From an uncultured Lachnospiraceae bacterium (lineage in GTDB: Bacteria > Bacillota > Clostridia > Lachnospirales > Lachnospiraceae): 64,000 bases of DNA. The translations under genes and the position numbers were made by a program. The notes below the pieces were generated by a model. That model worked only from the letters and a program-made list of their open reading frames with translations. It had not been told where the DNA came from and did no database searches. Location of the stretch: positions 16,094 through 80,093 of the forward strand of contig CAOKOL010000014.1 in the NCBI GenBank assembly GCA_948470335.1. The letters are read 5' to 3'. Below are positions 1 to 64,000 of the stretch, piece after piece (within the stretch, counting starts at the first letter, position 1; each line of letters opens with the position of its first letter).

Positions 1-575
1 TATCCGTTTTCCGCCGCCCAGTCAGCCATATCGGTGGGCGTAAGACCGCCGCCCTCCAGAGAGAAGCTGGAGATCAGCATGGACACTGCGGTAGGGCCGC
101 AGCCATAGCCTTCCAGCGGGTCTTCGCCTCCGTAAAGGTAATCCGCCCAGCGCCGGTCTCCCTGATTGTAATACATCATCGGTCCCATCTCCGTATCCAG
201 CATGACAAAGTAGATGTCCTCCGGTGCGTCCTGTATTTCCAGATCAGAGGAATTTCCCAGTTCGTCGATGAAATCCAGGGGGTGGGGGACTTCGGCGGTT
301 TCTTCCGTGGGAGGGGAGGTTTCTGCTTCGGAGGAAATGGTTTCGGTTTCGGTTGACTCGGCGGTTTCAGCAGTTTCGAAATCTGCGGATTCTCCGGCAT
401 TTTCAGTGGGCTCCTGGAGATGGCCGTTGCGGGCGTAACGTATGGAGTTCTTGAGATCTTCGGTGGTGACAGATCGAAAAAATGCAAAAAGGCTGACTAC
501 AGCAATCAGTGTAGTCAGCAAAATACTGCATAGAATCAATGTGTGAACCGGAGACAAATTAGATTTTTTCTTCAT
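1..575 (-). CDS. C39-like (papain-fold) peptidase, 3' end outside window
   Basis: The minus-strand frame is open from an ATG at 573-575 to the window edge, so the C-terminus is missing. About 190 residues are visible. A lysine-rich start and one membrane segment (about residues 9-33) are followed by a low-complexity Thr/Glu/Ser-rich linker. Then comes a conserved block with YYNQGDRRWAD and GYGCGPTAVSML, typical of the Peptidase_C39_2 family; the Cys in GCGPTA is the expected nucleophile. It is probably an anchored extracellular peptidase or cell-wall protein. It starts 43 bp downstream of cheB and may be cotranscribed with it. The family call is by motif only, and the His/Asp part of the site is not in the window. 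Confidence 0.7.
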   Translation of the reverse strand, partial: MKKKSNLSPVHTLILCSILLTTLIAVVSLFAFFRSVTTEDLKNSIRYARNGHLQEPTENAGESADFETAETAESTETETISSEAETSPPTEETAEVPHPLDFIDELGNSSDLEIQDAPEDIYFVMLDTEMGPMMYYNQGDRRWADYLYGGEDPLEGYGCGPTAVSMLISSFSLEGGGLTPTDMADWAAENG

Positions 576-618
576 ATTTACAGTATTTACCGCAGTGTCT
601 AAAATATGTCTCAATCAT

Positions 619-1710
619 TTACAGCGCAGCCAGTTTTTTCATCACGGCCTGAGCAATACTGCCAAGAGGAGACTGGAGACAAACCGCTCCGATCTTATAG
701 GCCTCCATAGGCATACCGTAGACAACGCAGGTTTCTTTGTCCTGTCCGATAGTGTAGGCGCCGTTTCTGCGCATACGCAGAAGGCCGGCGGCTCCGTCAG
801 CGCCCATACCGGTGAGAATAATGCCGATGGATTTATCACGGACATGCATGGCCATGGAGTCAAAGAGCACATCCACAGAAGGGCAGTGTCCGCTCACTCT
901 GTCGCCTTCCACACAGTTTACCGCGTAGCCGCCGCCGATCCGTACCACCCGCATCTGCATACCGCCGGGGGCCAGAAGAACCAGGCCGGGCAGGATGCGG
1001 TCGCCGTTTTTCGCTTCACGTACTTCCATTTTGCACAGACGGTTCATTCGCTCCGCGTACATGGAGGTAAATCCGGGAGGCATGTGCTGGGTGACAACGA
1101 TTCCGGGCATATTGGCCGGAAACTGCTGCAGGACTTCCAAAGTGGCCTCCGTACCGCCGGTAGAAGCGCCGATAGCGATCACCATCTGGTTTGCCGCGGC
1201 CGAAAGCGGACGCCCCGTCAGAACCCTGTTTGGCGCGATTCCCCCATTTCCGCGGGCAGGCTGAGACATACCCGCCAAAGGCGGAGCAGCCGCAAATTGA
1301 GGCGTGATCCGGACACGGGCTTTGGAACCGATTACCAGCTTATTCATCAGCGTAGACAGGAAAAATTCCTTCCGGTTCGCGCTGGTCATATCCGGTTTCT
1401 GGACAAAATCAACAGCCCCGGCAGAAAGGGCATCAAACACCTTTAAATCAAGGGAAGAAACCAGTATAACCGGGATCGGATTTCTGGGCAGTAATTCCTT
1501 TAAAAATTCAAGACCCGACATCCCCGGCATTTCGATATCCAGAGTCAGGATGTCAGGTTTCAGCAACTCTATTTTTTGCTTTGCATCAAAGGCATTGACC
1601 GCATAGCCGACGATTTCAAAACGTGGGTCCTTTCCGATGTTGCCAATCAGCCAGGCCCGGTATACTGCCGAATCGTCGATTACCATCAGTCTGATTTTAT
1701 TATTCTGCAT
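619..1710 (-). CDS. cheB: CheB, chemotaxis protein-glutamate methylesterase/deamidase
   Basis: A 363-residue protein with the usual two-domain layout. Residues 6-120 form a CheY-like receiver with acidic DD at 12-13 and phospho-acceptor Asp58 in LTLDIEMPG. After a Pro/Ala-rich linker, the methylesterase domain (about 175-360) shows nucleophile Ser183 in IGASTGG, His209 in TQHMPP and the Asp of GMGADGA. It removes methyl groups from receptor glutamates when phosphorylated by CheA, resetting adaptation. It is the last che gene of the minus-strand operon, 35 bp after cheR. Length and motifs are complete. Confidence 0.97.
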   Translation of the reverse strand: MQNNKIRLMVIDDSAVYRAWLIGNIGKDPRFEIVGYAVNAFDAKQKIELLKPDILTLDIEMPGMSGLEFLKELLPRNPIPVILVSSLDLKVFDALSAGAVDFVQKPDMTSANRKEFFLSTLMNKLVIGSKARVRITPQFAAAPPLAGMSQPARGNGGIAPNRVLTGRPLSAAANQMVIAIGASTGGTEATLEVLQQFPANMPGIVVTQHMPPGFTSMYAERMNRLCKMEVREAKNGDRILPGLVLLAPGGMQMRVVRIGGGYAVNCVEGDRVSGHCPSVDVLFDSMAMHVRDKSIGIILTGMGADGAAGLLRMRRNGAYTIGQDKETCVVYGMPMEAYKIGAVCLQSPLGSIAQAVMKKLAAL

Positions 1711-1745
1711 AAAAGCGCCTCCTGTGCCGGAATATCCGATATCCG

Positions 1746-2567
1746 TTAAGGCCGCATCGCTTTCTGGAAAATCGCCGGTGTAATATATTGATAAGGATTA
1801 TTCTCCTTGTTCAGATTCTCCGAATGGCCGATAAAAAGGTAGCCGCCCGGAACGGTTGCGCCGTGGAAACGGTGAACCAGAGCATCCTTTGTGGGCTGAT
1901 CGAAATAAATCATAACATTGCGGCAGAAAATCAGGTCAAAGGGCCGGCGGAAACGGATGGGATCCATCAGGTTAAATGTTCTGAAGATCACGTTTTTCCG
2001 GACTTCCGGAGACAGATTGTAAGATCCGTCTTTGTTTTTAATAAAATATTTGCTTTTCCAGTTTTTGGGAAGCTGTTCCAGACTGCTTTCCTGATAGACA
2101 GGATTTCTGGCGGTATCCAGGACCTGCTGGGAAATATCTGTGGCCAGAATCCGGGTATCCCACTGAGGATACTGGGCGCCGAAATATTCCATCAGATACA
2201 TCGTAGTGGTATAAGCTTCCTCTCCGGAAGAACAGCCGGCGCTCCAGATCGAGAGAACGCGGTCTCTCGCATGGGTTTTGGTAAAAGCAGGAAGAGCGGT
2301 GTTGATCAGAAACTGAAAGTGGGCTTCCTCCCGCATAAAATACGTATAATTGGTCGTCAGTTTGTTAATCAGGAACGTGACCATGTTTTTGTCTTTTCCT
2401 GATAAAATATCATCCACATACTGGGTGAAGCTGGTATATCCCTGAGACTGAAGACTGTGGGACAGCCGGCTGGAAATCAACTGTTTTTTCTGACTCAGGT
2501 CGATCCCGTAATGGGACTGGATATAGGTATACAGCCGATGGAAATCGGCATCACTTAAGGTCATCAT
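1746..2567 (-). CDS. cheR: CheR, SAM-dependent chemotaxis receptor methyltransferase
   Basis: A 273-residue protein of normal CheR length. The all-alpha N-terminal domain (about 1-75) is followed by a Rossmann methyltransferase domain with the SAM-binding segment WSAGCSSGEEAY and the conserved FDLIFCRNVMIYFD block. It methylates receptor glutamates and opposes CheB. Two adjacent ATG codons are possible starts; the first lies about 10 bases after an AAGGAG ribosome site. It sits between cheW and cheB in the same operon. Confidence 0.96.
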   Translation of the reverse strand: MMTLSDADFHRLYTYIQSHYGIDLSQKKQLISSRLSHSLQSQGYTSFTQYVDDILSGKDKNMVTFLINKLTTNYTYFMREEAHFQFLINTALPAFTKTHARDRVLSIWSAGCSSGEEAYTTTMYLMEYFGAQYPQWDTRILATDISQQVLDTARNPVYQESSLEQLPKNWKSKYFIKNKDGSYNLSPEVRKNVIFRTFNLMDPIRFRRPFDLIFCRNVMIYFDQPTKDALVHRFHGATVPGGYLFIGHSENLNKENNPYQYITPAIFQKAMRP

Positions 2568-2604
2568 GATGGGCTGTCTCCTTTAATTAGCGTTCTGTTG
2601 CTTC

Positions 2605-3093
2605 CTAATTATACTGTCCGCTGGCCAGAGCTTTGTAATCAAAGGACATGAGCACTCTTCCGTCTTCTACAGTCACCATGCCGTCTAACAGCTTCTGGCG
2701 GCGCTTGATCGGAATGGGATGAACCTGATTGAGATCAATATCCATAACTTTCTGAACGGAATCCACCACAATGCCCAGCACAGTGGAATCTATATTCAGC
2801 ATAATGATACAGGTCTTATTCGTATACTCCAGCTGAGGCATGCCCATGCACAGCCGAATATCCAGAGCCGGGAAAATCCTGCCGCGCACATTGATAACGC
2901 CTTTGATGAAAGACGGAACCAGAGGGATGGGCGTGATCGGATAATCGTTGATGATTTCGGTCACATATTCGGTGCTGAGAAACATAACCAGACCGCCGGA
3001 TTCAAAGGTCAGGCAGCGCTCGATGGATTGCTTTCCCTCTGATTCTCCAAAATCCTGTACATTCTGAACGAGAGTTTCTTCTTGGTTTGACAT
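2605..3093 (-). CDS. cheW: CheW, chemotaxis coupling protein
   Basis: A 162-residue single-domain CheW-like protein. It has the SH3-like fold signatures FIKGVINVRGRIFPALDIR and the GIVVDSVQKVMDI segment. It bridges receptors and the CheA kinase in the membrane-associated signalling array. It follows cheA by 15 bp and precedes cheR by 37 bp on the minus strand, which makes cotranscription near certain. A short acidic N-terminal extension before the domain is unremarkable. Confidence 0.95.
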   Translation of the reverse strand: MSNQEETLVQNVQDFGESEGKQSIERCLTFESGGLVMFLSTEYVTEIINDYPITPIPLVPSFIKGVINVRGRIFPALDIRLCMGMPQLEYTNKTCIIMLNIDSTVLGIVVDSVQKVMDIDLNQVHPIPIKRRQKLLDGMVTVEDGRVLMSFDYKALASGQYN

Positions 3094-3108
3094 AACTGGG
3101 TCCTCCGT

Positions 3109-5211
3109 TTAAATAGTTTCAATGGCGGCCATATAGAGGGTCAGGATATCCAGGATAATGCTGATATTCCCGTCTCCCAATATGGTACAGCCGGTAATGC
3201 CGGCGTTTTTAAGTCCAAATTCATTGAAAAATGAAGGGAGCGATTTTACTACAACCTGCTGTTCGTCGATCAGGTCGTCTACGAACAGGCAGTAGGAGCG
3301 GTCGCTGGCTTCCACCCATAACAGAATACCGTCTTCAATGGAAGTAATCTCGGTATCCAGATTGTAGAACCGGTGCAGCCGGATAATGGGGTAGAAGGTT
3401 CCCATCCGGTCAACCATCTCATGTCCGCACTCGTCCAGTACGACTTCCTCATTCCGCACCTTGAAGGACTGGCGGATATTGGAGATCGGGATGGTGAATA
3501 TGGAATTTCCCACGGTTACTTTCATACCGGTTACGATGGCCAGAGTCAAAGGGATGCTCATGGTGATCGTAGTCCCCACGCCTAGCTCGCTGGTCAGGGA
3601 TACGGTACCGCCCACCGCCTCAATATTTTTCTTTACCACGTCCATGCCCACGCCACGGCCCGAATACTCGGTGACGGTCTGGTTGGTGGAAAAGCCGGGG
3701 AGCATAATCAGTCCCAGCGCTTCTTTCTGAGAATATTCGCTTTCCGGTTTGGTCAGCAGACCTTTTTCACGCGCTTTGGCCAGCAGCTTGCCTGCGTCCA
3801 TGCCGTAACCGTCGTCGGAGATGGAGATCACAACCTCGCTGCTGCTGTGAGAAGCGGACAGGATCAGCTCGCCCTGAGGGTCCTTGCCGGCGGCGATACG
3901 CTCTGCGGCAGTTTCTTCGATACCATGATCCATGCTGTTACGCACGATATGCATGATGGGGTCCTGAATGCTGTCTATAATCGTTTTGTCAACTTCCGTA
4001 TTCTCGCCGATCACGGTCAGACGAACATCTTTATTTAACTTCTGCTTCATATCCCGGACGATACGGTTCATCTTCTGGAACACACCGGAAATCGGAACCA
4101 TCCGCAGGGACATGGAAATATCCTGGAGATCGTCGGTCAGCTTGCGCAGCTGGCGGGCTGACTGCATAAAGTTATCATAGCTGTCCCGTGGAAGATGGGA
4201 CAGTTCGGGCGAGGCCGTCACCATGGACTCGGTGATTACGATCTCCCCTACGATATCAACCAGGCTGTCCAGCTTTGAAAGGTTCACACTGATCAGACTC
4301 TGCTTAACCGGTGCGTGGGACGCAGGCGCGGCGGCACCGGATTCCTGCTTGGGCGCCGGCGCTTCTTTTGCGGCGGGCGCCGAAACGGGCTGTTCGGGCA
4401 AAGCGGCAGGCGCTTCCGCTTCCGGCTGTGCCGTTTCCTTTGCGGCCGGTTCCACGATTTCGTAAGAATGGATATGATTCTGGGTTTTTAAGATATCTTC
4501 CGCCATGGAAGTGTTTTCCTGAGAATCAAAGGCAAGGAAAAAGCCGTTTTCTATAATCGTCTGGCAGGTGCCGGAATCCGTGTCCATATTCGCCGGATAA
4601 TAACGGAAATCGGCGCCTACTTCTTTCAGAGCGTTCACGATCATGTAAGCTCTGAGGTTTTCCATGCCCACGCCTTCTTCCAGGAAAATATGAATGAAAC
4701 AGGCGGCCTGAGGATCGTCAGGGAGCGCGGAGTCATCCTCCGCGGCAGTCTGTCCGGAAGCACCGGCTGTGGATGCTTCGTCCTGGGAAGAATCGCCATT
4801 TCCGCTGATTTTTGCGAGGAAGCCTTCGATCTCCGCCGTAAACTCGTCAATGTTTTCCGACAGAGGAGAGCCGCTCTCCACTTTGGCCACCTCTCCCCGC
4901 AGCTGATCTTCGGAACGGAACATCAGGTTAAACAGCTCTTTTCTGTGCTCGTGAGCCAGAGAGCTGATTCCTTTGTCCCGAATATAAAAGAACAGGTCTT
5001 CTATCCGATGCGCAATCGTAGAGAGCGAGCCAAATTCCATCATGGCAGACGAACCTTTGATGGTGTGCATGATCCGGAAGATTTCATTCACGTCATCAGT
5101 GGAAAAATCTTCTGTCTCCTCGTCTGCCACCAGCATTTCATCCAGCCGGTCCAGAAGAGAATTAGTTTCATAAAGGTATGTATCTAACATGCTTTCCATA
5201 CCATTATCCAT
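3109..5211 (-). CDS. cheA: CheA, chemotaxis histidine kinase
   Basis: A 700-residue kinase. The P1 phosphotransfer domain carries His49 in MHTIKGSSAMM. A P2-like region and a long Ala/Pro/Glu linker (about 265-305) follow. Then come the P3 dimerisation helices (VNLSKLDSLVDIVGEIV), a GHKL ATPase with N, G1 and G2 boxes (NSMDHGIE, SDDGYGMD, GRGVGMDVV), and a C-terminal CheW-like P5 domain. It autophosphorylates in response to receptors and donates phosphate to CheY and CheB; no cheY lies in this window. It is the first gene of the operon, downstream of a sigma-D-like promoter. Confidence 0.97.
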   Translation of the reverse strand: MDNGMESMLDTYLYETNSLLDRLDEMLVADEETEDFSTDDVNEIFRIMHTIKGSSAMMEFGSLSTIAHRIEDLFFYIRDKGISSLAHEHRKELFNLMFRSEDQLRGEVAKVESGSPLSENIDEFTAEIEGFLAKISGNGDSSQDEASTAGASGQTAAEDDSALPDDPQAACFIHIFLEEGVGMENLRAYMIVNALKEVGADFRYYPANMDTDSGTCQTIIENGFFLAFDSQENTSMAEDILKTQNHIHSYEIVEPAAKETAQPEAEAPAALPEQPVSAPAAKEAPAPKQESGAAAPASHAPVKQSLISVNLSKLDSLVDIVGEIVITESMVTASPELSHLPRDSYDNFMQSARQLRKLTDDLQDISMSLRMVPISGVFQKMNRIVRDMKQKLNKDVRLTVIGENTEVDKTIIDSIQDPIMHIVRNSMDHGIEETAAERIAAGKDPQGELILSASHSSSEVVISISDDGYGMDAGKLLAKAREKGLLTKPESEYSQKEALGLIMLPGFSTNQTVTEYSGRGVGMDVVKKNIEAVGGTVSLTSELGVGTTITMSIPLTLAIVTGMKVTVGNSIFTIPISNIRQSFKVRNEEVVLDECGHEMVDRMGTFYPIIRLHRFYNLDTEITSIEDGILLWVEASDRSYCLFVDDLIDEQQVVVKSLPSFFNEFGLKNAGITGCTILGDGNISIILDILTLYMAAIETI

Positions 5212-5294
5212 GATACAGACACCGCCTTTCTGGGTTTGTTGGTTTGAATAAACAGAATCTGCAATTTCACAGTCTTTTATTTTTCATATATAGT

Positions 5295-5320
5295 ATATCG
5301 GCATTTTTGAAAAAATTTTA
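5295..5320 (-). promoter_or_regulatory. Sigma-D (sigma-28) type promoter for cheA-W-R-B
   Basis: Read on the minus strand, the region has TAAA (5317-5320), 14 bases, then an exact GCCGATAT (5295-5302). This matches the known flagellar/chemotaxis sigma-D consensus TAAA-N14-16-GCCGATAT. It lies 84 bp upstream of the cheA start. The match is seen in sequence; use by sigma-D is inferred. Confidence 0.7.
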
Positions 5321-5350
5321 ATAGAAACCTATCATATTTTTTGGAATTGT

Positions 5351-5358
5351 GCCGATAT
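5351..5358 (+). promoter_or_regulatory. Sigma-D type -10 box facing the receptor gene
   Basis: An exact GCCGATAT on the plus strand, 125 bp upstream of the chemoreceptor start and in mirror orientation to the cheA promoter 49 bp away. The -35 side (TCAT at 15-base spacing) is a poor match to TAAA, so this promoter is less certain than its partner. Confidence 0.5.
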
Positions 5359-5483
5359 ATAGTATAGATAAAGCTATGTAATTATTTAAAAGCACTGCCC
5401 TGAGGAGGTGAAAGTGGCTTTTTGCGCTTTTAAACATGCAGTAATTTTTTAAAATATAAAGATAAAGCGAGGATGAGACAAAG

Positions 5484-7295
5484 ATGAAAAATTTAAAAAT
5501 GTCCAGAAAAATTACAGTGGCTTTCGGTGTTGTAATTGCCTGCTATATTTTTACGGTTGCCTTCATGACCCTTGGGATTAACACAACCAGAGGCAACTAT
5601 CAGACATTTTACGAAAACACCCATACGGCCGTAACCAAAGCGATTACCATCCGTGTGAACCTGCAGAAGAGCATCAAGGATGTATCTTTTGCGCTGCTGG
5701 AGCCGGATGCGACATCGACGCAGACTTATCTTAAGGAAGCGGATGAGTTCGGCGCGCTGGTGGAATCGGATCTGGCATGGTTTAACACGGAGTATGACGG
5801 TGATACCGCTCTGGTAAAACAGTTTGAGAGTGCTTACCAGAATATTTCAAAACTGCAGGCACAACTGAAGCAGCTGGCTACCGACGGCAGCGAAGAAGCG
5901 CTGGCGCAGGCCGAAGAAATTTTGGTAACTGATTTTGGTCCCGCGGCAAATGAGGCGGCGAACGTGCTGCTGACGTTCAGCGACGGGCTGACCGCGAACG
6001 CCGAGTCCGTATATAACAACGGAATGAAAGTAAATACAATTATCGTGGTAATATCGGTAGTGATTACGGTAGTAGCCATTGCAATCACGATCGGTATGGC
6101 GCTGGCTCTGATTCGTTCCATCGTTCTTCCGATTAAAGAGATGGAAGAAGCCATGGTGGAGATGCAGAACGGCAGCGTAAATGTGAAGCTGGAGTACAGT
6201 GCCAGGGATGAGATCGGCCAACTGGCGGACGGTATGCGGAAGATGATGGTATTCCTGAAGAATATTATCACCGACGAAAGCCAGATCTTTACCCGGATGG
6301 GCGACGGCGACTTTACGGTTCATTCCGGCATTGCGGATCAGTATGTGGGCGATTACAGCGAGATTCTGACGGCGATGAGAAAGCTGCGTGATAACCTGAG
6401 CAGCACGCTGACCCAGATTAATGCGGCGGCGGATCAGGTAGCGGCAGGTTCCGATCAGGTATCTTCCGGTTCCCAGGCTCTGGCACAGGGCGCTACGGAG
6501 CAGGCTTCTTCCGTAGAGGAGCTGGCAGCGACCACAAATGAAATCTCCGAAAAGGTAAGCACCAATGCGGAGAGCGCAAAACAGGCGAATGAAAAAGCGA
6601 TTACGGTTAAAGAAAACGCGGATAAGAGCAGACAGCGTATGCAGGATATGCTGACTGCTATGACCGATATCAGCACGAAGTCCGGCGAAGTGGGCAAGAT
6701 TATCAAGACCATCGAGGACATTGCGTTCCAGACAAATATCCTGGCGCTGAATGCGGCCGTTGAGGCTGCCCGTGCCGGCGATGCGGGCAAAGGCTTTGCC
6801 GTGGTTGCCGATGAAGTACGCAACCTGGCCGGCAAGTCCGCGGAGGCTTCTACAAATACTTCCGCACTGATTGAAGAATCCATTCAGGCAGTGGAACGGG
6901 GTATCCGGATTGCCAATGAAACGGCACAGTCTCTTGACGAGGTTGTGGACGGCGTAGACGACGTAAGCACGACGATTGAGCTGATTACCGAGGCCAGCGA
7001 GGAGCAGGCATCCGCTCTTGCGCAGGTAAATCAGGGTGTGGATCAGATTTCCAGCGTTGTACAGACCAACTCCGCAACGGCAGAGCAGAGCGCGGCAGCC
7101 AGCGAAGAACTGTCCGAACAGTCTCAGGTGCTTAAGAGACTGGTCAGCAACTTTAAGCTGTCGGATCAGGGCGGAATCCCGGCTGCAGCTCCGGCTCCTT
7201 CCTATGATCCCCAGCCTGTGGATTCTTATTCCGACATGGGGATGATGGACAGCAGCTACAGTGTAGGTTCCGATTTTGGGAATGACAAATATTGA
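5484..7295 (+). CDS. Methyl-accepting chemotaxis receptor
   Basis: A 603-residue transducer. Membrane helix 1 is at about 12-32, followed by a roughly 155-residue extracytoplasmic four-helix-type sensor region. Membrane helix 2 (about 188-212) leads into a HAMP domain. The long cytoplasmic coiled coil carries the nearly invariant signalling hairpin with [19 protein letters not shown] and [11 protein letters not shown]. The ligand is not predictable. The last 40 residues are a flexible Pro/Ser/Asp tail without the NWETF-type CheR tether. It is a single gene, divergent from the che operon. Confidence 0.95.
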
Positions 7296-7339
7296 TCTGA
7301 CGAATTTGCAGTAAGCAGTAGAGATATACATATGTGAAA

Positions 7340-7397
7340 GAATCCCGTCGGAAATCAGGAATATTGATAAACTCCTGGTTCCCGTCGGGATTCTTTT
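7340..7397 (+). terminator. Intrinsic terminator after the chemoreceptor gene
   Basis: GAATCCCG at 7340 pairs with CGGGATTC ending at 7393. An inner stem AATCAGGA/TCCTGGTT extends the helix, and a TTTTG run follows. It lies 45 bp after the receptor stop codon. Confidence 0.75.
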
Positions 7398-7445
7398 GTG
7401 TCATGGGAAAGTCCCTGGATTTATGAAATAAAAAAGGAGTAAAAA

Positions 7446-7970
7446 ATGGTTTATATCTGTTATTATGATTCTCCTGTGGGGAGATTGCTGCTTGCGGAAA
7501 AAGATGGCGCTTTGGCAGGGCTCTGGATAGAAGGGCAGAAATACTTTCTTGGCTCTATGCGGGAGGAAACAGAAGAAAAAGCAGATTCTGCTATGCTGAA
7601 CCGTATAAAAGAATGGCTGGATTGTTACTTTAACGGGGAGAAACCGCCGGTGAGCGAATTGAAGCTGGCTCCTGTGGGCAGTGAGTTTCGCAAAGCGGTC
7701 TGGAACGCTCTCTGTGAGATTCCTTATGGCCAAATCACAACTTATGGGGAAATTACAAAAAAGCTGGCCGCCAGCCATGGCATTTCGGAAAAGGCCGCCC
7801 AGGCTGTGGGAGGCGCCGTTGCCCACAATCCCATCTCTATTATTATTCCCTGCCACAGGGTGGTGGGAGCAAAGGGGGAACTGACGGGGTATGCCGGTGG
7901 ATTGGATAAAAAGGTGTGGTTGCTGACCCATGAGGGTGTTCGTTGCGCTGAAAAAAGAATACTACTATAA
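7446..7970 (+). CDS. ogt: Methylated-DNA--protein-cysteine methyltransferase (Ogt/MGMT family)
   Basis: A 174-residue single-domain protein. The C-terminal half shows the winged-helix DNA-binding part (FRKAVWNALCEIPYGQITTYGE) and the active-site motif IIPCHRVVGAKG with acceptor Cys136, then GYAGGLDKK. It removes alkyl groups from O6-alkylguanine by suicide transfer to the cysteine. Start at an ATG after AAAAAGGAG. It is monocistronic, between a terminator and a gene-poor stretch of about 160 bp. Confidence 0.95.
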   Translation: MVYICYYDSPVGRLLLAEKDGALAGLWIEGQKYFLGSMREETEEKADSAMLNRIKEWLDCYFNGEKPPVSELKLAPVGSEFRKAVWNALCEIPYGQITTYGEITKKLAASHGISEKAAQAVGGAVAHNPISIIIPCHRVVGAKGELTGYAGGLDKKVWLLTHEGVRCAEKRILL

Positions 7971-8129
7971 GTGTATATCGGCAGGCAAGCAACTTTTTAT
8001 TGCAAAACCGGCATCGGGATTATAAAATATGAGTAGGAAGCTGATTGGAAAAGGCCGGAAAACGGCTGAGTTGTGTTTCATATGTATCTTGTGGAAGAAT
8101 GAAGCACAAAAAAGCGCGGGTGGTGTTTG

Positions 8130-9719
8130 ATGGGGAAAATCTTTAATACGACAGGGGTGTGCAGACCCGACAGGCATTATATGGTCAATATTGATAAGAG
8201 GCTGAATGAAATTGAGGAGCTGATTGCTCAGGGCGCATATTTTACCATAAACCGGGCGAGGCAGTTTGGGAAAACGACGACGATCCGGCTGCTGAGAGAG
8301 CGGCTGTCCGACAGATATATTGTGTTATCCATCAGCTTTGAAGGAATAGAAAAGGAAGTGTATGCCGGTGCAGTCTCTTTTTGTCGGAGGATCTGCCGGC
8401 TTTTATACAACAGAATGTCAGCGCAGCGCGGCGCAGAGGGGATTCCTGAAAAACTGATTGCGCAGATGGAACAAATGTGTGATGGAGAAACCAATCTGGC
8501 AGACTTATCAGACTTTATTTCTGCTTTATGTGCTCAAACAGAAAAACCGGTCGTATTGATTATTGATGAAGTGGATCAGGCCAGTAATCAGGAAATTTTT
8601 CTTTCTTTTTTGGGAATGCTTCGAAATAAATATTTAAACAGTGATGAAGAACCGGCCTTTCAGTCGGTGATCCTGGCCGGCGTCTATGATATAAAAAATC
8701 TGAAACTGAAGATAAGGACAGATACGGAGCATCAATACAACAGTCCATGGAACATTGCCGCGGATTTTACCGTTGATATGAGCTTTTCTCCGGAGGATAT
8801 CGGGGGAATGCTGGAAGAGTATGAACAGGATAAACACACCGGAATGAATATAGATGCCATGGCGCTGCTGCTTTACGAGTATACTTCCGGATATCCTTAT
8901 CTGGTTTCCCGGCTGTGCGGAATAATGGATGAGCGTGTGCCACGGGAAGATGGATTCGACGCAAAAGCATCGGCCTGGACAAAGGCGGGGCTGACAGAGG
9001 CGGTAAAAATCCTTCTGACAGAGCCCAATACCCTGTTTGACGATATCGTAAAAAAACTGGCGGATTTTCCGGAATTAAAGAAAATGCTTTGCGCCGTTTT
9101 ATTCCGGGGAGAAAGGATTCCATATAATGTGTATCACTATGCGATTAATATGGGGTGCATGTTTGGTTTCATAAAAAATCATCAGGGTATGGTGGAAGTG
9201 TCCAATCGGATTTTTGAGACATTGCTGTATAATCTGTTTCTGTCGGAGGAGCTATTGGACAGTAAAATTTATAAGGCGGCGGCTTTGGACAAAAATCAGT
9301 TTATTCGTAATGGTCAGTTGGATATGGAGCTGGTTCTGGAACGGTTTGTGGAATCTTTTACAGAGATTTATGGAGATGCAAAAGAAGCTTTCGTGGAGGA
9401 AAACGGACGCAGGTTCTTTTTGCTCTATCTGAAACCGATTATCAATGGCGTGGGAAATTATTATGTCGAAGCCCGAACCAGAGATATGCGCAGGACCGAT
9501 GTGATTGTGGACTATCGGGGCATACAATACGTCTGTGAACTGAAAATATGGCATGGGCAGGAGTATAACCGGCGGGGGGAACGGCAACTGATCGGTTATC
9601 TGGATGATTACCACTTGACAAAAGGGTATATGGTGAGTTTTAATTTTAATCAAAAGAAACAGGTTGGTGTAAAGAAGATAGAATTGGACGGCAGGCTGAT
9701 TGTGGAGGCGGTGGTATAG
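8130..9719 (+). CDS. AAA-ATPase-like protein with C-terminal PD-(D/E)XK nuclease-type domain
   Basis: About 529 residues from the ATG at 8130; a TTG at 8127 is possible but weaker. The N-terminal P-loop region has the degenerate Walker A NRARQFGKTTTIRLL and a Walker B, VVLIIDEVDQA. The last 100 residues resemble the PDDEXK_9 fold, with RRTDVIVDY and VCELKIW supplying D and E-x-K. Such proteins are common in Clostridia and are often multicopy; their role is not established, although mobile-element and defence links have been suggested for related ATPase-nuclease fusions. It lies directly upstream of the mini-CRISPR and the cas operon, on the same strand. The region is AT-richer than the che genes. 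Confidence 0.8.
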   Translation: MGKIFNTTGVCRPDRHYMVNIDKRLNEIEELIAQGAYFTINRARQFGKTTTIRLLRERLSDRYIVLSISFEGIEKEVYAGAVSFCRRICRLLYNRMSAQRGAEGIPEKLIAQMEQMCDGETNLADLSDFISALCAQTEKPVVLIIDEVDQASNQEIFLSFLGMLRNKYLNSDEEPAFQSVILAGVYDIKNLKLKIRTDTEHQYNSPWNIAADFTVDMSFSPEDIGGMLEEYEQDKHTGMNIDAMALLLYEYTSGYPYLVSRLCGIMDERVPREDGFDAKASAWTKAGLTEAVKILLTEPNTLFDDIVKKLADFPELKKMLCAVLFRGERIPYNVYHYAINMGCMFGFIKNHQGMVEVSNRIFETLLYNLFLSEELLDSKIYKAAALDKNQFIRNGQLDMELVLERFVESFTEIYGDAKEAFVEENGRRFFLLYLKPIINGVGNYYVEARTRDMRRTDVIVDYRGIQYVCELKIWHGQEYNRRGERQLIGYLDDYHLTKGYMVSFNFNQKKQVGVKKIELDGRLIVEAVV

Positions 9720-9743
9720 AAAAAGGCTCTGTCGGGAATATTT

Positions 9744-9774
9744 GATAAACCGTAAGCATGGGATGTATTTAAAT
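9744..9774 (+). repeat. Degenerate CRISPR repeat upstream of cas6
   Basis: A 31-base segment matches the array repeat of this locus with one T-to-A change near the 5' end, one inserted G in the middle and the last C changed to T. It includes an intact CATGGGATGTATTTAAA core. Its last eight bases, ATTTAAAT, correspond to the crRNA 5' handle ATTTAAAC. It lies 9.2 kb from the main array and 25 bp after the stop of the ATPase gene. Confidence 0.85.
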
Positions 9775-9796
9775 AGTTATAAATGATGAATAAATT

Positions 9797-9832
9797 ATTT
9801 AAACCGTAACATAAGATGTTTATGTATAAAAC
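9797..9832 (+). repeat. Second, more diverged CRISPR repeat (3' repeat of the mini-array)
   Basis: ACCGTAACAT is intact and is followed by a GATGT element and a TATAAAAC ending, so both halves of the repeat are recognisable with small insertions. A further fragment resembling AACAT..GATGGGATATT continues at 9831-9850. It would supply the downstream processing or end structure of the mini-crRNA. Confidence 0.6.
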
Positions 9833-9855
9833 ATAAGATGGGATATTATTGATCG

Positions 9856-9891
9856 TCAGCCGTAAGACAGTATTTTATCGGTTGATTTTTT
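9856..9891 (+). terminator. Short intrinsic terminator between mini-CRISPR and cas promoter
   Basis: TCAGCCG (9856-9862) pairs with CGGTTGA (9879-9885), including one G-U pair, followed directly by six T. It would end the mini-CRISPR transcript just before the protospacer-like site at 9899, making the upstream RNA an independent short transcript. Confidence 0.6.
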
Positions 9892-9898
9892 GTTTTCA

Positions 9899-9951
9899 AG
9901 TTAAAAATGTTGAATAATAATATTGACAATAAGATAAATAAAGCTTATAAT
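9899..9951 (+). promoter_or_regulatory. cas operon promoter with overlapping self-target site
   Basis: A consensus-perfect promoter has TTGACA at 9923-9928, 17 bases, and TATAAT at 9946-9951; transcription should start near 9958. Directly upstream, 9899-9917 is the site matched by the mini-CRISPR guide, preceded by TTTTCA, a plausible type I-B PAM context. A Cascade complex bound there would cover the -35 box. Confidence 0.85.
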
Positions 9952-10010
9952 ATTTGACAAAATATAACATTATGATTTTTAAAAACAGATATATTCGGAA
10001 AGGAACCCTC

Positions 10011-10703
10011 ATGCAAGTATTCAAAATAAGACTGAAATTATATTTGCTGCAAGATATCCCTGCTAATCAGGTACAGGAAAAAATAGCGGCGTTTATTGAT
10101 ACGGGTCTTGCCAGGCAGACAGAATTACTTCATTTTCATGAAGAAAACAGATATAAAAACTATTGTTTTGATTCACTCTATCCACCGGAACGGGACAAAA
10201 TATATAAGAAAGACCAGATCTACACGGTGACGATCCGCACAGTAGATCATGCGCTGGCCAATTATTTTAGTGAAGTATACAAAAATCATTATACAAATGA
10301 GATGAAGGGCCTTGTCACCGAAATATGTATTCTTCCAAAAAAAATGATAGAATTTCTGTATTCGTTGACGCCTGTCGTACTGAAAGATGAACAGGGATAT
10401 TGGAGGGATCATATGGCTTTGGAACAGTTTGAAGAACGTCTGAAAATCAATCTGATTAAAAAATGGAATTATTTAACAGGAGAGAAACTCCAGGAGGATT
10501 TTCCGTTATATACGCTTCTGGAATTTTTGAATACCAGTCCGGTCAGCACAAAATATAAACGGATTCATTTGCTGGGCGATAAGCTGCGCCTTCAGATTGC
10601 GGATCACGAATCGGCGCAGAAGCTGGCTTACATGTCTTTGGGCACAGGCATGCTGGAAATGAATAGTCGGGGATACGGGTATGTAAATTATCGCTGGCTG
10701 TAA
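10011..10703 (+). CDS. cas6: Cas6, CRISPR repeat endoribonuclease
   Basis: 230 residues from the ATG at 10011, which follows GGAAAGGA. The longer open frame from 9954 begins within the promoter and is rejected. The protein has the Cas6 double-ferredoxin pattern and ends in the family's glycine-rich loop, GTGMLEMNSRGYGYV. It cuts the pre-crRNA inside each repeat, leaving an 8-nt 5' handle; the array repeat ends in ATTTAAAC, close to the usual I-B handle. It is the first gene of the operon and is followed 10 bp later by cas8b. Confidence 0.92.
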   Translation: MQVFKIRLKLYLLQDIPANQVQEKIAAFIDTGLARQTELLHFHEENRYKNYCFDSLYPPERDKIYKKDQIYTVTIRTVDHALANYFSEVYKNHYTNEMKGLVTEICILPKKMIEFLYSLTPVVLKDEQGYWRDHMALEQFEERLKINLIKKWNYLTGEKLQEDFPLYTLLEFLNTSPVSTKYKRIHLLGDKLRLQIADHESAQKLAYMSLGTGMLEMNSRGYGYVNYRWL

Positions 10704-10713
10704 GGGGGATGAT

Positions 10714-12465
10714 ATGCTGAATGAGTGTTTAGAAGTTTTTGAATATCTGCTGAAAGAAAAAGGGGATTCTCTGATTCTGGGTTCTTATGTTCCGGCTGAC
10801 GGCACATATCTTTATGTCGGCAGAGACGGAGAGATAAAAGAAGTGATGGAAATTAAGATAGACAGAAAGACAAAAATGATTGATCGATCAAACGCTTTTT
10901 TTTCGGATTTTTGTTTTTGCGACTACCACAGTCAATTGATTTCCATGAATAAGCCTGTAGACGGAAAAAAAGTGGTTCATTCTAACAATTATCTCTCTTT
11001 TTTTGTGAAAAAGGAAAGTATTACGACCGGAAAACTGACAGATGAGCTGATCGATGGGTATTATGATGTTCTGAAAGATCCTATGTCGCAAAAGTATAAG
11101 AAGTCCAGGGAGGCCGCAAGAATTTACGAGCTGTTTGAGGCGGAGGAAGGGAAGGTTGATACACAGCGGCTGGAGGAGGCCAGGGAATGGGTAAAAACAC
11201 ATATTTATTCTCTGGAAGATGTCGATATGAACAAAAAGGATTATCTGAAAATTTTCTTTGAAGAAGAAAAAGAAAAATATGAGAGAGAGGGCCGCCGCTA
11301 TTTTCTTCCCAATATATATAACAGCAATGATTATAATGTAGAAATTCAGAATACTGTTTATGGGCTTCCGGACAACAATCTGGGGATGAATGCGAAAAAA
11401 CCGTTTCTCGCTCTTAAGTCCAGAAAATATCCTGCGCCCTATCTGCTGGATAAGGGACAGGCAGTTCTGCAAAAAAAGTTTTTTGATTACCTGATGAATC
11501 GGGTGTCTGCCGGGGAATGTCATATATATGTGGATACGGAACAGAAGCAGATTGAGGGATTTAAAAACGGAGAGGCTGCAGAGCAAGTTCTGTCCGGTTA
11601 TTATCTGCATCTGCGCAAAGGCAAAACGGAAGCGGAAATAGTGGATCAGGATCATCTGTCAGGCTACAGGCAGAAACTGAAAAACCCCTTTGATTTTCAG
11701 GAAATTGTCCTAACCGCACCGAAGATGCGTGAAAAATATCAAAACAGTTACGGAAGATATCATACCAGAATAAGCGTAAGCGGACTGATCAGTGAGGTTT
11801 TATTTTCAAACTGTCTGACGGCTCATTATCTGACAAAGCCGGCGGAGATCAGGATCACAGATGCGTTGTTGAAGCGAAATATCCTGCTGGCAAGAAAAGT
11901 GATTTTTGACTGGGTATATAAAGGAAGAGACAGAGGGTTTGCCAAAATACTGCAAAAAATATCGCTGGAGATGATAAAAGATTCATTATTAATCGGACGT
12001 AAAGAAAAAGCATTATGGCAACTGAATTTGAGATGGTCATTTTTGGAATATTTTGTACAGGAAGGAGAAGGAAAGATGGCGGAATTTATAACGGAGCTGA
12101 CAGAATGTATGGAACGAAAGGTGTTGGGAAACAGCGTGATGCCGCCGGCAGACGACAGGGAATATTATTACGCGGTTGGTCAGATGGTATCATATTTGAT
12201 TTCGCTGAGTAAATCTAAGGACAGTAAACAGTCGCTGATTAATCCGTTTTTAAATGCTCGGACGGACGAGTACCTGAAAAAACGGATTGTGCAGCTTTAC
12301 AAAAGGTATAATTATGTTATTCCTGAATATTCCGGAAGGGTGAAAAATCTTCTGGCCATGGTTGAAGGATACCGGCCGGATGGAGATGTGGATCAGGAAA
12401 TGATTATACTGGGATATGCCAGTGACAATTTAATTTATAAGAGCAAGGAGAAACGGGATGAATAA
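10714..12465 (+). CDS. cas8b: Cas8b, large subunit of type I-B Cascade (TM1802/Csh1-like)
   Basis: 583 residues, normal for the TM1802-type Cas8b family. Placement between cas6 and a Csh2-type cas7 identifies the subtype. It recognises the PAM and recruits Cas3. The N-terminal part is rich in aromatic and charged residues; two Cys (FCFCDYHSQ) are seen near residue 68, but I see no complete zinc finger. The C-terminal 129 residues form a helical segment preceded by an internal ribosome site (see the Cas11b entry). The gene overlaps cas7 by 8 bases. Confidence 0.9.
   Translation: MLNECLEVFEYLLKEKGDSLILGSYVPADGTYLYVGRDGEIKEVMEIKIDRKTKMIDRSNAFFSDFCFCDYHSQLISMNKPVDGKKVVHSNNYLSFFVKKESITTGKLTDELIDGYYDVLKDPMSQKYKKSREAARIYELFEAEEGKVDTQRLEEAREWVKTHIYSLEDVDMNKKDYLKIFFEEEKEKYEREGRRYFLPNIYNSNDYNVEIQNTVYGLPDNNLGMNAKKPFLALKSRKYPAPYLLDKGQAVLQKKFFDYLMNRVSAGECHIYVDTEQKQIEGFKNGEAAEQVLSGYYLHLRKGKTEAEIVDQDHLSGYRQKLKNPFDFQEIVLTAPKMREKYQNSYGRYHTRISVSGLISEVLFSNCLTAHYLTKPAEIRITDALLKRNILLARKVIFDWVYKGRDRGFAKILQKISLEMIKDSLLIGRKEKALWQLNLRWSFLEYFVQEGEGKMAEFITELTECMERKVLGNSVMPPADDREYYYAVGQMVSYLISLSKSKDSKQSLINPFLNARTDEYLKKRIVQLYKRYNYVIPEYSGRVKNLLAMVEGYRPDGDVDQEMIILGYASDNLIYKSKEKRDE
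12076..12465 (+). CDS. cas11b: Cas11b small subunit from an internal start in cas8b
   Basis: An in-frame ATG (codon 455 of cas8b) at 12076 follows AAGGAG (12062-12067) with 8-base spacing, a near-ideal Shine-Dalgarno site. The product would be 129 residues, mostly helical, in the size range of Cas11. It is established that some type I-B, I-C and I-D cas8 and cas10d genes encode the small subunit by internal initiation. The site is seen directly; its translation is inferred. The stop codon is shared with cas8b. Confidence 0.65.
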   Translation: MAEFITELTECMERKVLGNSVMPPADDREYYYAVGQMVSYLISLSKSKDSKQSLINPFLNARTDEYLKKRIVQLYKRYNYVIPEYSGRVKNLLAMVEGYRPDGDVDQEMIILGYASDNLIYKSKEKRDE

Positions 12466-13399
12466 AAGAGTATACGGTGTATTAGGAATATCATCTGTTA
12501 TGGCAAACTGGAATGCGGATTTTTCGGGTTATCCGAAAACCACTGGCGATGGGGAAACTTTTGGCAGCGACAAAGCGCTGAAATACCCGATGAAAAAGAT
12601 GTGGGACGATGAAGGAAAAAAAGTTCTTTATATAAAATCCATGCGCCTTTCCGGTGAAAATAAAAAAGGCGAGATAACATTGATTCCCCGCACATTAAAG
12701 GAGCGATATGAATTGCTGTTTCAGGTGGATGATTTAAAAGAGTGCAAAAATATCAAAGAAGTGCTGACGAATCTAATGTCTGCGGTGGATGTGAAAAATT
12801 TTGGCGCGACCTTTGCGGAGTCAGGCAGCAATATCTCCATCACCGGCGCCGTACAGATTGGACAGGGTTTTAATAAATATGAGGGAACAAATCCGGAAGA
12901 ACAGCAGATTCTCTCTCCATTTCGAGATGCCAATGATAAAGATGAGGAGGCAAAAAATTCCACGTTGGGAACGAAGATCGTAAGTAATGAGGCGCATTAT
13001 TTTTACCCTTTTGTGATTAATCCAATGGCTTATAAAGAATTGGTTGCGTTAGGCGTTACGGAAGGATATACGGAAGAAGATTACCAGAATTTCCGCAGGA
13101 CAGCCCTTGTCTCTGCTACTTCTTTTGCGACGAATGCAAAAGTGGGATGTGAAAATGAGTTCGCGCTTTTTGTGGAGACAAAGGCGGATACTTATCTTCC
13201 TAATCTATCTGAATATATCTGTTTTGAAAATGGAAAAAATAGAAATGTGATTACGCTTGCCTTTGGGGATTTTCTGGAGCAGATGGGAGATGTCATAGAG
13301 AAAGTGGATATCTACTACAATCCGTATACGACAGAACTAAAAGGAGTACCTCAAAATGCTTCCGTATTTGATATCCGCACACAAAAAGAGGAAGCATAG
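12458..13399 (+). CDS. cas7: Cas7 (Csh2-type), crRNA-binding backbone subunit
   Basis: 313 residues. The N-terminus KRVYGVLGISSVMANWNADF begins the RRM-like core, and the segment YFYPFVINPMAYKELVALGVTEGYTEEDY is typical of Csh2/Cst2-like Cas7. Multiple copies coat the crRNA; Cas7 thumbs flip out every sixth base, which matters for the mini-CRISPR guide in this locus. It is translationally coupled to cas8b (8-base overlap, preceded by AAGGAG) and directly abuts cas5. Confidence 0.92.
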   Translation: MNKRVYGVLGISSVMANWNADFSGYPKTTGDGETFGSDKALKYPMKKMWDDEGKKVLYIKSMRLSGENKKGEITLIPRTLKERYELLFQVDDLKECKNIKEVLTNLMSAVDVKNFGATFAESGSNISITGAVQIGQGFNKYEGTNPEEQQILSPFRDANDKDEEAKNSTLGTKIVSNEAHYFYPFVINPMAYKELVALGVTEGYTEEDYQNFRRTALVSATSFATNAKVGCENEFALFVETKADTYLPNLSEYICFENGKNRNVITLAFGDFLEQMGDVIEKVDIYYNPYTTELKGVPQNASVFDIRTQKEEA

Positions 13400-14188
13400 A
13401 TGGAAGTATTGAGATTTATATTAAGCGGGAAATATGCTTTCTTTAAAAAGCCGGAGGTGAATTCTTACTATTATTTTACTTATGGAAATATTCATAAGGT
13501 TGCGCTGTTAGGTTTGTTTGGCGCACTCTTGGGGTATGGCGGGTATACGCAGATGCGGGTGTTTGAAAACGAAGGGAAGCGGACGAAACTTTCGAAAGGT
13601 TTTCCGGAATTTTATGAGCGGTTAAAAGATTTGCAGATTGCGATTCTTCCCGTTTCTGGCTGTAAAAACGGAGTGATTCCAAAAAAAATACAGACTTTTA
13701 ATAATTCGGTTGGCTATGCATCCAGAGAACAGGGCGGAAATCTGATTGTGAGAGAACAGTGGCTGGAGAAGCCGGAGTGGGATATTTGCCTGCGGCTGGA
13801 TTCAGAGGAAGCTTTGAAAATCAAAGATGCATTGTGCCGGAGGAGGTGTGTGTATTATCCCTATCTGGGGAAAAATGATCATCCCGCCGATATCAGAGAA
13901 GTGCGGGTAGAACAGATCAGTGCAATCAATTTTATAACGGGCAAGCTGGATTGTCTGCTGCCAAAAAGTGAAGTGACACTGGCTGGAACGGACATTGATG
14001 ATCCGGATGATTTTGATGATGAGGATGCGGGGGGGACGTTTAAATATGAGGAAGCGCTTCCTTACGAAATGGATGAGTGGATAAACCATTATATTCTAAA
14101 AACCTTTATGTATACGGATTGGCCTGTAAAAACAGAACGGATGACAGTATACCGGTTGGATGACGGAAAATCCATTGTGTTTTATTAA
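13400..14188 (+). CDS. cas5: Cas5 (Cas5h/Cas5b), crRNA 5'-handle-binding subunit
   Basis: 262 residues. The N-terminal EVLRFILSGKYAFFKKPEVNSYYYFTYGNIHKVALLGLFGALLGYGGY matches the start of Cas5h proteins, including the glycine-rich loop after the first strand. It caps the crRNA 5' handle in Cascade. It begins at the base after the cas7 stop codon. An Asp-rich stretch near residues 194-211 is unusual but not disruptive. It is the last gene before the internal hairpin terminator. Confidence 0.9.
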   Translation: MEVLRFILSGKYAFFKKPEVNSYYYFTYGNIHKVALLGLFGALLGYGGYTQMRVFENEGKRTKLSKGFPEFYERLKDLQIAILPVSGCKNGVIPKKIQTFNNSVGYASREQGGNLIVREQWLEKPEWDICLRLDSEEALKIKDALCRRRCVYYPYLGKNDHPADIREVRVEQISAINFITGKLDCLLPKSEVTLAGTDIDDPDDFDDEDAGGTFKYEEALPYEMDEWINHYILKTFMYTDWPVKTERMTVYRLDDGKSIVFY

Positions 14189-14206
14189 ATGCTGCTTGGT
14201 TAGTAG

Positions 14207-14244
14207 AAAGGGAACCTGAATTCAAATAGACAGGTTCCCTTTTA
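14207..14244 (+). terminator. Intrinsic terminator or attenuator inside the cas operon
   Basis: AAAGGGAACCTG (14207-14218) pairs with CAGGTTCCCTTT (14231-14242), a 12-bp perfect stem followed by a T-rich end. It lies in the 115-bp gap between cas5 and cas3, the only large gap in the operon. It should lower readthrough from the effector genes into cas3-cas4-cas1-cas2, unless a separate promoter serves them. Confidence 0.8.
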
Positions 14245-14303
14245 TGCTTATGCACAGAGCGGAAATGTGCAACAAGATATGGCGCAAAAATTTATGAAAG
14301 GGA

Positions 14304-16901
14304 ATGACAAATTATATGGATGAAAATGTAATGAAAGATTTGATAAAAGGGATAGAGAAGTATGAAGCGCATATATGTCGAAATGATGCCGGTGAAATTA
14401 TAAAAAGAGAATCCCTTCTGGCTCACACAAAGCTAACTGTTTACTATTTTAAAAAATTATGGGAGGAAAAGAGAGTTTCTGATATGCTGGCACGTTTTTG
14501 GGCACAGGTAGGATATGAAATTTCTCTGGAAGGCAGTGACTTGTGGAATGAAATGATATGGGGGCTTCCCGTTTTTCATGATATCGGAAAAATTAATCCC
14601 ATTTTCCAACGGTCTACGCTTGAAAATATGCAGGTAAAAGACGACCGTGTATTTTTCTGTATTTCCGGAAAACATTCCATATTGTCCTCTGTCCTGTACC
14701 TGGAATATTTTTTAAAGCAACTAAAAGACAGAGTAAAGGGTAAAGCAGAAAAAAGACTGTTACGGAGATTTGCTTTATATCATGCCTATGCTATTGAACG
14801 TCATCACAGCGATTTGAAAGATTTTCATCTTTTTCTGGAGTCTCTGACAGAAGGAAGTGGTTTGGATCTGATTGAACTGTTTCAGGAAGGAAAATGCAGT
14901 TGCTGGAAGAAAGAATTTATGCTGAATACCAAAAAAATACAGATTTTGAATCAGGAGTATCGTCAGTATTCGTCAGGATCATCAAACAGAGACAGCAGAG
15001 AGGACATAGAGATATATACTTATGTGAAGCTGATGTATTCTTTGCTGATTGCAAGCGATTATTATGCTACCGGAGAATTTATATCACGGACAAAAACTAA
15101 AAAATTTGGGAATATAGAGGAAATCTGTAAATGGACAGAAGTTTATGAGAATACTTTACTGATAAAAAAGGTACGAATTTATCAGAAAGAGCGATATCCA
15201 TCCGCTGAAAACGAACTGGAATTGGAAACAGATATTAATCGGCTGCGCACGGAGATTTTGTGTGATGCGGAAGAACTGCTGAAAAAGCATGGAAAAGAAA
15301 ATATGTTTTATCTGGAAGCGCCCACCGGTAGCGGAAAAAGCAATACTGCATTGGATTTGAGTTTAAAGTTCTTAAAGACAGATCGGAGCCTCGGAAAGAT
15401 TTATTATATTTATCCTTTTAATACATTGGTGGAGCAGAATCTGAATAACCTGGAAAAAGTATTTGGAAATCATCCGGATGTTTTTGGACGTATTGCCGTA
15501 ATCAATTCGCTGGTGCCGATTAAAATGGCACAGAAAGCGAAGAAACAGGAATCAGAATCTGAAAGTTCGTCTTATTACCAAAGAGCTCTTTTGGACAGGC
15601 AATTTTTAAACTATTCGGTAATTTTGACTACCCATGTGAGCTTATTTGATACTATGTTCGGGGATACAAAGGAGTCGGCATTTGGTTTTCATCAGTTAAT
15701 GAACAGCGTGATTGTTTTGGATGAAATACAAAGTTACAAAAACACTCTTTGGGGAGAAATAATCTGTTTTCTGAAAGTATTTTCGGAGTTGCTGAATATC
15801 AAGGTAATTATTATGTCTGCAACACTGCCCAATCTGGATTTGCTGTCAGAAAAAATGTTTCCTGCAGTCACACTGCTGAAAGATGCGAAACGGTACTTTT
15901 CTAATCCCTGCTTTAAAGAACGAGTGCGGATTTCTTATGAGCTGCTGGAGAAAAAGATTGGAATGGAAGCTTTGGCCGAACATGTGAAAGCCTCGGCAGC
16001 AGAGGGAAAGAAAGTGCTTGTAGAGTTTATCAAAAAGGATACGGCATATCGCTTTTTTCAAATATTGTCGGGTGACAGTCGGCCGGATGCTGCTGTAGAA
16101 TATATGTCTGGAGATGACAGTATTATGGAGCGGAGCCGGATACTGCATAAAATAAAAGAATCAAAGAATGCCGTTATTCTTGTGGCAACTCAGGTGATTG
16201 AGGCCGGGGTGGATCTGGATATGGATGTGGGATATAAAGATATCTCCAAACTGGACAGTGAAGAACAATTTCTCGGAAGGATCAATCGTTCCTGTCTGGG
16301 AAAAGGAATCGTCTATTTTTTTGATATGGATAATGCAAGAAAAATCTACCGGGAAGATGTACGGGTGCAGAAAGAGTTTACACTGGAGAATGTGGAGATG
16401 CGAAAATATCTGGAGAGTAAGGAGTTTGGATATTATTATGAAAGAATCCTGCTGGCAATCAGGAAAAATTATAATGACCAGGTCGGAAGTATCGGCCTAC
16501 AGGACTTTTTTGGGCTGCAGGTGGGAAAATTACGCTGGAATTCCGTGAAAGAGAGAATGTGTTTAATTGAAGATGACAAGTGGAGTATGTCCGTATATCT
16601 GGCAAGGATTCTGGAAGACGAGACAGGAGAGGAAATAAATGGTGTGCAGTTATGGAACGCATATGCAAAACTGCTGGCAGATTCCAAAATGGACTATGCT
16701 GAAAAACAGGTGCGGTTGTCGCAAATTACCAGTAAGATGAATTATTTTATATATCAGATTAAACGAAATACGGATCTTATTTACAATGATCAGATTGGCG
16801 ATATTTTTTATATAGAAGACGGAGAAAAGTATTTTAATAACGGAAAACTGGATCGTCAGAAGATGCAGGGGGAAATTGGTGAATTTGTAGATTTTATTTA
16901 A
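14304..16901 (+). CDS. cas3: Cas3, HD nuclease-helicase of type I CRISPR
   Basis: 865 residues. The N-terminal HD nuclease has His in LLAHT, HD in VFHDIGKINP, His in SGKHS and HH in ERHHSDL. The SF2 helicase has Walker A EAPTGSGKSN (about residue 340), motif II DEIQ (about 473), SATLP, and motifs V and VI as ATQVIEAGVDLD and LGRINRS. It is recruited by Cascade and degrades target DNA. The ATG at 14304 lies very close to its AAAGGGA; an ATG at 14316 is an alternative. Both domains appear intact, so the system should be interference-competent. Confidence 0.93.
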   Translation: MTNYMDENVMKDLIKGIEKYEAHICRNDAGEIIKRESLLAHTKLTVYYFKKLWEEKRVSDMLARFWAQVGYEISLEGSDLWNEMIWGLPVFHDIGKINPIFQRSTLENMQVKDDRVFFCISGKHSILSSVLYLEYFLKQLKDRVKGKAEKRLLRRFALYHAYAIERHHSDLKDFHLFLESLTEGSGLDLIELFQEGKCSCWKKEFMLNTKKIQILNQEYRQYSSGSSNRDSREDIEIYTYVKLMYSLLIASDYYATGEFISRTKTKKFGNIEEICKWTEVYENTLLIKKVRIYQKERYPSAENELELETDINRLRTEILCDAEELLKKHGKENMFYLEAPTGSGKSNTALDLSLKFLKTDRSLGKIYYIYPFNTLVEQNLNNLEKVFGNHPDVFGRIAVINSLVPIKMAQKAKKQESESESSSYYQRALLDRQFLNYSVILTTHVSLFDTMFGDTKESAFGFHQLMNSVIVLDEIQSYKNTLWGEIICFLKVFSELLNIKVIIMSATLPNLDLLSEKMFPAVTLLKDAKRYFSNPCFKERVRISYELLEKKIGMEALAEHVKASAAEGKKVLVEFIKKDTAYRFFQILSGDSRPDAAVEYMSGDDSIMERSRILHKIKESKNAVILVATQVIEAGVDLDMDVGYKDISKLDSEEQFLGRINRSCLGKGIVYFFDMDNARKIYREDVRVQKEFTLENVEMRKYLESKEFGYYYERILLAIRKNYNDQVGSIGLQDFFGLQVGKLRWNSVKERMCLIEDDKWSMSVYLARILEDETGEEINGVQLWNAYAKLLADSKMDYAEKQVRLSQITSKMNYFIYQIKRNTDLIYNDQIGDIFYIEDGEKYFNNGKLDRQKMQGEIGEFVDFI

Positions 16902-16931
16902 GCGAAATTGGAAAGGATGTGAATATGGCAG

Positions 16932-17423
16932 ATGAAAGTGAACGGAACGTTAATTAATTACTATTTTCATTGCAGACGACAGTGTTATCTGTTTGGAAAT
17001 CGCTTAAATCTTGAAGATAACAGTGAGGAAGTACGTATTGGAAAAGCACTCCATAAGGAACGTGGGGACAAGGAGAATACGGAAATTGCAATTGAAAATA
17101 TTCGTCTGGATAAACTGACAGATGAATATCTGACAGAACTGAAGAAATCCGATGCGGATGTGGAGGCATCCAAATGGCAGTTGATTTTTTATTTGAAAGT
17201 TTTAAAGGAAAAGGGAATTATCCGAAAAGGGAAGCTGGAGTTTGCTGAAAAAAATAAAAGTGATAAAAAAAGTATGATTGTGGAGCTGGATCAAAAGATG
17301 GAAAAAGAGTTGGAATTGCATGTGAGACAAATAGAAAATTTAATATCAGGCGAAGAAATACCGCCGGTACTGCAAGTGGCTAAATGTAAAAAATGTGCTT
17401 ATTATGAATATTGTTATATCTAA
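16932..17423 (+). CDS. cas4: Cas4, Fe-S exonuclease of CRISPR adaptation
   Basis: 163 residues, typical of short I-B Cas4. Cys14/Cys18 (FHCRRQC) near the N-terminus and Cys152, Cys155 and Cys161 at the C-terminus (CKKCAYYEYC) are the expected Fe-S ligands. The central acidic and lysine residues (VEASKWQLIFYL, GKLEF) form the RecB-like nuclease core. Cas4 trims prespacers and helps select the PAM side with Cas1-Cas2. The start follows an in-frame stop only 4 codons upstream, so it is well fixed. Confidence 0.92.
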   Translation: MKVNGTLINYYFHCRRQCYLFGNRLNLEDNSEEVRIGKALHKERGDKENTEIAIENIRLDKLTDEYLTELKKSDADVEASKWQLIFYLKVLKEKGIIRKGKLEFAEKNKSDKKSMIVELDQKMEKELELHVRQIENLISGEEIPPVLQVAKCKKCAYYEYCYI

Positions 17424-17461
17424 ATGATAGAAAGATTTTTAAATAAATATGGGAGGTGTTT

Positions 17462-18460
17462 ATGGGTAGTACAAAATACATATTTTCAATGGGAGAATTA
17501 ACAAGGAAAGATAATTCTTTATGTTTTAGAAAAGATGGGAAGAACGTTTACATTCCTATTGAAAATACGAAAGAAATTTATTGTATGAATGAAGTCGGCA
17601 TTAACAGTAAACTGCTTGATTTTCTCAGTCAGAATCATGTGGTTGTGCACTTTTTTAATTTTTATGGCGGTTATAGCGGAACATTTTATCCAAGGGATCA
17701 GTATATGAGCGGAAAGCTTCTGGTAAAACAGGTAGAGAAATTTCAACAGGAACGTCTGCGAATAGCAAAAGCAATTGTGAAGGGCATTGGCATCAATATT
17801 TATGAAGTGCTGTATCATTATTATAAACATGATAAAAAAGAAGTGAAAAGCACCGTGGACTGGATTAAGAAAGAATTTTATACCAACGTGGAGGCCGCAG
17901 AGAATATAAAAACGTTAATGTCTGCGGAAGGGGAGTTGTGGATGCGGTTTTATGGAACCTTTTTCTATTTCCTGCCGGAAGATTTTGTGATGAATAAGAG
18001 AGTAAAAAGACCGCCGGATAATCCAATCAATGCGCTGATTTCTTTTGGCAATACATTATTATACACAAAGACGATTGCCGCAATTTACCGAACTCATTTG
18101 GATCAAAGAATCAGTTTTCTTCACGAACCTTCGGAGGGACGTTTTTCCCTGAGTCTTGATATGAGTGAAGTGTTCAAACCGGTAATTGTATATCGGACAA
18201 TTTTTGATTTGGTTAACAACCGGAAAATTCAGGTGCACAAGCATTTTGAGAAAAAGGTGAATTATTGTTTACTGAACGAAGAAGGGCGGAAAATTTTTGT
18301 TGAAGCGTTTGAGGGAAGGTTGGAATCAGTATTTCAGCATCCTTTGTTAAAACGTAAAGTTACTTATCGAACTGCAATAAAGTTGGATTGTTATAAATTG
18401 ATTAAACAGATTATGGAAGATAAGGAATTTATTCCATTTAGTTTGAAGGAAGGATACTAG
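17462..18460 (+). CDS. cas1: Cas1, CRISPR integrase
   Basis: 332 residues from the ATG at 17462, 5 bases after GGGAGG; a GTG at 17456 lies inside the ribosome site and is rejected. It has the I-B Cas1 N-terminus (STKYIFSMGELTRKDNSLCFR) and the helical catalytic domain with NALISFGNTLLYTKTIAAIYRTHLD, FLHEPSEGRFSLSLDMSEVF and the metal-binding Glu/His/Asp set. With Cas2 it inserts new spacers at the leader end. Cas2 begins at the base after its stop codon. Confidence 0.95.
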   Translation: MGSTKYIFSMGELTRKDNSLCFRKDGKNVYIPIENTKEIYCMNEVGINSKLLDFLSQNHVVVHFFNFYGGYSGTFYPRDQYMSGKLLVKQVEKFQQERLRIAKAIVKGIGINIYEVLYHYYKHDKKEVKSTVDWIKKEFYTNVEAAENIKTLMSAEGELWMRFYGTFFYFLPEDFVMNKRVKRPPDNPINALISFGNTLLYTKTIAAIYRTHLDQRISFLHEPSEGRFSLSLDMSEVFKPVIVYRTIFDLVNNRKIQVHKHFEKKVNYCLLNEEGRKIFVEAFEGRLESVFQHPLLKRKVTYRTAIKLDCYKLIKQIMEDKEFIPFSLKEGY

Positions 18461-18751
18461 ATGAAAAAGGCAATTAATTATAATTATGCATTTGTATTTT
18501 ATGATGTGGGTGAAAAACGGGTTCAGAAAGTATTTAAAGTGTGTAAAAAGTATTTGTCACATTTTCAGAAGTCAGTATTTCGTGGAGAAATGTCACCAGC
18601 TAAATTAATTATGTTAAGGACGGATTTAAAAAAGGTAATTAACGAAGATGAAGATTTCGTTTGTATTATTAAATTGATGAATGACAATGTTTTTGGGGAA
18701 GAAATATTAGGGAATGGAGATGTTGAGAATGGAGAGAGTTTAATATTGTAA
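18461..18751 (+). CDS. cas2: Cas2, structural subunit of the Cas1-Cas2 integrase
   Basis: 96 residues. The ferredoxin-like start is NYNYAFVFYDVGEKRVQKVFKVCKKYL with FQKSVFRGEMS, as in I-B Cas2. It directly follows cas1 with no gap and is preceded by GAAGGA. The last cas gene, it is separated from the first repeat by a 174-bp leader. Confidence 0.95.
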   Translation: MKKAINYNYAFVFYDVGEKRVQKVFKVCKKYLSHFQKSVFRGEMSPAKLIMLRTDLKKVINEDEDFVCIIKLMNDNVFGEEILGNGDVENGESLIL

Positions 18752-18925
18752 TTTTACCAGGCAGCTTGTGAGAGTGGAGGCGGGAAAATGTGATAGAATC
18801 ATGAAATTTTGAACAATTGGAAATAAGCGGTAAAACGAGCCGACGGTTGGTAAATTATCCGAAAAAGCTTGAAAATATGCGGGATTTGGGGTATAGTTAA
18901 TTAGAAAAATGACGAGGGTACGTTG
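18752..18925 (+). promoter_or_regulatory. CRISPR leader with array promoter
   Basis: A 174-bp A/T-rich non-coding stretch between cas2 and the first repeat. It contains TTGAAA (18869-18874), 17 bases and TATAGT (18892-18897), a good promoter pointing into the array that would start transcription about 20 bases before repeat 1. The leader identity is supported by the degenerate repeat at the far end of the array. Confidence 0.75.
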
Positions 18926-20784
18926 GATTAACCGTAACATGGGATGTATTTAAACGATTAAATTGCTGGCACAGGGAACCACCGAACTCTAGATTAACCG
19001 TAACATGGGATGTATTTAAACAACCACCGGGCTATATCCTGCGGAAGATTTGTTTCCGATTAACCGTAACATGGGATGTATTTAAACGATTAAATTGCTG
19101 GCGCAGGGAACCACCGAACTCTGATTAACCGTAACATGGGATGTATTTAAACCCTGAATCGTGCCGCCGGTGAAAAGTGAAACGCTATCGATTAACCGTA
19201 ACATGGGATGTATTTAAACGGCAGGAAGAAGGCGATATTGGCGCAAATGTGGGTGGATTAACCGTAACATGGGATGTATTTAAACACATGAGCTTGTCTT
19301 ATATGTTTAAGAATTTGCCAGATTAACCGTAACATGGGATGTATTTAAACATAGAGAGTGATGGTGTAAATATTGTCGGGAACCGGATTAACCGTAACAT
19401 GGGATGTATTTAAACTTAGCGGATATTCCCGATTAAAAATGGGAATGACGATTAACCGTAACATGGGATGTATTTAAACCCACTGGGCTATATCCTGCGG
19501 AAGATTTGTTTCCGATTAACCGTAACATGGGATGTATTTAAACTCCCACAGGAGGGGTTAAGGCCATACTCATTGCTTTGATTAACCGTAACATGGGATG
19601 TATTTAAACTTACCACAGATGATGGAAGCACGTTTGAAACAAATAGATTAACCGTAACATGGGATGTATTTAAACGCACAGACCCAGCCTATGATGACCG
19701 GTATGTATCCGATTAACCGTAACATGGGATGTATTTAAACAAGGCATCCCAGCGCAGGAGATGAAGTTTGTGGAGATTAACCGTAACATGGGATGTATTT
19801 AAACTTTTCCTGCCACCGGCCCAGTTTTTTAAATAATTCGAGATTAACCGTAACATGGGATGTATTTAAACTCGGAACAGAATTTTGCGCCACCCACGCT
19901 TTGTAAGATTAACCGTAACATGGGATGTATTTAAACTAAGTGTCGCTGCTCACTTTCGTATCCGTGGTATCCGATTAACCGTAACATGGGATGTATTTAA
20001 ACACATCGATAGACACTGTATTCAACTTCTTGATTGTGATTAACTGTAACATGGGATGTATTTAAACTAGCGCAGCGCCAGATTGCTTCCATTGCCATTA
20101 TGATTAACCGTAACATGGGATGTATTTAAACTTTTTATTCACCATGCCTGCCGCACCGTTCCATGCTGATTAACCGTAACATGGGATGTATTTAAACGTT
20201 GTTTTTTCTACTTTGGGGACGTCATTCTGGTATGATTAACCGTAACATGGGATGTATTTAAACATGCCGATTAAAACACAGTTGATGTAATCACGCCCGG
20301 ATTAACCGTAACATGGGATGTATTTAAACTTAATCGCCATAACTTTCATATCTCCTTCCCTCTGATTAACCGTAACATGGGATGTATTTAAACTACATAC
20401 ACACAAAAGTTTAGAAATGAAAAATTGGATTAACCGTAACATGGGATGTATTTAAACAAAGCGTGCGGGGCAATGCCCGCTGCGACTTGTCCTCGATTAA
20501 CCGTAACATGGGATGTATTTAAACGTCCATATTCCTCCGATTGTTTTTCGGATAATTGATTAACCGTAACATGGGATGTATTTAAACGCAAAAGATGTGT
20601 CATGTATAGTACTGGATGTAAAAGATTAACCGTAACATGGGATGTATTTAAACTTGGGCAATTTTGCATCGTTTGCACGCTGGCACTTGGATTAACCGTA
20701 ACATGGGATGTATTTAAACTGTGATTATTGGGATATAATTTAATCCGGTTATATGATTAACCATAACATTGGCTGTATTTAAAC
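18926..20784 (+). CRISPR. Type I-B CRISPR array: 29 repeats of 30 nt, 28 spacers of 33-37 nt
   Basis: The 30-nt repeat runs from GATTAACCGT to GTATTTAAAC (first copy 18926-18955). 27 copies are identical, one (20038-20067) has a C-to-T change, and the last (20755-20784) has four or more changes. Spacers are 33-37 nt. Transcription is on the plus strand: the leader promoter, the ATTTAAAC handle and the 3' terminal degenerate repeat all agree. Spacer 1 (18956-18991) is nearly identical to spacer 3 (19088-19122), and spacer 2 (19022-19057) to spacer 9 (19480-19513). Open frames read across the array are repeat translations, not genes. Confidence 0.99.
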
Positions 20785-20900
20785 CTCCAATATCTATGGC
20801 CTATAACATAGTGCCTATAAATTGCCCATAACATGTAATCCCCCAATATACTCCCCGTTAGCCTCAAACCCTTCACCCCACGAAAGCGAGGAATTTACCC
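20785..20900 (+). repeat. Array trailer with decayed repeat-like fragments
   Basis: After the last degenerate repeat, CCTATAACATAGTGCCTATAAA (split: CCTATAACAT / AGTGCCTATAAA, 20800-20822) and CCCATAACATGT (20825-20836) recall the repeat core CCGTAACATGGGATGTATTTAAA. They may be eroded old repeats; the similarity is short, so confidence is low. Confidence 0.35.
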
Positions 20901-21542
20901 ATGAATTTTGCCATGTCATATAGCTGCGGAAAAGACAGTACGCTGGCGCTGCACAAAATGGTGGAGCAGGGGCATTTGCCGGTGTGTCTTGTAATTGTGG
21001 TGAATGAGGAGGAGAAACGTTCCTATTTTCACGGTGCGGATTACGGCATGATGAACCGGTGTGCCGAAGCGCTGCGTCTGCCTTTGGTGTTATGTCCGAC
21101 AACAGGGGAGAACTATCATCTGGCTTTTGAAGAAGGGCTGCGAAAAGCCAAAGAGATGGGGGCGGAAGCTGCCTGTTTCGGTGATATTGATATTGAAGAG
21201 AACCGGAGATGGGAAGAAGACCGCTGTGCATCGGTTGGGCTGACGCCGTTTTTTCCGTTGTGGCAGAACGGGAGAGAAGAAAATGTCCGGGAACTGATCG
21301 GCCTGGGCTATCGCTGCCTGATTAAAAGTATCAATCAGAGGCTTCTGCCGAAAGAACTGCTGGGAACCTGTATCGATAATCATTCGATTGAAGTGATGAG
21401 AGCTGCGGGTGTGGACATCTGCGGTGAAAACGGCGAGTATCACACGCTGGCGGTGGACGGCCCGGTATTTCACAAGCCGCTGGCCTTTCAGATCGGCGGC
21501 GTGCTGGAATTTGGCGATTATGCGGTGATAGAGGTCAGATAG
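20901..21542 (+). CDS. Dph6-like ATP-pyrophosphatase (diphthine--ammonia ligase family)
   Basis: 213 residues. The N-terminal PP-loop SYSCGKDSTLALHKM binds ATP in the adenine nucleotide alpha-hydrolase superfamily. Downstream, GENYHLAFEEGLRKAKEMGAEAACFGDIDIEENRRWEEDRC and GEYHTLAVDGPVF match the archaeal/eukaryotic diphthine-ammonia ligase domain. Bacteria do not make diphthamide, so the bacterial substrate is unknown; an amide-forming ligase is the reasonable expectation. It is a single gene right after the CRISPR trailer and ends at a bidirectional terminator. Confidence 0.85.
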   Translation: MNFAMSYSCGKDSTLALHKMVEQGHLPVCLVIVVNEEEKRSYFHGADYGMMNRCAEALRLPLVLCPTTGENYHLAFEEGLRKAKEMGAEAACFGDIDIEENRRWEEDRCASVGLTPFFPLWQNGREENVRELIGLGYRCLIKSINQRLLPKELLGTCIDNHSIEVMRAAGVDICGENGEYHTLAVDGPVFHKPLAFQIGGVLEFGDYAVIEVR

Positions 21543-21551
21543 AAATGTTGT

Positions 21552-21599
21552 TAAAAGAGTGCGGTTTTCAGATGTTTTTCAAAATCCGCACTCTTTTTA
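21552..21599. terminator. Bidirectional intrinsic terminator
   Basis: AAAAGAGTGCGG pairs with CCGCACTCTTTTT across a short loop. A-tract and T-tract ends make it usable from both sides. It sits between the convergent Dph6-like and histidine kinase genes. Confidence 0.85.
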
Positions 21600-21666
21600 T
21601 GTTATCATAAAAATTTTTTATAAACTGCGCCGGCACTTATTCCTGTAACTGCTTCGGCACGGCGGT

Positions 21667-24087
21667 TCAGGAACAGGGTTCCGCTATCACCGGAAATTCC
21701 ACCGTCACCATAAACAGATCCGCATTGGTCTCCACTTTAAAGCTGCCGCCGCAGGCCTCGGTAAAGCTCTGGGCGATAGACAGCCCCAGTCCGGAGCCGC
21801 CGTCGGTGCGGCTTGCGTCGCCTCTGGTGAAGCGGGCGGTAAAATCAATGTCGTTTCGCAGCTCGGACTGTGAAATATTTTTCACTACGGTCAGGGCTGT
21901 TCTGCTGTCGCAGGTCAGCGTCAGGTACACCCTGGAGCCTTCCAGAGAATACTGCAGCGCATTCTGAATCAGGTTCTGGAACACCCGGTAAAGCCGCTGT
22001 CCGTCGGCATGGATCATAACGGGCGTTTCGGGAATGCCGGTTTTCAGGGACACATTGCTGCTTTGAATCACTTCTTCCATGTCCGCCAGTGTCTGCCGCA
22101 GCAGCTTGCCCAGGTCGATCTGTTCCATTTCCACAGGAAGCTGCCCCGAAGCGGCTTTGCTGATTTCGAACACATCCTGTACCATGGCTTTCAGCCGCTG
22201 GGACTTATCGTTCAGAATTTTTACATAGTCCCGGATATGATCCGGCAGTTCTTCCTCCTGATTCAGCAGGTCCACATAGCTGATAATAGAGGTGAGGGGC
22301 GTTTTGATGTCGTGAGACACATTGGACACCAGCTCTACCTTCATCCGCTCGCTTTTGATCTGTTCTTCCACCGCAGTGTCCAGGCCCTGCCGGATTTCGT
22401 TCAGATCCTGTGAGGCCTTCGCCAGAGGGGAATTCTTGGAAAGGCCGACAGGCCGGGTCAGGTCTCCCTGTTTGACCGCCGCGATCTGCCGGGTCAGCGT
22501 CCCCAGATCCCGGGCTGTCCGCCTGTTTTTGACTGCAAAAAATATGGTCCAGGCTATGGCGGTCAGCAGGAGCACCAGAAATACGACGCAATAGGGCAGC
22601 GACCGCACGTAGTCGGAATGGTTTATATACGAGAAAAAGTGTATGGTGATGATCAAATATACGATCAGCACAACGAACAGCATCGCTGTCATTGTACCAT
22701 AAGGGTACATTAACTGTTTCTGGATGCTCATAGTAAGGCTTTTATCGTGAAACAGTTGAAACAGCTTTCCGAAAAGGCTGTGTCTCCAGGGCTTTTCATT
22801 ATACCGGATATCTCCGATCAGCAGGCAGAGGATAAATATAAAAATGGCAATGCCCGCAATGCTTGACAGAGGACGGGACTGTAACTCATAAGATGTCTCG
22901 TAAATGATCTCCGGCATATAGTAGCCATATTCTTCTGCGCTAAGGGAGAAAGCTTTTGCGGACAGGATGATAAACCTTGCTATGCCCCGGCACAGTCCCA
23001 TGCCAAAGACGGCAGCGGCGATGGCGGCAGACAGTTTGACCTCGAACCAGTGCTTTCCGGTGAAGCTGCTGATCCGGCGGATTGCTGCCTTTCGGTCCTT
23101 TCGAAGCAGCAGGGCCAGGATCAGCAGAAGCAGGGCGATGCCGGCGCGGATCATCAGCGCTTTTATGGAGCGGTGCGCATCGGCCATGTTTCGTTCGATC
23201 CAGTATAGCTGGTTTACGGACTGCGCGCAGCCGTCTGTGGAATAATCTCCGCTCATATACATAATAGGAGATTTGGCAGCGGCGATGACAATTTCAGCTT
23301 TTTTGGTCTTTTCATCCACCGTGAAATTTTTATAGCCAGGCATATACCAGTCGCTGGATTCCCGGTAATAACCGTCGCCGTATATGTCGATATCGTTGCC
23401 GTCTTTGGTGATTTTTACCTTTTCGCCGTCGAAGATGAGCAGGAAATTATAGCCGTCGGGCAGGGACGGGGAGCTGCCGCCGGTCAGTCCGGTGCCCTCA
23501 GCGTTGGTAAACAGCGTTTTTCCTTCATATTGAATAATGTACAGCAGGTTTTTGTCATTCCGGATCCGCTCATGGAACTGCTCTGCCTGCTGTTCGCGGT
23601 ATTTCGCCGCCTGGTTGTCGTCGGCCGGGAACCCTGACCCTGGGCTGTAGCCATAAGAAAGCAGGATATCTTCCAGTTCTTCCGCGCTGTAGCCTCCCTG
23701 GTCTTCCGCCGTTACGCCAAGATCATATGCGAGTGCTTCCAGATCTTCTTTTTGTATCGTAACGCCGTCCAGGCTTTCAACGGCATAGCCGTAGGCTCCG
23801 TCAGAATAAGTCACAGGATAATCATACCAGGAATAATAGTTGTATGAGTTCCATCCGTCCACAGGCCCGCCTGTGGCCATGCCCAGAAAGCTTTCCAGCC
23901 GCCCGGAAATAAAATTGCGGAAATCCCGGCTGTTCTGATAGTCCGTTTCCGTTATGGAAGAAACATTTTCCCGTAAAGTATTCAATTGGGTGATTCCTGA
24001 CAGCAGGCTGTGAAGCAGTATGCCAAGCCCCAGACAGAAAGCAATGATGCCGATCCACCCTTTACATTTTTTCCATTTTGTATCCAA
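21667..24087 (-). CDS. Sensor histidine kinase with large extracytoplasmic domain
   Basis: 806 residues. One membrane helix (about 10-30) and an extracellular region of roughly 270 residues rich in Tyr/Gly/Asp are followed by several helices (about 310-535). A HAMP-like segment and a HisKA domain with His592 in VSNVSHDIKTPLTS come next. The HATPase domain has N box QNLIQNALQYS and GLGLSIAQ. No sensory family was recognised for the outer domain. The start overlaps the response regulator gene by 26 bases. It probably phosphorylates that regulator; the signal is unknown but may be surface-related given the neighbouring operator sites. Confidence 0.92.
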   Translation of the reverse strand: MDTKWKKCKGWIGIIAFCLGLGILLHSLLSGITQLNTLRENVSSITETDYQNSRDFRNFISGRLESFLGMATGGPVDGWNSYNYYSWYDYPVTYSDGAYGYAVESLDGVTIQKEDLEALAYDLGVTAEDQGGYSAEELEDILLSYGYSPGSGFPADDNQAAKYREQQAEQFHERIRNDKNLLYIIQYEGKTLFTNAEGTGLTGGSSPSLPDGYNFLLIFDGEKVKITKDGNDIDIYGDGYYRESSDWYMPGYKNFTVDEKTKKAEIVIAAAKSPIMYMSGDYSTDGCAQSVNQLYWIERNMADAHRSIKALMIRAGIALLLLILALLLRKDRKAAIRRISSFTGKHWFEVKLSAAIAAAVFGMGLCRGIARFIILSAKAFSLSAEEYGYYMPEIIYETSYELQSRPLSSIAGIAIFIFILCLLIGDIRYNEKPWRHSLFGKLFQLFHDKSLTMSIQKQLMYPYGTMTAMLFVVLIVYLIITIHFFSYINHSDYVRSLPYCVVFLVLLLTAIAWTIFFAVKNRRTARDLGTLTRQIAAVKQGDLTRPVGLSKNSPLAKASQDLNEIRQGLDTAVEEQIKSERMKVELVSNVSHDIKTPLTSIISYVDLLNQEEELPDHIRDYVKILNDKSQRLKAMVQDVFEISKAASGQLPVEMEQIDLGKLLRQTLADMEEVIQSSNVSLKTGIPETPVMIHADGQRLYRVFQNLIQNALQYSLEGSRVYLTLTCDSRTALTVVKNISQSELRNDIDFTARFTRGDASRTDGGSGLGLSIAQSFTEACGGSFKVETNADLFMVTVEFPVIAEPCS

Positions 24088-24757
24088 TTCCCCACACCAC
24101 CTTTAAATATTCTGGCTCTTTCGGATTGAGTTCAATCTTTTCCCGGATGCGCCGGATATGGACCATCACCGTATTTTCCGGGGCATAGGCTTCCTCCTGC
24201 CAGACACGGCGGTAGATTTCCTCCGCAGGGAAAATCCGTCCGATATTGCGCATAAAGAGATCCATGATTTTCGTTTCCGTGGCAGTCAGCTTCACAGGCT
24301 CACCATCGGCATACAAAACCAGTTCTTCCCCGTGCCAGCACAGCCGTCCGTTTTCGATTTCCTGGACCGATGCGGTATGGATGTCCCCCAGGCAGGTGTA
24401 CCGCCGTAAGTGGCTGCGCACTCTGGCCGCCAGCTCCTGGGAATTATAGGGTTTGGTCACATAATCGTCCGCGCCCATGGACAGCCCCAGCACCTTGTCC
24501 GTCTCCTCGCTTTTGGCGCTCAGGACAATGATGGGCAGGTTTTTCCGCTCCCGTATCCGCAGGATGGCAGACAGCCCGTCCAGTTTGGGCATCATCACAT
24601 CCATAATAATCAGATGTACCGGCTGGGTGGCCAGAAGGTCCAAAGCCTGCAGTCCGTCGTAGGCTTTCAGAACCCGGTATCCCTCTTTTTCCAGCAGGAT
24701 GGCGATGGCATTTACGATTTCTCTGTCATCGTCCACTGCCAGTATGCATTGGCTCAT
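24062..24757 (-). CDS. OmpR/PhoB-family response regulator
   Basis: 231 residues. The receiver has DDD at 9-11, phospho-acceptor Asp53 in IIMDVMMPKLDG, and Lys in TKPYNSQEL. The C-terminal winged helix (LTATETKIMDLFMRN to VVWGIGYKMEKM) is of the OmpR type. The ribosome site AAGGAGGAG precedes the ATG. A pair of ATCTTAC sequences 11 bp apart lies 65 bp upstream, and a related site precedes the glucosaminidase promoter, so autoregulation and control of the neighbouring surface genes are plausible. Confidence 0.95.
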   Translation of the reverse strand: MSQCILAVDDDREIVNAIAILLEKEGYRVLKAYDGLQALDLLATQPVHLIIMDVMMPKLDGLSAILRIRERKNLPIIVLSAKSEETDKVLGLSMGADDYVTKPYNSQELAARVRSHLRRYTCLGDIHTASVQEIENGRLCWHGEELVLYADGEPVKLTATETKIMDLFMRNIGRIFPAEEIYRRVWQEEAYAPENTVMVHIRRIREKIELNPKEPEYLKVVWGIGYKMEKM

Positions 24758-24821
24758 ATTGAACTCCTCCTTAAAGCTGTATTTATCATAGGGCAGGCTC
24801 CTTACAAAAGAATGAATACAA

Positions 24822-24839
24822 ATCTTACGGATATCTTAC
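24822..24839. promoter_or_regulatory. Direct-repeat operator upstream of the response regulator
   Basis: ATCTTAC at 24822 and again at 24833, an 11-bp period, as expected for tandem binding by an OmpR/PhoB dimer. Together they read ATCTTACGGATATCTTAC. The site is in the gap between the DUF1294 stop and the regulator start. Confidence 0.55.
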
Positions 24840-24843
24840 ACTT

Positions 24844-25143
24844 TCATGATAAAAAATAACGGCAGAGAGCCCATGCTCCCATCACCTGCAGCGCCAGGAT
24901 CAGGGGCATTCCCAGACAGAAAGACAGATGCCGGGTTTTGTGGTGAAACAGAATCATGCCAAAGATGGAACCGATGCTTCCGCCCAGAGTCGCAATAAGG
25001 AACAGGGTTTTTTCCGGAATCCGCCGGCGGTGTTTCCGGGCTTTTTGTTTGTCGATGCCCATGGATAAAAACCCCGCCAGGTTGACGGCAAGCAGATAAA
25101 CAACCGGCAGCATTGTGGGAAACTTCATTATGGAAAGTATCAT
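24844..25143 (-). CDS. DUF1294 family small membrane protein
   Basis: 99 residues from the ATG at 25143, whose ATGA overlaps the adenosine deaminase stop; a start 9 bases upstream is possible. Three or four hydrophobic helices are visible, with the family signature SMGIDKQKARKHRRRIPEKTLFLIATLGGSIGSIFGM between helices and FCLGMPLILALQ near the end. The function of the family is unknown. It is translationally coupled to the deaminase gene. Confidence 0.85.
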   Translation of the reverse strand: MILSIMKFPTMLPVVYLLAVNLAGFLSMGIDKQKARKHRRRIPEKTLFLIATLGGSIGSIFGMILFHHKTRHLSFCLGMPLILALQVMGAWALCRYFLS

Positions 25144-26081
25144 ATAAAACATCCTTCCCGGGCATATTCCTCCATTACTGCCAGTTCTTTCTCCGTGAAT
25201 CCGAAGTCCTTTTGCAGCAGTCTTCGTTCTTCTGTCATGGTGGTGTGGGAAACGGTTCGGTTGTCCGTATTGACTGTGACATGGATGCCCATGTCAAACA
25301 GCTTCCGTATGGGATGAGGCTCTGCTCCCATGGCTTTTGTCTGTAAGTTGCTGGTATAGCATACCTCCAGGGGTATCCTGTGATCGGCCAGATAACGGCA
25401 CAGCGCGGGATCGTCCACAGAGCGGACCCCGTGTCCGATTCTTTCCGCACCGAAACGGAGCGCATCCCACACGCTTTTTGCCCCGTCTGCCTCTCCGGCA
25501 TGAATGGTAAAAGGAAGTCCCGCTTTCCGTGCCAGGGCAAACAGGGCTTCATATCCGGAGGTGGGGTACAAAGCTTCCGCACCGGCCAGATCCACGGCGC
25601 ATACGCCGCCGCCCAGAAACGCAGAGGCGGTTTGCAGCGTTTCCTCATTGGCTTTCTGATTGTCGCTGCCCCGCATACAGCATAGGATCAGCCCGCCCCG
25701 GAAGCCGGGACAGAGGGCGGTTCCTTCCCGCAGTCCCCGGACAGCGCCTTCCGTGATTTCTTTCTGGCCGTAGCCCTTTGCGCCGTGGAGCTGAGGGGCG
25801 AAGCGGATCTCTGCCTGCATAACGCCCTCTGCCGCCATGTCCTGTATCAGTTCCTTTACTGCGCGGGATACATATTCCGGTGTCTGCAGCACCTGAAGGG
25901 GCAGGTCGAAACAGGCCAGATACTGATTCAGATCCCGGCAGTCTGCCGGCACTGTCAGCATCCCGGCCAGGGTTTCGGGGTGAAGGGGGTCTGCTTCTAA
26001 TAAAATATGCTGTTCTTCGGCCATCTCCCGGACGCTTTCCGGGCGCAGAGAGCCGTCTAAATGTACGTGAAGTTCGGTCAT
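25140..26081 (-). CDS. add: Adenosine deaminase family protein
   Basis: 313 residues from the ATG at 26081, which follows AGGAGGGATTGT. The longer frame from 26141 lacks such a site. Metal and active-site motifs are ordered as in the family: ELHVHLDGSLRP (HxH), TIHAGEADGA, RIGHGVRS, CYTSNL and VNTDNRTVS. The usual second Asp of the TDD motif is Asn (TDN), a variant I recall from clostridial members. It converts adenosine to inosine, or possibly a related purine. It is the first gene of an operon with DUF1294 and probably the two-component genes. Confidence 0.88.
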   Translation of the reverse strand: MTELHVHLDGSLRPESVREMAEEQHILLEADPLHPETLAGMLTVPADCRDLNQYLACFDLPLQVLQTPEYVSRAVKELIQDMAAEGVMQAEIRFAPQLHGAKGYGQKEITEGAVRGLREGTALCPGFRGGLILCCMRGSDNQKANEETLQTASAFLGGGVCAVDLAGAEALYPTSGYEALFALARKAGLPFTIHAGEADGAKSVWDALRFGAERIGHGVRSVDDPALCRYLADHRIPLEVCYTSNLQTKAMGAEPHPIRKLFDMGIHVTVNTDNRTVSHTTMTEERRLLQKDFGFTEKELAVMEEYAREGCFI

Positions 26082-26229
26082 ACAATCCCTCCTGTCGTTG
26101 AGTCCGCCGATGGCGGCATGAAATCCGGTTTTCCCGGCCATGAACTTCGGTCAGGCCCGGTATACTGATTATTGTATGCCTTTTTAGAGGCTCTGTCTAT
26201 GATTCTGATGAATAATTCCCCTGATGCAT

Positions 26230-26247
26230 ATCTTACGGATTCCTTAA
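26230..26247. promoter_or_regulatory. Second response-regulator-type direct repeat
   Basis: ATCTTACGGATTCCTTAA shares its first 11 bases with the repeat upstream of the response regulator; the second half-site TCCTTAA again starts 11 bp later. It ends 27 bp before the -35 box of the glucosaminidase promoter, a usual activator position. The 337-bp gap between the deaminase and glucosaminidase genes otherwise holds only this site, the promoter and a GATTCGCGAATTC palindrome (26251-26263). Confidence 0.5.
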
Positions 26248-26274
26248 TTCGATTCGCGAATTCGGAATTTGGAA

Positions 26275-26303
26275 TTGACAGGAGATATTCTTAATTTTAT
26301 AAT
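26275..26303 (+). promoter_or_regulatory. Sigma-A promoter for the dockerin-glucosaminidase gene
   Basis: TTGACA (26275-26280), 17 bases, TATAAT (26298-26303), an exact consensus. The predicted transcript has an untranslated leader of about 110 bases before the ATG at 26419. Confidence 0.8.
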
Positions 26304-26418
26304 AAAAACATTATGTGTGAAAATGGTGTAAAAGGGCCGGAGGGGTTTCCGGTCATCTTGTGGTGTAATAGATGGCATCGTCTGTGAAAACAGATGATCG
26401 ACTGGGGAGGATGCCTGG

Positions 26419-28476
26419 ATGAAGGTACATAAGAGGATATGGGCGGGATGCCTGGCTGTGGTGCTGGTTGTGGCCGTTTTTGCGGGATTGGCCGGAGCAC
26501 AGAGGGTCAGCTATGCATATGATGAAAAATCTGCGATCATTAAAGTGAATTCTTCGGTTTACGTGCGCACCGAAGCCGGAACCGGGAATGATGTGGTGAA
26601 GGCAGGGGAGCAGGACGTGCAATTGCCTAACGGTAAAGAAGTGACGATTATTGATGAGGCTTCGGCTTCGGACGGAAGCTTATGGTATAAGATTCGTTTT
26701 ACATATACGGATGATGCCCAGTACGAGGGCTTTGTCCGCAGTGATTTTGTGGCAATTACGGACGTGGATGACACATTTGAAGCCTATCTGAATGAACAGG
26801 GATTTCCCGAAAGCTATAAACCGGCGCTTCGGACACTGCATGCCACTTATCCGAACTGGTCGTTCAAAGCTTTCCATACAAATCTGGACTGGAGTGCGTC
26901 TCTGGATGCGGAGACCGTTCTGGGCAGGAATCTGGTGCTGAATTCTACCAGCCCTTCCTCCTGGAAATCCATTCAGAACGGCGCATATAACTGGGACAAC
27001 AGTACCTGGATCAGTTTTGATTCCGGAGGCTGGGTGATGGCTTCCAGGGATATTGTCCAGTATTATATGGATCCCAGAAACTTTCTGACAGACCAGGCTG
27101 TTTTTATGTTTCTGTATCAGTCCTATAATCAGGAAGTGCAGAATAAAGAGGGCCTGGCTTATATTGTGGCCAATACTTTTCTGAACAATAATGATGTGGA
27201 GGGTACCAGCTACAGTGATATGCTGATTGCGGCTGCCGAGGCTTCTCAGGTCAGCCCCTATGTGCTGGCTTCGGCAATTCTCCAGGAGATCGGGGCATCC
27301 GGAGCAAGCGGCAGTATCTCAGGGGAGAGCGGTCTGTTTAATTTCTATAATATAGGCGCGTTCCGTACCAGCACCCAGAGTGCCGTGCAGCGTGGCCTCT
27401 GGTATGCGGGAGGCAGCGGAACCGGCGCTACCAGCTACGGGCGGCCCTGGAACACCCGACAGAAAGCGATTGTCGGCGGCGCACAGTGGTATGGAGAACA
27501 ATATGTGCGGGTGGGACAGAATACCATCTATCTGAAAAAGTTTAACGTGCAGGGATCCAATCCTTACAGCCATCAGTATATGACAAACGTGGGGGCGGCC
27601 TATGAGGAAGCCGTGAAGCTGTCCAAGGCTTATGCGGGGGATTCCCGTCAGGCAACGCTGGAATTCTCCATTCCGGTATTCCAGAACATGCCCGAAACCC
27701 CGTGTCAGAGGCCCGGCGGCAACGGAAGTCCCAACTATCTGCTCTCGGACCTTTATGTGGAAGGATATGATCTCTCTCCGGCCTTTGACCGTTATACCAC
27801 GGAGTACAATGTGATTGTAGGGGAGAACGTGGGAAGCGTCAGCATCGGCGCGGAGGCCTATGACGGAAAGGCGACTATTTCGGGGATCGGTTCGGTTAAT
27901 CTGAACGTGGGTGTAAATTCCTGCGAGGTAAAGGTGACGGCTCAGAACGGCACGGAAAAAGTTTATGTGCTCAATATTGCGAGAGAGGGAGATACCGGGG
28001 GAGCCCCGGAAGAAAATCCGGGAGAAGACCCGTCCGTACCTGCGAATCCGGATCCCTCTTCCGACTATCATTTTGATGACAATGCCATGGTGGTTACGGA
28101 CATTCAGCCTTCTACGCCGGTACAGACTTTTATAGGGAATGTTCATGTGGAGGGAGGCAGCGCGAAGCTGCTGAATCATGACGGTTCCGAGGCTACTGCG
28201 GGAGAAGCGGGCACCGGAGACTGGCTGGTGCTGTATGACGGCTCCGGAAATGAGATGAAGCGCTATCAGCTTCTTGTGTACGGTGATGTGAACGGCGACG
28301 GCAAGATCAGCTCTACCGATCTTCTGGCGGTGCAGAAGCATATCCTGAGAATGCAGGAGTTAAGCGGCGTGTATCTGACAGCCTGCGATGCGAACCATGA
28401 CGGCAGATTTACCGCTACGGATCTTCTGGTGATTCAGAAGCATATCCTGAAACTGGATGAGCTGGTACAGCACTGA
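26419..28476 (+). CDS. Secreted dockerin-bearing N-acetylglucosaminidase (murein hydrolase)
   Basis: 685 residues. A signal peptide (about 1-36) is followed by an SH3-like domain (about 37-120) and a long catalytic region. That region contains YPNWSFKAFHTNLDWSASL and LASAILQEIGASGASGSISG, typical of LytD-type endo-beta-N-acetylglucosaminidases with the catalytic Glu in QEIG. A cadherin-like beta sandwich comes next (about 448-525). The C-terminal dockerin (about 620-680) has two calcium-loop repeats, GDVNGDGKISSTDLLAVQKHI and DANHDGRFTATDLLVIQKHI. It should cut peptidoglycan glycan strands and dock onto a cohesin; the next gene encodes one. Confidence 0.88.
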   Translation: MKVHKRIWAGCLAVVLVVAVFAGLAGAQRVSYAYDEKSAIIKVNSSVYVRTEAGTGNDVVKAGEQDVQLPNGKEVTIIDEASASDGSLWYKIRFTYTDDAQYEGFVRSDFVAITDVDDTFEAYLNEQGFPESYKPALRTLHATYPNWSFKAFHTNLDWSASLDAETVLGRNLVLNSTSPSSWKSIQNGAYNWDNSTWISFDSGGWVMASRDIVQYYMDPRNFLTDQAVFMFLYQSYNQEVQNKEGLAYIVANTFLNNNDVEGTSYSDMLIAAAEASQVSPYVLASAILQEIGASGASGSISGESGLFNFYNIGAFRTSTQSAVQRGLWYAGGSGTGATSYGRPWNTRQKAIVGGAQWYGEQYVRVGQNTIYLKKFNVQGSNPYSHQYMTNVGAAYEEAVKLSKAYAGDSRQATLEFSIPVFQNMPETPCQRPGGNGSPNYLLSDLYVEGYDLSPAFDRYTTEYNVIVGENVGSVSIGAEAYDGKATISGIGSVNLNVGVNSCEVKVTAQNGTEKVYVLNIAREGDTGGAPEENPGEDPSVPANPDPSSDYHFDDNAMVVTDIQPSTPVQTFIGNVHVEGGSAKLLNHDGSEATAGEAGTGDWLVLYDGSGNEMKRYQLLVYGDVNGDGKISSTDLLAVQKHILRMQELSGVYLTACDANHDGRFTATDLLVIQKHILKLDELVQH

Positions 28477-28539
28477 GCGGAGTCAATCTTACGGCAGGCG
28501 TATTCTCAGGGGGCTGCGGAAGCAGACAGGCTGAGAGAC

Positions 28540-28584
28540 AAAAACCGGCAGTATGGGAAGATGTGAAAGAGGCCGGTTTTTGGG
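28540..28584 (+). terminator. Hairpin between glucosaminidase and cohesin genes
   Basis: AAAAACCGGC (28540-28549) pairs with GCCGGTTTTT (28572-28581). It is a good terminator or attenuator only 27 bp before the cohesin gene start, so expression of the two genes may be uncoupled. Confidence 0.65.
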
Positions 28585-28607
28585 AGGGATATAGAAGGAG
28601 AAGGATT

Positions 28608-30362
28608 ATGAAAAAACGATTGAGAAACCTTTTGTTGACGGCAGCCGTGCTCTGCATGGCGGCGGCAGGGTTTGTATTTCCGGCAAAAGCGGCCGGGAGC
28701 GCCAGAATTTCTTTTTCCGATATTAACTGTAAGGTAGGCGAGACTTTTACGGTGAATATGTCGGTTAATGCGTCGGGCGCTACGCTGGCGGCCATGGATG
28801 CGGTGCTTCTGTATCCGACGGACTATCTGGAGCTGATATCCTGCAGCGTGCCGTCACCGGGCAGCTATAACAGTCCCGGGGCGGGAACGATTATTATAAA
28901 CTGGTACAATGCGTCCGGTTCGGGAAGTTTAAACTGCAGCCTGACTTTTAAGTCACTGAAAGCGGGTTCCACCGCGGTGACTGTGGAAAGCCAGGAGATT
29001 GCCGATACGGACGGCAATGTGCTTTCTTCCAGCGCAGCCAGCTCCGCCATTGCCATCGGGGCGGAAAGCAGCGCTTCCAATGATGCAAAACTGTCGGCTC
29101 TGCAGATTTCTCCGGGAAGCTTAAGCCCGGCGTTTTCTCCGGACCGGACAGAGTATTCCATTCAGGTGAATAATGACGTGGCCAAGATTGCAGTCAGCGC
29201 AAAGACCAGTCATGAAAAGGCAAAATACGTGATTTCCAGCACGGACCTGGCGGTGGGGGATAATACGGTTACGGTTAAAGTGACGGCCGAGGACGGAAAA
29301 ACCGTTAAAAACTATGTGATTAAAGTAAAGCGGCTGGAGGGCTCCACCACGACTACGGCAAAAGCCGAGGAATCTTCCAAAGGGGAGGAAAGCAAAGAGG
29401 ATGATGAAGGAAATGAGGGCGAGGTTTCCGAAGATATCACGGTTATGATTGACGGTCAGATCAGAATGTTTGTTGCGTCTTTGGATGGCGTTGCGCTGCC
29501 GGAGGGGTACGAAGTGACGGACTATGAGTTTGACGGTCATCAGGTTCAGGCGGCTAAAAGCCTGACAGGTGATCTGATCGCTTTTTATCTGGCGGACCAG
29601 GACGGAGAAAATCCCCAGTTTTATCTGTACAACGAAGGGGACCAGACCTTTTCCCGCATGATGAATATCCAGACGGCTTCCAATCTGTATACGGTGGCGG
29701 CTCTGGACGCAGGCGTGGTGATTCCTGACAATTATCATGAGATTACGGTGGAGATCGACGGGCTGGATGTCCGGGCCTGGCGTTCCAACGACGATATGGA
29801 AGGGACATATTACCTGATTTATGCCATGAACTGGAATGGCGAGAAGGCGCTGTATCGCTATGATTCTCAGGAGAAGACGATGCAGCGGGCAGATATGGCC
29901 AGCCTGTACATGGCAGGCACTGACCAGGAGTCCCAGCCGGAGACGACGATCGAGGATCTCCAGTCTAAGCTGGAGGAAGCGGAGCAGGACAATAAAAAGG
30001 AGAAATCGGAGCTTCCCGGTTGGGCAAAATATGCGGTGATTGGTGTTCTGGCGCTGATTATCATCCTGGCGCTGGTGATGCTGTTCCTGCGAAATAACGG
30101 AAACCGCGATGATGACCGGATTGCGCGGCTGAGAGAATCCAGGCGCAGCAATGGCGATCATCAGGAGTCGGGAGCCGGAACCAGGCGGGATAACGAACCG
30201 GATTATGAGAAGGGCGCCGGACAGCCGTCTGAGCCGTTCGTCCGGGGAGAAGATCCTTCCCGGTCTGTGCCTGCGGCGCCCAATGCCAGCGAGCTCAGCG
30301 CTATGCTGAACCAATTGGATCAGGAGAAAGAGGAAAATGAATTTGAAATCTTTGATCTTTAA
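28608..30362 (+). CDS. Membrane-anchored cohesin-domain surface protein
   Basis: 584 residues from the ATG at 28608 after GAAGGAGAAGGATT; the longer GTG frame at 28563 overlaps the hairpin and is rejected. A signal peptide (about 1-30) leads into a cohesin domain (about 30-160, beginning ARISFSDINCKVGETFTVNMSV). A cadherin-like beta sandwich (about 165-255) and an acidic Thr/Glu/Ser linker follow, then two similar beta-rich segments (about 290-440) of unknown type. One membrane helix (AVIGVLALIIILALVMLFL) and a polar cytoplasmic tail end the protein. It could hold dockerin proteins at the cell surface, and the preceding gene supplies a candidate. Confidence 0.82.
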   Translation: MKKRLRNLLLTAAVLCMAAAGFVFPAKAAGSARISFSDINCKVGETFTVNMSVNASGATLAAMDAVLLYPTDYLELISCSVPSPGSYNSPGAGTIIINWYNASGSGSLNCSLTFKSLKAGSTAVTVESQEIADTDGNVLSSSAASSAIAIGAESSASNDAKLSALQISPGSLSPAFSPDRTEYSIQVNNDVAKIAVSAKTSHEKAKYVISSTDLAVGDNTVTVKVTAEDGKTVKNYVIKVKRLEGSTTTTAKAEESSKGEESKEDDEGNEGEVSEDITVMIDGQIRMFVASLDGVALPEGYEVTDYEFDGHQVQAAKSLTGDLIAFYLADQDGENPQFYLYNEGDQTFSRMMNIQTASNLYTVAALDAGVVIPDNYHEITVEIDGLDVRAWRSNDDMEGTYYLIYAMNWNGEKALYRYDSQEKTMQRADMASLYMAGTDQESQPETTIEDLQSKLEEAEQDNKKEKSELPGWAKYAVIGVLALIIILALVMLFLRNNGNRDDDRIARLRESRRSNGDHQESGAGTRRDNEPDYEKGAGQPSEPFVRGEDPSRSVPAAPNASELSAMLNQLDQEKEENEFEIFDL

Positions 30363-30392
30363 TTAAGAACCGGCCTTTCAGGGCATGTTATA

Positions 30393-30422
30393 TGGAAAAG
30401 AGTCTGTTATGCAGGCTCTTTT
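30393..30422 (+). terminator. Intrinsic terminator after the cohesin gene
   Basis: AAAAGAGTCTG pairs with CAGGCTCTTTTT across a five-base loop, with one G-T pair. It separates the surface module from the stress-protease operon. Confidence 0.75.
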
Positions 30423-30476
30423 TCCGTCTCTCAGAAAAGTTTATTGAAATTTACTTTATTTGTAAAATTTTCATCC

Positions 30477-30504
30477 TTGACAGAGGCATATATTTTGTTA
30501 TAAT
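30477..30504 (+). promoter_or_regulatory. Sigma-A promoter and possible operator for GntR-mcsA-mcsB-clpC
   Basis: TTGACA (30477-30482), 16 bases, TATAAT (30499-30504). GTTATA at the -10 box and TATAAC 16 bases further downstream form an inverted repeat that could be the operator of the GntR regulator encoded next. No CtsR-type heptad repeat (GGTCAAA) was seen. Confidence 0.7.
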
Positions 30505-30568
30505 ATCCATATAACAGATATAACTGCTTATTTTCGGGCAGTCCGGCAAAAGAAATGCAGGTGATAAA

Positions 30569-30970
30569 ATGTATGTGGAAATAGATTTTAACAGTGATGA
30601 GGCGATCTATATCCAGCTATGCAATCAGATCATAATCGGTATCGCCACCGAGGAAATCAAAGAGGGGGACACCCTGCCGTCAGTCAGGCAGCTTGCCGAA
30701 CTGATTGGTATTAATATGCATACGGTGAATAAAGCATATGCGGTGCTGCGTCAGGAAGGCTTTGTGAAGCTGGACCGGAGAAAAGGGGCGGTGATCGCGC
30801 TGGATGTGGATAAGCTGCAGGCGTTAAAAGAACTGGAGCAGGACCTGACAGTGGTACTGGCCAGGGCGATCTGCAAAAATATTTCCCGTGCAGAGGTGCA
30901 TCAGTTGGTTGACGGGCTTTTTGATTCCTATGGAAATCTGAGCTGCGGTAAAAAGCCAGGGAAACAGTGA
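30569..30970 (+). CDS. GntR-family regulator, YtrA subfamily
   Basis: 133 residues, short as in YtrA-type regulators. The winged helix spans about 1-75: EIDFNSDEAIYIQLCNQIIIG, DTLPSVRQLAELIGINMHTVNKAYAVLRQEGFVKLDRRKGAVI. A helical dimerisation tail follows. It sits exactly where ctsR stands in the standard Firmicutes ctsR-mcsA-mcsB-clpC operon, 47 bp before mcsA. YtrA regulators usually control transport genes; here control of the downstream protease genes or only of itself is possible. Confidence 0.88.
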   Translation: MYVEIDFNSDEAIYIQLCNQIIIGIATEEIKEGDTLPSVRQLAELIGINMHTVNKAYAVLRQEGFVKLDRRKGAVIALDVDKLQALKELEQDLTVVLARAICKNISRAEVHQLVDGLFDSYGNLSCGKKPGKQ

Positions 30971-31017
30971 GTATATGATACGGGAGGGCCTGCGTATACG
31001 GCGGGCGGGAGGTTATT

Positions 31018-31578
31018 ATGTTATGTGAGAGATGCAGGCAGAGAGAGGCCAACATCAAATATACGGAAGTGATCAACGGGGTGAAAACGGAGCACAGCCT
31101 GTGTGCCCAGTGTGCGAAGGAGATGGATTTCGGGAGTTATTACGCGGCACTGTTTGACGGCGATTATTCGGTGGGAAAGCTGCTGTCCGGCCTTTTGGGT
31201 TTTCAGCCTGATGCGGAGGAGCAGGAGGAAAAGAAGATCAATCAGATTGCCTGTCCCACCTGCCGCACTGCTTACAGCGATTTTATCAGGGAGTCCAGAT
31301 TCGGCTGTCCGGACTGCTATGGTACTTTCGACCTGCTGATGGGGGAAAAGATCAAGGCTTTGCAGGGAAATAATACCCATACGGGTAAAGTGCCGGCAGA
31401 TTATCACGGACCGACGGAGACAGGGACGGACCGGGGAGAAAAGGCCTCCGGCGAGGAGGAACTGTCGCTGCTGAATTCCAGGCTGAAAGAAGCGATTCAG
31501 GAAGAAGAATATGAGCTGGCGGCAAAATACCGGGATGCGATCAGGGAACTGAAAGAGAGGATGGAAGCCGATGTCTAA
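31018..31578 (+). CDS. mcsA: McsA, zinc-finger activator of the McsB arginine kinase
   Basis: 186 residues. Four CxxC pairs (CERC, CAQC, CPTC, CPDC) form two zinc sites. The C-terminal UVR motif (ELSLLNSRLKEAIQEEEYELAAKYRDAIRELKERM) matches McsA and ClpC-interacting UvrB/C motifs. It activates McsB and helps deliver arginine-phosphorylated proteins to ClpCP. It overlaps mcsB by 8 bases. Confidence 0.94.
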   Translation: MLCERCRQREANIKYTEVINGVKTEHSLCAQCAKEMDFGSYYAALFDGDYSVGKLLSGLLGFQPDAEEQEEKKINQIACPTCRTAYSDFIRESRFGCPDCYGTFDLLMGEKIKALQGNNTHTGKVPADYHGPTETGTDRGEKASGEEELSLLNSRLKEAIQEEEYELAAKYRDAIRELKERMEADV

Positions 31579-32584
31579 GTGGTATGAGGATGTGGAGCGG
31601 CAGCAGGATGTCTATGTGTTCAGCAGAGTCCGGCTGTCCAGGAATATAAAGGGGCGTGTGTTCCCGGGCAAGATGGATGACCAGGAGGCCAGGCAGACGC
31701 TGGGAATGCTGGCCGCAGGCTTTGCGCCGCTGGGACTGCCCTACAGGGATTTAAGCCGCAGTCCGGAAGAATACCGGAAGGGCCTGGCAGAACGCCGGGT
31801 TCTGAATTCTGAGCTGGCGAAGCGGCGCACGCCCATGGGGCTGTATCTGTCTGAGGATGAGTCAAAGAGCATTCTGCTTTGCGGGGACGACCATATCAGG
31901 ATGCAGTGCATCCAGGGCGGTCTGGCATTTCGCAGTGTGTGGGACCGGATGAATGAGCTGGATGACTGGGCCGGTGAACGGTTTGCCTATGCCTTTGATC
32001 CGAAGTATGGATATCTCACGGCTTTTCCCACCAATGTGGGCACGGGACTCAGAGCCAGCGTGCTTCTGCACCTGCCGGTAATCTCCAACAGCAAACAGTT
32101 CCGTTCCATTATGGATGAGGCGAAGAGAATCGGGATTTCCATCAAAGGCGTTTTTGGAGAACCTGCGGAGAACTATGGGGCGCTTTATTATGTGTCGAAT
32201 CAGAAGACGCTGGGGCTGACGGAGGATGAGATTATCGTCAGCGTACAGCGGGTGGCGGCCCAACTGGCCGGGCAGGAGCGCAAAACCAGGCAGGAGCTGC
32301 TGAAAGGACACAGAAATGAGCGGGAGGACGAGGTATACAAGTCCTACGGCGTTTTGAAGTATGCCCGGAAGCTGACCATGAAGGAAGGGATGATCTATCT
32401 GTCCCAGGTGAGAGGCGGCATCTATGACGGTGTAATCCGAACGGAGAAGCCGGCCAGCATCTATGGCCTGATGCTGGGAATCCAGCCGGGGAATCTGCGG
32501 CTGACCATGGGCAGTTTCGAACCGGAAAAGATCGACTATGTCAGGGCGGATTATGTCCGCAGCCATCTGCCGGAAGTGGTGTGA
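31571..32584 (+). CDS. mcsB: McsB, protein-arginine kinase
   Basis: 337 residues, phosphagen-kinase family. It starts with the conserved YVFSRVRLSRNIKGRVFPG. It has HIRMQCIQGG and FPTNVGTGLRASVLLHLP, a catalytic-core segment, and the Arg-rich ATP contacts (FGEPAENYGALYYVSNQKTLG). It marks proteins with phospho-arginine for ClpCP degradation. It lacks the N-terminal domain of metazoan creatine kinases, as expected. It is translationally coupled to mcsA. Confidence 0.95.
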   Translation: MSKWYEDVERQQDVYVFSRVRLSRNIKGRVFPGKMDDQEARQTLGMLAAGFAPLGLPYRDLSRSPEEYRKGLAERRVLNSELAKRRTPMGLYLSEDESKSILLCGDDHIRMQCIQGGLAFRSVWDRMNELDDWAGERFAYAFDPKYGYLTAFPTNVGTGLRASVLLHLPVISNSKQFRSIMDEAKRIGISIKGVFGEPAENYGALYYVSNQKTLGLTEDEIIVSVQRVAAQLAGQERKTRQELLKGHRNEREDEVYKSYGVLKYARKLTMKEGMIYLSQVRGGIYDGVIRTEKPASIYGLMLGIQPGNLRLTMGSFEPEKIDYVRADYVRSHLPEVV

Positions 32585-32726
32585 GAAAGCTGTGAGACAG
32601 AAACAGCACAGCTTCTGAGACGCATTGCTTGACAGCGGCACAGGACGCAGAATGGGGCCGAAATCGACTTGAAACCAAATGCGGCGAAAGAGGTTCGGCG
32701 GCACTGTATTTAGGAGGAACCTGTAT

Positions 32727-35222
32727 ATGTATGAAGACAGATTTACCAATAAAGCCAGGGAGAGCCTGGAACTGGCCGTGGAAGCGGCCGGGGAGTTTGA
32801 ACATGGATATGTGGGTACCGAGCATATCCTGATCGGCCTGTTAAGAGGCGACAGCGGCGTGGCCGGCGCCGTTTTAAAAAACAATGGTGTGGAAGAAGAA
32901 AAGGTGATTCAACTGGTAAACCAGTTGATCGCGCCGGCGGCCACGGTGCAGCTGGCGGAACCGGAAGGGTATACCCCCAGGGCAAGGCGGGTGCTGGAAA
33001 ACAGCTACCGGGAGGCCAGAAGGTTTAAGTCTGACCTGATCGGAACCGAGCATATCCTGCTTGCGATCATTAAGGACAGCGAGTGCGTGGGCGCCAGGCT
33101 TTTAAATACCATGCATGTGAATATCCCCCGTCTGTATGCGGATCTGATGATGTCCATGGGTGTGGAAGGAAACTCCTATAAAGAAGATATGGAGAACAAA
33201 AAGTCCCGTGGAAAGGAGCGGAGCAATACGCCGGTTCTGGATACCTACAGCCGTGACCTGACAGCCCTTGCCAGGGACGGAAAACTGGATCCGGTGATTG
33301 GCCGGGAGTCGGAGATTCAGCGGGTTATTCAGATATTAAGCAGAAGGACAAAGAACAACCCCTGTCTGATCGGAGAACCGGGCGTGGGCAAGACTGCCAT
33401 CGCGGAAGGGCTGGCGGCAAAGATCATTGCGGGAAATATCCCTGATACGGTGAAGAATAAACGGGTGCTTACGCTGGATTTGTCAGGCATGGTGGCCGGT
33501 TCCAAATACAGAGGCGAGTTTGAAGAACGGATTAAGCGGGTGCTGGAGGAAGTGCGGTCAGACGGGGATGTACTGCTGTTTCTTGACGAGCTGCACACCA
33601 TTATTGGCGCCGGCGGCGCCGAGGGAGCCATTGATGCTTCCAATATTTTAAAGCCGTCTCTGGCCAGAGGCGAGATCCAGCTGATCGGCGCCACCACCAT
33701 TGACGAATACCGGAAATATATCGAGAAGGATGCGGCTCTGGAGCGGCGGTTCCAGCCGGTGAATGTGGAGGAACCCTCAGAGGAGGAAACCCTTGAGATT
33801 TTAAAAGGGCTGCGGGACAGTTATGAGGAGCATCATAAGGTGACGATTACCAATGATGCGCTGAAAGCGGCGGTGAAGCTGTCAGCCCGCTATATCAATG
33901 ACCGTTTCCTGCCGGATAAGGCCATCGACCTGGTAGACGAGGCATCTTCCAAGGTCCGTCTGACGGCTTATGTGGCGCCGAAAGAGATTAAAGAATTAGA
34001 GGAAGAAGTTGCGGCACTGGAAAGCCAGAAGGAAGATGCGATCCGCAGCGAGGCCTATGAAAAGGCCGGTGAGATCAAACGGCTTCAGGAAGAAAAACGG
34101 GCAAGACGTCAGCAGCTTCTGGACAACTGGGAGCAGGAGAAAAAAGACCGCAGGCTGCAGGTGACAGAGGGCGAGATCGCCGATGTGGTTTCTCAGTGGA
34201 CGAAGATTCCGGTGCGGAAGCTGGAGGAAGAAGAGTCGGAGCGGCTGAAAAATCTGGAGTCTATTCTGCATCAGCGGGTAGTGGGCCAGGAGGAGGCGGT
34301 GACAGCCGTAGCCAAAGCAATCCGAAGGGGCAGAGTGGGTCTGAAAGATCCCAAACGTCCGATTGGCTCTTTCCTGTTTCTGGGACCTACCGGCGTGGGA
34401 AAAACCGAGCTGTCGAAAGCATTGGCAGAAGCCATGTTCGGCACGGAAAACGCGCTGATCCGGGTTGATATGTCCGAATATATGGAGAAGCACAGCGTAT
34501 CGAAGCTGGTGGGCTCGCCGCCGGGATATGTGGGGTATGACGAGGGCGGCCAGTTAAGCGAAAAAGTAAGGCGCAATCCGTATTCGGTTATTCTCTTTGA
34601 CGAGATCGAGAAGGCCCATCCGGATGTGTTCAACACCTTCCTTCAGGTGCTGGATGACGGCCATATCACCGATTCCCAGGGCAGAAAGATCGACTTTAAA
34701 AATACGGTGCTGATTATGACCTCCAATGCGGGGGCGGAACGGATCGTGGAGCCGAAAAAGCTGGGATTTATGGCGTCCAGCGATGAAAAAGCGGATTATG
34801 AGATGATGAAAAACAGTGTTATGGAAGAAGTCCGCCGGATGTTCAAACCGGAATTTTTAAACAGAATCGATGAGACGATTGTCTTCCATTCTCTGAATAA
34901 AGATCATATCGAGCAGATTGTGGATATTATGATGGCGACGATTTCCAGGCGGACGAAGGAGCAGATGGATATTACCATCGGGCTGTCGAAGGAAGCGAAG
35001 GGATGGGTGATCGAGCAGGGCTATGACAGCAAGTACGGCGCCCGTCCGCTGCGGCGCACTCTGCAGAATAAGGTTGAAGACCGGCTGGCGGAGGAAATTC
35101 TGGACGGAAATATCCGTTCCGGCGATCAGGTGCATGTGGAGCTGGAAGAAGGGGAACTGAAATTTTCTGTGCCGGAGAAATTGAATTCTGCTGGGAAAAA
35201 CGAGGGAGATGTGATATACTAG
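32727..35222 (+). CDS. clpC: ClpC, AAA+ unfoldase of the ClpCP protease
   Basis: 831 residues from the ATG at 32727 after TAGGAGGAA; the longer frame from 32679 is rejected. Two Clp N-terminal repeats (about 1-145) are followed by AAA1 with GEPGVGKTAIAEG and LFLDELHTIIG. A UVR-containing middle coiled coil (about 405-470) and AAA2 with LGPTGVGKTELSKAL and ILFDEIEKAHPD follow. The ClpP-binding IGF/LGF-type loop is LGF (KKLGFMAS). It unfolds McsB-tagged substrates for ClpP, which is not in the window. Confidence 0.96.
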   Translation: MYEDRFTNKARESLELAVEAAGEFEHGYVGTEHILIGLLRGDSGVAGAVLKNNGVEEEKVIQLVNQLIAPAATVQLAEPEGYTPRARRVLENSYREARRFKSDLIGTEHILLAIIKDSECVGARLLNTMHVNIPRLYADLMMSMGVEGNSYKEDMENKKSRGKERSNTPVLDTYSRDLTALARDGKLDPVIGRESEIQRVIQILSRRTKNNPCLIGEPGVGKTAIAEGLAAKIIAGNIPDTVKNKRVLTLDLSGMVAGSKYRGEFEERIKRVLEEVRSDGDVLLFLDELHTIIGAGGAEGAIDASNILKPSLARGEIQLIGATTIDEYRKYIEKDAALERRFQPVNVEEPSEEETLEILKGLRDSYEEHHKVTITNDALKAAVKLSARYINDRFLPDKAIDLVDEASSKVRLTAYVAPKEIKELEEEVAALESQKEDAIRSEAYEKAGEIKRLQEEKRARRQQLLDNWEQEKKDRRLQVTEGEIADVVSQWTKIPVRKLEEEESERLKNLESILHQRVVGQEEAVTAVAKAIRRGRVGLKDPKRPIGSFLFLGPTGVGKTELSKALAEAMFGTENALIRVDMSEYMEKHSVSKLVGSPPGYVGYDEGGQLSEKVRRNPYSVILFDEIEKAHPDVFNTFLQVLDDGHITDSQGRKIDFKNTVLIMTSNAGAERIVEPKKLGFMASSDEKADYEMMKNSVMEEVRRMFKPEFLNRIDETIVFHSLNKDHIEQIVDIMMATISRRTKEQMDITIGLSKEAKGWVIEQGYDSKYGARPLRRTLQNKVEDRLAEEILDGNIRSGDQVHVELEEGELKFSVPEKLNSAGKNEGDVIY

Positions 35223-35353
35223 GGGCAAGTAGTAACTGCGGCGGTCCGAATAGACAGGGGCTTAAGTGCCATGGCGATGCGAAAGCGCAAAGCGCCGGTG
35301 GACACGCTCATGGTGAGGAACCGCGGCGGAACGGCAATTTGGAGGATAAGAGT
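35223..35353 (+). other. Structured intercistronic leader, possible RNA element
   Basis: The 131 bp between clpC and the next gene is G/C-rich and can fold. GCGGTCC (about 35240) pairs with GGAACCGC (about 35320), CCATG with CATGG, and GGCG/CGCC encloses a GCG-AAAG-CGC hairpin. I do not recognise a known riboswitch class. It may be an attenuator or a small RNA; it could also be chance folding of a GC-rich spacer. Confidence 0.3.
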
Positions 35354-35761
35354 ATGTCAGTTGTGAAGGAACTGCTGAGAGCAGAAACGGATGGAACGGT
35401 CAGCTTTGGGGATTATACGCTGGAGAAGAAAGCAAAGCTGCCGGATTTTGAGCACAAAGGCGACATTTACTATGTCAAAACTTATGCGGAGAGCACCAGA
35501 CTGGAGAAAAACGGCATGTTTGTCTACGAGTCGGTGCCTGGAACTGCCGTAACAGAGTTCCAGGTCAGAGAGGACGGCGTCAGGTTCTGTGTGGAAGGTG
35601 CGCAGGACGCTCAGGTGACGCTGGAGCTGGCAGAGGAAACCGAGTATATGATCTATGTGGACGGCAAAGCGACGGGCAAGATGACCACCAATAAAAGCGG
35701 AAAGCTGTCTTTCAGCGTAGAATTGGGGGATAAGCCTGTCGAGGTTAAGATTCAGAAGTAA
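35354..35761 (+). CDS. Small beta-rich protein of unknown function
   Basis: 135 residues from the ATG at 35354 after TTGGAGGATAAG. No signal peptide or membrane helix is seen. The alternating pattern and many Gly/Val/Thr suggest a beta-sandwich. The C-terminus (EYMIYVDGKATGKMTTNKSGKLSFSVEL) resembles carbohydrate-binding or PEGA-like repeats, without a firm match. Its stop overlaps the radA start (TAATG), so the two are translationally coupled. Related clostridial genes have been annotated endosialidase, which I consider unsupported here. Confidence 0.7.
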   Translation: MSVVKELLRAETDGTVSFGDYTLEKKAKLPDFEHKGDIYYVKTYAESTRLEKNGMFVYESVPGTAVTEFQVREDGVRFCVEGAQDAQVTLELAEETEYMIYVDGKATGKMTTNKSGKLSFSVELGDKPVEVKIQK

Positions 35762-37152
35762 TGGCGAAGGCGAAAACGACAGTTTTTTTCTGTAAAGAAT
35801 GCGGATACGAGTCTGCAAAATGGATGGGTCAGTGTCCCTCCTGTCATACATGGAATACGTTTGTGGAGGCGCCTGCGCCGAAAAAGGAACACGCAGGTTT
35901 GGGGATTTCATCCATGGCGGGGGCAGGGAGTGTTTTTGCGCCGGAGGGAAAGCCCTGCCTGCTTTCGGAAATATCCGGTGAAACTGAAGATCGGGTCGGC
36001 ACGGGCCTTGGAGAACTGGACAGGGTGCTGGGGGGCGGTATCGTCCCCGGCTCCCTGATTTTGGTAGGAGGAGATCCCGGCATCGGCAAATCCACGCTTT
36101 TGCTGCAGGTATGCCGGAACCTGGCGGCATACGGAAAAAATGTGCTGTACATATCCGGAGAGGAATCTCTGCGTCAGATCAAGCTGCGGGCCGGACGCAT
36201 GGGGGAGTTTCAGGGAAATCTGAAATTTCTGTGCGAGACAAATCTGGATGTGATTGTCCGGACCGCCGGGGCGGAGACTCCGGATGTGATGGTGATTGAT
36301 TCAATCCAGACGATGTACCGGGAGGAAGTTTCCTCGGCGCCCGGCAGCGTAAGTCAGGTGCGGGAGTCCACCGGCGTGCTGTTAAGCCTGGCGAAAGGAA
36401 AGGGCGTATCTGTTTTTATCGTCGGCCATGTGACCAAAGAAGGCGTGGTGGCAGGTCCCAGGGTTCTGGAACATATGGTGGACACCGTGCTGTATTTTGA
36501 AGGGGAGCGGAGCGTTTCCTACCGGATTCTGCGGGGCGTGAAAAATCGTTTTGGCTCAACCAATGAGATCGGTGTGTTTGAGATGGAGGCCGAAGGGCTG
36601 CGCCAGGTGCTGAACGCCTCGGAGTATATGCTGGAAGGCCGTCCGGAGGACGCCTCCGGCTCTGTAGTCACCTGCTCGATGGAAGGGACCCGTCCGGTTT
36701 TGCTGGAGATTCAGGCGCTGGTCTGCCGTACCAATTTCGGTATGCCCAGACGAACGGCAGCCGGAACGGACTATAACCGGGTAAACCTTCTGATGGCGGT
36801 ACTGGAAAAGCGCGTTGGCTTCAAGCTGTCGGAATGTGACGCCTATGTCAATATTGCGGGCGGCATCCGCATTTCGGAGCCGGCCCTTGACCTGGGTATC
36901 GTGATGGCGCTGGTTTCCAGCTATCAGGACAGGGCGCTGCCAAAGAAAACCATTGTGTTCGGCGAGGTGGGCCTGTCCGGTGAGGTCCGGGCGGTAACGA
37001 TGGCGGAGCAGCGGGTGGCGGAAGCCGTAAAAATGGGGTTCGAGTGCTGTATCCTGCCCAGAGTATGCCTGTCTAAAATGAAGCAGATAAAAGGTATCCG
37101 CCTGCTGGGAATCTCCAATGTGGGAGAGGCCATACGGGCCGGGTTTTCATAA
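35761..37152 (+). CDS. radA: RadA/Sms, DNA repair and recombination ATPase
   Basis: 463 residues. The N-terminal zinc finger uses Cys11, Cys14, Cys25 and Cys28. The RecA-like core has Walker A GGDPGIGKSTLLLQ and Walker B DVMVIDSIQTMY, and the RadA-specific KNRFGSTNEIGVF motif follows. A C-terminal Lon-like (non-proteolytic) domain ends the protein. It is a helicase that helps branch migration in homologous recombination. The ATG overlaps the stop of the preceding gene. Confidence 0.96.
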   Translation: MAKAKTTVFFCKECGYESAKWMGQCPSCHTWNTFVEAPAPKKEHAGLGISSMAGAGSVFAPEGKPCLLSEISGETEDRVGTGLGELDRVLGGGIVPGSLILVGGDPGIGKSTLLLQVCRNLAAYGKNVLYISGEESLRQIKLRAGRMGEFQGNLKFLCETNLDVIVRTAGAETPDVMVIDSIQTMYREEVSSAPGSVSQVRESTGVLLSLAKGKGVSVFIVGHVTKEGVVAGPRVLEHMVDTVLYFEGERSVSYRILRGVKNRFGSTNEIGVFEMEAEGLRQVLNASEYMLEGRPEDASGSVVTCSMEGTRPVLLEIQALVCRTNFGMPRRTAAGTDYNRVNLLMAVLEKRVGFKLSECDAYVNIAGGIRISEPALDLGIVMALVSSYQDRALPKKTIVFGEVGLSGEVRAVTMAEQRVAEAVKMGFECCILPRVCLSKMKQIKGIRLLGISNVGEAIRAGFS

Positions 37153-37223
37153 AAAATAGCCGGCATGCTCCGCAAGGATGCACAGGGTCTGCCCCGGCGA
37201 AGCGAGGGTACGCAAACGCGGCG

Positions 37224-38633
37224 TCAGGGATTGTTCTTTAAATAGTCTCTGGTGATCCCGAACACCTGCCGGTTCAGAAGGGCGAGAGCCGCCAGGTTTG
37301 GAATGGCCATCAGGCCGTTAAACGTATCGGACAGATCCCATACCAGCTGCAGTCCGGCCACACAGCCCAGAGCCGCAACGACGGAAAACAGAATCTGGTA
37401 GGGGGCGGAAACCGTTTTTCCCAGCAGATAGACGGCGGCTTTTTCTCCGTAGTAGGACCAGCCGATCAATGTGGAAAAAGCGAACAGCGTGATGGAAATA
37501 CTGATAAAACTGCCGCCGAAGCTGCCGAATACGGTGGCAAAGGCATTTCCGGTCAGTGCGGCGCCGTTGGGCAGCAGGTCAAAGGCGGCGGTGCCCAGCG
37601 CGCCGGCATAGAGGTTCTGGTCGTAGACGCCGGAGGTCAGGATGGCCAGCCCAGTCAGGGTGCAGACGACGATTGTATCAACAAACACTTCAAAAATTCC
37701 CCACATTCCCTGTACCGCAGGTTCTTTGACATCGGAAGCGGCGTGGACGATCACGGAGCTGCCCAGACCGGCTTCGTTGGTGAAAACGCCCCGCGATATG
37801 CCGGTGCGCATGGCTGTCATTATGCCGTATCCGGCGATGCCGCCCAGACCGGCCCGAAACCGGAATGCTTCTCTGAAAATGGAGATTAGCACGCCGGGAA
37901 GGGCGGAGAGATGGCTGAGGATTACGACCATCGCACCGGCGATATATAGAAGGGACATAAAAGGAACCACCTTTTCCGTTACCCGGCCGATTCGTTTGAT
38001 TCCTCCCATAATCACGACGGCGAGGAGTAAAGCTGTCGCAACAGCGGTGACGGCAGGAGGGATACGGAAGCTGGTATGCAGGGCGCCGGCGATAGAATTG
38101 GCCTGGGCCATGTTGCCCACGCCGAAGGAGGCGAGGACGCAGAACAGAGCGTATCCCATGGCCAGCGGACGGCAGTGAAGCCCCCGTTCCATGTAGACCA
38201 TGGCGCTTCCCTCCCATTCTCCGCGTTCATTGCGGTAGCGGTATTTGATACCCAGCACATTTTCCGCGTAGCTGGTCATCATGCCGAGAAAGGAGGAAAG
38301 CCACATCCAGAAAACAGCTCCGGGGCCGCCGACGGTGATAGCGGCGGCGATCCCGGCGATGTTTCCTGTCCCTGTGGTAGCGGCCAGCACCGTACACAGA
38401 GACTGAAACTGGGAGATGGAATGACTGTCAGAGGCTTCCGTTACCTTCCGGTCCCGGAAACATGCCAGTATGGTGCGGCGCATCCACAGGCCGAACCGGG
38501 AGATCTGAAAAAAGCCGGTGCCTGCGGAAAACCACAGCCCTGTGGCCAGGAAGCAGACAAGCATCACGGGTCCCCAGACAAACCGGCTGACCGGTTCGTT
38601 AACCGCGGCGATCCATTCTGTGACAGTATTCAT
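37224..38633 (-). CDS. Sodium:alanine/glycine symporter (AGCS family)
   Basis: 469 residues with about ten to eleven hydrophobic helices. AGCS signatures include VLAATTGTGNIAGIAAAITVGGPGAVFWMW, GMMTSYAENVLGIKYR and GISRGVFTNEAGLGSSVIVHA. It imports alanine or glycine with Na+. Start after CTGGGAG at 38633. It is convergent with radA. The proline-rich repeat ORF lies immediately upstream on the same strand. Confidence 0.94.
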   Translation of the reverse strand: MNTVTEWIAAVNEPVSRFVWGPVMLVCFLATGLWFSAGTGFFQISRFGLWMRRTILACFRDRKVTEASDSHSISQFQSLCTVLAATTGTGNIAGIAAAITVGGPGAVFWMWLSSFLGMMTSYAENVLGIKYRYRNERGEWEGSAMVYMERGLHCRPLAMGYALFCVLASFGVGNMAQANSIAGALHTSFRIPPAVTAVATALLLAVVIMGGIKRIGRVTEKVVPFMSLLYIAGAMVVILSHLSALPGVLISIFREAFRFRAGLGGIAGYGIMTAMRTGISRGVFTNEAGLGSSVIVHAASDVKEPAVQGMWGIFEVFVDTIVVCTLTGLAILTSGVYDQNLYAGALGTAAFDLLPNGAALTGNAFATVFGSFGGSFISISITLFAFSTLIGWSYYGEKAAVYLLGKTVSAPYQILFSVVAALGCVAGLQLVWDLSDTFNGLMAIPNLAALALLNRQVFGITRDYLKNNP

Positions 38634-38717
38634 AGTAGTGTTCTCCCAGAGTATATTTTATATTATCAATCCTATGTGCGGGCGGCGGAGATATTCCATG
38701 TTTCGAATCCTTTCGTT

Positions 38718-39071
38718 TTATCTCCATGGTTTCGGGGGAGGTCCTCCCGGCCCCGGATGAGGCCCCGGTCCCGGAAAAGGAGGCCTTGGTCCGGGATGGG
38801 GTCCCGGCCCCGGAGGGAAAGGAGGTCTCGGTCCGGGATGAGGTCCCGGCCCGGGAGGAAAAGGAGGCCTTGGTCCGGGATGAGGTCCCGGCCCCGGAGG
38901 AAAAGGAGGTCTTGGTCCGGGATGAGGTCCCGGCTCCGGAGGAAAAGGAGGTCTTGGTCCGGGATGAGGTCCCGGTTCCGGAAAGGGCGGTCTGGGAGGC
39001 GCAGGCTGTCCGGAACCACAGAAGCTGCACCCTTTGCGTTTGCGAAAAGGAAATTGTGACCAGATAAGCAT
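38718..39071 (-). CDS. Proline-rich repeat ORF, doubtful gene
   Basis: 117 codons on the minus strand. A short basic/Cys segment (KRKGCSFCGSG) is followed by a 14-residue repeat of the form PHPGPRPPFPPGPG, about five and a half copies, encoded by a 42-bp minisatellite. The ribosome site is weak (AGGA 13 bases upstream). Because 42 is a multiple of three, other frames are also open, so coding cannot be proven. If real, it is an extended polyproline-type peptide. Confidence 0.35.
   Translation of the reverse strand: MLIWSQFPFRKRKGCSFCGSGQPAPPRPPFPEPGPHPGPRPPFPPEPGPHPGPRPPFPPGPGPHPGPRPPFPPGPGPHPGPRPPFPPGPGPHPGPRPPFPGPGPHPGPGGPPPKPWR
38745..39000. repeat. 42-bp tandem minisatellite, about 5.5 copies
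   Basis: The unit contains GGTCCCGGCCCCGGAGGAAA plus AGGAGGTCTTGGTCCGGGATGA with a few substitutions between copies. It is very G-rich on the plus strand and C-rich on the minus strand. Copy number is likely to vary by slippage between strains. Confidence 0.9.
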
Positions 39072-39255
39072 AAAGTTTACAATCCTGCTTTTTTATTAAT
39101 GTATGTAAAAAAAACTGTTTTTGTGCTATCATGAAATGCAGGGGATGTCCGAAAACAGTATCTGACAGAAGGGTGTTTTCGGGGATATGTCGGCAAAGCC
39201 GGTCTTATAAAGGGCAGGCTGAACGACAATGGTTTGACACAGGGGGGCAGGGGTT

Positions 39256-40195
39256 GTGAGAGAACGAAAGAAATGGGCAGTAACCGGCATACTGCTGGCG
39301 GCGGCGCTGACACTGCAGGTTCTGGCCAGATATACAAAAGGATTTGCCGACTGGTACGGCACCGGGATTTATCCACGTATGGTTTTTGTGGTGGGCGGAT
39401 TTTTTTCTGTTTTTCCGTTCAGTGCGGCGGAGCTGGGAGTGTATCTGTTTCTGGCATGGATTGCGCTGTATACGGCGGCGGCTGTCATTTTGGCATATCG
39501 TCACAGACCCGGTATCTTGAAAAATTACTGTGCTTCCCTTGCGCTGACGGCATCGGCGCTGCTTCTGATTTTTACGCTGTTTTGCGGAATCAATTATCAC
39601 AGTGTCTGCTTTTCGGAAAATGAGGGCTTTTCCATGGAACGGTCCTCAAAAGAGGAACTCCGCGAACTGAGTGTGTTTCTGGCTGAGGAGATCAACCATT
39701 GTGATATGGCGCTGGCTGAGAGAGCAAACCGCGGTGATACGGCGCTGCCCATGGAGGGAGACCTTCGTTTTACGTCGCCGGATATGATGGAACAGCAGGC
39801 GGTTCTGGCCATAAAAGAAGCGGGTAAAACCTACGAAAGCCTGTCTGGTTTTACTCCTGAGCCGAAAGCAGTCTGGCAGTCCGGCCTGCATGGCATCCGA
39901 TCAGCCGCAGTTTGCTTACAGCGGTCATATGCTGGCATTCAGTCATGCTATGGACGCGCTGTGGAATGCCGGGGAGAGAGATGCATATCGGGAGATTTAC
40001 GCCGGGCTCTGTCGGAATGCGAAAGAGGATTTGCAGGCGGACAGCACATTCTGGCATCAGTATGACGGGAAGGCAGCGGAAGTGTCTCAGACAGTGAACA
40101 ATACATACTTAAAATTAAACAGTCAGGATGACGGCGTGAAAAGCTACGGGAGAATGGTAGATCTGCTGCTGGCGTACAGACGCAGTATCAGGTGA
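39256..40195 (+). pseudogene. Decayed DUF3810 membrane protein gene (internal deletion and frameshift)
   Basis: It starts at a GTG (39256) after AGGGGGGCAGGGG. The first frame gives a signal/membrane helix, two more helices (about 45-65 and 88-112) and the DUF3810 segment ending LSGFTPEPKAVWQSGLHG. At about 39890 homology jumps to another frame: QPQFAYSGHMLAFSHAMDALWNAG, the family's C-terminal part. The stretch between, which in intact members carries the zinc-peptidase-like CHELSHLRGF motif, is missing. This is a deletion of perhaps 45-60 codons with frame change. The first frame runs on to a stop at 40065 as nonsense. The family recollection is from memory; the frame jump is visible. Confidence 0.7.
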
Positions 40196-40260
40196 TTGAT
40201 GAAAAACAGCATAGCCCTGGGAAGGGAGCTGTGAAATGATAAAAAGTGAGGAACTGCAGG

Positions 40261-41001
40261 ATGAAAAGAATCGCGTTGATGGTTATGAAATTGATTTGGA
40301 TTGCGCCGTTCTGGTTTGCCCGGCTCTGTATCTGGGGGAAAAACGACCGGCATACGGAACTGGAAAAATATTCCTTTCTCAAAATGGTGACAACCAGGGT
40401 AAATCAGGCAGGCAGGGTGATGATACAGGCGCATGGCATTGAAAATCTTCCGGAAAAAATGGGATATGTGATGTTTCCGAATCATCAGGGAATGTTTGAC
40501 GTGCTGGCTTTGCTGGAATGCTGTCCCCATCCCTTTACCGTGGTTATGAAAAAAGAGGTGTCGGATGTGTTTCTGGTCAAACAGATCCGTCAGTTTTTAA
40601 AGGCGCAGTCCATTGACAGAGAGGACGTGAGAGGTTCCGTGCAGGTGATCCGCCAGATGACAAAGGAAGTGAAAGAGGGCCGGAATTATGTGATTTTCGC
40701 CGAGGGAACCCGGTCAAAACATCAGAACCGGGTGCAGAGCTTTAAAGGCGGCAGCTTCAAAAGCGCCGTCAATGCAAAAAGCCCGGTGGTTCCGGTGGCG
40801 CTGATTGACAGTTTCAAACCTTTTGACACCCATTCCGTGGAAAAAACGGTTGTTCAGGTTTATTTCCTGCCGCCCTTATATTATGAAGATTACAAAGACA
40901 TGAAATCCGTGGAGATTGCCGCGCTGGTACAGAGCCGGGTATCGGAAAAAATCAATGATATATTATTATCCCAAGGCAGGCAGATATCAGGATCAGCATG
41001 A
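40261..41001 (+). CDS. plsC: 1-acyl-sn-glycerol-3-phosphate acyltransferase (PlsC family)
   Basis: 246 residues from the ATG at 40261; a GTG at 40246 is possible. An N-terminal membrane helix (MKRIALMVMKLIWIAPFWFA) is followed by the catalytic NHxxxxD motif in FPNHQGMFDVLALLE. The substrate motif is FAEGTRSKHQ, then PVVPVALID. It makes phosphatidic acid at the membrane. Its 3' end overlaps the convergent chromate transporter gene by 50 bp, so no terminator lies between them. Confidence 0.9.
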   Translation: MKRIALMVMKLIWIAPFWFARLCIWGKNDRHTELEKYSFLKMVTTRVNQAGRVMIQAHGIENLPEKMGYVMFPNHQGMFDVLALLECCPHPFTVVMKKEVSDVFLVKQIRQFLKAQSIDREDVRGSVQVIRQMTKEVKEGRNYVIFAEGTRSKHQNRVQSFKGGSFKSAVNAKSPVVPVALIDSFKPFDTHSVEKTVVQVYFLPPLYYEDYKDMKSVEIAALVQSRVSEKINDILLSQGRQISGSA

Positions 41002-41512
41002 TGGGGGATAGCTGTTTTTTTGCAAAGACCTTTACACCTGCCGTCAGGAGCAGCAAAAGAACCAGAATGCCTGCGGCCCGGAGGTCGATGGAACTGTCTG
41101 CCGTCAGAGTCAGACAGTTGCTGACGCACATATAGACGCCGGTAGCCAGGATAATTCCGATGATACAAGGCTTTAATCCCTCTAAAACAGCCTGGACGTA
41201 AGGGTTGTCGATCACTGTTTTCAGCACTACCATTGCCAGCAGGATAATGATAAAGGAAGGGAGAATCACCGCCAGCGTGGCGAGGACAGCGCCGAGGAAC
41301 CCTGCCTGGCTGCTGCCGACATAGGTAGCCAGATTGACCATAATCGGTCCCGGCGTGCTTTCACTGACGGCGATCATATAGGTCAGGGTTTCGTCTGTCA
41401 GCCATCCGTGAGAAAGAACCACGTCCCGGATCAGGGGAATCGCGCTGTAGGCGCCGCCAAAGGCAAAACAGCTAACCCGGAAGAAATTCCAGAATAATTC
41501 AAGATAGATCAT
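40952..41512 (-). CDS. Chromate transporter subunit (ChrA-type half protein, second)
   Basis: 186 residues with six hydrophobic helices. FFRVSCFAFGGAYSAIPLI and SESTPGPIMVNLATYVGSSQAGFLGA are the ChrA half-domain signatures. Half-size proteins work as pairs in this family. Start overlaps the stop of the first half by 4 bases (ATGA). Real substrates in gut or soil Clostridia may be other anions. Confidence 0.9.
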   Translation of the reverse strand: MIYLELFWNFFRVSCFAFGGAYSAIPLIRDVVLSHGWLTDETLTYMIAVSESTPGPIMVNLATYVGSSQAGFLGAVLATLAVILPSFIIILLAMVVLKTVIDNPYVQAVLEGLKPCIIGIILATGVYMCVSNCLTLTADSSIDLRAAGILVLLLLLTAGVKVFAKKQLSPIMLILISACLGIIIYH

Positions 41513-42096
41513 TTCTGTTCACCTTCTTTCCGTAAAAGCTTTGTTTCCAGGGTGAAGAAGAAAAGGCTGATGACGGCGGCAATCAGCATCAGACTGATTG
41601 AGGAAAAGTCCCAGGAAAACATATTAATCAGCATCATGACGGTAAAGGAACAGGTCAGAATCGCCAGGGGCAGAAACTGTTTTTTCATATGTTTCATCAT
41701 TTTGACTGCCGCTTTCACGATCAGAACGCTGACGGCAATCTTAATGCCGTGAAAGGCATGTGCAATCACTGAGATTTCAAGAAAATTGTTTAAAAACAGT
41801 GAAATTGCGAAAATAATGAGAAAAGAGGGAATGGTAACGCCCAGTGTGGCAGCCGTTGCGCCGATCAGGCCTGCCTGCCGGTAGCCCACAAAGGTGGCGC
41901 AGTTGATGGCGATAGGGCCTGGGGTGGATTCGGCGATGACGGTAACATTCATCATTTCGTCATGGGTGATCCATTTGTTTTTCTCCACACAGATGTTTTC
42001 AATGATGGAGATCATGGCATAGCCGCCGCCGAAGGTAAACAGTCCGATCTTCATAAAGGTCATGAACAGGCGGCATAAAATGTGGTTTTCTTTCAT
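41509..42096 (-). CDS. Chromate transporter subunit (ChrA-type half protein, first)
   Basis: 195 residues from the ATG at 42096 (after GGAAAGAG); a start 30 bases upstream is possible. FMKIGLFTFGGGYAMISIIENI and AESTPGPIAINCATFVGYRQAGLIGA repeat the signatures of its partner, consistent with an ancient duplication. It is the first gene of the two-gene operon and is insulated upstream by a hairpin. Confidence 0.9.
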   Translation of the reverse strand: MKENHILCRLFMTFMKIGLFTFGGGYAMISIIENICVEKNKWITHDEMMNVTVIAESTPGPIAINCATFVGYRQAGLIGATAATLGVTIPSFLIIFAISLFLNNFLEISVIAHAFHGIKIAVSVLIVKAAVKMMKHMKKQFLPLAILTCSFTVMMLINMFSWDFSSISLMLIAAVISLFFFTLETKLLRKEGEQK

Positions 42097-42187
42097 AGCT
42101 TTTCTCTTTCCGGTAGATTGGTGCATTGTTGTGCGGCTCAGATTTTATCCTATCACGGATAGGGAGATTTTTCAATGATGAGGCGTA

Positions 42188-42232
42188 ATAAAAACCGCTT
42201 TGTCGGCAGAGGCTTTCAAAGCGGTTTTTAAA
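42188..42232. terminator. Intrinsic terminator between FeoA-like and chromate genes
   Basis: AAAACCGCTTTG pairs with CAAAGCGGTTTTT. It directly follows the FeoA-like stop on the minus strand and can act in both directions. Confidence 0.8.
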
Positions 42233-42236
42233 AATG

Positions 42237-42551
42237 TCAGGGCTTCTCGCATTCCGCGGCTTTATAGACCGTTTCATCGCGGCATTCGCCGCCGTGGTCT
42301 GTGGCAGGCCGTATGCGGATGAGGGATGCGTCTTCTCTGCGGAGGGCAATCAGGGTACCGCGTACCTGATAGGCGGCGGATTCCCTGCGCCGTCCGGTCA
42401 GAACACAGCGGATTTTTGTTCCTCCGATAAAACCGAGATCTATAAGACGGCGCCGAATCCCGCCCTCTGCGTTAAGAGACAGGATCACGGCAGTTTCGCC
42501 GGGACGCATTTCATGCAGATAACAGGAATTACAGTTTGAATCGCATTTCAT
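42237..42551 (-). CDS. FeoA-domain protein
   Basis: 104 residues. A Cys-rich N-terminus (CDSNCNSCYLHEM) is followed by an SH3-like FeoA core, MRPGETAVILSL, GGIRRRLIDLGFIGGTKIRCV and VRGTLIALRREDASLIRI. FeoA assists ferrous iron uptake by FeoB or acts as a domain in iron regulators. No feoB is nearby, so this is a stand-alone copy. The extra cysteines may bind metal. Confidence 0.85.
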   Translation of the reverse strand: MKCDSNCNSCYLHEMRPGETAVILSLNAEGGIRRRLIDLGFIGGTKIRCVLTGRRRESAAYQVRGTLIALRREDASLIRIRPATDHGGECRDETVYKAAECEKP

Positions 42552-42699
42552 TGGTTCCTCTCTGAAAAATAGAACTGTTCATTATAATATATGCGAATGT
42601 TTTTCCTTGTGTTTTAAAATGTCCTGCCTTATAATAGACGAGGCGAAAAACAGCGAAGGTTTGCAGCCGGGAAACAGAATAAAACAAATCAGAGGATGA

Positions 42700-43386
42700 A
42701 TGATGAAGTATACGAATATCAAAGAGGGAATCTTTTTAGAACGTTTAAACCGGTTTGTAGCCCGGGTGAATCTGAATGGGAAAGAGGAGTACTGCCACGT
42801 AAAAAATACGGGGCGGTGCAGAGAGCTGTTTGTGCCGGATACCCGTGTTCTGGTCAGTGAAATCGACAGTGCAAAGCGGAAAACCAAATATGATCTGATC
42901 AGTGTTTATAAAGAGGAACGCCTGGTAAACGTGGATTCCCAGGCACCGAACCAGGTGGCCGAGGAATGGCTGCGGGCCGGCGGGCTGTGTTCCGGCATTA
43001 CAAAATTAGTCAGAGAGAAATCATACGGAGATTCGCGGATTGATCTGTATGTGGAGACAGAGAAGAAAAAGATTCTGATTGAGGTGAAAGGCGTTACACT
43101 GGAGGAGGACGGTGTGGTGCGTTTTCCGGATGCGCCCACCGACCGGGGGATCAAGCATCTGGGAGAACTGGAAAAGTCCCTTGCCGCCGGCTTTGAGGCG
43201 TATATTCTGTTTGTGATTCAGATGGAGGGGGTCAGATATTTTGAGCCCAACAGGGCCGGTCATCCGGAATTTGCCGATGCGCTGGCGAAAGCCTGCCAGG
43301 CCGGGGTTCATATTCTGGCCTGTGACTGTAAGGTGGGGAAGGACAGCCTGGAGATGGGCAGCGAGGTGCCGGTGCTGCTGCGGTAA
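42700..43386 (+). CDS. sfsA: SfsA, DNA/RNA nuclease family protein
   Basis: 228 residues. FLERLNRFVARVNLNGKEEYCHVKNTGRCRELF and the nuclease-like DSRIDLYV..KILIEVKGVTL core with VRFPDAPTDRGIKHLGEL are characteristic of SfsA. The PD-(D/E)XK-type D..E-x-K residues are visible. The E. coli protein was named for a maltose effect; nuclease activity has been suggested. It is monocistronic with two adjacent ATG starts after AGAGG and a terminator downstream. Confidence 0.93.
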   Translation: MMKYTNIKEGIFLERLNRFVARVNLNGKEEYCHVKNTGRCRELFVPDTRVLVSEIDSAKRKTKYDLISVYKEERLVNVDSQAPNQVAEEWLRAGGLCSGITKLVREKSYGDSRIDLYVETEKKKILIEVKGVTLEEDGVVRFPDAPTDRGIKHLGELEKSLAAGFEAYILFVIQMEGVRYFEPNRAGHPEFADALAKACQAGVHILACDCKVGKDSLEMGSEVPVLLR

Positions 43387-43407
43387 TTTTTTTGGAATGT
43401 GGTTGAA

Positions 43408-43441
43408 GAAATCCTGTAAAAGTGTCAGGGTTTCTTTTTTT
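43408..43441 (+). terminator. Intrinsic terminator after sfsA
   Basis: GAAATCCTG pairs with CAGGGTTTC (one G-T pair), followed by seven T. It lies 22 bp after the sfsA stop codon. Confidence 0.75.
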
Positions 43442-43533
43442 ATGCCGGAAATGCCGAGGGAAAGATTTGTTTGACTGGCAATGGCCGGATAGCTGAGAGA
43501 AAACGGAAATTTTTATATGATAATGGAAATGTA

Positions 43534-43675
43534 ATTATCACGATAATGCATATATCAATGGTAAAAAGCTGATAAAAATCAAAAATAAGAAGAATTTAGG
43601 TAAAAATGTATAGAATTTATGAAAAATATCATTGACATATAGCTATAATTTCATTATAATCTAGGTATCGCGATA
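43534..43675 (+). promoter_or_regulatory. BCCT promoter with two palindromic operators
   Basis: In the 370-bp gap before the BCCT gene there is an exact promoter: TTGACA (43632-43637), 17 bases, TATAAT (43655-43660). Palindromes ATTATCACGATAAT (43534-43547) and TATCGCGATA (43666-43675) share the core TATCRCGATA. One lies about 100 bp upstream of the promoter and one at the expected transcription start. A looser relative, TGATAGCGTGATAA, is near 43721. The layout suggests repression, with looping possible; the TetR gene at 46992 is a candidate regulator. The gap holds no other gene. Confidence 0.65.
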
Positions 43676-43756
43676 ATCATAAAATAAAAGAAGGTGATAA
43701 ACATAATAACAATGAATGTGATAGCGTGATAACAAATTGAAATGAGGAGAGGTATC

Positions 43757-45328
43757 ATGAAAGAGAAAAAGGGATTTTTAAAAGTAATTGACAAGAGGGC
43801 CTTTTTTCCACCGGCCATCCTGCTGACGATTGCCACTGTAATCGGTGTTGCGTTTCCGCATACGCTGCAAAAAGCTGTGGATGTGACCTTTGATTTTACT
43901 ACGACGAATTTTGGCTGGTTTTATGCCCTGGGCAGTACTTTTTTAGTCGTGTTCTGCCTTTGGGCGGGATTCAGCAAATATGGAAGGATACGGCTTGGGG
44001 GAAAAGACGCGAAACCGGAAATGTCGTTCGCGAAATGGTTTGCGATTGCACTGACGTCGGGAATTGCCATAGGAGTCGTATTTTATGGAGTCGCGGAGCC
44101 TATGATAAATTTTACCGCGCCGCCGGAGTTTTCAGGATTGGAACCGAGAAGTCCGGAAGCAGCCGAGGCTTCTCTGAAATACGTATTTCTTCACTGGGCG
44201 CTTCATCCCTATGGGATTTATACCGCGGCAGGCCTGTGTCTGGCATTTGTGTTCTGGAATATGAAACGCAAACTGCAGGTGAGTTCCGCGCTGTATCCTT
44301 TGATCGGGGAAAAAGCAGACGGGCAGGCAGTGTCATGGATTAACGCACTGACGATTTTTGCAACGATTGCAGGAATCGGGACATCTCTTGGCTTTGGTGT
44401 TCTGCAGGCTGCGTCCGGTATTAATTATGTCTTTGGAACGGATTTTGACTCCGGCGTCCTGTGGATTGTTATTATCGGGTTCATGGTTTTGATTTACACG
44501 GTGGCTGCCTGTACGGGACTGCATAAAGGGGTCGCTCTGATCAGCAATTTGAATGTCTATGTTTATTTTGTTCTTCTTGCCTGGGGATTTTTATTCGGCG
44601 GGGCCTTATTCATTATTAACAATACGGTTACGGGAGTGGGAAAGTATTTATCTTCTTTTGTGTCCGAATCTATGTATCTGGAACCGGCCATGGCGACGGG
44701 CTGGGTTTCCTCGAACACGATTTTTTATTATGCCTGGTGGATTGCTTTCGCGCCGTTAGTAGGTGTGTTTCTGGTGAAACTGGCGAAAGGGAGGACCATA
44801 AGGGAATTTGTGCTTGTAAATATGATCGCGCCGGTGATTTTTACCTTTTTGTGGTTTGGCGTGTTCGGAAGCTCCGCGATCAGCATGGAACTTGGCGGAA
44901 ACTGCAATATCGTGGCTGACATTGCTTCTTATGGGTCGCCGGTCGCATTGTTCGCTTATCTGAAGAACCTGCCGCTTTCAGGTCTGATGGTGATTTTCGG
45001 ATTTGCCGCAATCGTCTTTTCCTTCGTAACACTTGCGGAAGCGCAGACACTGACAATCGCGGAACTGACCTGTGTGCAGGATGAGGAGGATGAAACGAAA
45101 TCTGAGCGGAATGCCCCTGCTTCCGTGAAAATATTCTGGGGCGTTCTGATGGGACTGATGGCATTTGCCCTTCTTTACAGCGGCGGTGTAAGCGCCATTC
45201 AGACGGCCAGTATTGTCTGCGCATTGCCGATCCTGGCTCTGATGCTGGTGATGGCGGCTTCCTATATAAAAGGAATGAAAAATTATAGAGAGTATGACCA
45301 GACGCTGGAAGACGGAGAAGATTATTAA
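43757..45328 (+). CDS. BCCT-family transporter (betaine/carnitine/choline type)
   Basis: 523 residues from the ATG at 43757 after GAGGAGAGG, with about 12 helices. BCCT signatures are AEPMINFTAPPE and the segment around NTIFYYAWWIAFAPLVGVFLVKLAKGRTIREFV. The aromatic box differs from classical betaine carriers (N and Y where W is common), so the substrate may not be glycine betaine. It lies 17 bp before an MttB-family methyltransferase gene, which implies import of a methylated amine that is then demethylated. Confidence 0.92.
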   Translation: MKEKKGFLKVIDKRAFFPPAILLTIATVIGVAFPHTLQKAVDVTFDFTTTNFGWFYALGSTFLVVFCLWAGFSKYGRIRLGGKDAKPEMSFAKWFAIALTSGIAIGVVFYGVAEPMINFTAPPEFSGLEPRSPEAAEASLKYVFLHWALHPYGIYTAAGLCLAFVFWNMKRKLQVSSALYPLIGEKADGQAVSWINALTIFATIAGIGTSLGFGVLQAASGINYVFGTDFDSGVLWIVIIGFMVLIYTVAACTGLHKGVALISNLNVYVYFVLLAWGFLFGGALFIINNTVTGVGKYLSSFVSESMYLEPAMATGWVSSNTIFYYAWWIAFAPLVGVFLVKLAKGRTIREFVLVNMIAPVIFTFLWFGVFGSSAISMELGGNCNIVADIASYGSPVALFAYLKNLPLSGLMVIFGFAAIVFSFVTLAEAQTLTIAELTCVQDEEDETKSERNAPASVKIFWGVLMGLMAFALLYSGGVSAIQTASIVCALPILALMLVMAASYIKGMKNYREYDQTLEDGEDY

Positions 45329-45345
45329 CAACAGGAGGATATCAT

Positions 45346-46767
45346 ATGTTGACTAATTATAATATCAGGAAAATTCATGAATACAGCATGAAGATTATTG
45401 AAAAGACCGGCATGAAATTCCATCATCGGGATGCCGTGGAAGTTTTAAAGAGCCATGGAATCCGCATGGAAGGGAATGTGGCTCATTTTACCGAGGAACA
45501 ACTGATGTATTGGGTGCGTAAGGCTCCTCATAGCTTTACTCTGTACGGAAGAAACCCGGAGCATACGATGGTGATCGGCGGGGACGTGGTTAACTGCGCG
45601 CCGGCTTACGGTTCCCCGCTGATCGTAAAACAGGACGGCACCCGCTATTCCGCGAAGATGGAGGATTATATTAAATTCACAAAGCTGTACCATAATAATG
45701 ATAATTTTCATGTGAATGGCGGTGTGATCTGTCAGCCCGACGATGTTCCTGTGGAAAGCGCTTCGCTGCTGATGTTTTATGCGGCATACACCCATTCGGA
45801 TAAATGTATGATGACGGGAGCGGGTGACAGGAATCAGATGGAAGCGCTGTTCGAGATGGCAAAAGCTGCTTTTGGGTCAAAGGAAGAACTGATCGCGCAT
45901 CCGAGACTGCTGACCATTGTTAATACGAATACACAGATGCAGCTGGATATTAATATGACGGAGACACTGATGACTTTTGCGGAGTACGGCCAGCCTTTTG
46001 TAGTGGCTTCGGCAGCCATGGCAGGATCCACGGCGCCGGTGACGCTGGCGGCGACCATTGCTCTGACCAATGCGGAGGTGCTCTGCGCGATTGCGCTTGC
46101 TCAGATGGTACGGCCGGGGACGCCTGTTTTGTATGCTTCTCAGTCTACCACATCGGATATGCGCAACGGCGCCATAGCCATCGGCTCGCCGGAAGGAGCG
46201 CTGTGTTATAAATACTGTGCCCGTCTGGCAAAATTCTATGGGCTTCCCTGCCGCGGAGGCGGAGCGTTAAGCGATGCCAAAATCATGAATACCCAGGCCG
46301 GATATGAATCTATGATTACTTATATGGCCTGCTGTCAGAATAAAATCAATTTCATTATTCATTCAGCCGGTATTTTGGACGGATATACCTGCATGTCCTA
46401 TGAGAAATTGATTGCTGATTTCCAGATCATTGATTATGTGAATCGTTATCTGAGAGATATAGAGGTGAATGATGAGACGATTCCGGTGGATCTGATCGAC
46501 GAGATCGGGCATTCCGGCCAGTATCTGACAGAAGAACACACGTTTGAATTTTGCAGAAAAGAACCGCTGACCCCTTTCCTGAGCGTTCGCGGCAATGTGG
46601 AGCATCCGGAAGACCAATTTGAAAGAAACGTGGAAAATATGCTCAAAAAGTCCTGGGAGACTTATCAGAAACCGGAGACAGACGCAGAAGTTTTAAAGAA
46701 AATGAGAGAAGTTCTGATGAGCAGGGGAATAAAAAAAGAATTGCTTGACAGTATAGAACAGGCGTAA
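45346..46767 (+). CDS. MttB-superfamily methyltransferase without pyrrolysine
   Basis: 473 residues, full family length, with no in-frame amber codon, so it belongs to the non-Pyl MttB branch (MtgB, MtcB, MtpB, MtyB relatives). Visible signatures are IHEYSMKIIEKTGMKFHHRDAVEVL, TNAEVLCAIALAQMVRPGTPVLYASQST and GGGALSDAKIMNTQAGYESM. Such proteins move a methyl group from a quaternary amine to a corrinoid protein. The corrinoid and second methyltransferase genes are not in the window. Cotranscribed with the BCCT gene; ribosome site AGGAGG. Confidence 0.88.
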   Translation: MLTNYNIRKIHEYSMKIIEKTGMKFHHRDAVEVLKSHGIRMEGNVAHFTEEQLMYWVRKAPHSFTLYGRNPEHTMVIGGDVVNCAPAYGSPLIVKQDGTRYSAKMEDYIKFTKLYHNNDNFHVNGGVICQPDDVPVESASLLMFYAAYTHSDKCMMTGAGDRNQMEALFEMAKAAFGSKEELIAHPRLLTIVNTNTQMQLDINMTETLMTFAEYGQPFVVASAAMAGSTAPVTLAATIALTNAEVLCAIALAQMVRPGTPVLYASQSTTSDMRNGAIAIGSPEGALCYKYCARLAKFYGLPCRGGGALSDAKIMNTQAGYESMITYMACCQNKINFIIHSAGILDGYTCMSYEKLIADFQIIDYVNRYLRDIEVNDETIPVDLIDEIGHSGQYLTEEHTFEFCRKEPLTPFLSVRGNVEHPEDQFERNVENMLKKSWETYQKPETDAEVLKKMREVLMSRGIKKELLDSIEQA

Positions 46768-46895
46768 AGAGACAACAGTATAACAGCATTTTTTGATCGG
46801 GAAGGACAAAGGCTTTGCTTTCGCCCGGTCGTATCAGAAAGGGTTTCTGCTATGCGGACACCCTTTTTGACGTGTGCTTCCCTCTTAAAATATGA

Positions 46896-46963
46896 TTGAT
46901 TTCTTTTCTGAAAATAGTATAATAGATGTCGGCTGAGTGCATTTTGACAGAATTTCGGTCAAA
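46896..46963 (+). promoter_or_regulatory. Promoter and inverted-repeat operator of the TetR gene
   Basis: TTGATT, 16 bases, then TATAAT at 46918-46923. Just downstream, TTTGAC (46943-46948) and GTCAAA (46958-46963) form an inverted repeat across nine bases, a good candidate for TetR autorepression. It differs from the TATCGCGATA palindromes upstream of the BCCT gene. Confidence 0.55.
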
Positions 46964-46991
46964 TAAAATAAAAGCGGGAAAGCAGATTGGT

Positions 46992-47627
46992 ATGAACAAA
47001 AAACAACAGTTTTTAAATGTGACATATGAAATCCTGAATGAAGAAGGCGTGGCGGGTGTCAGCATCAGACGCCTGGCGAAGGAGGTTGGCTGTACCAGTA
47101 CTGTGATATATCGGTATTTTGATAATGTGGAGCATTTGATTATCATGGCCTCAGTCAGATATCTGGAAAGGTATATTGCGGACTTTAAAAGATATACGAA
47201 AGAAATCAGGAACCCTCTTGAACTGAACCTGACGCTGTGGGAGCGGTTCGTTACGTATGCCCTTGAAAAAGTAGATGTTTTTGAAATGCTTTTTTTCGGA
47301 AAGTACAAGGAAAGCCTTGTTGATATTATATATGAGTATTATGAGCTGTTTTCGGAAAAATTCGAGAATATGGACGGCTTATTGGTCAGCGTCGTTTTTA
47401 ACGGAAATATTCGTGAGCGGGATTACATCATGTATCGAAGAGCCGCAAGTATGGGATATATAGAACTGGACGCGGCGGAAAAACTGTCTTATATGGATGC
47501 GTACATGTTTCACGGACTGCTGATGGAATACAAGTTTTGTAAATTAGAAAAAGAGGAAATAGAGATGAACGCGAAAAAGTTTACGGATATTATCAGAAGC
47601 GTCGTGGAAAAATTCCGGATTCGGTAA
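46992..47627 (+). CDS. TetR/AcrR-family regulator
   Basis: 211 residues from the ATG at 46992; the longer frame starts inside the promoter and is rejected. The N-terminal HTH is QQFLNVTYEILNEEGVAGVSIRRLAKEVGCTSTVIYRYFDNVEHL. The C-terminal domain is helical and not assignable to a ligand. It lies downstream of the BCCT-MttB pair on the same strand with its own promoter and is a candidate local regulator. Confidence 0.88.
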   Translation: MNKKQQFLNVTYEILNEEGVAGVSIRRLAKEVGCTSTVIYRYFDNVEHLIIMASVRYLERYIADFKRYTKEIRNPLELNLTLWERFVTYALEKVDVFEMLFFGKYKESLVDIIYEYYELFSEKFENMDGLLVSVVFNGNIRERDYIMYRRAASMGYIELDAAEKLSYMDAYMFHGLLMEYKFCKLEKEEIEMNAKKFTDIIRSVVEKFRIR

Positions 47628-47739
47628 GCGGGTTTTTAGGATTCCCTATTTTAATTTCAGAGATTTAGGAGTATAATAGACGAAAATGGGGCGGGGTCCG
47701 GCCATGCCCTGAAACTATGTATCATATGGAGGAATCATT

Positions 47740-48603
47740 ATGTTAGTACCGGTAACAGAAATGCTGCAAAAAGCGAGAGCGGGCAAATATGCGGTTGCCC
47801 AGATTAATATCAATAACCTGGAGTGGACAAAATCCGTACTGGCCACCGCACAGGAGCTGAACTCTCCCGTGATCCTGGGTGTATCCGAAGGTGCGGGAAA
47901 ATATATGACAGGCTTTAAGACTGTCGCTGCCATGGTGAAAGCCATGATTGAGGAGATGGGAATCACCGTTCCGGTGGCGCTGCACCTGGATCACGGAACT
48001 TACGAAGGCTGTCTGAAATGCATCGAGGCAGGCTTCTCATCCATTATGTTTGACGGTTCTCATTATCCCATCGCGGAGAATGTGGAGAAAACCCGCGAGC
48101 TGGTAAAGATCTGTAAAGAGAAGGGAATTTCCTTGGAGGCGGAAGTGGGCTCCATCGGCGGCGAAGAAGACGGCGTGGTAGGAATGGGCGAGTGCGCCGA
48201 TCCCAACGAGTGCAAGATGATCGCCGATCTTGGCATCGACATTCTGGCGGCCGGCATCGGCAATATCCACGGACAGTATCCTGAAAACTGGCAGGGATTG
48301 AATTTTGACGTTCTGGCTGCTGTGAACGAGAAGGTAGGCCAGATGCCTCTGGTGCTTCACGGCGGCACGGGCATTCCGGCCGACATGATTCAGAAGGCTA
48401 TTTCCCTGGGCGTCAGCAAGATTAATGTAAATACGGAGTGCCAGTTGTCCTTTGCGGCTGCCACCAGAAAGTATGTGGAGGCGGGCAAAGATCAGCAGGG
48501 CAAGGGTTATGACCCCAGGAAGCTGCTTGCGCCCGGCGCCGAAGCCATCAAAGAAACCGTGAAAGAGAAGATGGAACTGTTCGGCTCCGTGGGAAAAGCC
48601 TGA
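47740..48603 (+). CDS. fba: Class II fructose-1,6-bisphosphate aldolase
   Basis: 287 residues. Zinc ligands are in VALHLDHGTYEG, EAEVGSIGGEEDG, GIGNIHGQY and VLHGGTGIP; the K-x-N-x-(N/D)T phosphate loop is SKINVNTECQ. It splits fructose-1,6-bisphosphate to glyceraldehyde-3-phosphate and dihydroxyacetone phosphate; tagatose-type activity cannot be excluded. A TATAAT box lies about 65 bp upstream and ATGGAGGAA is the ribosome site. Confidence 0.94.
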   Translation: MLVPVTEMLQKARAGKYAVAQININNLEWTKSVLATAQELNSPVILGVSEGAGKYMTGFKTVAAMVKAMIEEMGITVPVALHLDHGTYEGCLKCIEAGFSSIMFDGSHYPIAENVEKTRELVKICKEKGISLEAEVGSIGGEEDGVVGMGECADPNECKMIADLGIDILAAGIGNIHGQYPENWQGLNFDVLAAVNEKVGQMPLVLHGGTGIPADMIQKAISLGVSKINVNTECQLSFAAATRKYVEAGKDQQGKGYDPRKLLAPGAEAIKETVKEKMELFGSVGKA

Positions 48604-48636
48604 ATCCTTTAAAGAAATCCAAAGCGGACGGAAACG

Positions 48637-49434
48637 ATGATGCGACATAAAATCAAATGGATCATTTTACTCCTGCTGGCGGCGGTATTTATATACTCGG
48701 GAGTCCAACTGTACCGGAGCGTGATGGAATATAAGGTGGGAACGGATGAGTATGACATGCTGGCACAGGATGTCTACGCGGATACGCTGCCGCCGGTAGT
48801 TCCGGCGGGCTTTGAACCGGACATGGGCGGACAGGAGGATGAGGAAGAAACGCAGGAACAGGAACAGCAGGATGCGGCTCTTTCCTTTGATATCGGACAT
48901 GAAAAGCTGCGCGAGATCAATAAAGATTATATCGGCTGGATCGCCATGAATGACCAGATCAACTATCCGGTCGTACAGGGTTCCGATAATACCTATTACC
49001 TGACCCATACCTTTTACGGAACGCAGAACAAAGCCGGAACCATCTTTATGGCGGCGGAGAATGAAGAAGGCTGGGATGCTAAAAACATCATTATCTACGG
49101 TCATAATATCAAGAATAATACGATGTTTGCCACACTGATGCAGTATGAGGACCAGGCGTTTTTCGAACAGCACAGATATTTCAGTATTTATACGGAGGAA
49201 GGCGTTTCTGTCTACGGCATTTTCGCCGCATTCCGGACCGGAGAGACCAGCGAAGCCTATCAGTACGGTTTTGCCGATGACGAAGACTTTATGAATTACA
49301 TTGCCCTGATGCAGTCCTGGTCAGTGATCGACACGGGGATGAGTGTGGGAAAGGATGATCAGATCATCACGCTGTCCACCTGCACCAATGTGAATAACGG
49401 CCGCTTTATCGTTCAGGGAAAAAAGATTGAATGA
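48637..49434 (+). CDS. srtB: Class B sortase
   Basis: 265 residues. An N-terminal membrane anchor (about 5-25) and an acidic linker precede the sortase barrel. The catalytic triad is visible: His156 in IYGHNIKNNTMF, Cys249 in TLSTC and Arg256 in NNGRF. It links surface proteins to peptidoglycan or forms pili. No substrate with a clear sorting signal lies in the window. It starts 33 bp after fba, so some readthrough is likely although the functions are unrelated. Confidence 0.92.
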   Translation: MMRHKIKWIILLLLAAVFIYSGVQLYRSVMEYKVGTDEYDMLAQDVYADTLPPVVPAGFEPDMGGQEDEEETQEQEQQDAALSFDIGHEKLREINKDYIGWIAMNDQINYPVVQGSDNTYYLTHTFYGTQNKAGTIFMAAENEEGWDAKNIIIYGHNIKNNTMFATLMQYEDQAFFEQHRYFSIYTEEGVSVYGIFAAFRTGETSEAYQYGFADDEDFMNYIALMQSWSVIDTGMSVGKDDQIITLSTCTNVNNGRFIVQGKKIE

Positions 49435-49448
49435 AATAAAAAAAGTGC

Positions 49449-49493
49449 TTGCATTTATCCGTAAAATGATGTATTTTATTTGATATGGATAAA
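49449..49493 (+). promoter_or_regulatory. Putative glnN promoter with flanking inverted repeat
   Basis: TTGCAT (49449-49454), 17 bases, TATTTT (49472-49477) is a moderate promoter. TTTATCC (49454-49460) and GGATAAA (49487-49493) form an inverted repeat that brackets the -10 box. It may be an operator for nitrogen control. The 160 bp that follow before the ATG can form a GGCG/CGCC hairpin, but no known riboswitch was recognised. Confidence 0.4.
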
Positions 49494-49654
49494 CGAAGAT
49501 GACTGAAAAAACAATGGCGTTCCGATTTTGCAGATTGGGGCGCCATTTCTGTTGCGGAGCATCCGGCAAAACGCGCCGGTACATATTGTCTGCTTCGCGG
49601 CGGCGCATTTTGTCGGATTGTAGGATACTGATTAAAAACAGGGAGGAAGAAGCA

Positions 49655-51772
49655 ATGAGCGAGATGATCAATGCTGCGGAAGTCTTTGGCGAAAACGTGT
49701 TTAACCTGGCTAAGATGAAAGAACGGCTGCCAAAGAAAATTTATACGGAAGTGAAAAATGTAATGGAGAACGGCGGCGAGCTTTCGCTGGAAACGGCGGA
49801 TGTGGTGGCGAAAGCCATGAAAGACTGGGCCGTGTCCAGAGGCGCCACCCATTATACCCACTGGTTCCAGCCGCTGACCGGCATTACGGCGGAAAAACAT
49901 GATTCTTTTATTTCGGCGCCGGACGAAATGGGAAACACGCTTCTGGAATTCTCCGGGAAAGAGCTGATCAAAGGCGAACCGGACGCATCTTCCTTCCCCT
50001 CCGGCGGACTGAGGTCTACTTTTGAAGCCAGAGGCTATACGGTATGGGACTGCACCTCCCCGGCCTTTCTGAAAGAGGACGCCACAGGCGCGATTCTCTG
50101 CATCCCTACGGCATTCTGTTCTTATAAAGGCGAAGCGCTGGATAAAAAGACACCGCTGCTGCGTTCCATGGAAGCGGTCGGCAGACAGGGACTGCGGATT
50201 GTAAAGCTGTTCGGCAACACGGAGGCCACACGGGTTATCCCTTCGGTGGGGCCGGAGCAGGAGTATTTTCTGGTGGATAAGGAAAAATATCTGCAGAGAA
50301 AGGATCTGATCTACGCCGGCCGTACCCTGTTCGGAGCGCCCGCGCCAAAGGGGCAGGAGCTGGAAGATCAGTATTTCGGCGCAATTAGAGAGCGGGTCGG
50401 CGCATATATGAAAGAGCTGAATGTGGAACTGTGGAAGCTGGGAATCACTTCCAAAACACAGCATAATGAGGTGGCGCCCGCCCAGCATGAGATGGCCCCC
50501 ATCTACGGCACGGCCAATATCGCCGTGGACCACAATCAGCTTGTGATGGAAACGATGAAAAAAGTGGCGGGACATCACGGCCTGACCTGCCTGCTTCATG
50601 AGAAACCCTTTGCAGGCGTAAACGGCTCCGGCAAGCATAACAACTGGTCTCTTGGCACGGACAACGGCGTAAATCTGCTGGATCCCGGCGATACGCCTAA
50701 CCAGAACATCCAGTTCCTTCTGGTGCTGGCCTGTATCATCAAAGCCGTGGACATTCATGCGGATCTTCTGCGGCAGTCGGCTTCCGACGTGGGAAATGAC
50801 CACAGACTGGGCGCCAATGAAGCGCCGCCGGCGATTATTTCCGTATTTCTCGGGGATCAGCTTGAGGATGTGGTGCGGCAGTTGGTGGAGACCGGCGAGG
50901 CGGCCAGATGTATTGAGGGCGACCGTCTTGAGGCGGGCGTAAGCTCTCTGCCTACCATCTCAAAGGATGCCACCGACCGGAACAGAACGTCGCCGTTTGC
51001 CTTTACGGGGAATAAATTTGAGTTCCGTATGGTAGGCTCCGACGACTCCATCGCCAGTCCCAATACCACACTGAATGCCATTGTAGCCGAGGCATTCAGC
51101 GAAGCGGCGGATATTCTGGAGGAGGCCGACGACTTTGACATGGCGGTGCATGACCTGATCAAAAAGTATCTGGCAGAGCACCAGAGAATTATTTTCAACG
51201 GCAACGGCTATTCCGACGAATGGGTGAAGGAGGCGGAGCGCAGAGGGCTGCCCAATATCAAATCCATGGTGGAGGCCGTGCCCACGCTGGTGACGGACAA
51301 GGCGGTGGCGCTGTTTGAGAAATTCGGCATTTTCACGAAAGCGGAGCTGGAATCGCGGGCGGAAGTATTGTACGAAATTTATGCGAAGACCATTAATATC
51401 GAAGCGCTTACCATGATCGACATGGCAGGAAAGCAGATTATTCCCGCAGTGGTGTCCTATACCACGGAGCTTGCCTCCTCTCTCAGCGCGGTCAGGGAAG
51501 CCTGCCCTGAAGCTGACGTCAGTGCCCAGAAAGAGATGCTGGTGGAGACTTCCTCTCTGCTGGCCGAGGCGAGAAAAGCATTTACTGCCCTGAAAGCGGC
51601 TGTGGCCGAGGCATCCGGCGCGGAGGAGGGCGAGGCGATGGCCTATGCTTATAAAGATAACGTGGTTCCGGCGATGGAAGCGCTGCGCGCACCGGTTGAC
51701 AGGCTGGAGATGATTGTGGATAAGGAATACTGGCCGATGCCGTCATACGGCGATTTAATGTTTGAAGTGTAA
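49655..51772 (+). CDS. glnN: Glutamine synthetase, type III (GlnN)
   Basis: 705 residues from the ATG at 49655 after GGGAGGAAGAA; the 52-codon upstream extension is rejected. The size and the GSIII-specific segments [44 protein letters not shown] and [19 protein letters not shown] mark type III. A C-terminal helical extension after the catalytic domain is normal for the type. It makes glutamine from glutamate, ammonia and ATP. It is monocistronic, with a strong terminator downstream. Confidence 0.96.
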
Positions 51773-51785
51773 ATCCGGTATTTTG

Positions 51786-51834
51786 ACTAAAAAGATTGAA
51801 CCCGCCTTGGTGAGAGACGGGTTCAGTCTTTTTA
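51786..51834. terminator. Intrinsic terminator after glnN
   Basis: AAAAAGATTGAACCCG pairs with CGGGTTCAGTCTTTTT with one mismatch or wobble. A separate small palindrome, AGAGCTGAAATTCAGCTCT, lies at 51857-51875. The rest of the 286-bp gap to the convergent regulator gene shows nothing else. Confidence 0.85.
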
Positions 51835-52058
51835 ATATATAATAATGAAAAAGGGAGGAGAGCTGAAATTCAGCTCTATATTATGAAAAAAATTAGTTAG
51901 TAAGCATTGGTTGTTTGTTTTGATCTTATGATGATATTATAGATATCAATCATGTCAAGACTATGATGATTCTGTAAAACTTTTTTGAATAAGTTGTGAA
52001 CAGAATTTGAACGGATGGGGGAACTCTGTTTATCGGTTTTTCCCTGAATCGGCGCCGG

Positions 52059-53504
52059 TCAGGCGAAGGATTCCACGAATCGTTCCAGCGTTTCGGCGGT
52101 TTCTTTTGCCGTCAGCGTCAGATTGCTTCCGGGCAGGTGTGTCATCCAGCCGTGGAAAGCGAGGCACAGGTTTGGTTCTCGGATGCGGACAGAGCAGAGT
52201 CCGTTCGACAGAGGGAACTGTCTTGTGGTAAAAAAGCCGATACCCTTTTCTGCGGCTGTGCATATGGCAAGATAGTCGGGGAATGCACCTTCGTTAAAGA
52301 TGTGCCCGGTCACATCGCCGTTACGGATTGCCTCTGCCAGTTGCCGCATCAGCAGGCATCGCTCCTGCACGGAGAAGGGCTTGACGATTTCCACCGGATA
52401 GTCGTCCAGCGTTCCGTCCGTCATAAAACGTTTTACTCCCGCCTCCGAAAAGAAAGTGAAAAAGCGCGGCACAGTCCGGAGCAGAGAAAAGCGTTCTTTT
52501 GCCGCAGACAGAATCTGGGGAAATTCCGGCAGTTCCTGTCTGAGATGGGAGTGTACAAAACTTTCGGAATAAAATCTGCCGAAACAGGGCTGGTCCATCG
52601 CCGTATAGAAACCGTCCGCTCCGGTACATTTCTGGTAGGAACTTAGAATTTCCAACGGATCGTCCGTATACTGGATCAGGCTGTGGCTTCTGTCTGTCAA
52701 AAAGTGAAAATGTCTTCTGTAGCAGGAAATGGAATCCGGATAGCGCAGCAGCAAAGCGCAGGAACCGTCTTCTGACAGACAGACCACACAGTTATGCGTT
52801 ACCATAAAATATGGGAACGGGTCGGTGTAGTGAATGGGAGCGTTGCTGTCATAATAATAATAGGGATGATAATGCTGTCCCGACAGCAGACAGATCGGCA
52901 GAATGCGGCAGAAGCTTTTCAGATTGTGAAGATTAATATCCGCGCCCTGGGCAGACGCCGCATCGAAGCAGATAATCTGACAGATCTCCATGGTTATTTT
53001 ATCATCCAGATAGCGGTGCAGCAGTTCGGTAACCAGAAACGTATCCGAAGGCGGCACGGTCAGTTCCAGCCGGGCATCCGGACGCAGCATTTCCTCGGAG
53101 AGAACCATACGCAGTAAAAACTGTACATTTGTCTCGCCCATAAAAACGGACCGGTCCCTCGCATATTGCTCAAGGTCTATGAGAAGCCTGGTTTCTTCGA
53201 AAGCCGGTGCCGAAAAGTCCAAGCAGGACAGGTTGTAGAACAGCTTGTCGATCATCTCATAGGAGCGGCGCAGGCCCTTTTTTGCAAATTGATCGTCATA
53301 ATAGGAACGCAGCTTTTTTTCTTCTCCCGGAGTCAGGCGCAGATAATAGGTCAGTTCTTCCAGGACATGGTAGGGAAGAACCCTCTGGCCGCTCAGCGCC
53401 TTGGAAAGCTGTGTGCGCTCCACGCCGATGGATCGGGCCAGGGAGGAGACAGTCATTTGTTTGTTTTTCAGCAGTTCGCGTAAATATTCACTGAATAAAA
53501 GCAT
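52059..53504 (-). CDS. XRE-type HTH regulator with large unassigned C-terminal region
   Basis: 481 residues from the ATG at 53504 after AGAGGTGGAACC; the 36-codon longer frame is rejected. A Cro/C1-type HTH occupies about 1-65 (YLRELLKNKQMTVSSLARSIGVERTQLSKALSGQRVL). The remaining 415 residues, rich in Tyr, Phe, Cys and His, match no family I recognise. They may sense a ligand or be a degenerate output domain. An inverted repeat upstream at 53572 is a likely autoregulatory site. Convergent with glnN and divergent from the zinc-ribbon gene. Confidence 0.8.
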   Translation of the reverse strand: MLLFSEYLRELLKNKQMTVSSLARSIGVERTQLSKALSGQRVLPYHVLEELTYYLRLTPGEEKKLRSYYDDQFAKKGLRRSYEMIDKLFYNLSCLDFSAPAFEETRLLIDLEQYARDRSVFMGETNVQFLLRMVLSEEMLRPDARLELTVPPSDTFLVTELLHRYLDDKITMEICQIICFDAASAQGADINLHNLKSFCRILPICLLSGQHYHPYYYYDSNAPIHYTDPFPYFMVTHNCVVCLSEDGSCALLLRYPDSISCYRRHFHFLTDRSHSLIQYTDDPLEILSSYQKCTGADGFYTAMDQPCFGRFYSESFVHSHLRQELPEFPQILSAAKERFSLLRTVPRFFTFFSEAGVKRFMTDGTLDDYPVEIVKPFSVQERCLLMRQLAEAIRNGDVTGHIFNEGAFPDYLAICTAAEKGIGFFTTRQFPLSNGLCSVRIREPNLCLAFHGWMTHLPGSNLTLTAKETAETLERFVESFA

Positions 53505-53571
53505 GGTTCCACCTCTTTTTCCGCAGATTTGTAAAACTGCTTTAACTATAGCACAGAAGCAGTAAAAAATG

Positions 53572-53601
53572 TGTGCGCAAATTTTTGAGAAATTTTGCAC
53601 A
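53572..53601. promoter_or_regulatory. Inverted repeat in the HTH/zinc-ribbon divergent region
   Basis: TGTGCGCAAATTT and AAATTTTGCACA form 12-13-base arms around five bases, with one extra G in the left arm. It is 68 bp upstream of the HTH gene and 167 bp upstream of the divergent gene, so it could control both. A TATAGT -10 candidate for the HTH gene lies between the repeat and the ATG. Confidence 0.5.
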
Positions 53602-53767
53602 GATGTTGTCACACCGCGGGAGCAGGGTATTTCCTATGCCTCTTATTTCGGGAACCGCTTTACAGGGACACATTGTTTTGCTAAAATAAATTGAACTGTA
53701 ACTGATCCATATGATGCGGCGAATTTTCACACAAAGGGAATCCGCGTCAGAAAAGAGGAATAAAAAA

Positions 53768-54805
53768 ATGGCAATGACTTATAAGTGCCCTTCCTGCGGT
53801 GCGTCGATGGCTTTTGACGGGGAAAAAGGAACGCTGTCCTGTGAATACTGCGGCAGGGAGCAGCCAGTGGAAGAAGTTGAGCAGTCTCTGAACCCGGAGG
53901 AATATGAAGCGCTGGAGCCTCAGACCGGAAAAGCGGACGGGACCTTTAAGGTTTACCGCTGTGCCTCCTGCGGCGCCGAAATGCTGACAGACGAGCATAC
54001 CTCCGCCACAATATGCAGTTTCTGCGGTTCCCCCGGACTGATGGAAGACCGGCTGACCGGACAGCATAAGCCCAGCCGGGTGCTGCCTTTTCAGATTTCC
54101 CGGGAGCGGGCGGAGGATATTTTCCGCCGGTGGACGAAAAAAGGGCTGCTGACTCCGGGGGATTTTTCTTCTCGGAATACGCTGGAAAAAATTACGGGAA
54201 TTTACGTGCCCTATTGGCTTTATGATTATGACACCAGCGTGACGCTGACAGCTCACTGCACCCGGATACGCCATCAGAGAAAAGGAGATTATGACTATAC
54301 ATATACTGATCATTTTCAGGTGTATCGGGAGGTGGAAGGAGATTACGACGGGGTTCCGGAGGATGCTTCCGAGAAGATGGAAGATGAGCTGATGGAGCGG
54401 GCGGAGCCCTTTGACTACAGCCAGATGAAGCCTTTTGAGATGCCCTATCTGGCAGGGTTTCTGTCGGAAAAATATAACTATACCAGCGCGGAGATGGCGA
54501 AACGGGCCAAAAAGCGGGTGTCTGATATGGCGTTTGGGGCGGCGCGGGGAACCATTAACGGCTACGCCACGGTCAATGTGACGTCGCAGCGGATCCGGCT
54601 GCGGGAAAAAGCGGTGGAATATGTGCTGCTTCCGGTGTGGATGCTGAATTACAGATATAAGGAAACCAACCGTCAGTTTCTGATTAACGGACAGTCGGGG
54701 AAAATGGTGGGTACGCTGCCGGTCAGCACCGGAAAAGCGGCGGCCTGGTTTTTCGGCATTACGGCGGCGGTATTTTTGCTGCTGAATCTGTTCTTAGGGG
54801 TATAA
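53768..54805 (+). CDS. Zinc-ribbon membrane-associated protein of unknown function
   Basis: 345 residues from the ATG at 53768. Two zinc ribbons lie at the N-terminus, CPSC..CEYC (about 7-30) and CASC..CSFC (about 65-92). A conserved region follows with LPFQISRERAEDIFRRWTKKGLLTP and GIYVPYWLYDYDTSVTLTAHC. A C-terminal membrane helix (AAWFFGITAAVFLLLNLFLGV) ends it. This TFIIB-zinc-ribbon-like family is common in Firmicutes and often sits beside TPM genes, as here (13 bp gap). The function is not established. Confidence 0.82.
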   Translation: MAMTYKCPSCGASMAFDGEKGTLSCEYCGREQPVEEVEQSLNPEEYEALEPQTGKADGTFKVYRCASCGAEMLTDEHTSATICSFCGSPGLMEDRLTGQHKPSRVLPFQISRERAEDIFRRWTKKGLLTPGDFSSRNTLEKITGIYVPYWLYDYDTSVTLTAHCTRIRHQRKGDYDYTYTDHFQVYREVEGDYDGVPEDASEKMEDELMERAEPFDYSQMKPFEMPYLAGFLSEKYNYTSAEMAKRAKKRVSDMAFGAARGTINGYATVNVTSQRIRLREKAVEYVLLPVWMLNYRYKETNRQFLINGQSGKMVGTLPVSTGKAAAWFFGITAAVFLLLNLFLGV

Positions 54806-54818
54806 CAGGGGGGGATTT

Positions 54819-55676
54819 ATGAAAAAAGCAGTGACAACGGCGGCGGTGCTGATATGCTTCTGTATGCTGTGCGGCTTTACGCCCCGGATGCCGGAAATGT
54901 TTGACGGAGCGGATCTGTTTACGGCGGAAGAAGAAAAACGGCTGCTGGAGGAAGCGGAAAAAACGGCGGAACGGACTGAGACACAGATTGTTTTTCTCAC
55001 TTATGAGGATGCCGGAGGCAGGAGTACGGAGAAGTATACCGATGATTTCTGTGACGACCGGGAATTCGGCTATGGCGGCGACGAGGAAAAGACCTTTATG
55101 ATGCTGGCCATTGATATGGATAACCGGGAGGTGTATGTAAAGACCGGCGGAACTGCGATTGCCAGGGTTACGGACCGTGAAATCGAATATATTTTAGATG
55201 AGGTTTTTGAATGGATGCCGGACAGGGACTATTATCGGGCGGCGCAGACTTTTCTGGAAGCGGCCGAAAAAGCGCTGGAAGAAGATCTGTTTTCTGATGC
55301 GGCGGCCGGCGGCGAATACGGGTACGGCGCGGACGAAAGGGAGCCGGACCGGACCGGCTATGGCCCGGAACCGGAAAAGGAGGCTGCCACGGCCAAAGAC
55401 ATTCTGATGCGGTTTCTGATTGCCGTGGGGGTCGGAGGCGCGGTGACGGGGTTGATGCTGCTGGGAAGAAAAACAGGCAGCAGGCCGGGAAACGCCGCTT
55501 ATATGGCATCTTCGCCCCGTGTGCTTCACCGGTCAGACCGCTATATCAATACCACGGTAGTCAAAACCCGCATCAATACGGATAAGGATTCCGGTTCCTC
55601 CGGCGGCGGTTCGGGCGGTTCCTTCCACACCAGCAGCGGCGGCAATTCCTACGGCGGAGGCGGCAGAAGCTTTTAG
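54819..55676 (+). CDS. TPM-domain (YgcG-like) secreted membrane protein
   Basis: 285 residues. A signal peptide (about 1-22) precedes a TPM domain (about 28-155: MFDGADLFTAEEEKRLLEEAEKTAERTETQIVFLTY..., with an acidic KTFMMLAIDMDNREVYVKTG strand). One membrane helix (about 192-215) and a cytoplasmic Gly/Ser-rich tail ending GGSFHTSSGGNSYGGGGRSF follow, a hallmark of the family. TPM proteins have been linked to acid phosphatase activity and photosystem repair elsewhere; the role in Clostridia is unknown. In an operon with the zinc-ribbon gene. Confidence 0.88.
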   Translation: MKKAVTTAAVLICFCMLCGFTPRMPEMFDGADLFTAEEEKRLLEEAEKTAERTETQIVFLTYEDAGGRSTEKYTDDFCDDREFGYGGDEEKTFMMLAIDMDNREVYVKTGGTAIARVTDREIEYILDEVFEWMPDRDYYRAAQTFLEAAEKALEEDLFSDAAAGGEYGYGADEREPDRTGYGPEPEKEAATAKDILMRFLIAVGVGGAVTGLMLLGRKTGSRPGNAAYMASSPRVLHRSDRYINTTVVKTRINTDKDSGSSGGGSGGSFHTSSGGNSYGGGGRSF

Positions 55677-55760
55677 AAACGCCTTTGGTTTGGGGATTGA
55701 AAAAATGGAAATAATCGTTTAGAATGTATAGATAATTACAATGAAAAGAGGAAAAAAATA

Positions 55761-56282
55761 ATGGCACAGAATCCGATTGTAACTTTTGAGATGGAAAACG
55801 GCGATATGATGAAAGCAGAATTATATCCGGAGATCGCGCCGAATACGGTGAACAACTTTATCAGCCTGGTCAAAAAGGGTTTTTATGACGGCCTGATTTT
55901 CCATCGGGTAATCGCCGGCTTTATGATTCAGGGCGGCTGTCCCCAGGGCAGAGGCACAGGCGGTCCCGGCTACCAGATCAAAGGGGAATTTTCCGGCAAT
56001 GGTTTTGCCAATGATCTGAAACACACGGAGGGCGTACTGTCCATGGCCAGGGCGCAGGACCCTGACAGTGCGGGTTCTCAGTTCTTTATTATGCACAAAA
56101 CCTCTCCCCATCTGGACGGCTCTTACGCCGCTTTCGGAAAGCTGACTGAGGGCTGGGACGTGGTTGATAAGATGACGCAGGTACCCACCGACTGGTCAGA
56201 CCGTCCGTCTGCGGAACAGAAGATGAAAAAAGTGACGGTGGAGACTTTTGGGGTTGATTATCCGGAACCGGAGAAATGTTGA
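55761..56282 (+). CDS. Cyclophilin-type peptidyl-prolyl cis-trans isomerase
   Basis: 173 residues with no signal peptide, so cytoplasmic. Family motifs: YDGLIFHRVIAGFMIQGGCPQGRGTGGPGYQIKGEF, GVLSMARAQDPDSAGSQFFI and LDGSYAAFGKL. The catalytic Arg (FHRV) and the Gln/Phe of the substrate pocket are present. It speeds proline isomerisation in protein folding. The last 7 bases overlap the next gene. Confidence 0.95.
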   Translation: MAQNPIVTFEMENGDMMKAELYPEIAPNTVNNFISLVKKGFYDGLIFHRVIAGFMIQGGCPQGRGTGGPGYQIKGEFSGNGFANDLKHTEGVLSMARAQDPDSAGSQFFIMHKTSPHLDGSYAAFGKLTEGWDVVDKMTQVPTDWSDRPSAEQKMKKVTVETFGVDYPEPEKC

Positions 56283-57787
56283 AAATATTATCAGATCGAA
56301 TCATTGATACCCAAAAAAGGGCATGGATGATCTGCCTGGTCTTCTGTGCCGGCATATTGCCGCTGATTGCGATCACGCCCTTTGATCATCCGTCGGCCGA
56401 TGATTTTAATTATTCGGTGCTGACGCGTCATGTATGGGTGGAAACAGGATCGCTGCTCCAGGTGTTAAAGGCGGCAGCCGAGACGACGGTATATTATTTT
56501 AATGAATGGCAAGGGCTGTATGTGTCTCCGTTTCTGCAGGCGCTGCAGCCTGCCGTATTTGGGGAGTCTGTTTATATGGCAGGCCCTTTGTTTCTGCTGT
56601 CCGCTCATGTGGCGTCTACCCTGTTTTTCTTTTATGTGCTGGTCAGGAAAGTCTGGCGGGGAACCAGAAGCCAGTGGATGGAATTGTCCTGTATCGGCCT
56701 TTTTCTGATGATTCAGTTGATGCCCAGCGCGGTGGAGGGCTTTTACTGGTATAACGGTGCGGTCAATTATACATTTTTTTATGCCCTTCTGATGCTGATG
56801 ACGGGGCTGACCTGGTACTGTGATCAGACGACGCGGAAAGCAGCGCGGGCCGGACTGACGGTATTGCTGATGCTGCTTGGGTTTGTGCTGTCCGGCGGCA
56901 ATCAGGTAACTTCTTTTGCGGCGGTCTTATTTTATCTGATATGCGGGATCGTCAGATGTCTGGGCCGGGAGAAAAAGAAATGCCTGCCTTTGTTTCTCAT
57001 CTGTCTGTCGGTTTCGGCAGGATTTATCCTGAATGTTACGGCGCCGGGAACGGCGGTGCGTCAGGCGACCTGTCTGGACAGGCCGGGTGTGGCGGGGACG
57101 ATTCTTCTCTCCATTTCCGATACCCTTTCCTATATGACCGACTGGCTGCGTCCTTTTTTCCTGGTCTGTCTGGCGGCTGCGGTTCCTTCTGCTTTTGGAG
57201 TGGCCCAGAGCTTCCGCAGAGAAACAGGATTTTCCTATCCCTGTCCGCTGCTGGCGGTGACGGGGGCGGGAGCGGTGATGTCGGCCCTGTTTTGTCCTTC
57301 GATCTATGCCCAGGGATTCAGCGGAAATTACCGGCTGATCAATGTGGCTTATTTTATTTTTGTAATTCTGATGGTTGTTCTGCTGGTTTACATGCTGGGA
57401 TGGATTTCCGTGAAAGCAGAAGAAGCGGGATTTTTGGAAGTGAGGAAAAAACTGGAAGAATCTGCCGGCAGAATCCGCTGTAGGTCTGCTGCCGTATACC
57501 TGCTTGTGTTTCTGGTGTTTTTTTATCCGGTCCGCGAAGAACTGTCCGGGTTTAATGCGCTGACGTCTCTGGCAAACGGCAAAGCCGCACAGTATGACAG
57601 AGAGGCTGACGCCCGGATTGCCCAGGTCAGGGAAGGCGGTGCGGATGAGATTGTAGAACTGGAACCCTTTACGGTGAAGCCGAAAGTCCTGTTTTTCGAA
57701 GATCTGGACAGATCGCCGGACAACTGGAAGAATGAGGCTATGGCGGAATATTACGGGTGCGGGGGGATTGTGCTGAAAGAGGAATAA
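56276..57787 (+). CDS. Polytopic membrane protein (DUF6056-like)
   Basis: 503 residues with roughly ten to eleven hydrophobic helices. An early loop contains HPSADDFNYSVLTRHVWVETGSLLQVL, and ...YYFNEWQGLYVSPFLQ follows the first helix. This layout recalls GT-C-type glycosyltransferase-like proteins such as DUF6056, with acidic DD in the first outer loop. A surface glycosylation or lipid-linked sugar role is possible but unproven. The C-terminal 75 residues are a soluble domain. Translationally coupled to the cyclophilin gene. Confidence 0.7.
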   Translation: MLKILSDRIIDTQKRAWMICLVFCAGILPLIAITPFDHPSADDFNYSVLTRHVWVETGSLLQVLKAAAETTVYYFNEWQGLYVSPFLQALQPAVFGESVYMAGPLFLLSAHVASTLFFFYVLVRKVWRGTRSQWMELSCIGLFLMIQLMPSAVEGFYWYNGAVNYTFFYALLMLMTGLTWYCDQTTRKAARAGLTVLLMLLGFVLSGGNQVTSFAAVLFYLICGIVRCLGREKKKCLPLFLICLSVSAGFILNVTAPGTAVRQATCLDRPGVAGTILLSISDTLSYMTDWLRPFFLVCLAAAVPSAFGVAQSFRRETGFSYPCPLLAVTGAGAVMSALFCPSIYAQGFSGNYRLINVAYFIFVILMVVLLVYMLGWISVKAEEAGFLEVRKKLEESAGRIRCRSAAVYLLVFLVFFYPVREELSGFNALTSLANGKAAQYDREADARIAQVREGGADEIVELEPFTVKPKVLFFEDLDRSPDNWKNEAMAEYYGCGGIVLKEE

Positions 57788-57794
57788 ACAGATT

Positions 57795-57828
57795 GGGAGG
57801 CCATGACTCGTATGGGTCATGGCCTCCC
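57795..57828. terminator. Bidirectional hairpin between convergent genes
   Basis: GGGAGGCCATGAC pairs perfectly with GTCATGGCCTCCC around an eight-base loop. It is very stable but followed by only a short T-run. It lies between the DUF6056-like and GPH transporter genes. Confidence 0.75.
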
Positions 57829-57863
57829 TTATGCTGAAAACTTTTTTGTTTTCCGCTTTTATT

Positions 57864-59297
57864 TTAAAGATTGGATTCCTCCGCTTTTTTCCGTTCTTCA
57901 ATCTCTTTTTCCATCTGTTCCACTCTGCTTTTGGGAAGACGGAATCCGATCAGCAGTACTGCAGCGCCGATGATCAGCAGAACGGCCGGAATTACCATCA
58001 GAGCAAGGCAGATGGATTCCTTCATAGCCACGGACGCATCTTCCACCGCAATCGTCGCGGAAAAGCCGCCGATGGCCAGGCAGGCTGCCAGCAGTGCGCT
58101 TTTCAGCGTGCTGGCTGTCTTTAACGGAATATTCTGCAGTCCCATAATCCAGCCGGAAGCATTTTTTCCGCTTTTCCACTCGCTGTATACGGCCGTATCG
58201 GCATAGAGCGCGGAAGAACAGGAATAGCAGCAGCCATATCCAAGCTGAGCCAGAGAAATCAGCGCCACTACCAGCCATGGACTGGTGTAAAACATTCTGG
58301 CGGCGAGCAGCGCGGCCGCCATCACGAAGTAGCAGACAATCACGGTAACACGTCCGCTCAGCATTTTTCCGATATACCGGCTGAAATATGCGCCGATCAC
58401 GGCTAGAAACGCGATAATCAGCATATAGTTTGCCTGCATTCCCTTATTCAGCGCGATATAGGTGAAATAATATACCACAGTTCCGGCTACCATAAAGTTA
58501 AACAGCCATTTCGCCAGATCCGCGATCAGCAGACACAGCAGCGGCGGATTGGCAAACAGTGCTTTTAACAGGTCCACCACATTTGTACGGGCACGTTTGG
58601 TCTTCGCGGCGTTGGCCAGTTCCTCCGTACCGGTATCTTCATAGCCTGCCGTCATTTTAAAATGGAACCAGTAGCCTGCTACCATCAGCAGAGACATGGA
58701 AAGGGAAAGCACCGCATATGCGTATTTTTCCGTGAAAATTCCTGTCAGAATGGCCAGAAACGGCACGCCGAGATAGGACCAGGCAAATTTGGACATATTG
58801 TTCCAGGTGGCGCGGCTGGATGCCATGGCCACACGGTCATCCGGCGTTTTCGCCACTACGCTGATCAGAGACATGTTTGCCGTATAACCCCAGTTATGCA
58901 GGAAACGTCCGCCCAGCATAAAGATGAAAAAGAAAAAGGTTGATACGGCGTCCGTAGATCCGATCCGCACATACATAAAGAAGTAAAATACCGGTACCAG
59001 CCAGTTCACCGCGATCAGCCAGGAGCGGTAACGCCCCCATTTCATCGGCTTTACGGAATTGATCACGCCGCCGTAAATCCATGCGGTAAAAGCGTCGATC
59101 ATTGCAGTAACCGTTGTCAGAAACGCAATGCTGGGCAGGCTGAGCTGCGCCACATTGGTCAGATAAAACGCGGAATAATAAACGCCCACATTGGTCATCA
59201 GCGCAAAGCACATGTCTCCTACGCCGTAAAAATAGCGTATGGTTTTACTGATGCCTTTTGGCTTTCCGGCCATTTGTTCCATAGATTGACTTCCCAT
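57864..59297 (-). CDS. MFS sugar/cation symporter of the GPH family
   Basis: 477 residues with 12 helices. GPH (MelB-like) features: RYFYGVGDMCFALMTNVGVYYSAFYLTNV in helix 1, AMIDAFTAWIYGGVINSVKPMKWGRYRSWLI with the conserved Asp and R-x-R-x-W, and DTAVYSEWKSGKNASGWIMGLQNIPLKTA in the second half. It is expected to import a glycoside, pentoside or uronide with Na+ or H+. It is the last gene of the minus-strand cluster, with start after AAGGAGGGAATG. A TTGACACTAC element lies 48 bp upstream. Confidence 0.9.
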   Translation of the reverse strand: MGSQSMEQMAGKPKGISKTIRYFYGVGDMCFALMTNVGVYYSAFYLTNVAQLSLPSIAFLTTVTAMIDAFTAWIYGGVINSVKPMKWGRYRSWLIAVNWLVPVFYFFMYVRIGSTDAVSTFFFFIFMLGGRFLHNWGYTANMSLISVVAKTPDDRVAMASSRATWNNMSKFAWSYLGVPFLAILTGIFTEKYAYAVLSLSMSLLMVAGYWFHFKMTAGYEDTGTEELANAAKTKRARTNVVDLLKALFANPPLLCLLIADLAKWLFNFMVAGTVVYYFTYIALNKGMQANYMLIIAFLAVIGAYFSRYIGKMLSGRVTVIVCYFVMAAALLAARMFYTSPWLVVALISLAQLGYGCCYSCSSALYADTAVYSEWKSGKNASGWIMGLQNIPLKTASTLKSALLAACLAIGGFSATIAVEDASVAMKESICLALMVIPAVLLIIGAAVLLIGFRLPKSRVEQMEKEIEERKKAEESNL

Positions 59298-59366
59298 ACT
59301 TCATTCCCTCCTTTTTAGTTCCGCAGCTGTTTTCACAGACCACTTGACACTACTCTAAAGCTTCTT

Positions 59367-60398
59367 TTATTTCAGAAACGGATTTCCGGCCAGTCCGTCT
59401 CCTCTGGGCGCGTCGTAATCCGGCCGTTTGCAGCTGTATTTGGTGGAGCCGTAACGAATCAGTTCGTCATTTACGATTGCATTTCGCTCTCTTGTTTTAA
59501 GCCCCGACTGTGCCACCCAGCTGCCGCCCGGCGCCAGCGCGTCGATGGTTCTGTCGATTGATTCCCGGATTTCCGCTTCCGTGGTGCCGGGCCTGTCCAT
59601 AAACTGGGTGTCAAATCCGCCTACAAAGCACATTTTATGGCCGATTTCCTGTTTCAGTTCGGCAGGCTTGTTGGAAATATGCATCGTATTGGTGGCCACG
59701 CATCCCATATCCGCGATTTCTCCCAGAATCGGCGCAAAATAGCCGCAGCAGTGATGCTCATACATCACGCCGGCGCCGGTAATACAGTCGATTACCCGCT
59801 GCAGATGCGGTTTGATCAGCTTCCGCCATACTTCCGGTGACATAAACATGCCGCTGTTGGAACCGTAATCATCATGCATAATCAGAATATCCGGCTTATA
59901 ATACTGAATCAGATACTGGTAAAGACGGATTTTGTGATCAGCCACTGCGCCGAAAAAATCATAGCAGGCTTCCGGTTCTTCCATCAGCGCGCACAGTGCT
60001 TCCTGAAATTCCATAACGCTGAACATCCGTTCCCACAGTCCAAAACCGACCATTACTCTGGAAAGCCGGCGTTCTCTGTCCCATTTTGCCGTATCCCTTG
60101 CGGCGTAGCCTTCCCAGTCCAGCCGGCTCAGATCCGGAAATTTCATAAATTCCCGCCATCTGGTAATGTCCGGTACCAGATGGACGCCCGGCGTCGGGTT
60201 TGCCCCGCCGATATTGGGTTCAAAGGTCCAGCTCTGTCCGAACCAGTCATTGGCCGTTCCGCTGACACAGATGGATTCCCGGATAAAATCCATTCCCCTG
60301 GGGGCACAGGTGTCCATATCCGTGGCAATGGGAAAGAACTCCGGTTCTTTGTGCTGATAGGCCAATAAAGTATTCTCCTTGAAACTTAATGTTGCCAT
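59367..60398 (-). CDS. Uroporphyrinogen decarboxylase superfamily protein, probably a corrinoid methyltransferase
   Basis: 343 residues. The TIM-barrel URO-D family is recognised by IMHDDYGSNSGMFMSPEVWRKLIKPHLQRVID and CFVGGFDTQFMDRPGTTEAEIRESIDRTIDALAPGG. The zinc-type H-x-C motif (YEHHCCGYF) and the lack of the decarboxylase N-terminal RQAGR motif point to the methyltransferase branch (MtaA/MtbA-like or O-demethylase components) rather than heme synthesis. Substrate unknown. It lies between an SLC13 and a GPH transporter, with AGGAGGAGGATAAA before the ATG. Confidence 0.85.
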   Translation of the reverse strand: MATLSFKENTLLAYQHKEPEFFPIATDMDTCAPRGMDFIRESICVSGTANDWFGQSWTFEPNIGGANPTPGVHLVPDITRWREFMKFPDLSRLDWEGYAARDTAKWDRERRLSRVMVGFGLWERMFSVMEFQEALCALMEEPEACYDFFGAVADHKIRLYQYLIQYYKPDILIMHDDYGSNSGMFMSPEVWRKLIKPHLQRVIDCITGAGVMYEHHCCGYFAPILGEIADMGCVATNTMHISNKPAELKQEIGHKMCFVGGFDTQFMDRPGTTEAEIRESIDRTIDALAPGGSWVAQSGLKTRERNAIVNDELIRYGSTKYSCKRPDYDAPRGDGLAGNPFLK

Positions 60399-60512
60399 TT
60401 TATCCTCCTCCTGTTTTGATTGAAATAAAAGTCATTTATGGTAAATCCCCATACAGGCGGAGTGTCTGCATGGTGGAATTTCCCCGCCGGCATGTCCGTA
60501 AGAAATATCGGT

Positions 60513-61949
60513 TTATACAATCTGTGCCGCAATCGGATATGCGACCAGAGCGATAATCACAATACAGGGAATTAATATTAAAAAACCGTATCGTGCCATC
60601 TGGGCATTGGTGGTCCATCCCGAGCCGGTGCCCAGTACAACCGTGGTCATGGCCGGCGGCGTAGCGTAGGCATAGGTGGACATCATCCCCAGCGTTACGG
60701 CGAGAGCGCCGGCATGAATTCCTTCCAGAGAGGTTGCGATTGGCATCGCCACCGTACATACGATTGTCACCGTCACCATGTTGGAACCGACATTTGTCAT
60801 AACGGCCGTTACTGCCAGTAGCAGAAAAACAAAAGACATTCCCTGAAATACGCCGGCCAGCGGCCCCAGATGCACTTTGATAAATTCTGACAGTCCGATG
60901 TCCGGATTTGTCATGGCAGAGCCTAAAGCCAGCGCCGATGCGGCCATAAACATAGAGGGCCATGGAACGGATTTTGCGCCCTCCGCCAGTGAGAGCAGAG
61001 GTTCGCCGTCCGTATGGATAATGCACATCAGCATGGTGCCAAGAAGGGGCGGCATAACGGTTCCGAAACTGCTGATCCAGGCCGCCGCCAAAGAGACCGG
61101 TTTCAGCAGCTCCGGCAGCACCCAGAGGGCTACCACACCAAAGAACACAGCCGCGGTCAGCCGTTCTCTCCTGTCGCTGGAATGTAGCGATTGTTTTAGA
61201 AAATCCGTATCAATTTTTCTGATGGCCGAAGTGTCCGGCCTGAGAATAAAACGGAAAATGAGCAGCATGGCGCCGACAGAACAGATCGCCGCCGGAATTC
61301 CCGCCGCCATATAGGCGGAGTAGCTGACAGTCTGTCCCGTAAGACCATGATAGCTGTTTAGCGCCATCAGCGGAAACACATGAGCGATTGGGGTCATGGC
61401 GCCCGATATGCTGGCAGTGATAATCAGCCCCATCGTCATCAGCGCTGCGAATTTGTCTCCTTTTTTCAGCCCCAGCACGGAAAAGATTTCTTCGTTGATC
61501 GTCAGGTAAAGCACCACGATCACGGTTGTGCTCATACAGGACCCCAGAAGCAGCACCGAGAAAAAATACAGGCATAAAAACGGCCATGGTCCCTTTTTTG
61601 CGAACCGGGTGGATAGAAACCATATCGCACATCTTCTGGTAAACGGCGTCTGATTCAGCGCGTAAGAGCAGCAGAATGTAAAAATCAGAAATGAAATGGC
61701 AGAATTCCCGATTGACGATGAGACAAGGCTGTTCATGGACAGTTCCGGCAGCAATGCCAGCGCAAGCAGACAAAACAGAGAAGGCCATGAAATACCCACC
61801 GATATCCATAAAAAAACAGAACCTATGAAAATGCCGATCAGCAGCATAGCGCTTTGTGACAGCCCTTCAAAGGGCGTTATAAACCCAAACACGGCAATGA
61901 CTGCTGCCGCGGCTAACAGCTTGAGTGCGTCCTGATACTGTTTTTTCAT
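60513..61949 (-). CDS. SLC13/DASS-family anion transporter
   Basis: 478 residues with about 12 to 13 helices. Family features are ISVGISWPSLFCLLALALLPE, LLGSCMSTTVIVVLYL, and the second-half repeat MTNVGSNMVTVTIVCTVAMPIATSLEG, a SNT-like substrate/Na+ site. It should import a dicarboxylate or another organic anion. It is the first gene after the PucR regulator and before the URO-D-family gene, so a carboxylated methoxy or methyl compound would be a consistent substrate. Confidence 0.87.
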   Translation of the reverse strand: MKKQYQDALKLLAAAAVIAVFGFITPFEGLSQSAMLLIGIFIGSVFLWISVGISWPSLFCLLALALLPELSMNSLVSSSIGNSAISFLIFTFCCSYALNQTPFTRRCAIWFLSTRFAKKGPWPFLCLYFFSVLLLGSCMSTTVIVVLYLTINEEIFSVLGLKKGDKFAALMTMGLIITASISGAMTPIAHVFPLMALNSYHGLTGQTVSYSAYMAAGIPAAICSVGAMLLIFRFILRPDTSAIRKIDTDFLKQSLHSSDRRERLTAAVFFGVVALWVLPELLKPVSLAAAWISSFGTVMPPLLGTMLMCIIHTDGEPLLSLAEGAKSVPWPSMFMAASALALGSAMTNPDIGLSEFIKVHLGPLAGVFQGMSFVFLLLAVTAVMTNVGSNMVTVTIVCTVAMPIATSLEGIHAGALAVTLGMMSTYAYATPPAMTTVVLGTGSGWTTNAQMARYGFLILIPCIVIIALVAYPIAAQIV

Positions 61950-62171
61950 ACAAAGTTCCCCCTATTTGAAGTTCCGCAACTTCCCTCCCAAGCCTCCTGG
62001 ATCCGGAAAAAATTCCAGCCGTTTCAGCGTCTGTAAATCCTGGGGCATGTCCGGTTCGTTGCTGATTTTTCATAAATCATTTGACACTACCTTTTTTTCT
62101 GTTTTCCCTCCATCTCCTGCTATTATTTTAAATAATTCGACAATATTTTAAAATGTGCTGCCATACAAAAG

Positions 62172-62214
62172 AAACCACATATGATTGTACCTGTCAGCAC
62201 AATCATATGTGGTT
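62172..62214 (-). terminator. Intrinsic terminator after the PucR-type gene
   Basis: Arms AACCACATATGATTGT and ACAATCATATGTGGTT pair perfectly. On the minus strand it is followed by TTTCTTTTG, directly after the regulator stop codon. The rest of the 271-bp gap (61950-62220) holds a TTGACACTAC element at 62081 and an A/T-rich promoter region for the SLC13 gene. Confidence 0.8.
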
Positions 62215-62220
62215 GTTTTA

Positions 62221-63678
62221 TCAATATATTTTTGCCTGTTGTACGGACAATTCTTCTTTTTCCAGCGCATAAAGAGAAAGTCTCAGATAATTTCGCATTC
62301 CCGGGTCATCCAGATTCCAGTTTGTGGTGTTTTTTATAAACTTAATGCGGTAAGTCAGTGTGTTTTTATGGATATAGAGTCTTTCCGAAGCGCGTTTGGA
62401 AGATCGTTCTTCCTCCAGATATACTCTCAGTGTCTCCAGATATGCCCTTTTATCCTGTTCTGCCCACATACGGCGCAGTACAGGTTCGCAGGCACAGACA
62501 CGCCGCTGTCCTGATGATTCCATCAGATATTCGGATGCCAGATCATAGAATTCCGAGAACATTTCTTTGCCGTTGCACTGTGCGTACAGGGCCTGGTCAA
62601 AGAAAAACTGCAGTTCCGAAAGCTCATGGAACAGGCAGCTTAATCCTGCATGCAGTTCTTTTTTGCGGCCGCCCTGGGAAACCGAATGAAAAATCTGCCG
62701 GGCCAGAATATATGGATTCTGGGAATACAGCAGAAGCATCAGCTCTCCCTTGATAATATTGCAGAACATAATCGAATATTGTCTGAAAATGATGTTTTTG
62801 ATAAATTTCAGCGCACGCAGGTCTCCTTTCCGTTCCCGGTCATAAAAATTGATCAGCAGCACGGCGAACGCACCCGGCCGCTGTCCTTTGATGATGCGCT
62901 GGAAATCGCTGACTTTATCAGGCGGAACCGATTCTCCCAAAAGCAGCGACTCGATAATGCCGATATCCAGATATTTTCTGGACTCTCCGGACGCCGCCGC
63001 CGTATAGATGGCCATCCGTCTCGACAGATATTCCAGCAGACAGATATCTCCCTCGTTAAAAATCCGGGTACTTTCCAGAACGGTCAGTTTCTCATAATCA
63101 TGTCCGTGAAATGTGATGGTGACATGCAGGCCGCTGTCCGGCATCAGGGAGCCGGGCTTTCCGCTGAACCGGCGCACATTCTGCCGGTAAACACAGTCGG
63201 AAAATTTCAGGGCGGAAGACATGAAATTATATCCTTCCATTGAAACCTGCCCGTTTCTGCGGATATAGTCCCATTCCGGAGGGATGCCGTTTTTTCCGAA
63301 AGGGCCGGACATGCCCAGCAGACAGTAATTAGAATCCTGGATCATAACCGGGTTTCCGAAAGCGCACTGAAACAATTGGGTCAGATCCTGAAAATCATTG
63401 GACATAATTGCTTTGTCTACTTCGTCAAGCCAATTCTGGTACCAGTCGAAGATTCCCTGAATTAACAGATATCCGTCACTGAGCCTCATATCCCTGACGA
63501 GAATCGAACCCTGGTCACTCTCACAGATAATATCGCTGGAAATCTGTGAGATATACACACAGCCAGGCGCATAATAAGGGAGGGTGCTGTTTAAAATCGG
63601 CGCCGCGTTTTTGTCAATCCGTGCTTCAATTTCGTAGTCTTTCAGACGGTTGGCGATCATCCACATATTTAGTTTCAT
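62221..63678 (-). CDS. PucR/CdaR-type transcriptional regulator
   Basis: 485 residues. The C-terminal PucR HTH (YLETLRVYLEEERSSKRASERLYIHKNTLTYRIKFIKNTTNWNLDDP..RNYLRLSLYALE) is clear. The N-terminal 300 residues look like a PucR-type sensor with GAF-like and GGDEF-like segments. Such regulators activate nearby catabolic genes when a metabolite binds. Its own consensus-like promoter faces it, and the SLC13-UROD-GPH genes downstream on the same strand are the likely targets. Confidence 0.88.
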   Translation of the reverse strand: MKLNMWMIANRLKDYEIEARIDKNAAPILNSTLPYYAPGCVYISQISSDIICESDQGSILVRDMRLSDGYLLIQGIFDWYQNWLDEVDKAIMSNDFQDLTQLFQCAFGNPVMIQDSNYCLLGMSGPFGKNGIPPEWDYIRRNGQVSMEGYNFMSSALKFSDCVYRQNVRRFSGKPGSLMPDSGLHVTITFHGHDYEKLTVLESTRIFNEGDICLLEYLSRRMAIYTAAASGESRKYLDIGIIESLLLGESVPPDKVSDFQRIIKGQRPGAFAVLLINFYDRERKGDLRALKFIKNIIFRQYSIMFCNIIKGELMLLLYSQNPYILARQIFHSVSQGGRKKELHAGLSCLFHELSELQFFFDQALYAQCNGKEMFSEFYDLASEYLMESSGQRRVCACEPVLRRMWAEQDKRAYLETLRVYLEEERSSKRASERLYIHKNTLTYRIKFIKNTTNWNLDDPGMRNYLRLSLYALEKEELSVQQAKIY

Positions 63679-63799
63679 ATTGCTTAACTCCTAATCTCAT
63701 AATGGTGCAGCCGGTCAATATGGTTTATAAGCTGCCATATTATTATGTTTTGGTTGGTTAGGAGATGGATGGTTGTAGCTATTTAATATTTATAAATAT

Positions 63800-63828
63800 A
63801 TTATAATCGACTGTGGGGAAATTGCCAA
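63800..63828 (-). promoter_or_regulatory. Promoter of the PucR-type gene
   Basis: On the minus strand: TTGGCA (63823-63828), 17 bases, TATAAT (63800-63805). The transcript would have an untranslated leader of about 115 bases before the ATG at 63678. Confidence 0.65.
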
Positions 63829-63873
63829 ACGAAAATTTTTCGGCGTTGTCAGAGCAGGGGAAGAAGAATAAAA

Positions 63874-63922
63874 AAACCCGCAAAGGAAATCAGGAAAGAA
63901 TTTCTGATTCCGGCGGGTTTCT
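63874..63922 (-). terminator. Intrinsic terminator of the gene entering from the right edge
   Basis: AACCCGC and GCGGGTT arms with an inner AAATCAG/CTGATT stem; on the minus strand it ends in a T-run. It directly follows a possible stop codon at 63924. Confidence 0.7.
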
Positions 63923-63923
63923 T

Positions 63924-64000
63924 TTAATGCAGTGTCTTTTTCGTACCCGGGTGTTTAACAGTTTCATAATGAAAAAGATGCTTACAGGCCTTATAGAGCC
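63924..64000 (-). CDS. Partial CDS, C-terminal end only
   Basis: About 24 codons of an open minus-strand frame enter from the window edge, ending YETVKHPGTKKTLH and a TAA two bases before the terminator hairpin. The immediate terminator supports a real gene end. No family can be assigned from so short a piece. Confidence 0.4.
   Translation of the reverse strand, partial: LYKACKHLFHYETVKHPGTKKTLH

What the first reader, a model, noticed from the sequence alone, without database searches (positions are those of the whole stretch)
9744..9951. Mini-CRISPR upstream of cas6 whose guide matches the cas promoter: candidate self-repressing Cascade RNA
Seen: a degenerate repeat, a 22-nt spacer-like segment (9775-9796), a second diverged repeat, and a hairpin terminator at 9856-9891. 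The first 19 nt of the guide match 9899-9917 at 17 positions, mismatching only at 6 and 12. The site ends 5 bp before the -35 box of a TTGACA-N17-TATAAT promoter and is preceded by TTTTCA. Known: type I effectors flip out every sixth guide base, and short pairing lets Cascade bind without DNA cutting; CreR-type RNAs use this to autorepress cas genes. Inferred: this locus carries such a regulator. The alternative is a chance AT-rich match or a local duplication.
Basis: partly seen in the sequence, partly recalled or inferred. Interest (0 to 1): 0.93.

Follow-up and report, generated by a model that had tools for sequence, protein, structure and literature searches.

The report
CRISPR guide aimed at its own switch
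Beside a bacterium's CRISPR genes sits a two-repeat mini-CRISPR whose guide matches, over 19 bases, the genes' own promoter except at two bases that the CRISPR complex is reported not to read; its predicted RNA likely lets the complex turn its own genes down, and 33 of the 78 loci searched, this one included, show the same design, mostly with different guides.

Summary
A degenerate two-repeat mini-CRISPR (9744-9827) precedes a type I-B cas6-first operon. Its guide matches 9899-9917 at 17 of 19 positions, mismatching only at 6 and 12, behind TCA, 5 bp upstream of a perfect TTGACA-N17-TATAAT promoter. None of 3000 shuffles reached 17/19; the site is unique in the assembly.

Comparison supports the interpretation. 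Of 78 distinct cas6-upstream regions (the window's included), 33 have a handle|guide and TCA|target pair (at least 14 of 17); guides set against another locus's TCA sites give 0.5 loci on average. In 30 non-redundant pairs, 36 of 53 mismatches fall at positions 6 and 12. Relatives with 60-70% identical Cas6 have guides agreeing at only 2-12 of 17, each fitting its own promoter. An RNA-guided cas autorepressor (CreR) predicts this; chance or a frozen duplication does not.

CreR is a published kind, so this is a new member. The calls add its spread over clostridial I-B loci, wholesale guide turnover, and a sequence record of unread sixth bases. RNA expression and repression are untested; no own promoter for the RNA was found, and 45 of 78 loci gave no such pair.

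The parts
9744..9774 (+). degenerate repeat 1 (one inserted G relative to the array repeat); its last 8 nt, 9767-9774, are the predicted 5' handle ATTTAAAT
   Evidence: array repeat
9775..9797 (+). guide (23 nt once repeat 2 is set in register); nt 1-19 match the promoter site
9798..9827 (+). degenerate repeat 2: first 22 nt 17 of 22 like the array repeat (predicted 3' handle), last 8 nt eroded (3 of 8)
9767..9819 (+). predicted mature 53-nt guide RNA (8-nt handle, 23-nt guide, 22-nt 3' handle) if Cas6 cuts the eroded repeats as described for creA genes
   Evidence: inference and PMC8501985 (start of abstract and passages); not shown here
9855..9891 (+). hairpin plus T run, predicted terminator of the guide RNA
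   Evidence: -11.7 kcal/mol, z -3.06; not reported by the scan
9896..9898 (+). TCA, predicted PAM
   Evidence: TCA precedes targets in 33 of 78 loci, next trinucleotide 10 of 78
9899..9917 (+). target site matching guide nt 1-19 except 6 and 12
9923..9951 (+). promoter TTGACA-N17-TATAAT in front of cas6 (consensus match)
   Evidence: 12 of 12
10011..10703 (+). cas6 (230 aa from ATG)
   Evidence: TIGR01877 below its curated cut-off, PF01881 above its cut-off
10714..12465 (+). 583-aa protein in the place of the large subunit (presumably a divergent Cas8b)
   Evidence: no Pfam or NCBIfam hit at E 0.001; assignment by position only
12458..14188 (+). cas7 (12458-13399) and cas5b (13400-14188)
   Evidence: PF05107; TIGR02592
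14304..18751 (+). cas3, cas4, cas1b, cas2
18926..20784 (+). CRISPR array, 29 repeats GATTAACCGTAACATGGGATGTATTTAAAC (last one degenerate), spacers 33-37 nt

Best explanation
The element at 9744-9891 is a two-repeat mini-CRISPR whose predicted RNA would likely guide this locus's own type I-B Cascade to the cas6 promoter and so likely repress the cas operon without cutting it, a CreR-type autorepressor. Predicted steps: (1) a short RNA ending at the hairpin is made; (2) Cas6 cuts both degenerate repeats, leaving an 8-nt handle, a guide of about 23 nt and a 22-nt 3' handle; (3) Cascade loaded with it reads TCA at 9896-9898 and pairs with 9899-9917 as segments 1-5, 7-11 and 13-17/19, bases 6 and 12 being flipped out and unread; (4) pairing stops there, so Cas3 cutting and primed spacer uptake would not follow, while the complex, reaching towards the -35 box, would block RNA polymerase; (5) when Cascade is scarce, busy with array crRNAs or disabled by a phage inhibitor, the promoter would open. 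The guide's own DNA is preceded by AAT, not TCA, so it would not be targeted.
For: Match 17 of 19, mismatches only at 6 and 12, 0 of 3000 shuffles; unique in the assembly; TCA in front; 5 bp upstream of a 12 of 12 promoter; hairpin with T run. Repeat erosion follows the pattern described for creA genes: handle end of repeat 1 and first 22 nt of repeat 2 kept (PMC8501985, passages).

Comparative: 33 of 78 loci (window included) have a handle|guide and TCA|target pair; next trinucleotide 10 of 78; guides against another locus's TCA sites mean 0.5, max 4 in 300 shuffles. Of 53 mismatches in nt 1-17 of 30 non-redundant pairs, 36 lie at 6 or 12; positions 1-5, 7, 8, 10, 11 together have 1, position 9 has 2 (threshold unweighted by phase). 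In the nine pairs of loci with 60-70% Cas6 identity the guides agree at 2-12 of 17, each fitting its own target at 13-16 of 17. In the closely related L028/L030 (Cas6 87%) guide and target changed together at 7 and 9, and the target alone changed at 6 and 12. In seven loci including the window the target lies 2-7 bp upstream of a -35-like hexamer.

TCA is a reported clostridial I-B PAM (PMC4860712, PMC10328091; passages). The flipped sixth base is seen in a I-B Cascade structure (PMC11096372; passage). In H. [quoted passage not shown] passages, part of the abstract among them).
Against: No RNA or repression data exist here. No sigma-70-like promoter for the guide RNA was found on the + strand in 9550-9744 at 9 of 12, so transcription may depend on read-through from the upstream gene or on a weak promoter. 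TCA could not be confirmed from this array's own spacers: six patterns covering 8 of 28 spacers found 0 viral contigs and the phage search gave one weak hit (34 nt, E 0.2). 45 of 78 loci gave no TCA pair at 14 of 17, L025 among them (13 of 17). Of the other 44, 19 have no repeat-like core of 14 of 19 or more, but 11 have one of 16 or more without a detected target, some of them ordinary arrays. In PMC10989794 spacers cut to 16-20 nt repressed only weakly (44-67% of the control left), so 17-19 paired bases may repress less than assumed. The terminator scan missed the hairpin.
Confidence: 0.92

Rival explanations
1. It is a creA-like antitoxin guide (CreTA or CrePA): the RNA represses a toxin gene, not cas.
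For: Same anatomy (two eroded repeats, partial match to a promoter behind a PAM) as creA genes (PMC8501985, passages).
Against: The target promoter's -10 ends at 9951 and cas6 starts at 10011: about 59 bp remain, and the ORF list (80 aa and up) shows nothing there but an extended start of cas6 itself, from 9954. A very short toxin RNA inside the leader was not tested for.
Confidence: 0.04
2. A relic: an eroded self-matching spacer left over from an old array, with no present role.
For: Repeats are degenerate and no own promoter was found.
Against: A relic would not be expected to recur in 33 of 78 loci with different guides, mismatches kept to sixth bases (36 of 53), and joint changes of guide and target between the close relatives L028 and L030.
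Confidence: 0.03
3. Chance AT-rich similarity or a local duplication.
For: AT-rich guides of distant loci reach 11-13 of 17 among themselves.
Against: 0 of 3000 shuffles; 33 of 78 loci against 0.5 expected; opposite-strand pairs in 5 of 30; similarity falls to background from about nt 20.
Confidence: 0.01

Closest known systems
CreR, cas-regulating RNAs of type I-B, I-E and V-A (Liu et al. 2023, Cell Host Microbe: not looked up, seen only in a reference list; content from the reviews PMC12737573 and PMC13131331, passages read, and from recall)
   Same: crRNA-like RNA from a mini-CRISPR near cas, partial match to the cas promoter, predicted Cascade-guided autorepression
   Different: clostridial cas6-first I-B operon; pairing often over three 5-nt segments (segment 13-17 fully kept in 20 of 31 pairs); guides differ between relatives; expression and repression untested here
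CreA of CreTA (H. hispanica, H. hubeiense; PMC8501985, start of abstract and passages)
   Same: two eroded repeats with the same halves kept; pairing at 1-5 and 7-11, with 6 and 12 not taking part; PAM-flanked promoter target
   Different: target is the cas promoter and no toxin gene was seen between; motif TCA instead of TTC; longer pairing
crRNA-like standalone mini-arrays predicted across CRISPR-Cas systems (Shmakov et al. 2023, NAR; not held; content recalled)
   Same: computational prediction of mini-arrays with partial matches to cas promoters
   Different: whether these clostridial loci are in that set could not be checked
tracr-L of Cas9 systems (Workman et al. 2021, Cell; seen only in a reference list; content recalled)
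   Same: short-guide autorepression of a CRISPR operon
   Different: type II, natural single-guide RNA, Cas9

Membership tests
CreR | mini-CRISPR with repeat-like sequences next to a cas operon | tested here: met
   9744-9827 beside cas6; core of repeat 1 is 17 of 19 to the consensus used
CreR | guide partly complementary to the cas promoter, PAM-flanked | tested here: met
   17 of 19 at 9899-9917 behind TCA; set-level test. TCA not confirmed from this array's own spacers
CreR | mismatch tolerated at flipped sixth bases, pairing too short for cutting | tested here: met
   window mismatches at 6 and 12 only; 36 of 53 mismatches at 6/12 in the set; background similarity from about nt 20. The lack of cutting itself is inferred
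CreR | not coupled to a toxin gene | tested here: met
   no ORF between target promoter and cas6; a very short toxin RNA was not tested for
CreR | RNA made and processed by Cas6 | not testable with these tools
   needs small-RNA sequencing; no own promoter found in 9550-9744
CreR | Cascade-dependent repression of cas transcription | not testable with these tools
   needs a reporter assay
CreTA / CrePA | toxin RNA or toxin protein under the targeted promoter | tested here: not met
   targeted promoter leads into cas6 after about 59 bp, no other ORF listed
ordinary CRISPR array with a self-targeting spacer | intact repeats and a spacer of array length (33-37 nt here) | tested here: not met
   repeats degenerate, guide 23 nt

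The most novel reading that the evidence does not exclude
Clostridial type I-B systems treat the operator of their own cas operon as replaceable: guide and target are swapped as a unit, in either orientation and on either side of the promoter, while the TCA motif and a 5+1 reading frame stay fixed. If so, these loci are a natural evolutionary record of what Cascade reads: bases 6, 12 and 18 drift at about the rate of unpaired DNA while their neighbours are frozen, and guides may be renewed by capture of fresh promoter sequence rather than by slow change alone.
Probability: 0.4. Interest if true: 0.66.

Novelty: new member of a known kind. Interest (0 to 1): 0.52.

Why it matters
It shows by comparison alone that RNA-guided self-repression is likely common in clostridial I-B CRISPR, systems used for native genome editing in several Clostridium species (PMC10328091, passages): strains with a working CreR would throttle their own Cascade, and over-expressed editing crRNAs would be predicted to relieve it. 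The set of guide-target pairs gives a sequence-only test of which guide bases Cascade reads, and suggests a 17-nt, three-segment design for repression without cutting that can be tested directly.

Tried and rejected
A first unweighted look read the minus-strand loci the wrong way round. Scans with every sixth base down-weighted were replaced by an unweighted scan on both strands, so that the mismatch phase could not be imposed. A seed-only scan (nt 1-5 and 7-11 perfect, TCA demanded; 35 of 78 loci, 31 non-redundant) gave the same picture; there position 6 mismatches in 21 of 31, 12 in 16, 18 in 22. It lost L060, L083 and L091 and gained L025, L069, L081, L090, L092, some of which (L069, L092) are weak.

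Permuting the handle letters gave mean 2.4 loci over 500 permutations, but 9 of 500 reached 28 or more and 3 reached 33 or more. I did not inspect which permutations these are; permutations that recreate the AT-rich handle would do it, but this was not checked. The swap control is the cleaner one.

Joint changes of guide and target: since every pair was picked for matching, any two pairs will show joint changes, and guides of distant loci reach 11-13 of 17 by AT content alone. I therefore lean only on L028/L030; L075/L080 and L083/L093, chosen by eye, are weaker examples, and L031/L045 with a similar count was left out.

Rows that may be false among the 33: L091 (core 11 of 19), L079 (13), L088 (12), L056 (10). 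They were not dropped from any count. Dropped before counting: of 93 cas6 loci (L008-L100), two without a tblastn hit (L097, L098), one with short upstream DNA (L085), and 12 duplicates, leaving 78.

PAM from this array's own spacers: phage search and six patterns covering 8 of 28 spacers in viral contigs gave nothing usable. A CreR promoter was sought and not found. A guessed repeat pattern used, before the array had been read, found only chance-like sites.

Full report
What is there. The window holds a type I-B cas operon in the order cas6 (10011), an unassigned 583-aa protein in the Cas8 place, cas7, cas5b, cas3, cas4, cas1b, cas2, then an array of 29 repeats GATTAACCGTAACATGGGATGTATTTAAAC with 33-37-nt spacers. 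In the gap before cas6 lies a mini-CRISPR. Repeat 1 (9744-9774) keeps the last 8 bases of the array repeat at 7 of 8. Repeat 2 (9798-9827) keeps the first 22 at 17 of 22 and has lost the rest (3 of 8). PMC8501985 (start of abstract and passages) describes this uneven erosion for creA genes: the halves kept are those that become the 5' and 3' handles. A hairpin with a T run follows (9855-9891; -11.7 kcal/mol, z -3.06). A 25-nt repeat pattern with up to 3 mismatches finds 29 places in the assembly, all in the array; the mini-CRISPR's own copies are too eroded for that pattern, and so might others be.

The match. Guide nt 1-19 equal 9899-9917 except at 6 and 12. The three bases before the site are TCA; after five more bases begins TTGACA-N17-TATAAT. 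None of 3000 dinucleotide-preserving shuffles of 9797-10010 reached 17 of 19 on either strand. In the assembly the site is unique.

Comparison. Of 93 loci, 78 distinct usable upstream regions remained, the window's among them. In each, -800 to +30 around the cas6 start was scanned on both strands for an 8-mer within one mismatch of four handle forms, followed by a 17-nt guide matching another site at 14 or more of 17, with no weight on phase and no PAM asked; targets that themselves look like repeats were left out. Pairs whose target is preceded by TCA occur in 33 of 78 loci; the next trinucleotides are TAT (10), AAT (9) and ATT (7), although TCA makes up only 1.8% of trinucleotides there. Setting each locus's guides against the TCA sites of another locus gives 0.50 loci on average, at most 4 in 300 shuffles. 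TCA is thus recovered as the motif without having been asked for. It agrees with published clostridial I-B PAMs (PMC4860712, passages; PMC10328091, passages).

Sixth bases. In the 30 non-redundant pairs, mismatches at positions 1 to 19 are 0,0,1,0,0,19,0,0,2,0,0,17,0,2,1,5,6,22,12; at 20 to 32 they are 17-25 of 30. 36 of the 53 mismatches in nt 1-17 fall on 6 or 12 (binomial 1.4e-21 against 2/17; the pairs share some ancestry, so the figure is only indicative). Positions 6, 12 and 18 thus mismatch about as often as the unpaired DNA beyond nt 20. This matches the 5+1 pattern of a solved I-B Cascade (PMC11096372, passage) and the CreA mutants in which 6 and 12 did not matter (PMC8501985). With only TCA, the handle and nt 1-5 and 7-11 demanded, segment 13-17 is fully kept in 20 of 31 pairs and segment 19-23 in 1 of 31: about two thirds of these pairs run over three segments, against the two critical segments described for haloarchaeal CreA.

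Turnover. The window's guide agrees with those of its nearest relatives that have one at 7, 10 and 2 of 17 (L009, L024, L025; Cas6 70, 63, 61% identical), yet the four guides fit their own promoters at 15, 15, 16 and 13 of 17. Over all 34 guides (the 33 plus L025), own matches average 15.2 of 17 and swapped ones 6.6; swapped values of 13 or more occur only in three pairs of near relatives. Between the clear relatives L028 and L030 (Cas6 87%) guide and target both changed at 7 and 9 with pairing kept, and the target alone changed at 6 and 12. Looser examples are L075/L080 (joint changes at 4, 5, 9, 13, 15; target alone at 6, 12) and L083/L093 (joint at 7, 11, 13, 14; pairing not kept at 12, 17; target alone at 9). 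The near relatives L093/L094 differ in the target only at 12; L036/L039 only at 17. Because all pairs were picked for matching, and AT-rich guides of distant loci reach 11-13 of 17, only L028/L030 is firm evidence of joint change along one lineage.

Geometry (consensus promoter matches only). In the window and in L009, L011, L031, L045, L056, L061 the target lies 2-7 bp upstream of a -35-like hexamer (its PAM-far side facing the promoter, except L061). In L018, L019, L066, L075, L080, L093, L094 and L096 it lies downstream of a -10-like hexamer. L041 overlaps the -35. For the rest no clear promoter was found or the arrangement differs. Guide and target are on the same strand in 25 of 30 pairs (18 forward, 7 reverse) and on opposite strands in 5.

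Results against. 45 of 78 regions show no TCA pair at this threshold. Among them are near relatives: L010 shows no clear mini-CRISPR to the eye, and L023 only a short repeat-like stretch. Of the 44 that remain when L025 is set aside, 19 have no repeat-like core of 14 of 19 or more, while 11 have a core of 16 or more without a detected target, some of them ordinary arrays. No promoter for the RNA was found. The array's own spacers gave no PAM evidence. In H. hispanica, spacers cut to 16-20 nt repressed only weakly (PMC10989794, passages). Nothing here shows expression.

Reading. The simplest account is CreR: an RNA that lends Cascade to its own promoter. Predicted steps are the making and cutting of the RNA, the binding, and the block of polymerase. 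Shown are the anatomy, the uniqueness of the site, and the recurrence of the design, with read bases matched and sixth bases free, across relatives. CreR RNAs of type I-B, I-E and V-A are already described (PMC13131331, passage; PMC12737573, passages), so the locus is a new member of a known kind. Whether clostridial members were listed before could not be checked: the searches listed no paper whose title or abstract start is about them; Shmakov 2023 is not held and Liu 2023 was seen only in a reference list.

Noticed in passing
L070 -251..-44 and L071 -380..-119 relative to the cas6 start: The guide's target lies in front of a small helix-turn-helix gene (HTH_11 / Rrf2-like) that precedes cas6; a second regulator inside the autorepressed operon is possible.
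   Followed up: partly
L043 -377..-44 and L039 -246..-33 relative to the cas6 start: ORFs of 110 and 70 aa without a Pfam hit sit between the guide's target and cas6; a CrePA-like arrangement there is not excluded.
   Followed up: partly
window 18926-20784: Spacers 1 and 3 differ by one base and one nt of length; spacers 2 and 9 by one base and a two-base offset, as if the same element was sampled twice.
   Followed up: no
window 20755-20784 and about 20822-20840: The array's far end carries a degenerate repeat and a further partial repeat-like stretch.
   Followed up: no
window 9830-9840: A third partial repeat-like stretch, AACATAAGATG, which also stands inside repeat 2, lies between repeat 2 and the hairpin.
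   Followed up: no
L081, L090: Guide and target seem to agree for about 20 nt only if one base near position 12-13 is skipped (read by eye); possibly a register slip at a flipped base.
   Followed up: no
window 10714-12465: The protein in the Cas8 place matches no Pfam or NCBIfam family at E 0.001.
   Followed up: no
window 8127-9719: AAA-ATPase-like gene (PF14516, PF09820) directly upstream on the same strand; possible source of read-through transcription of the guide RNA.
   Followed up: no
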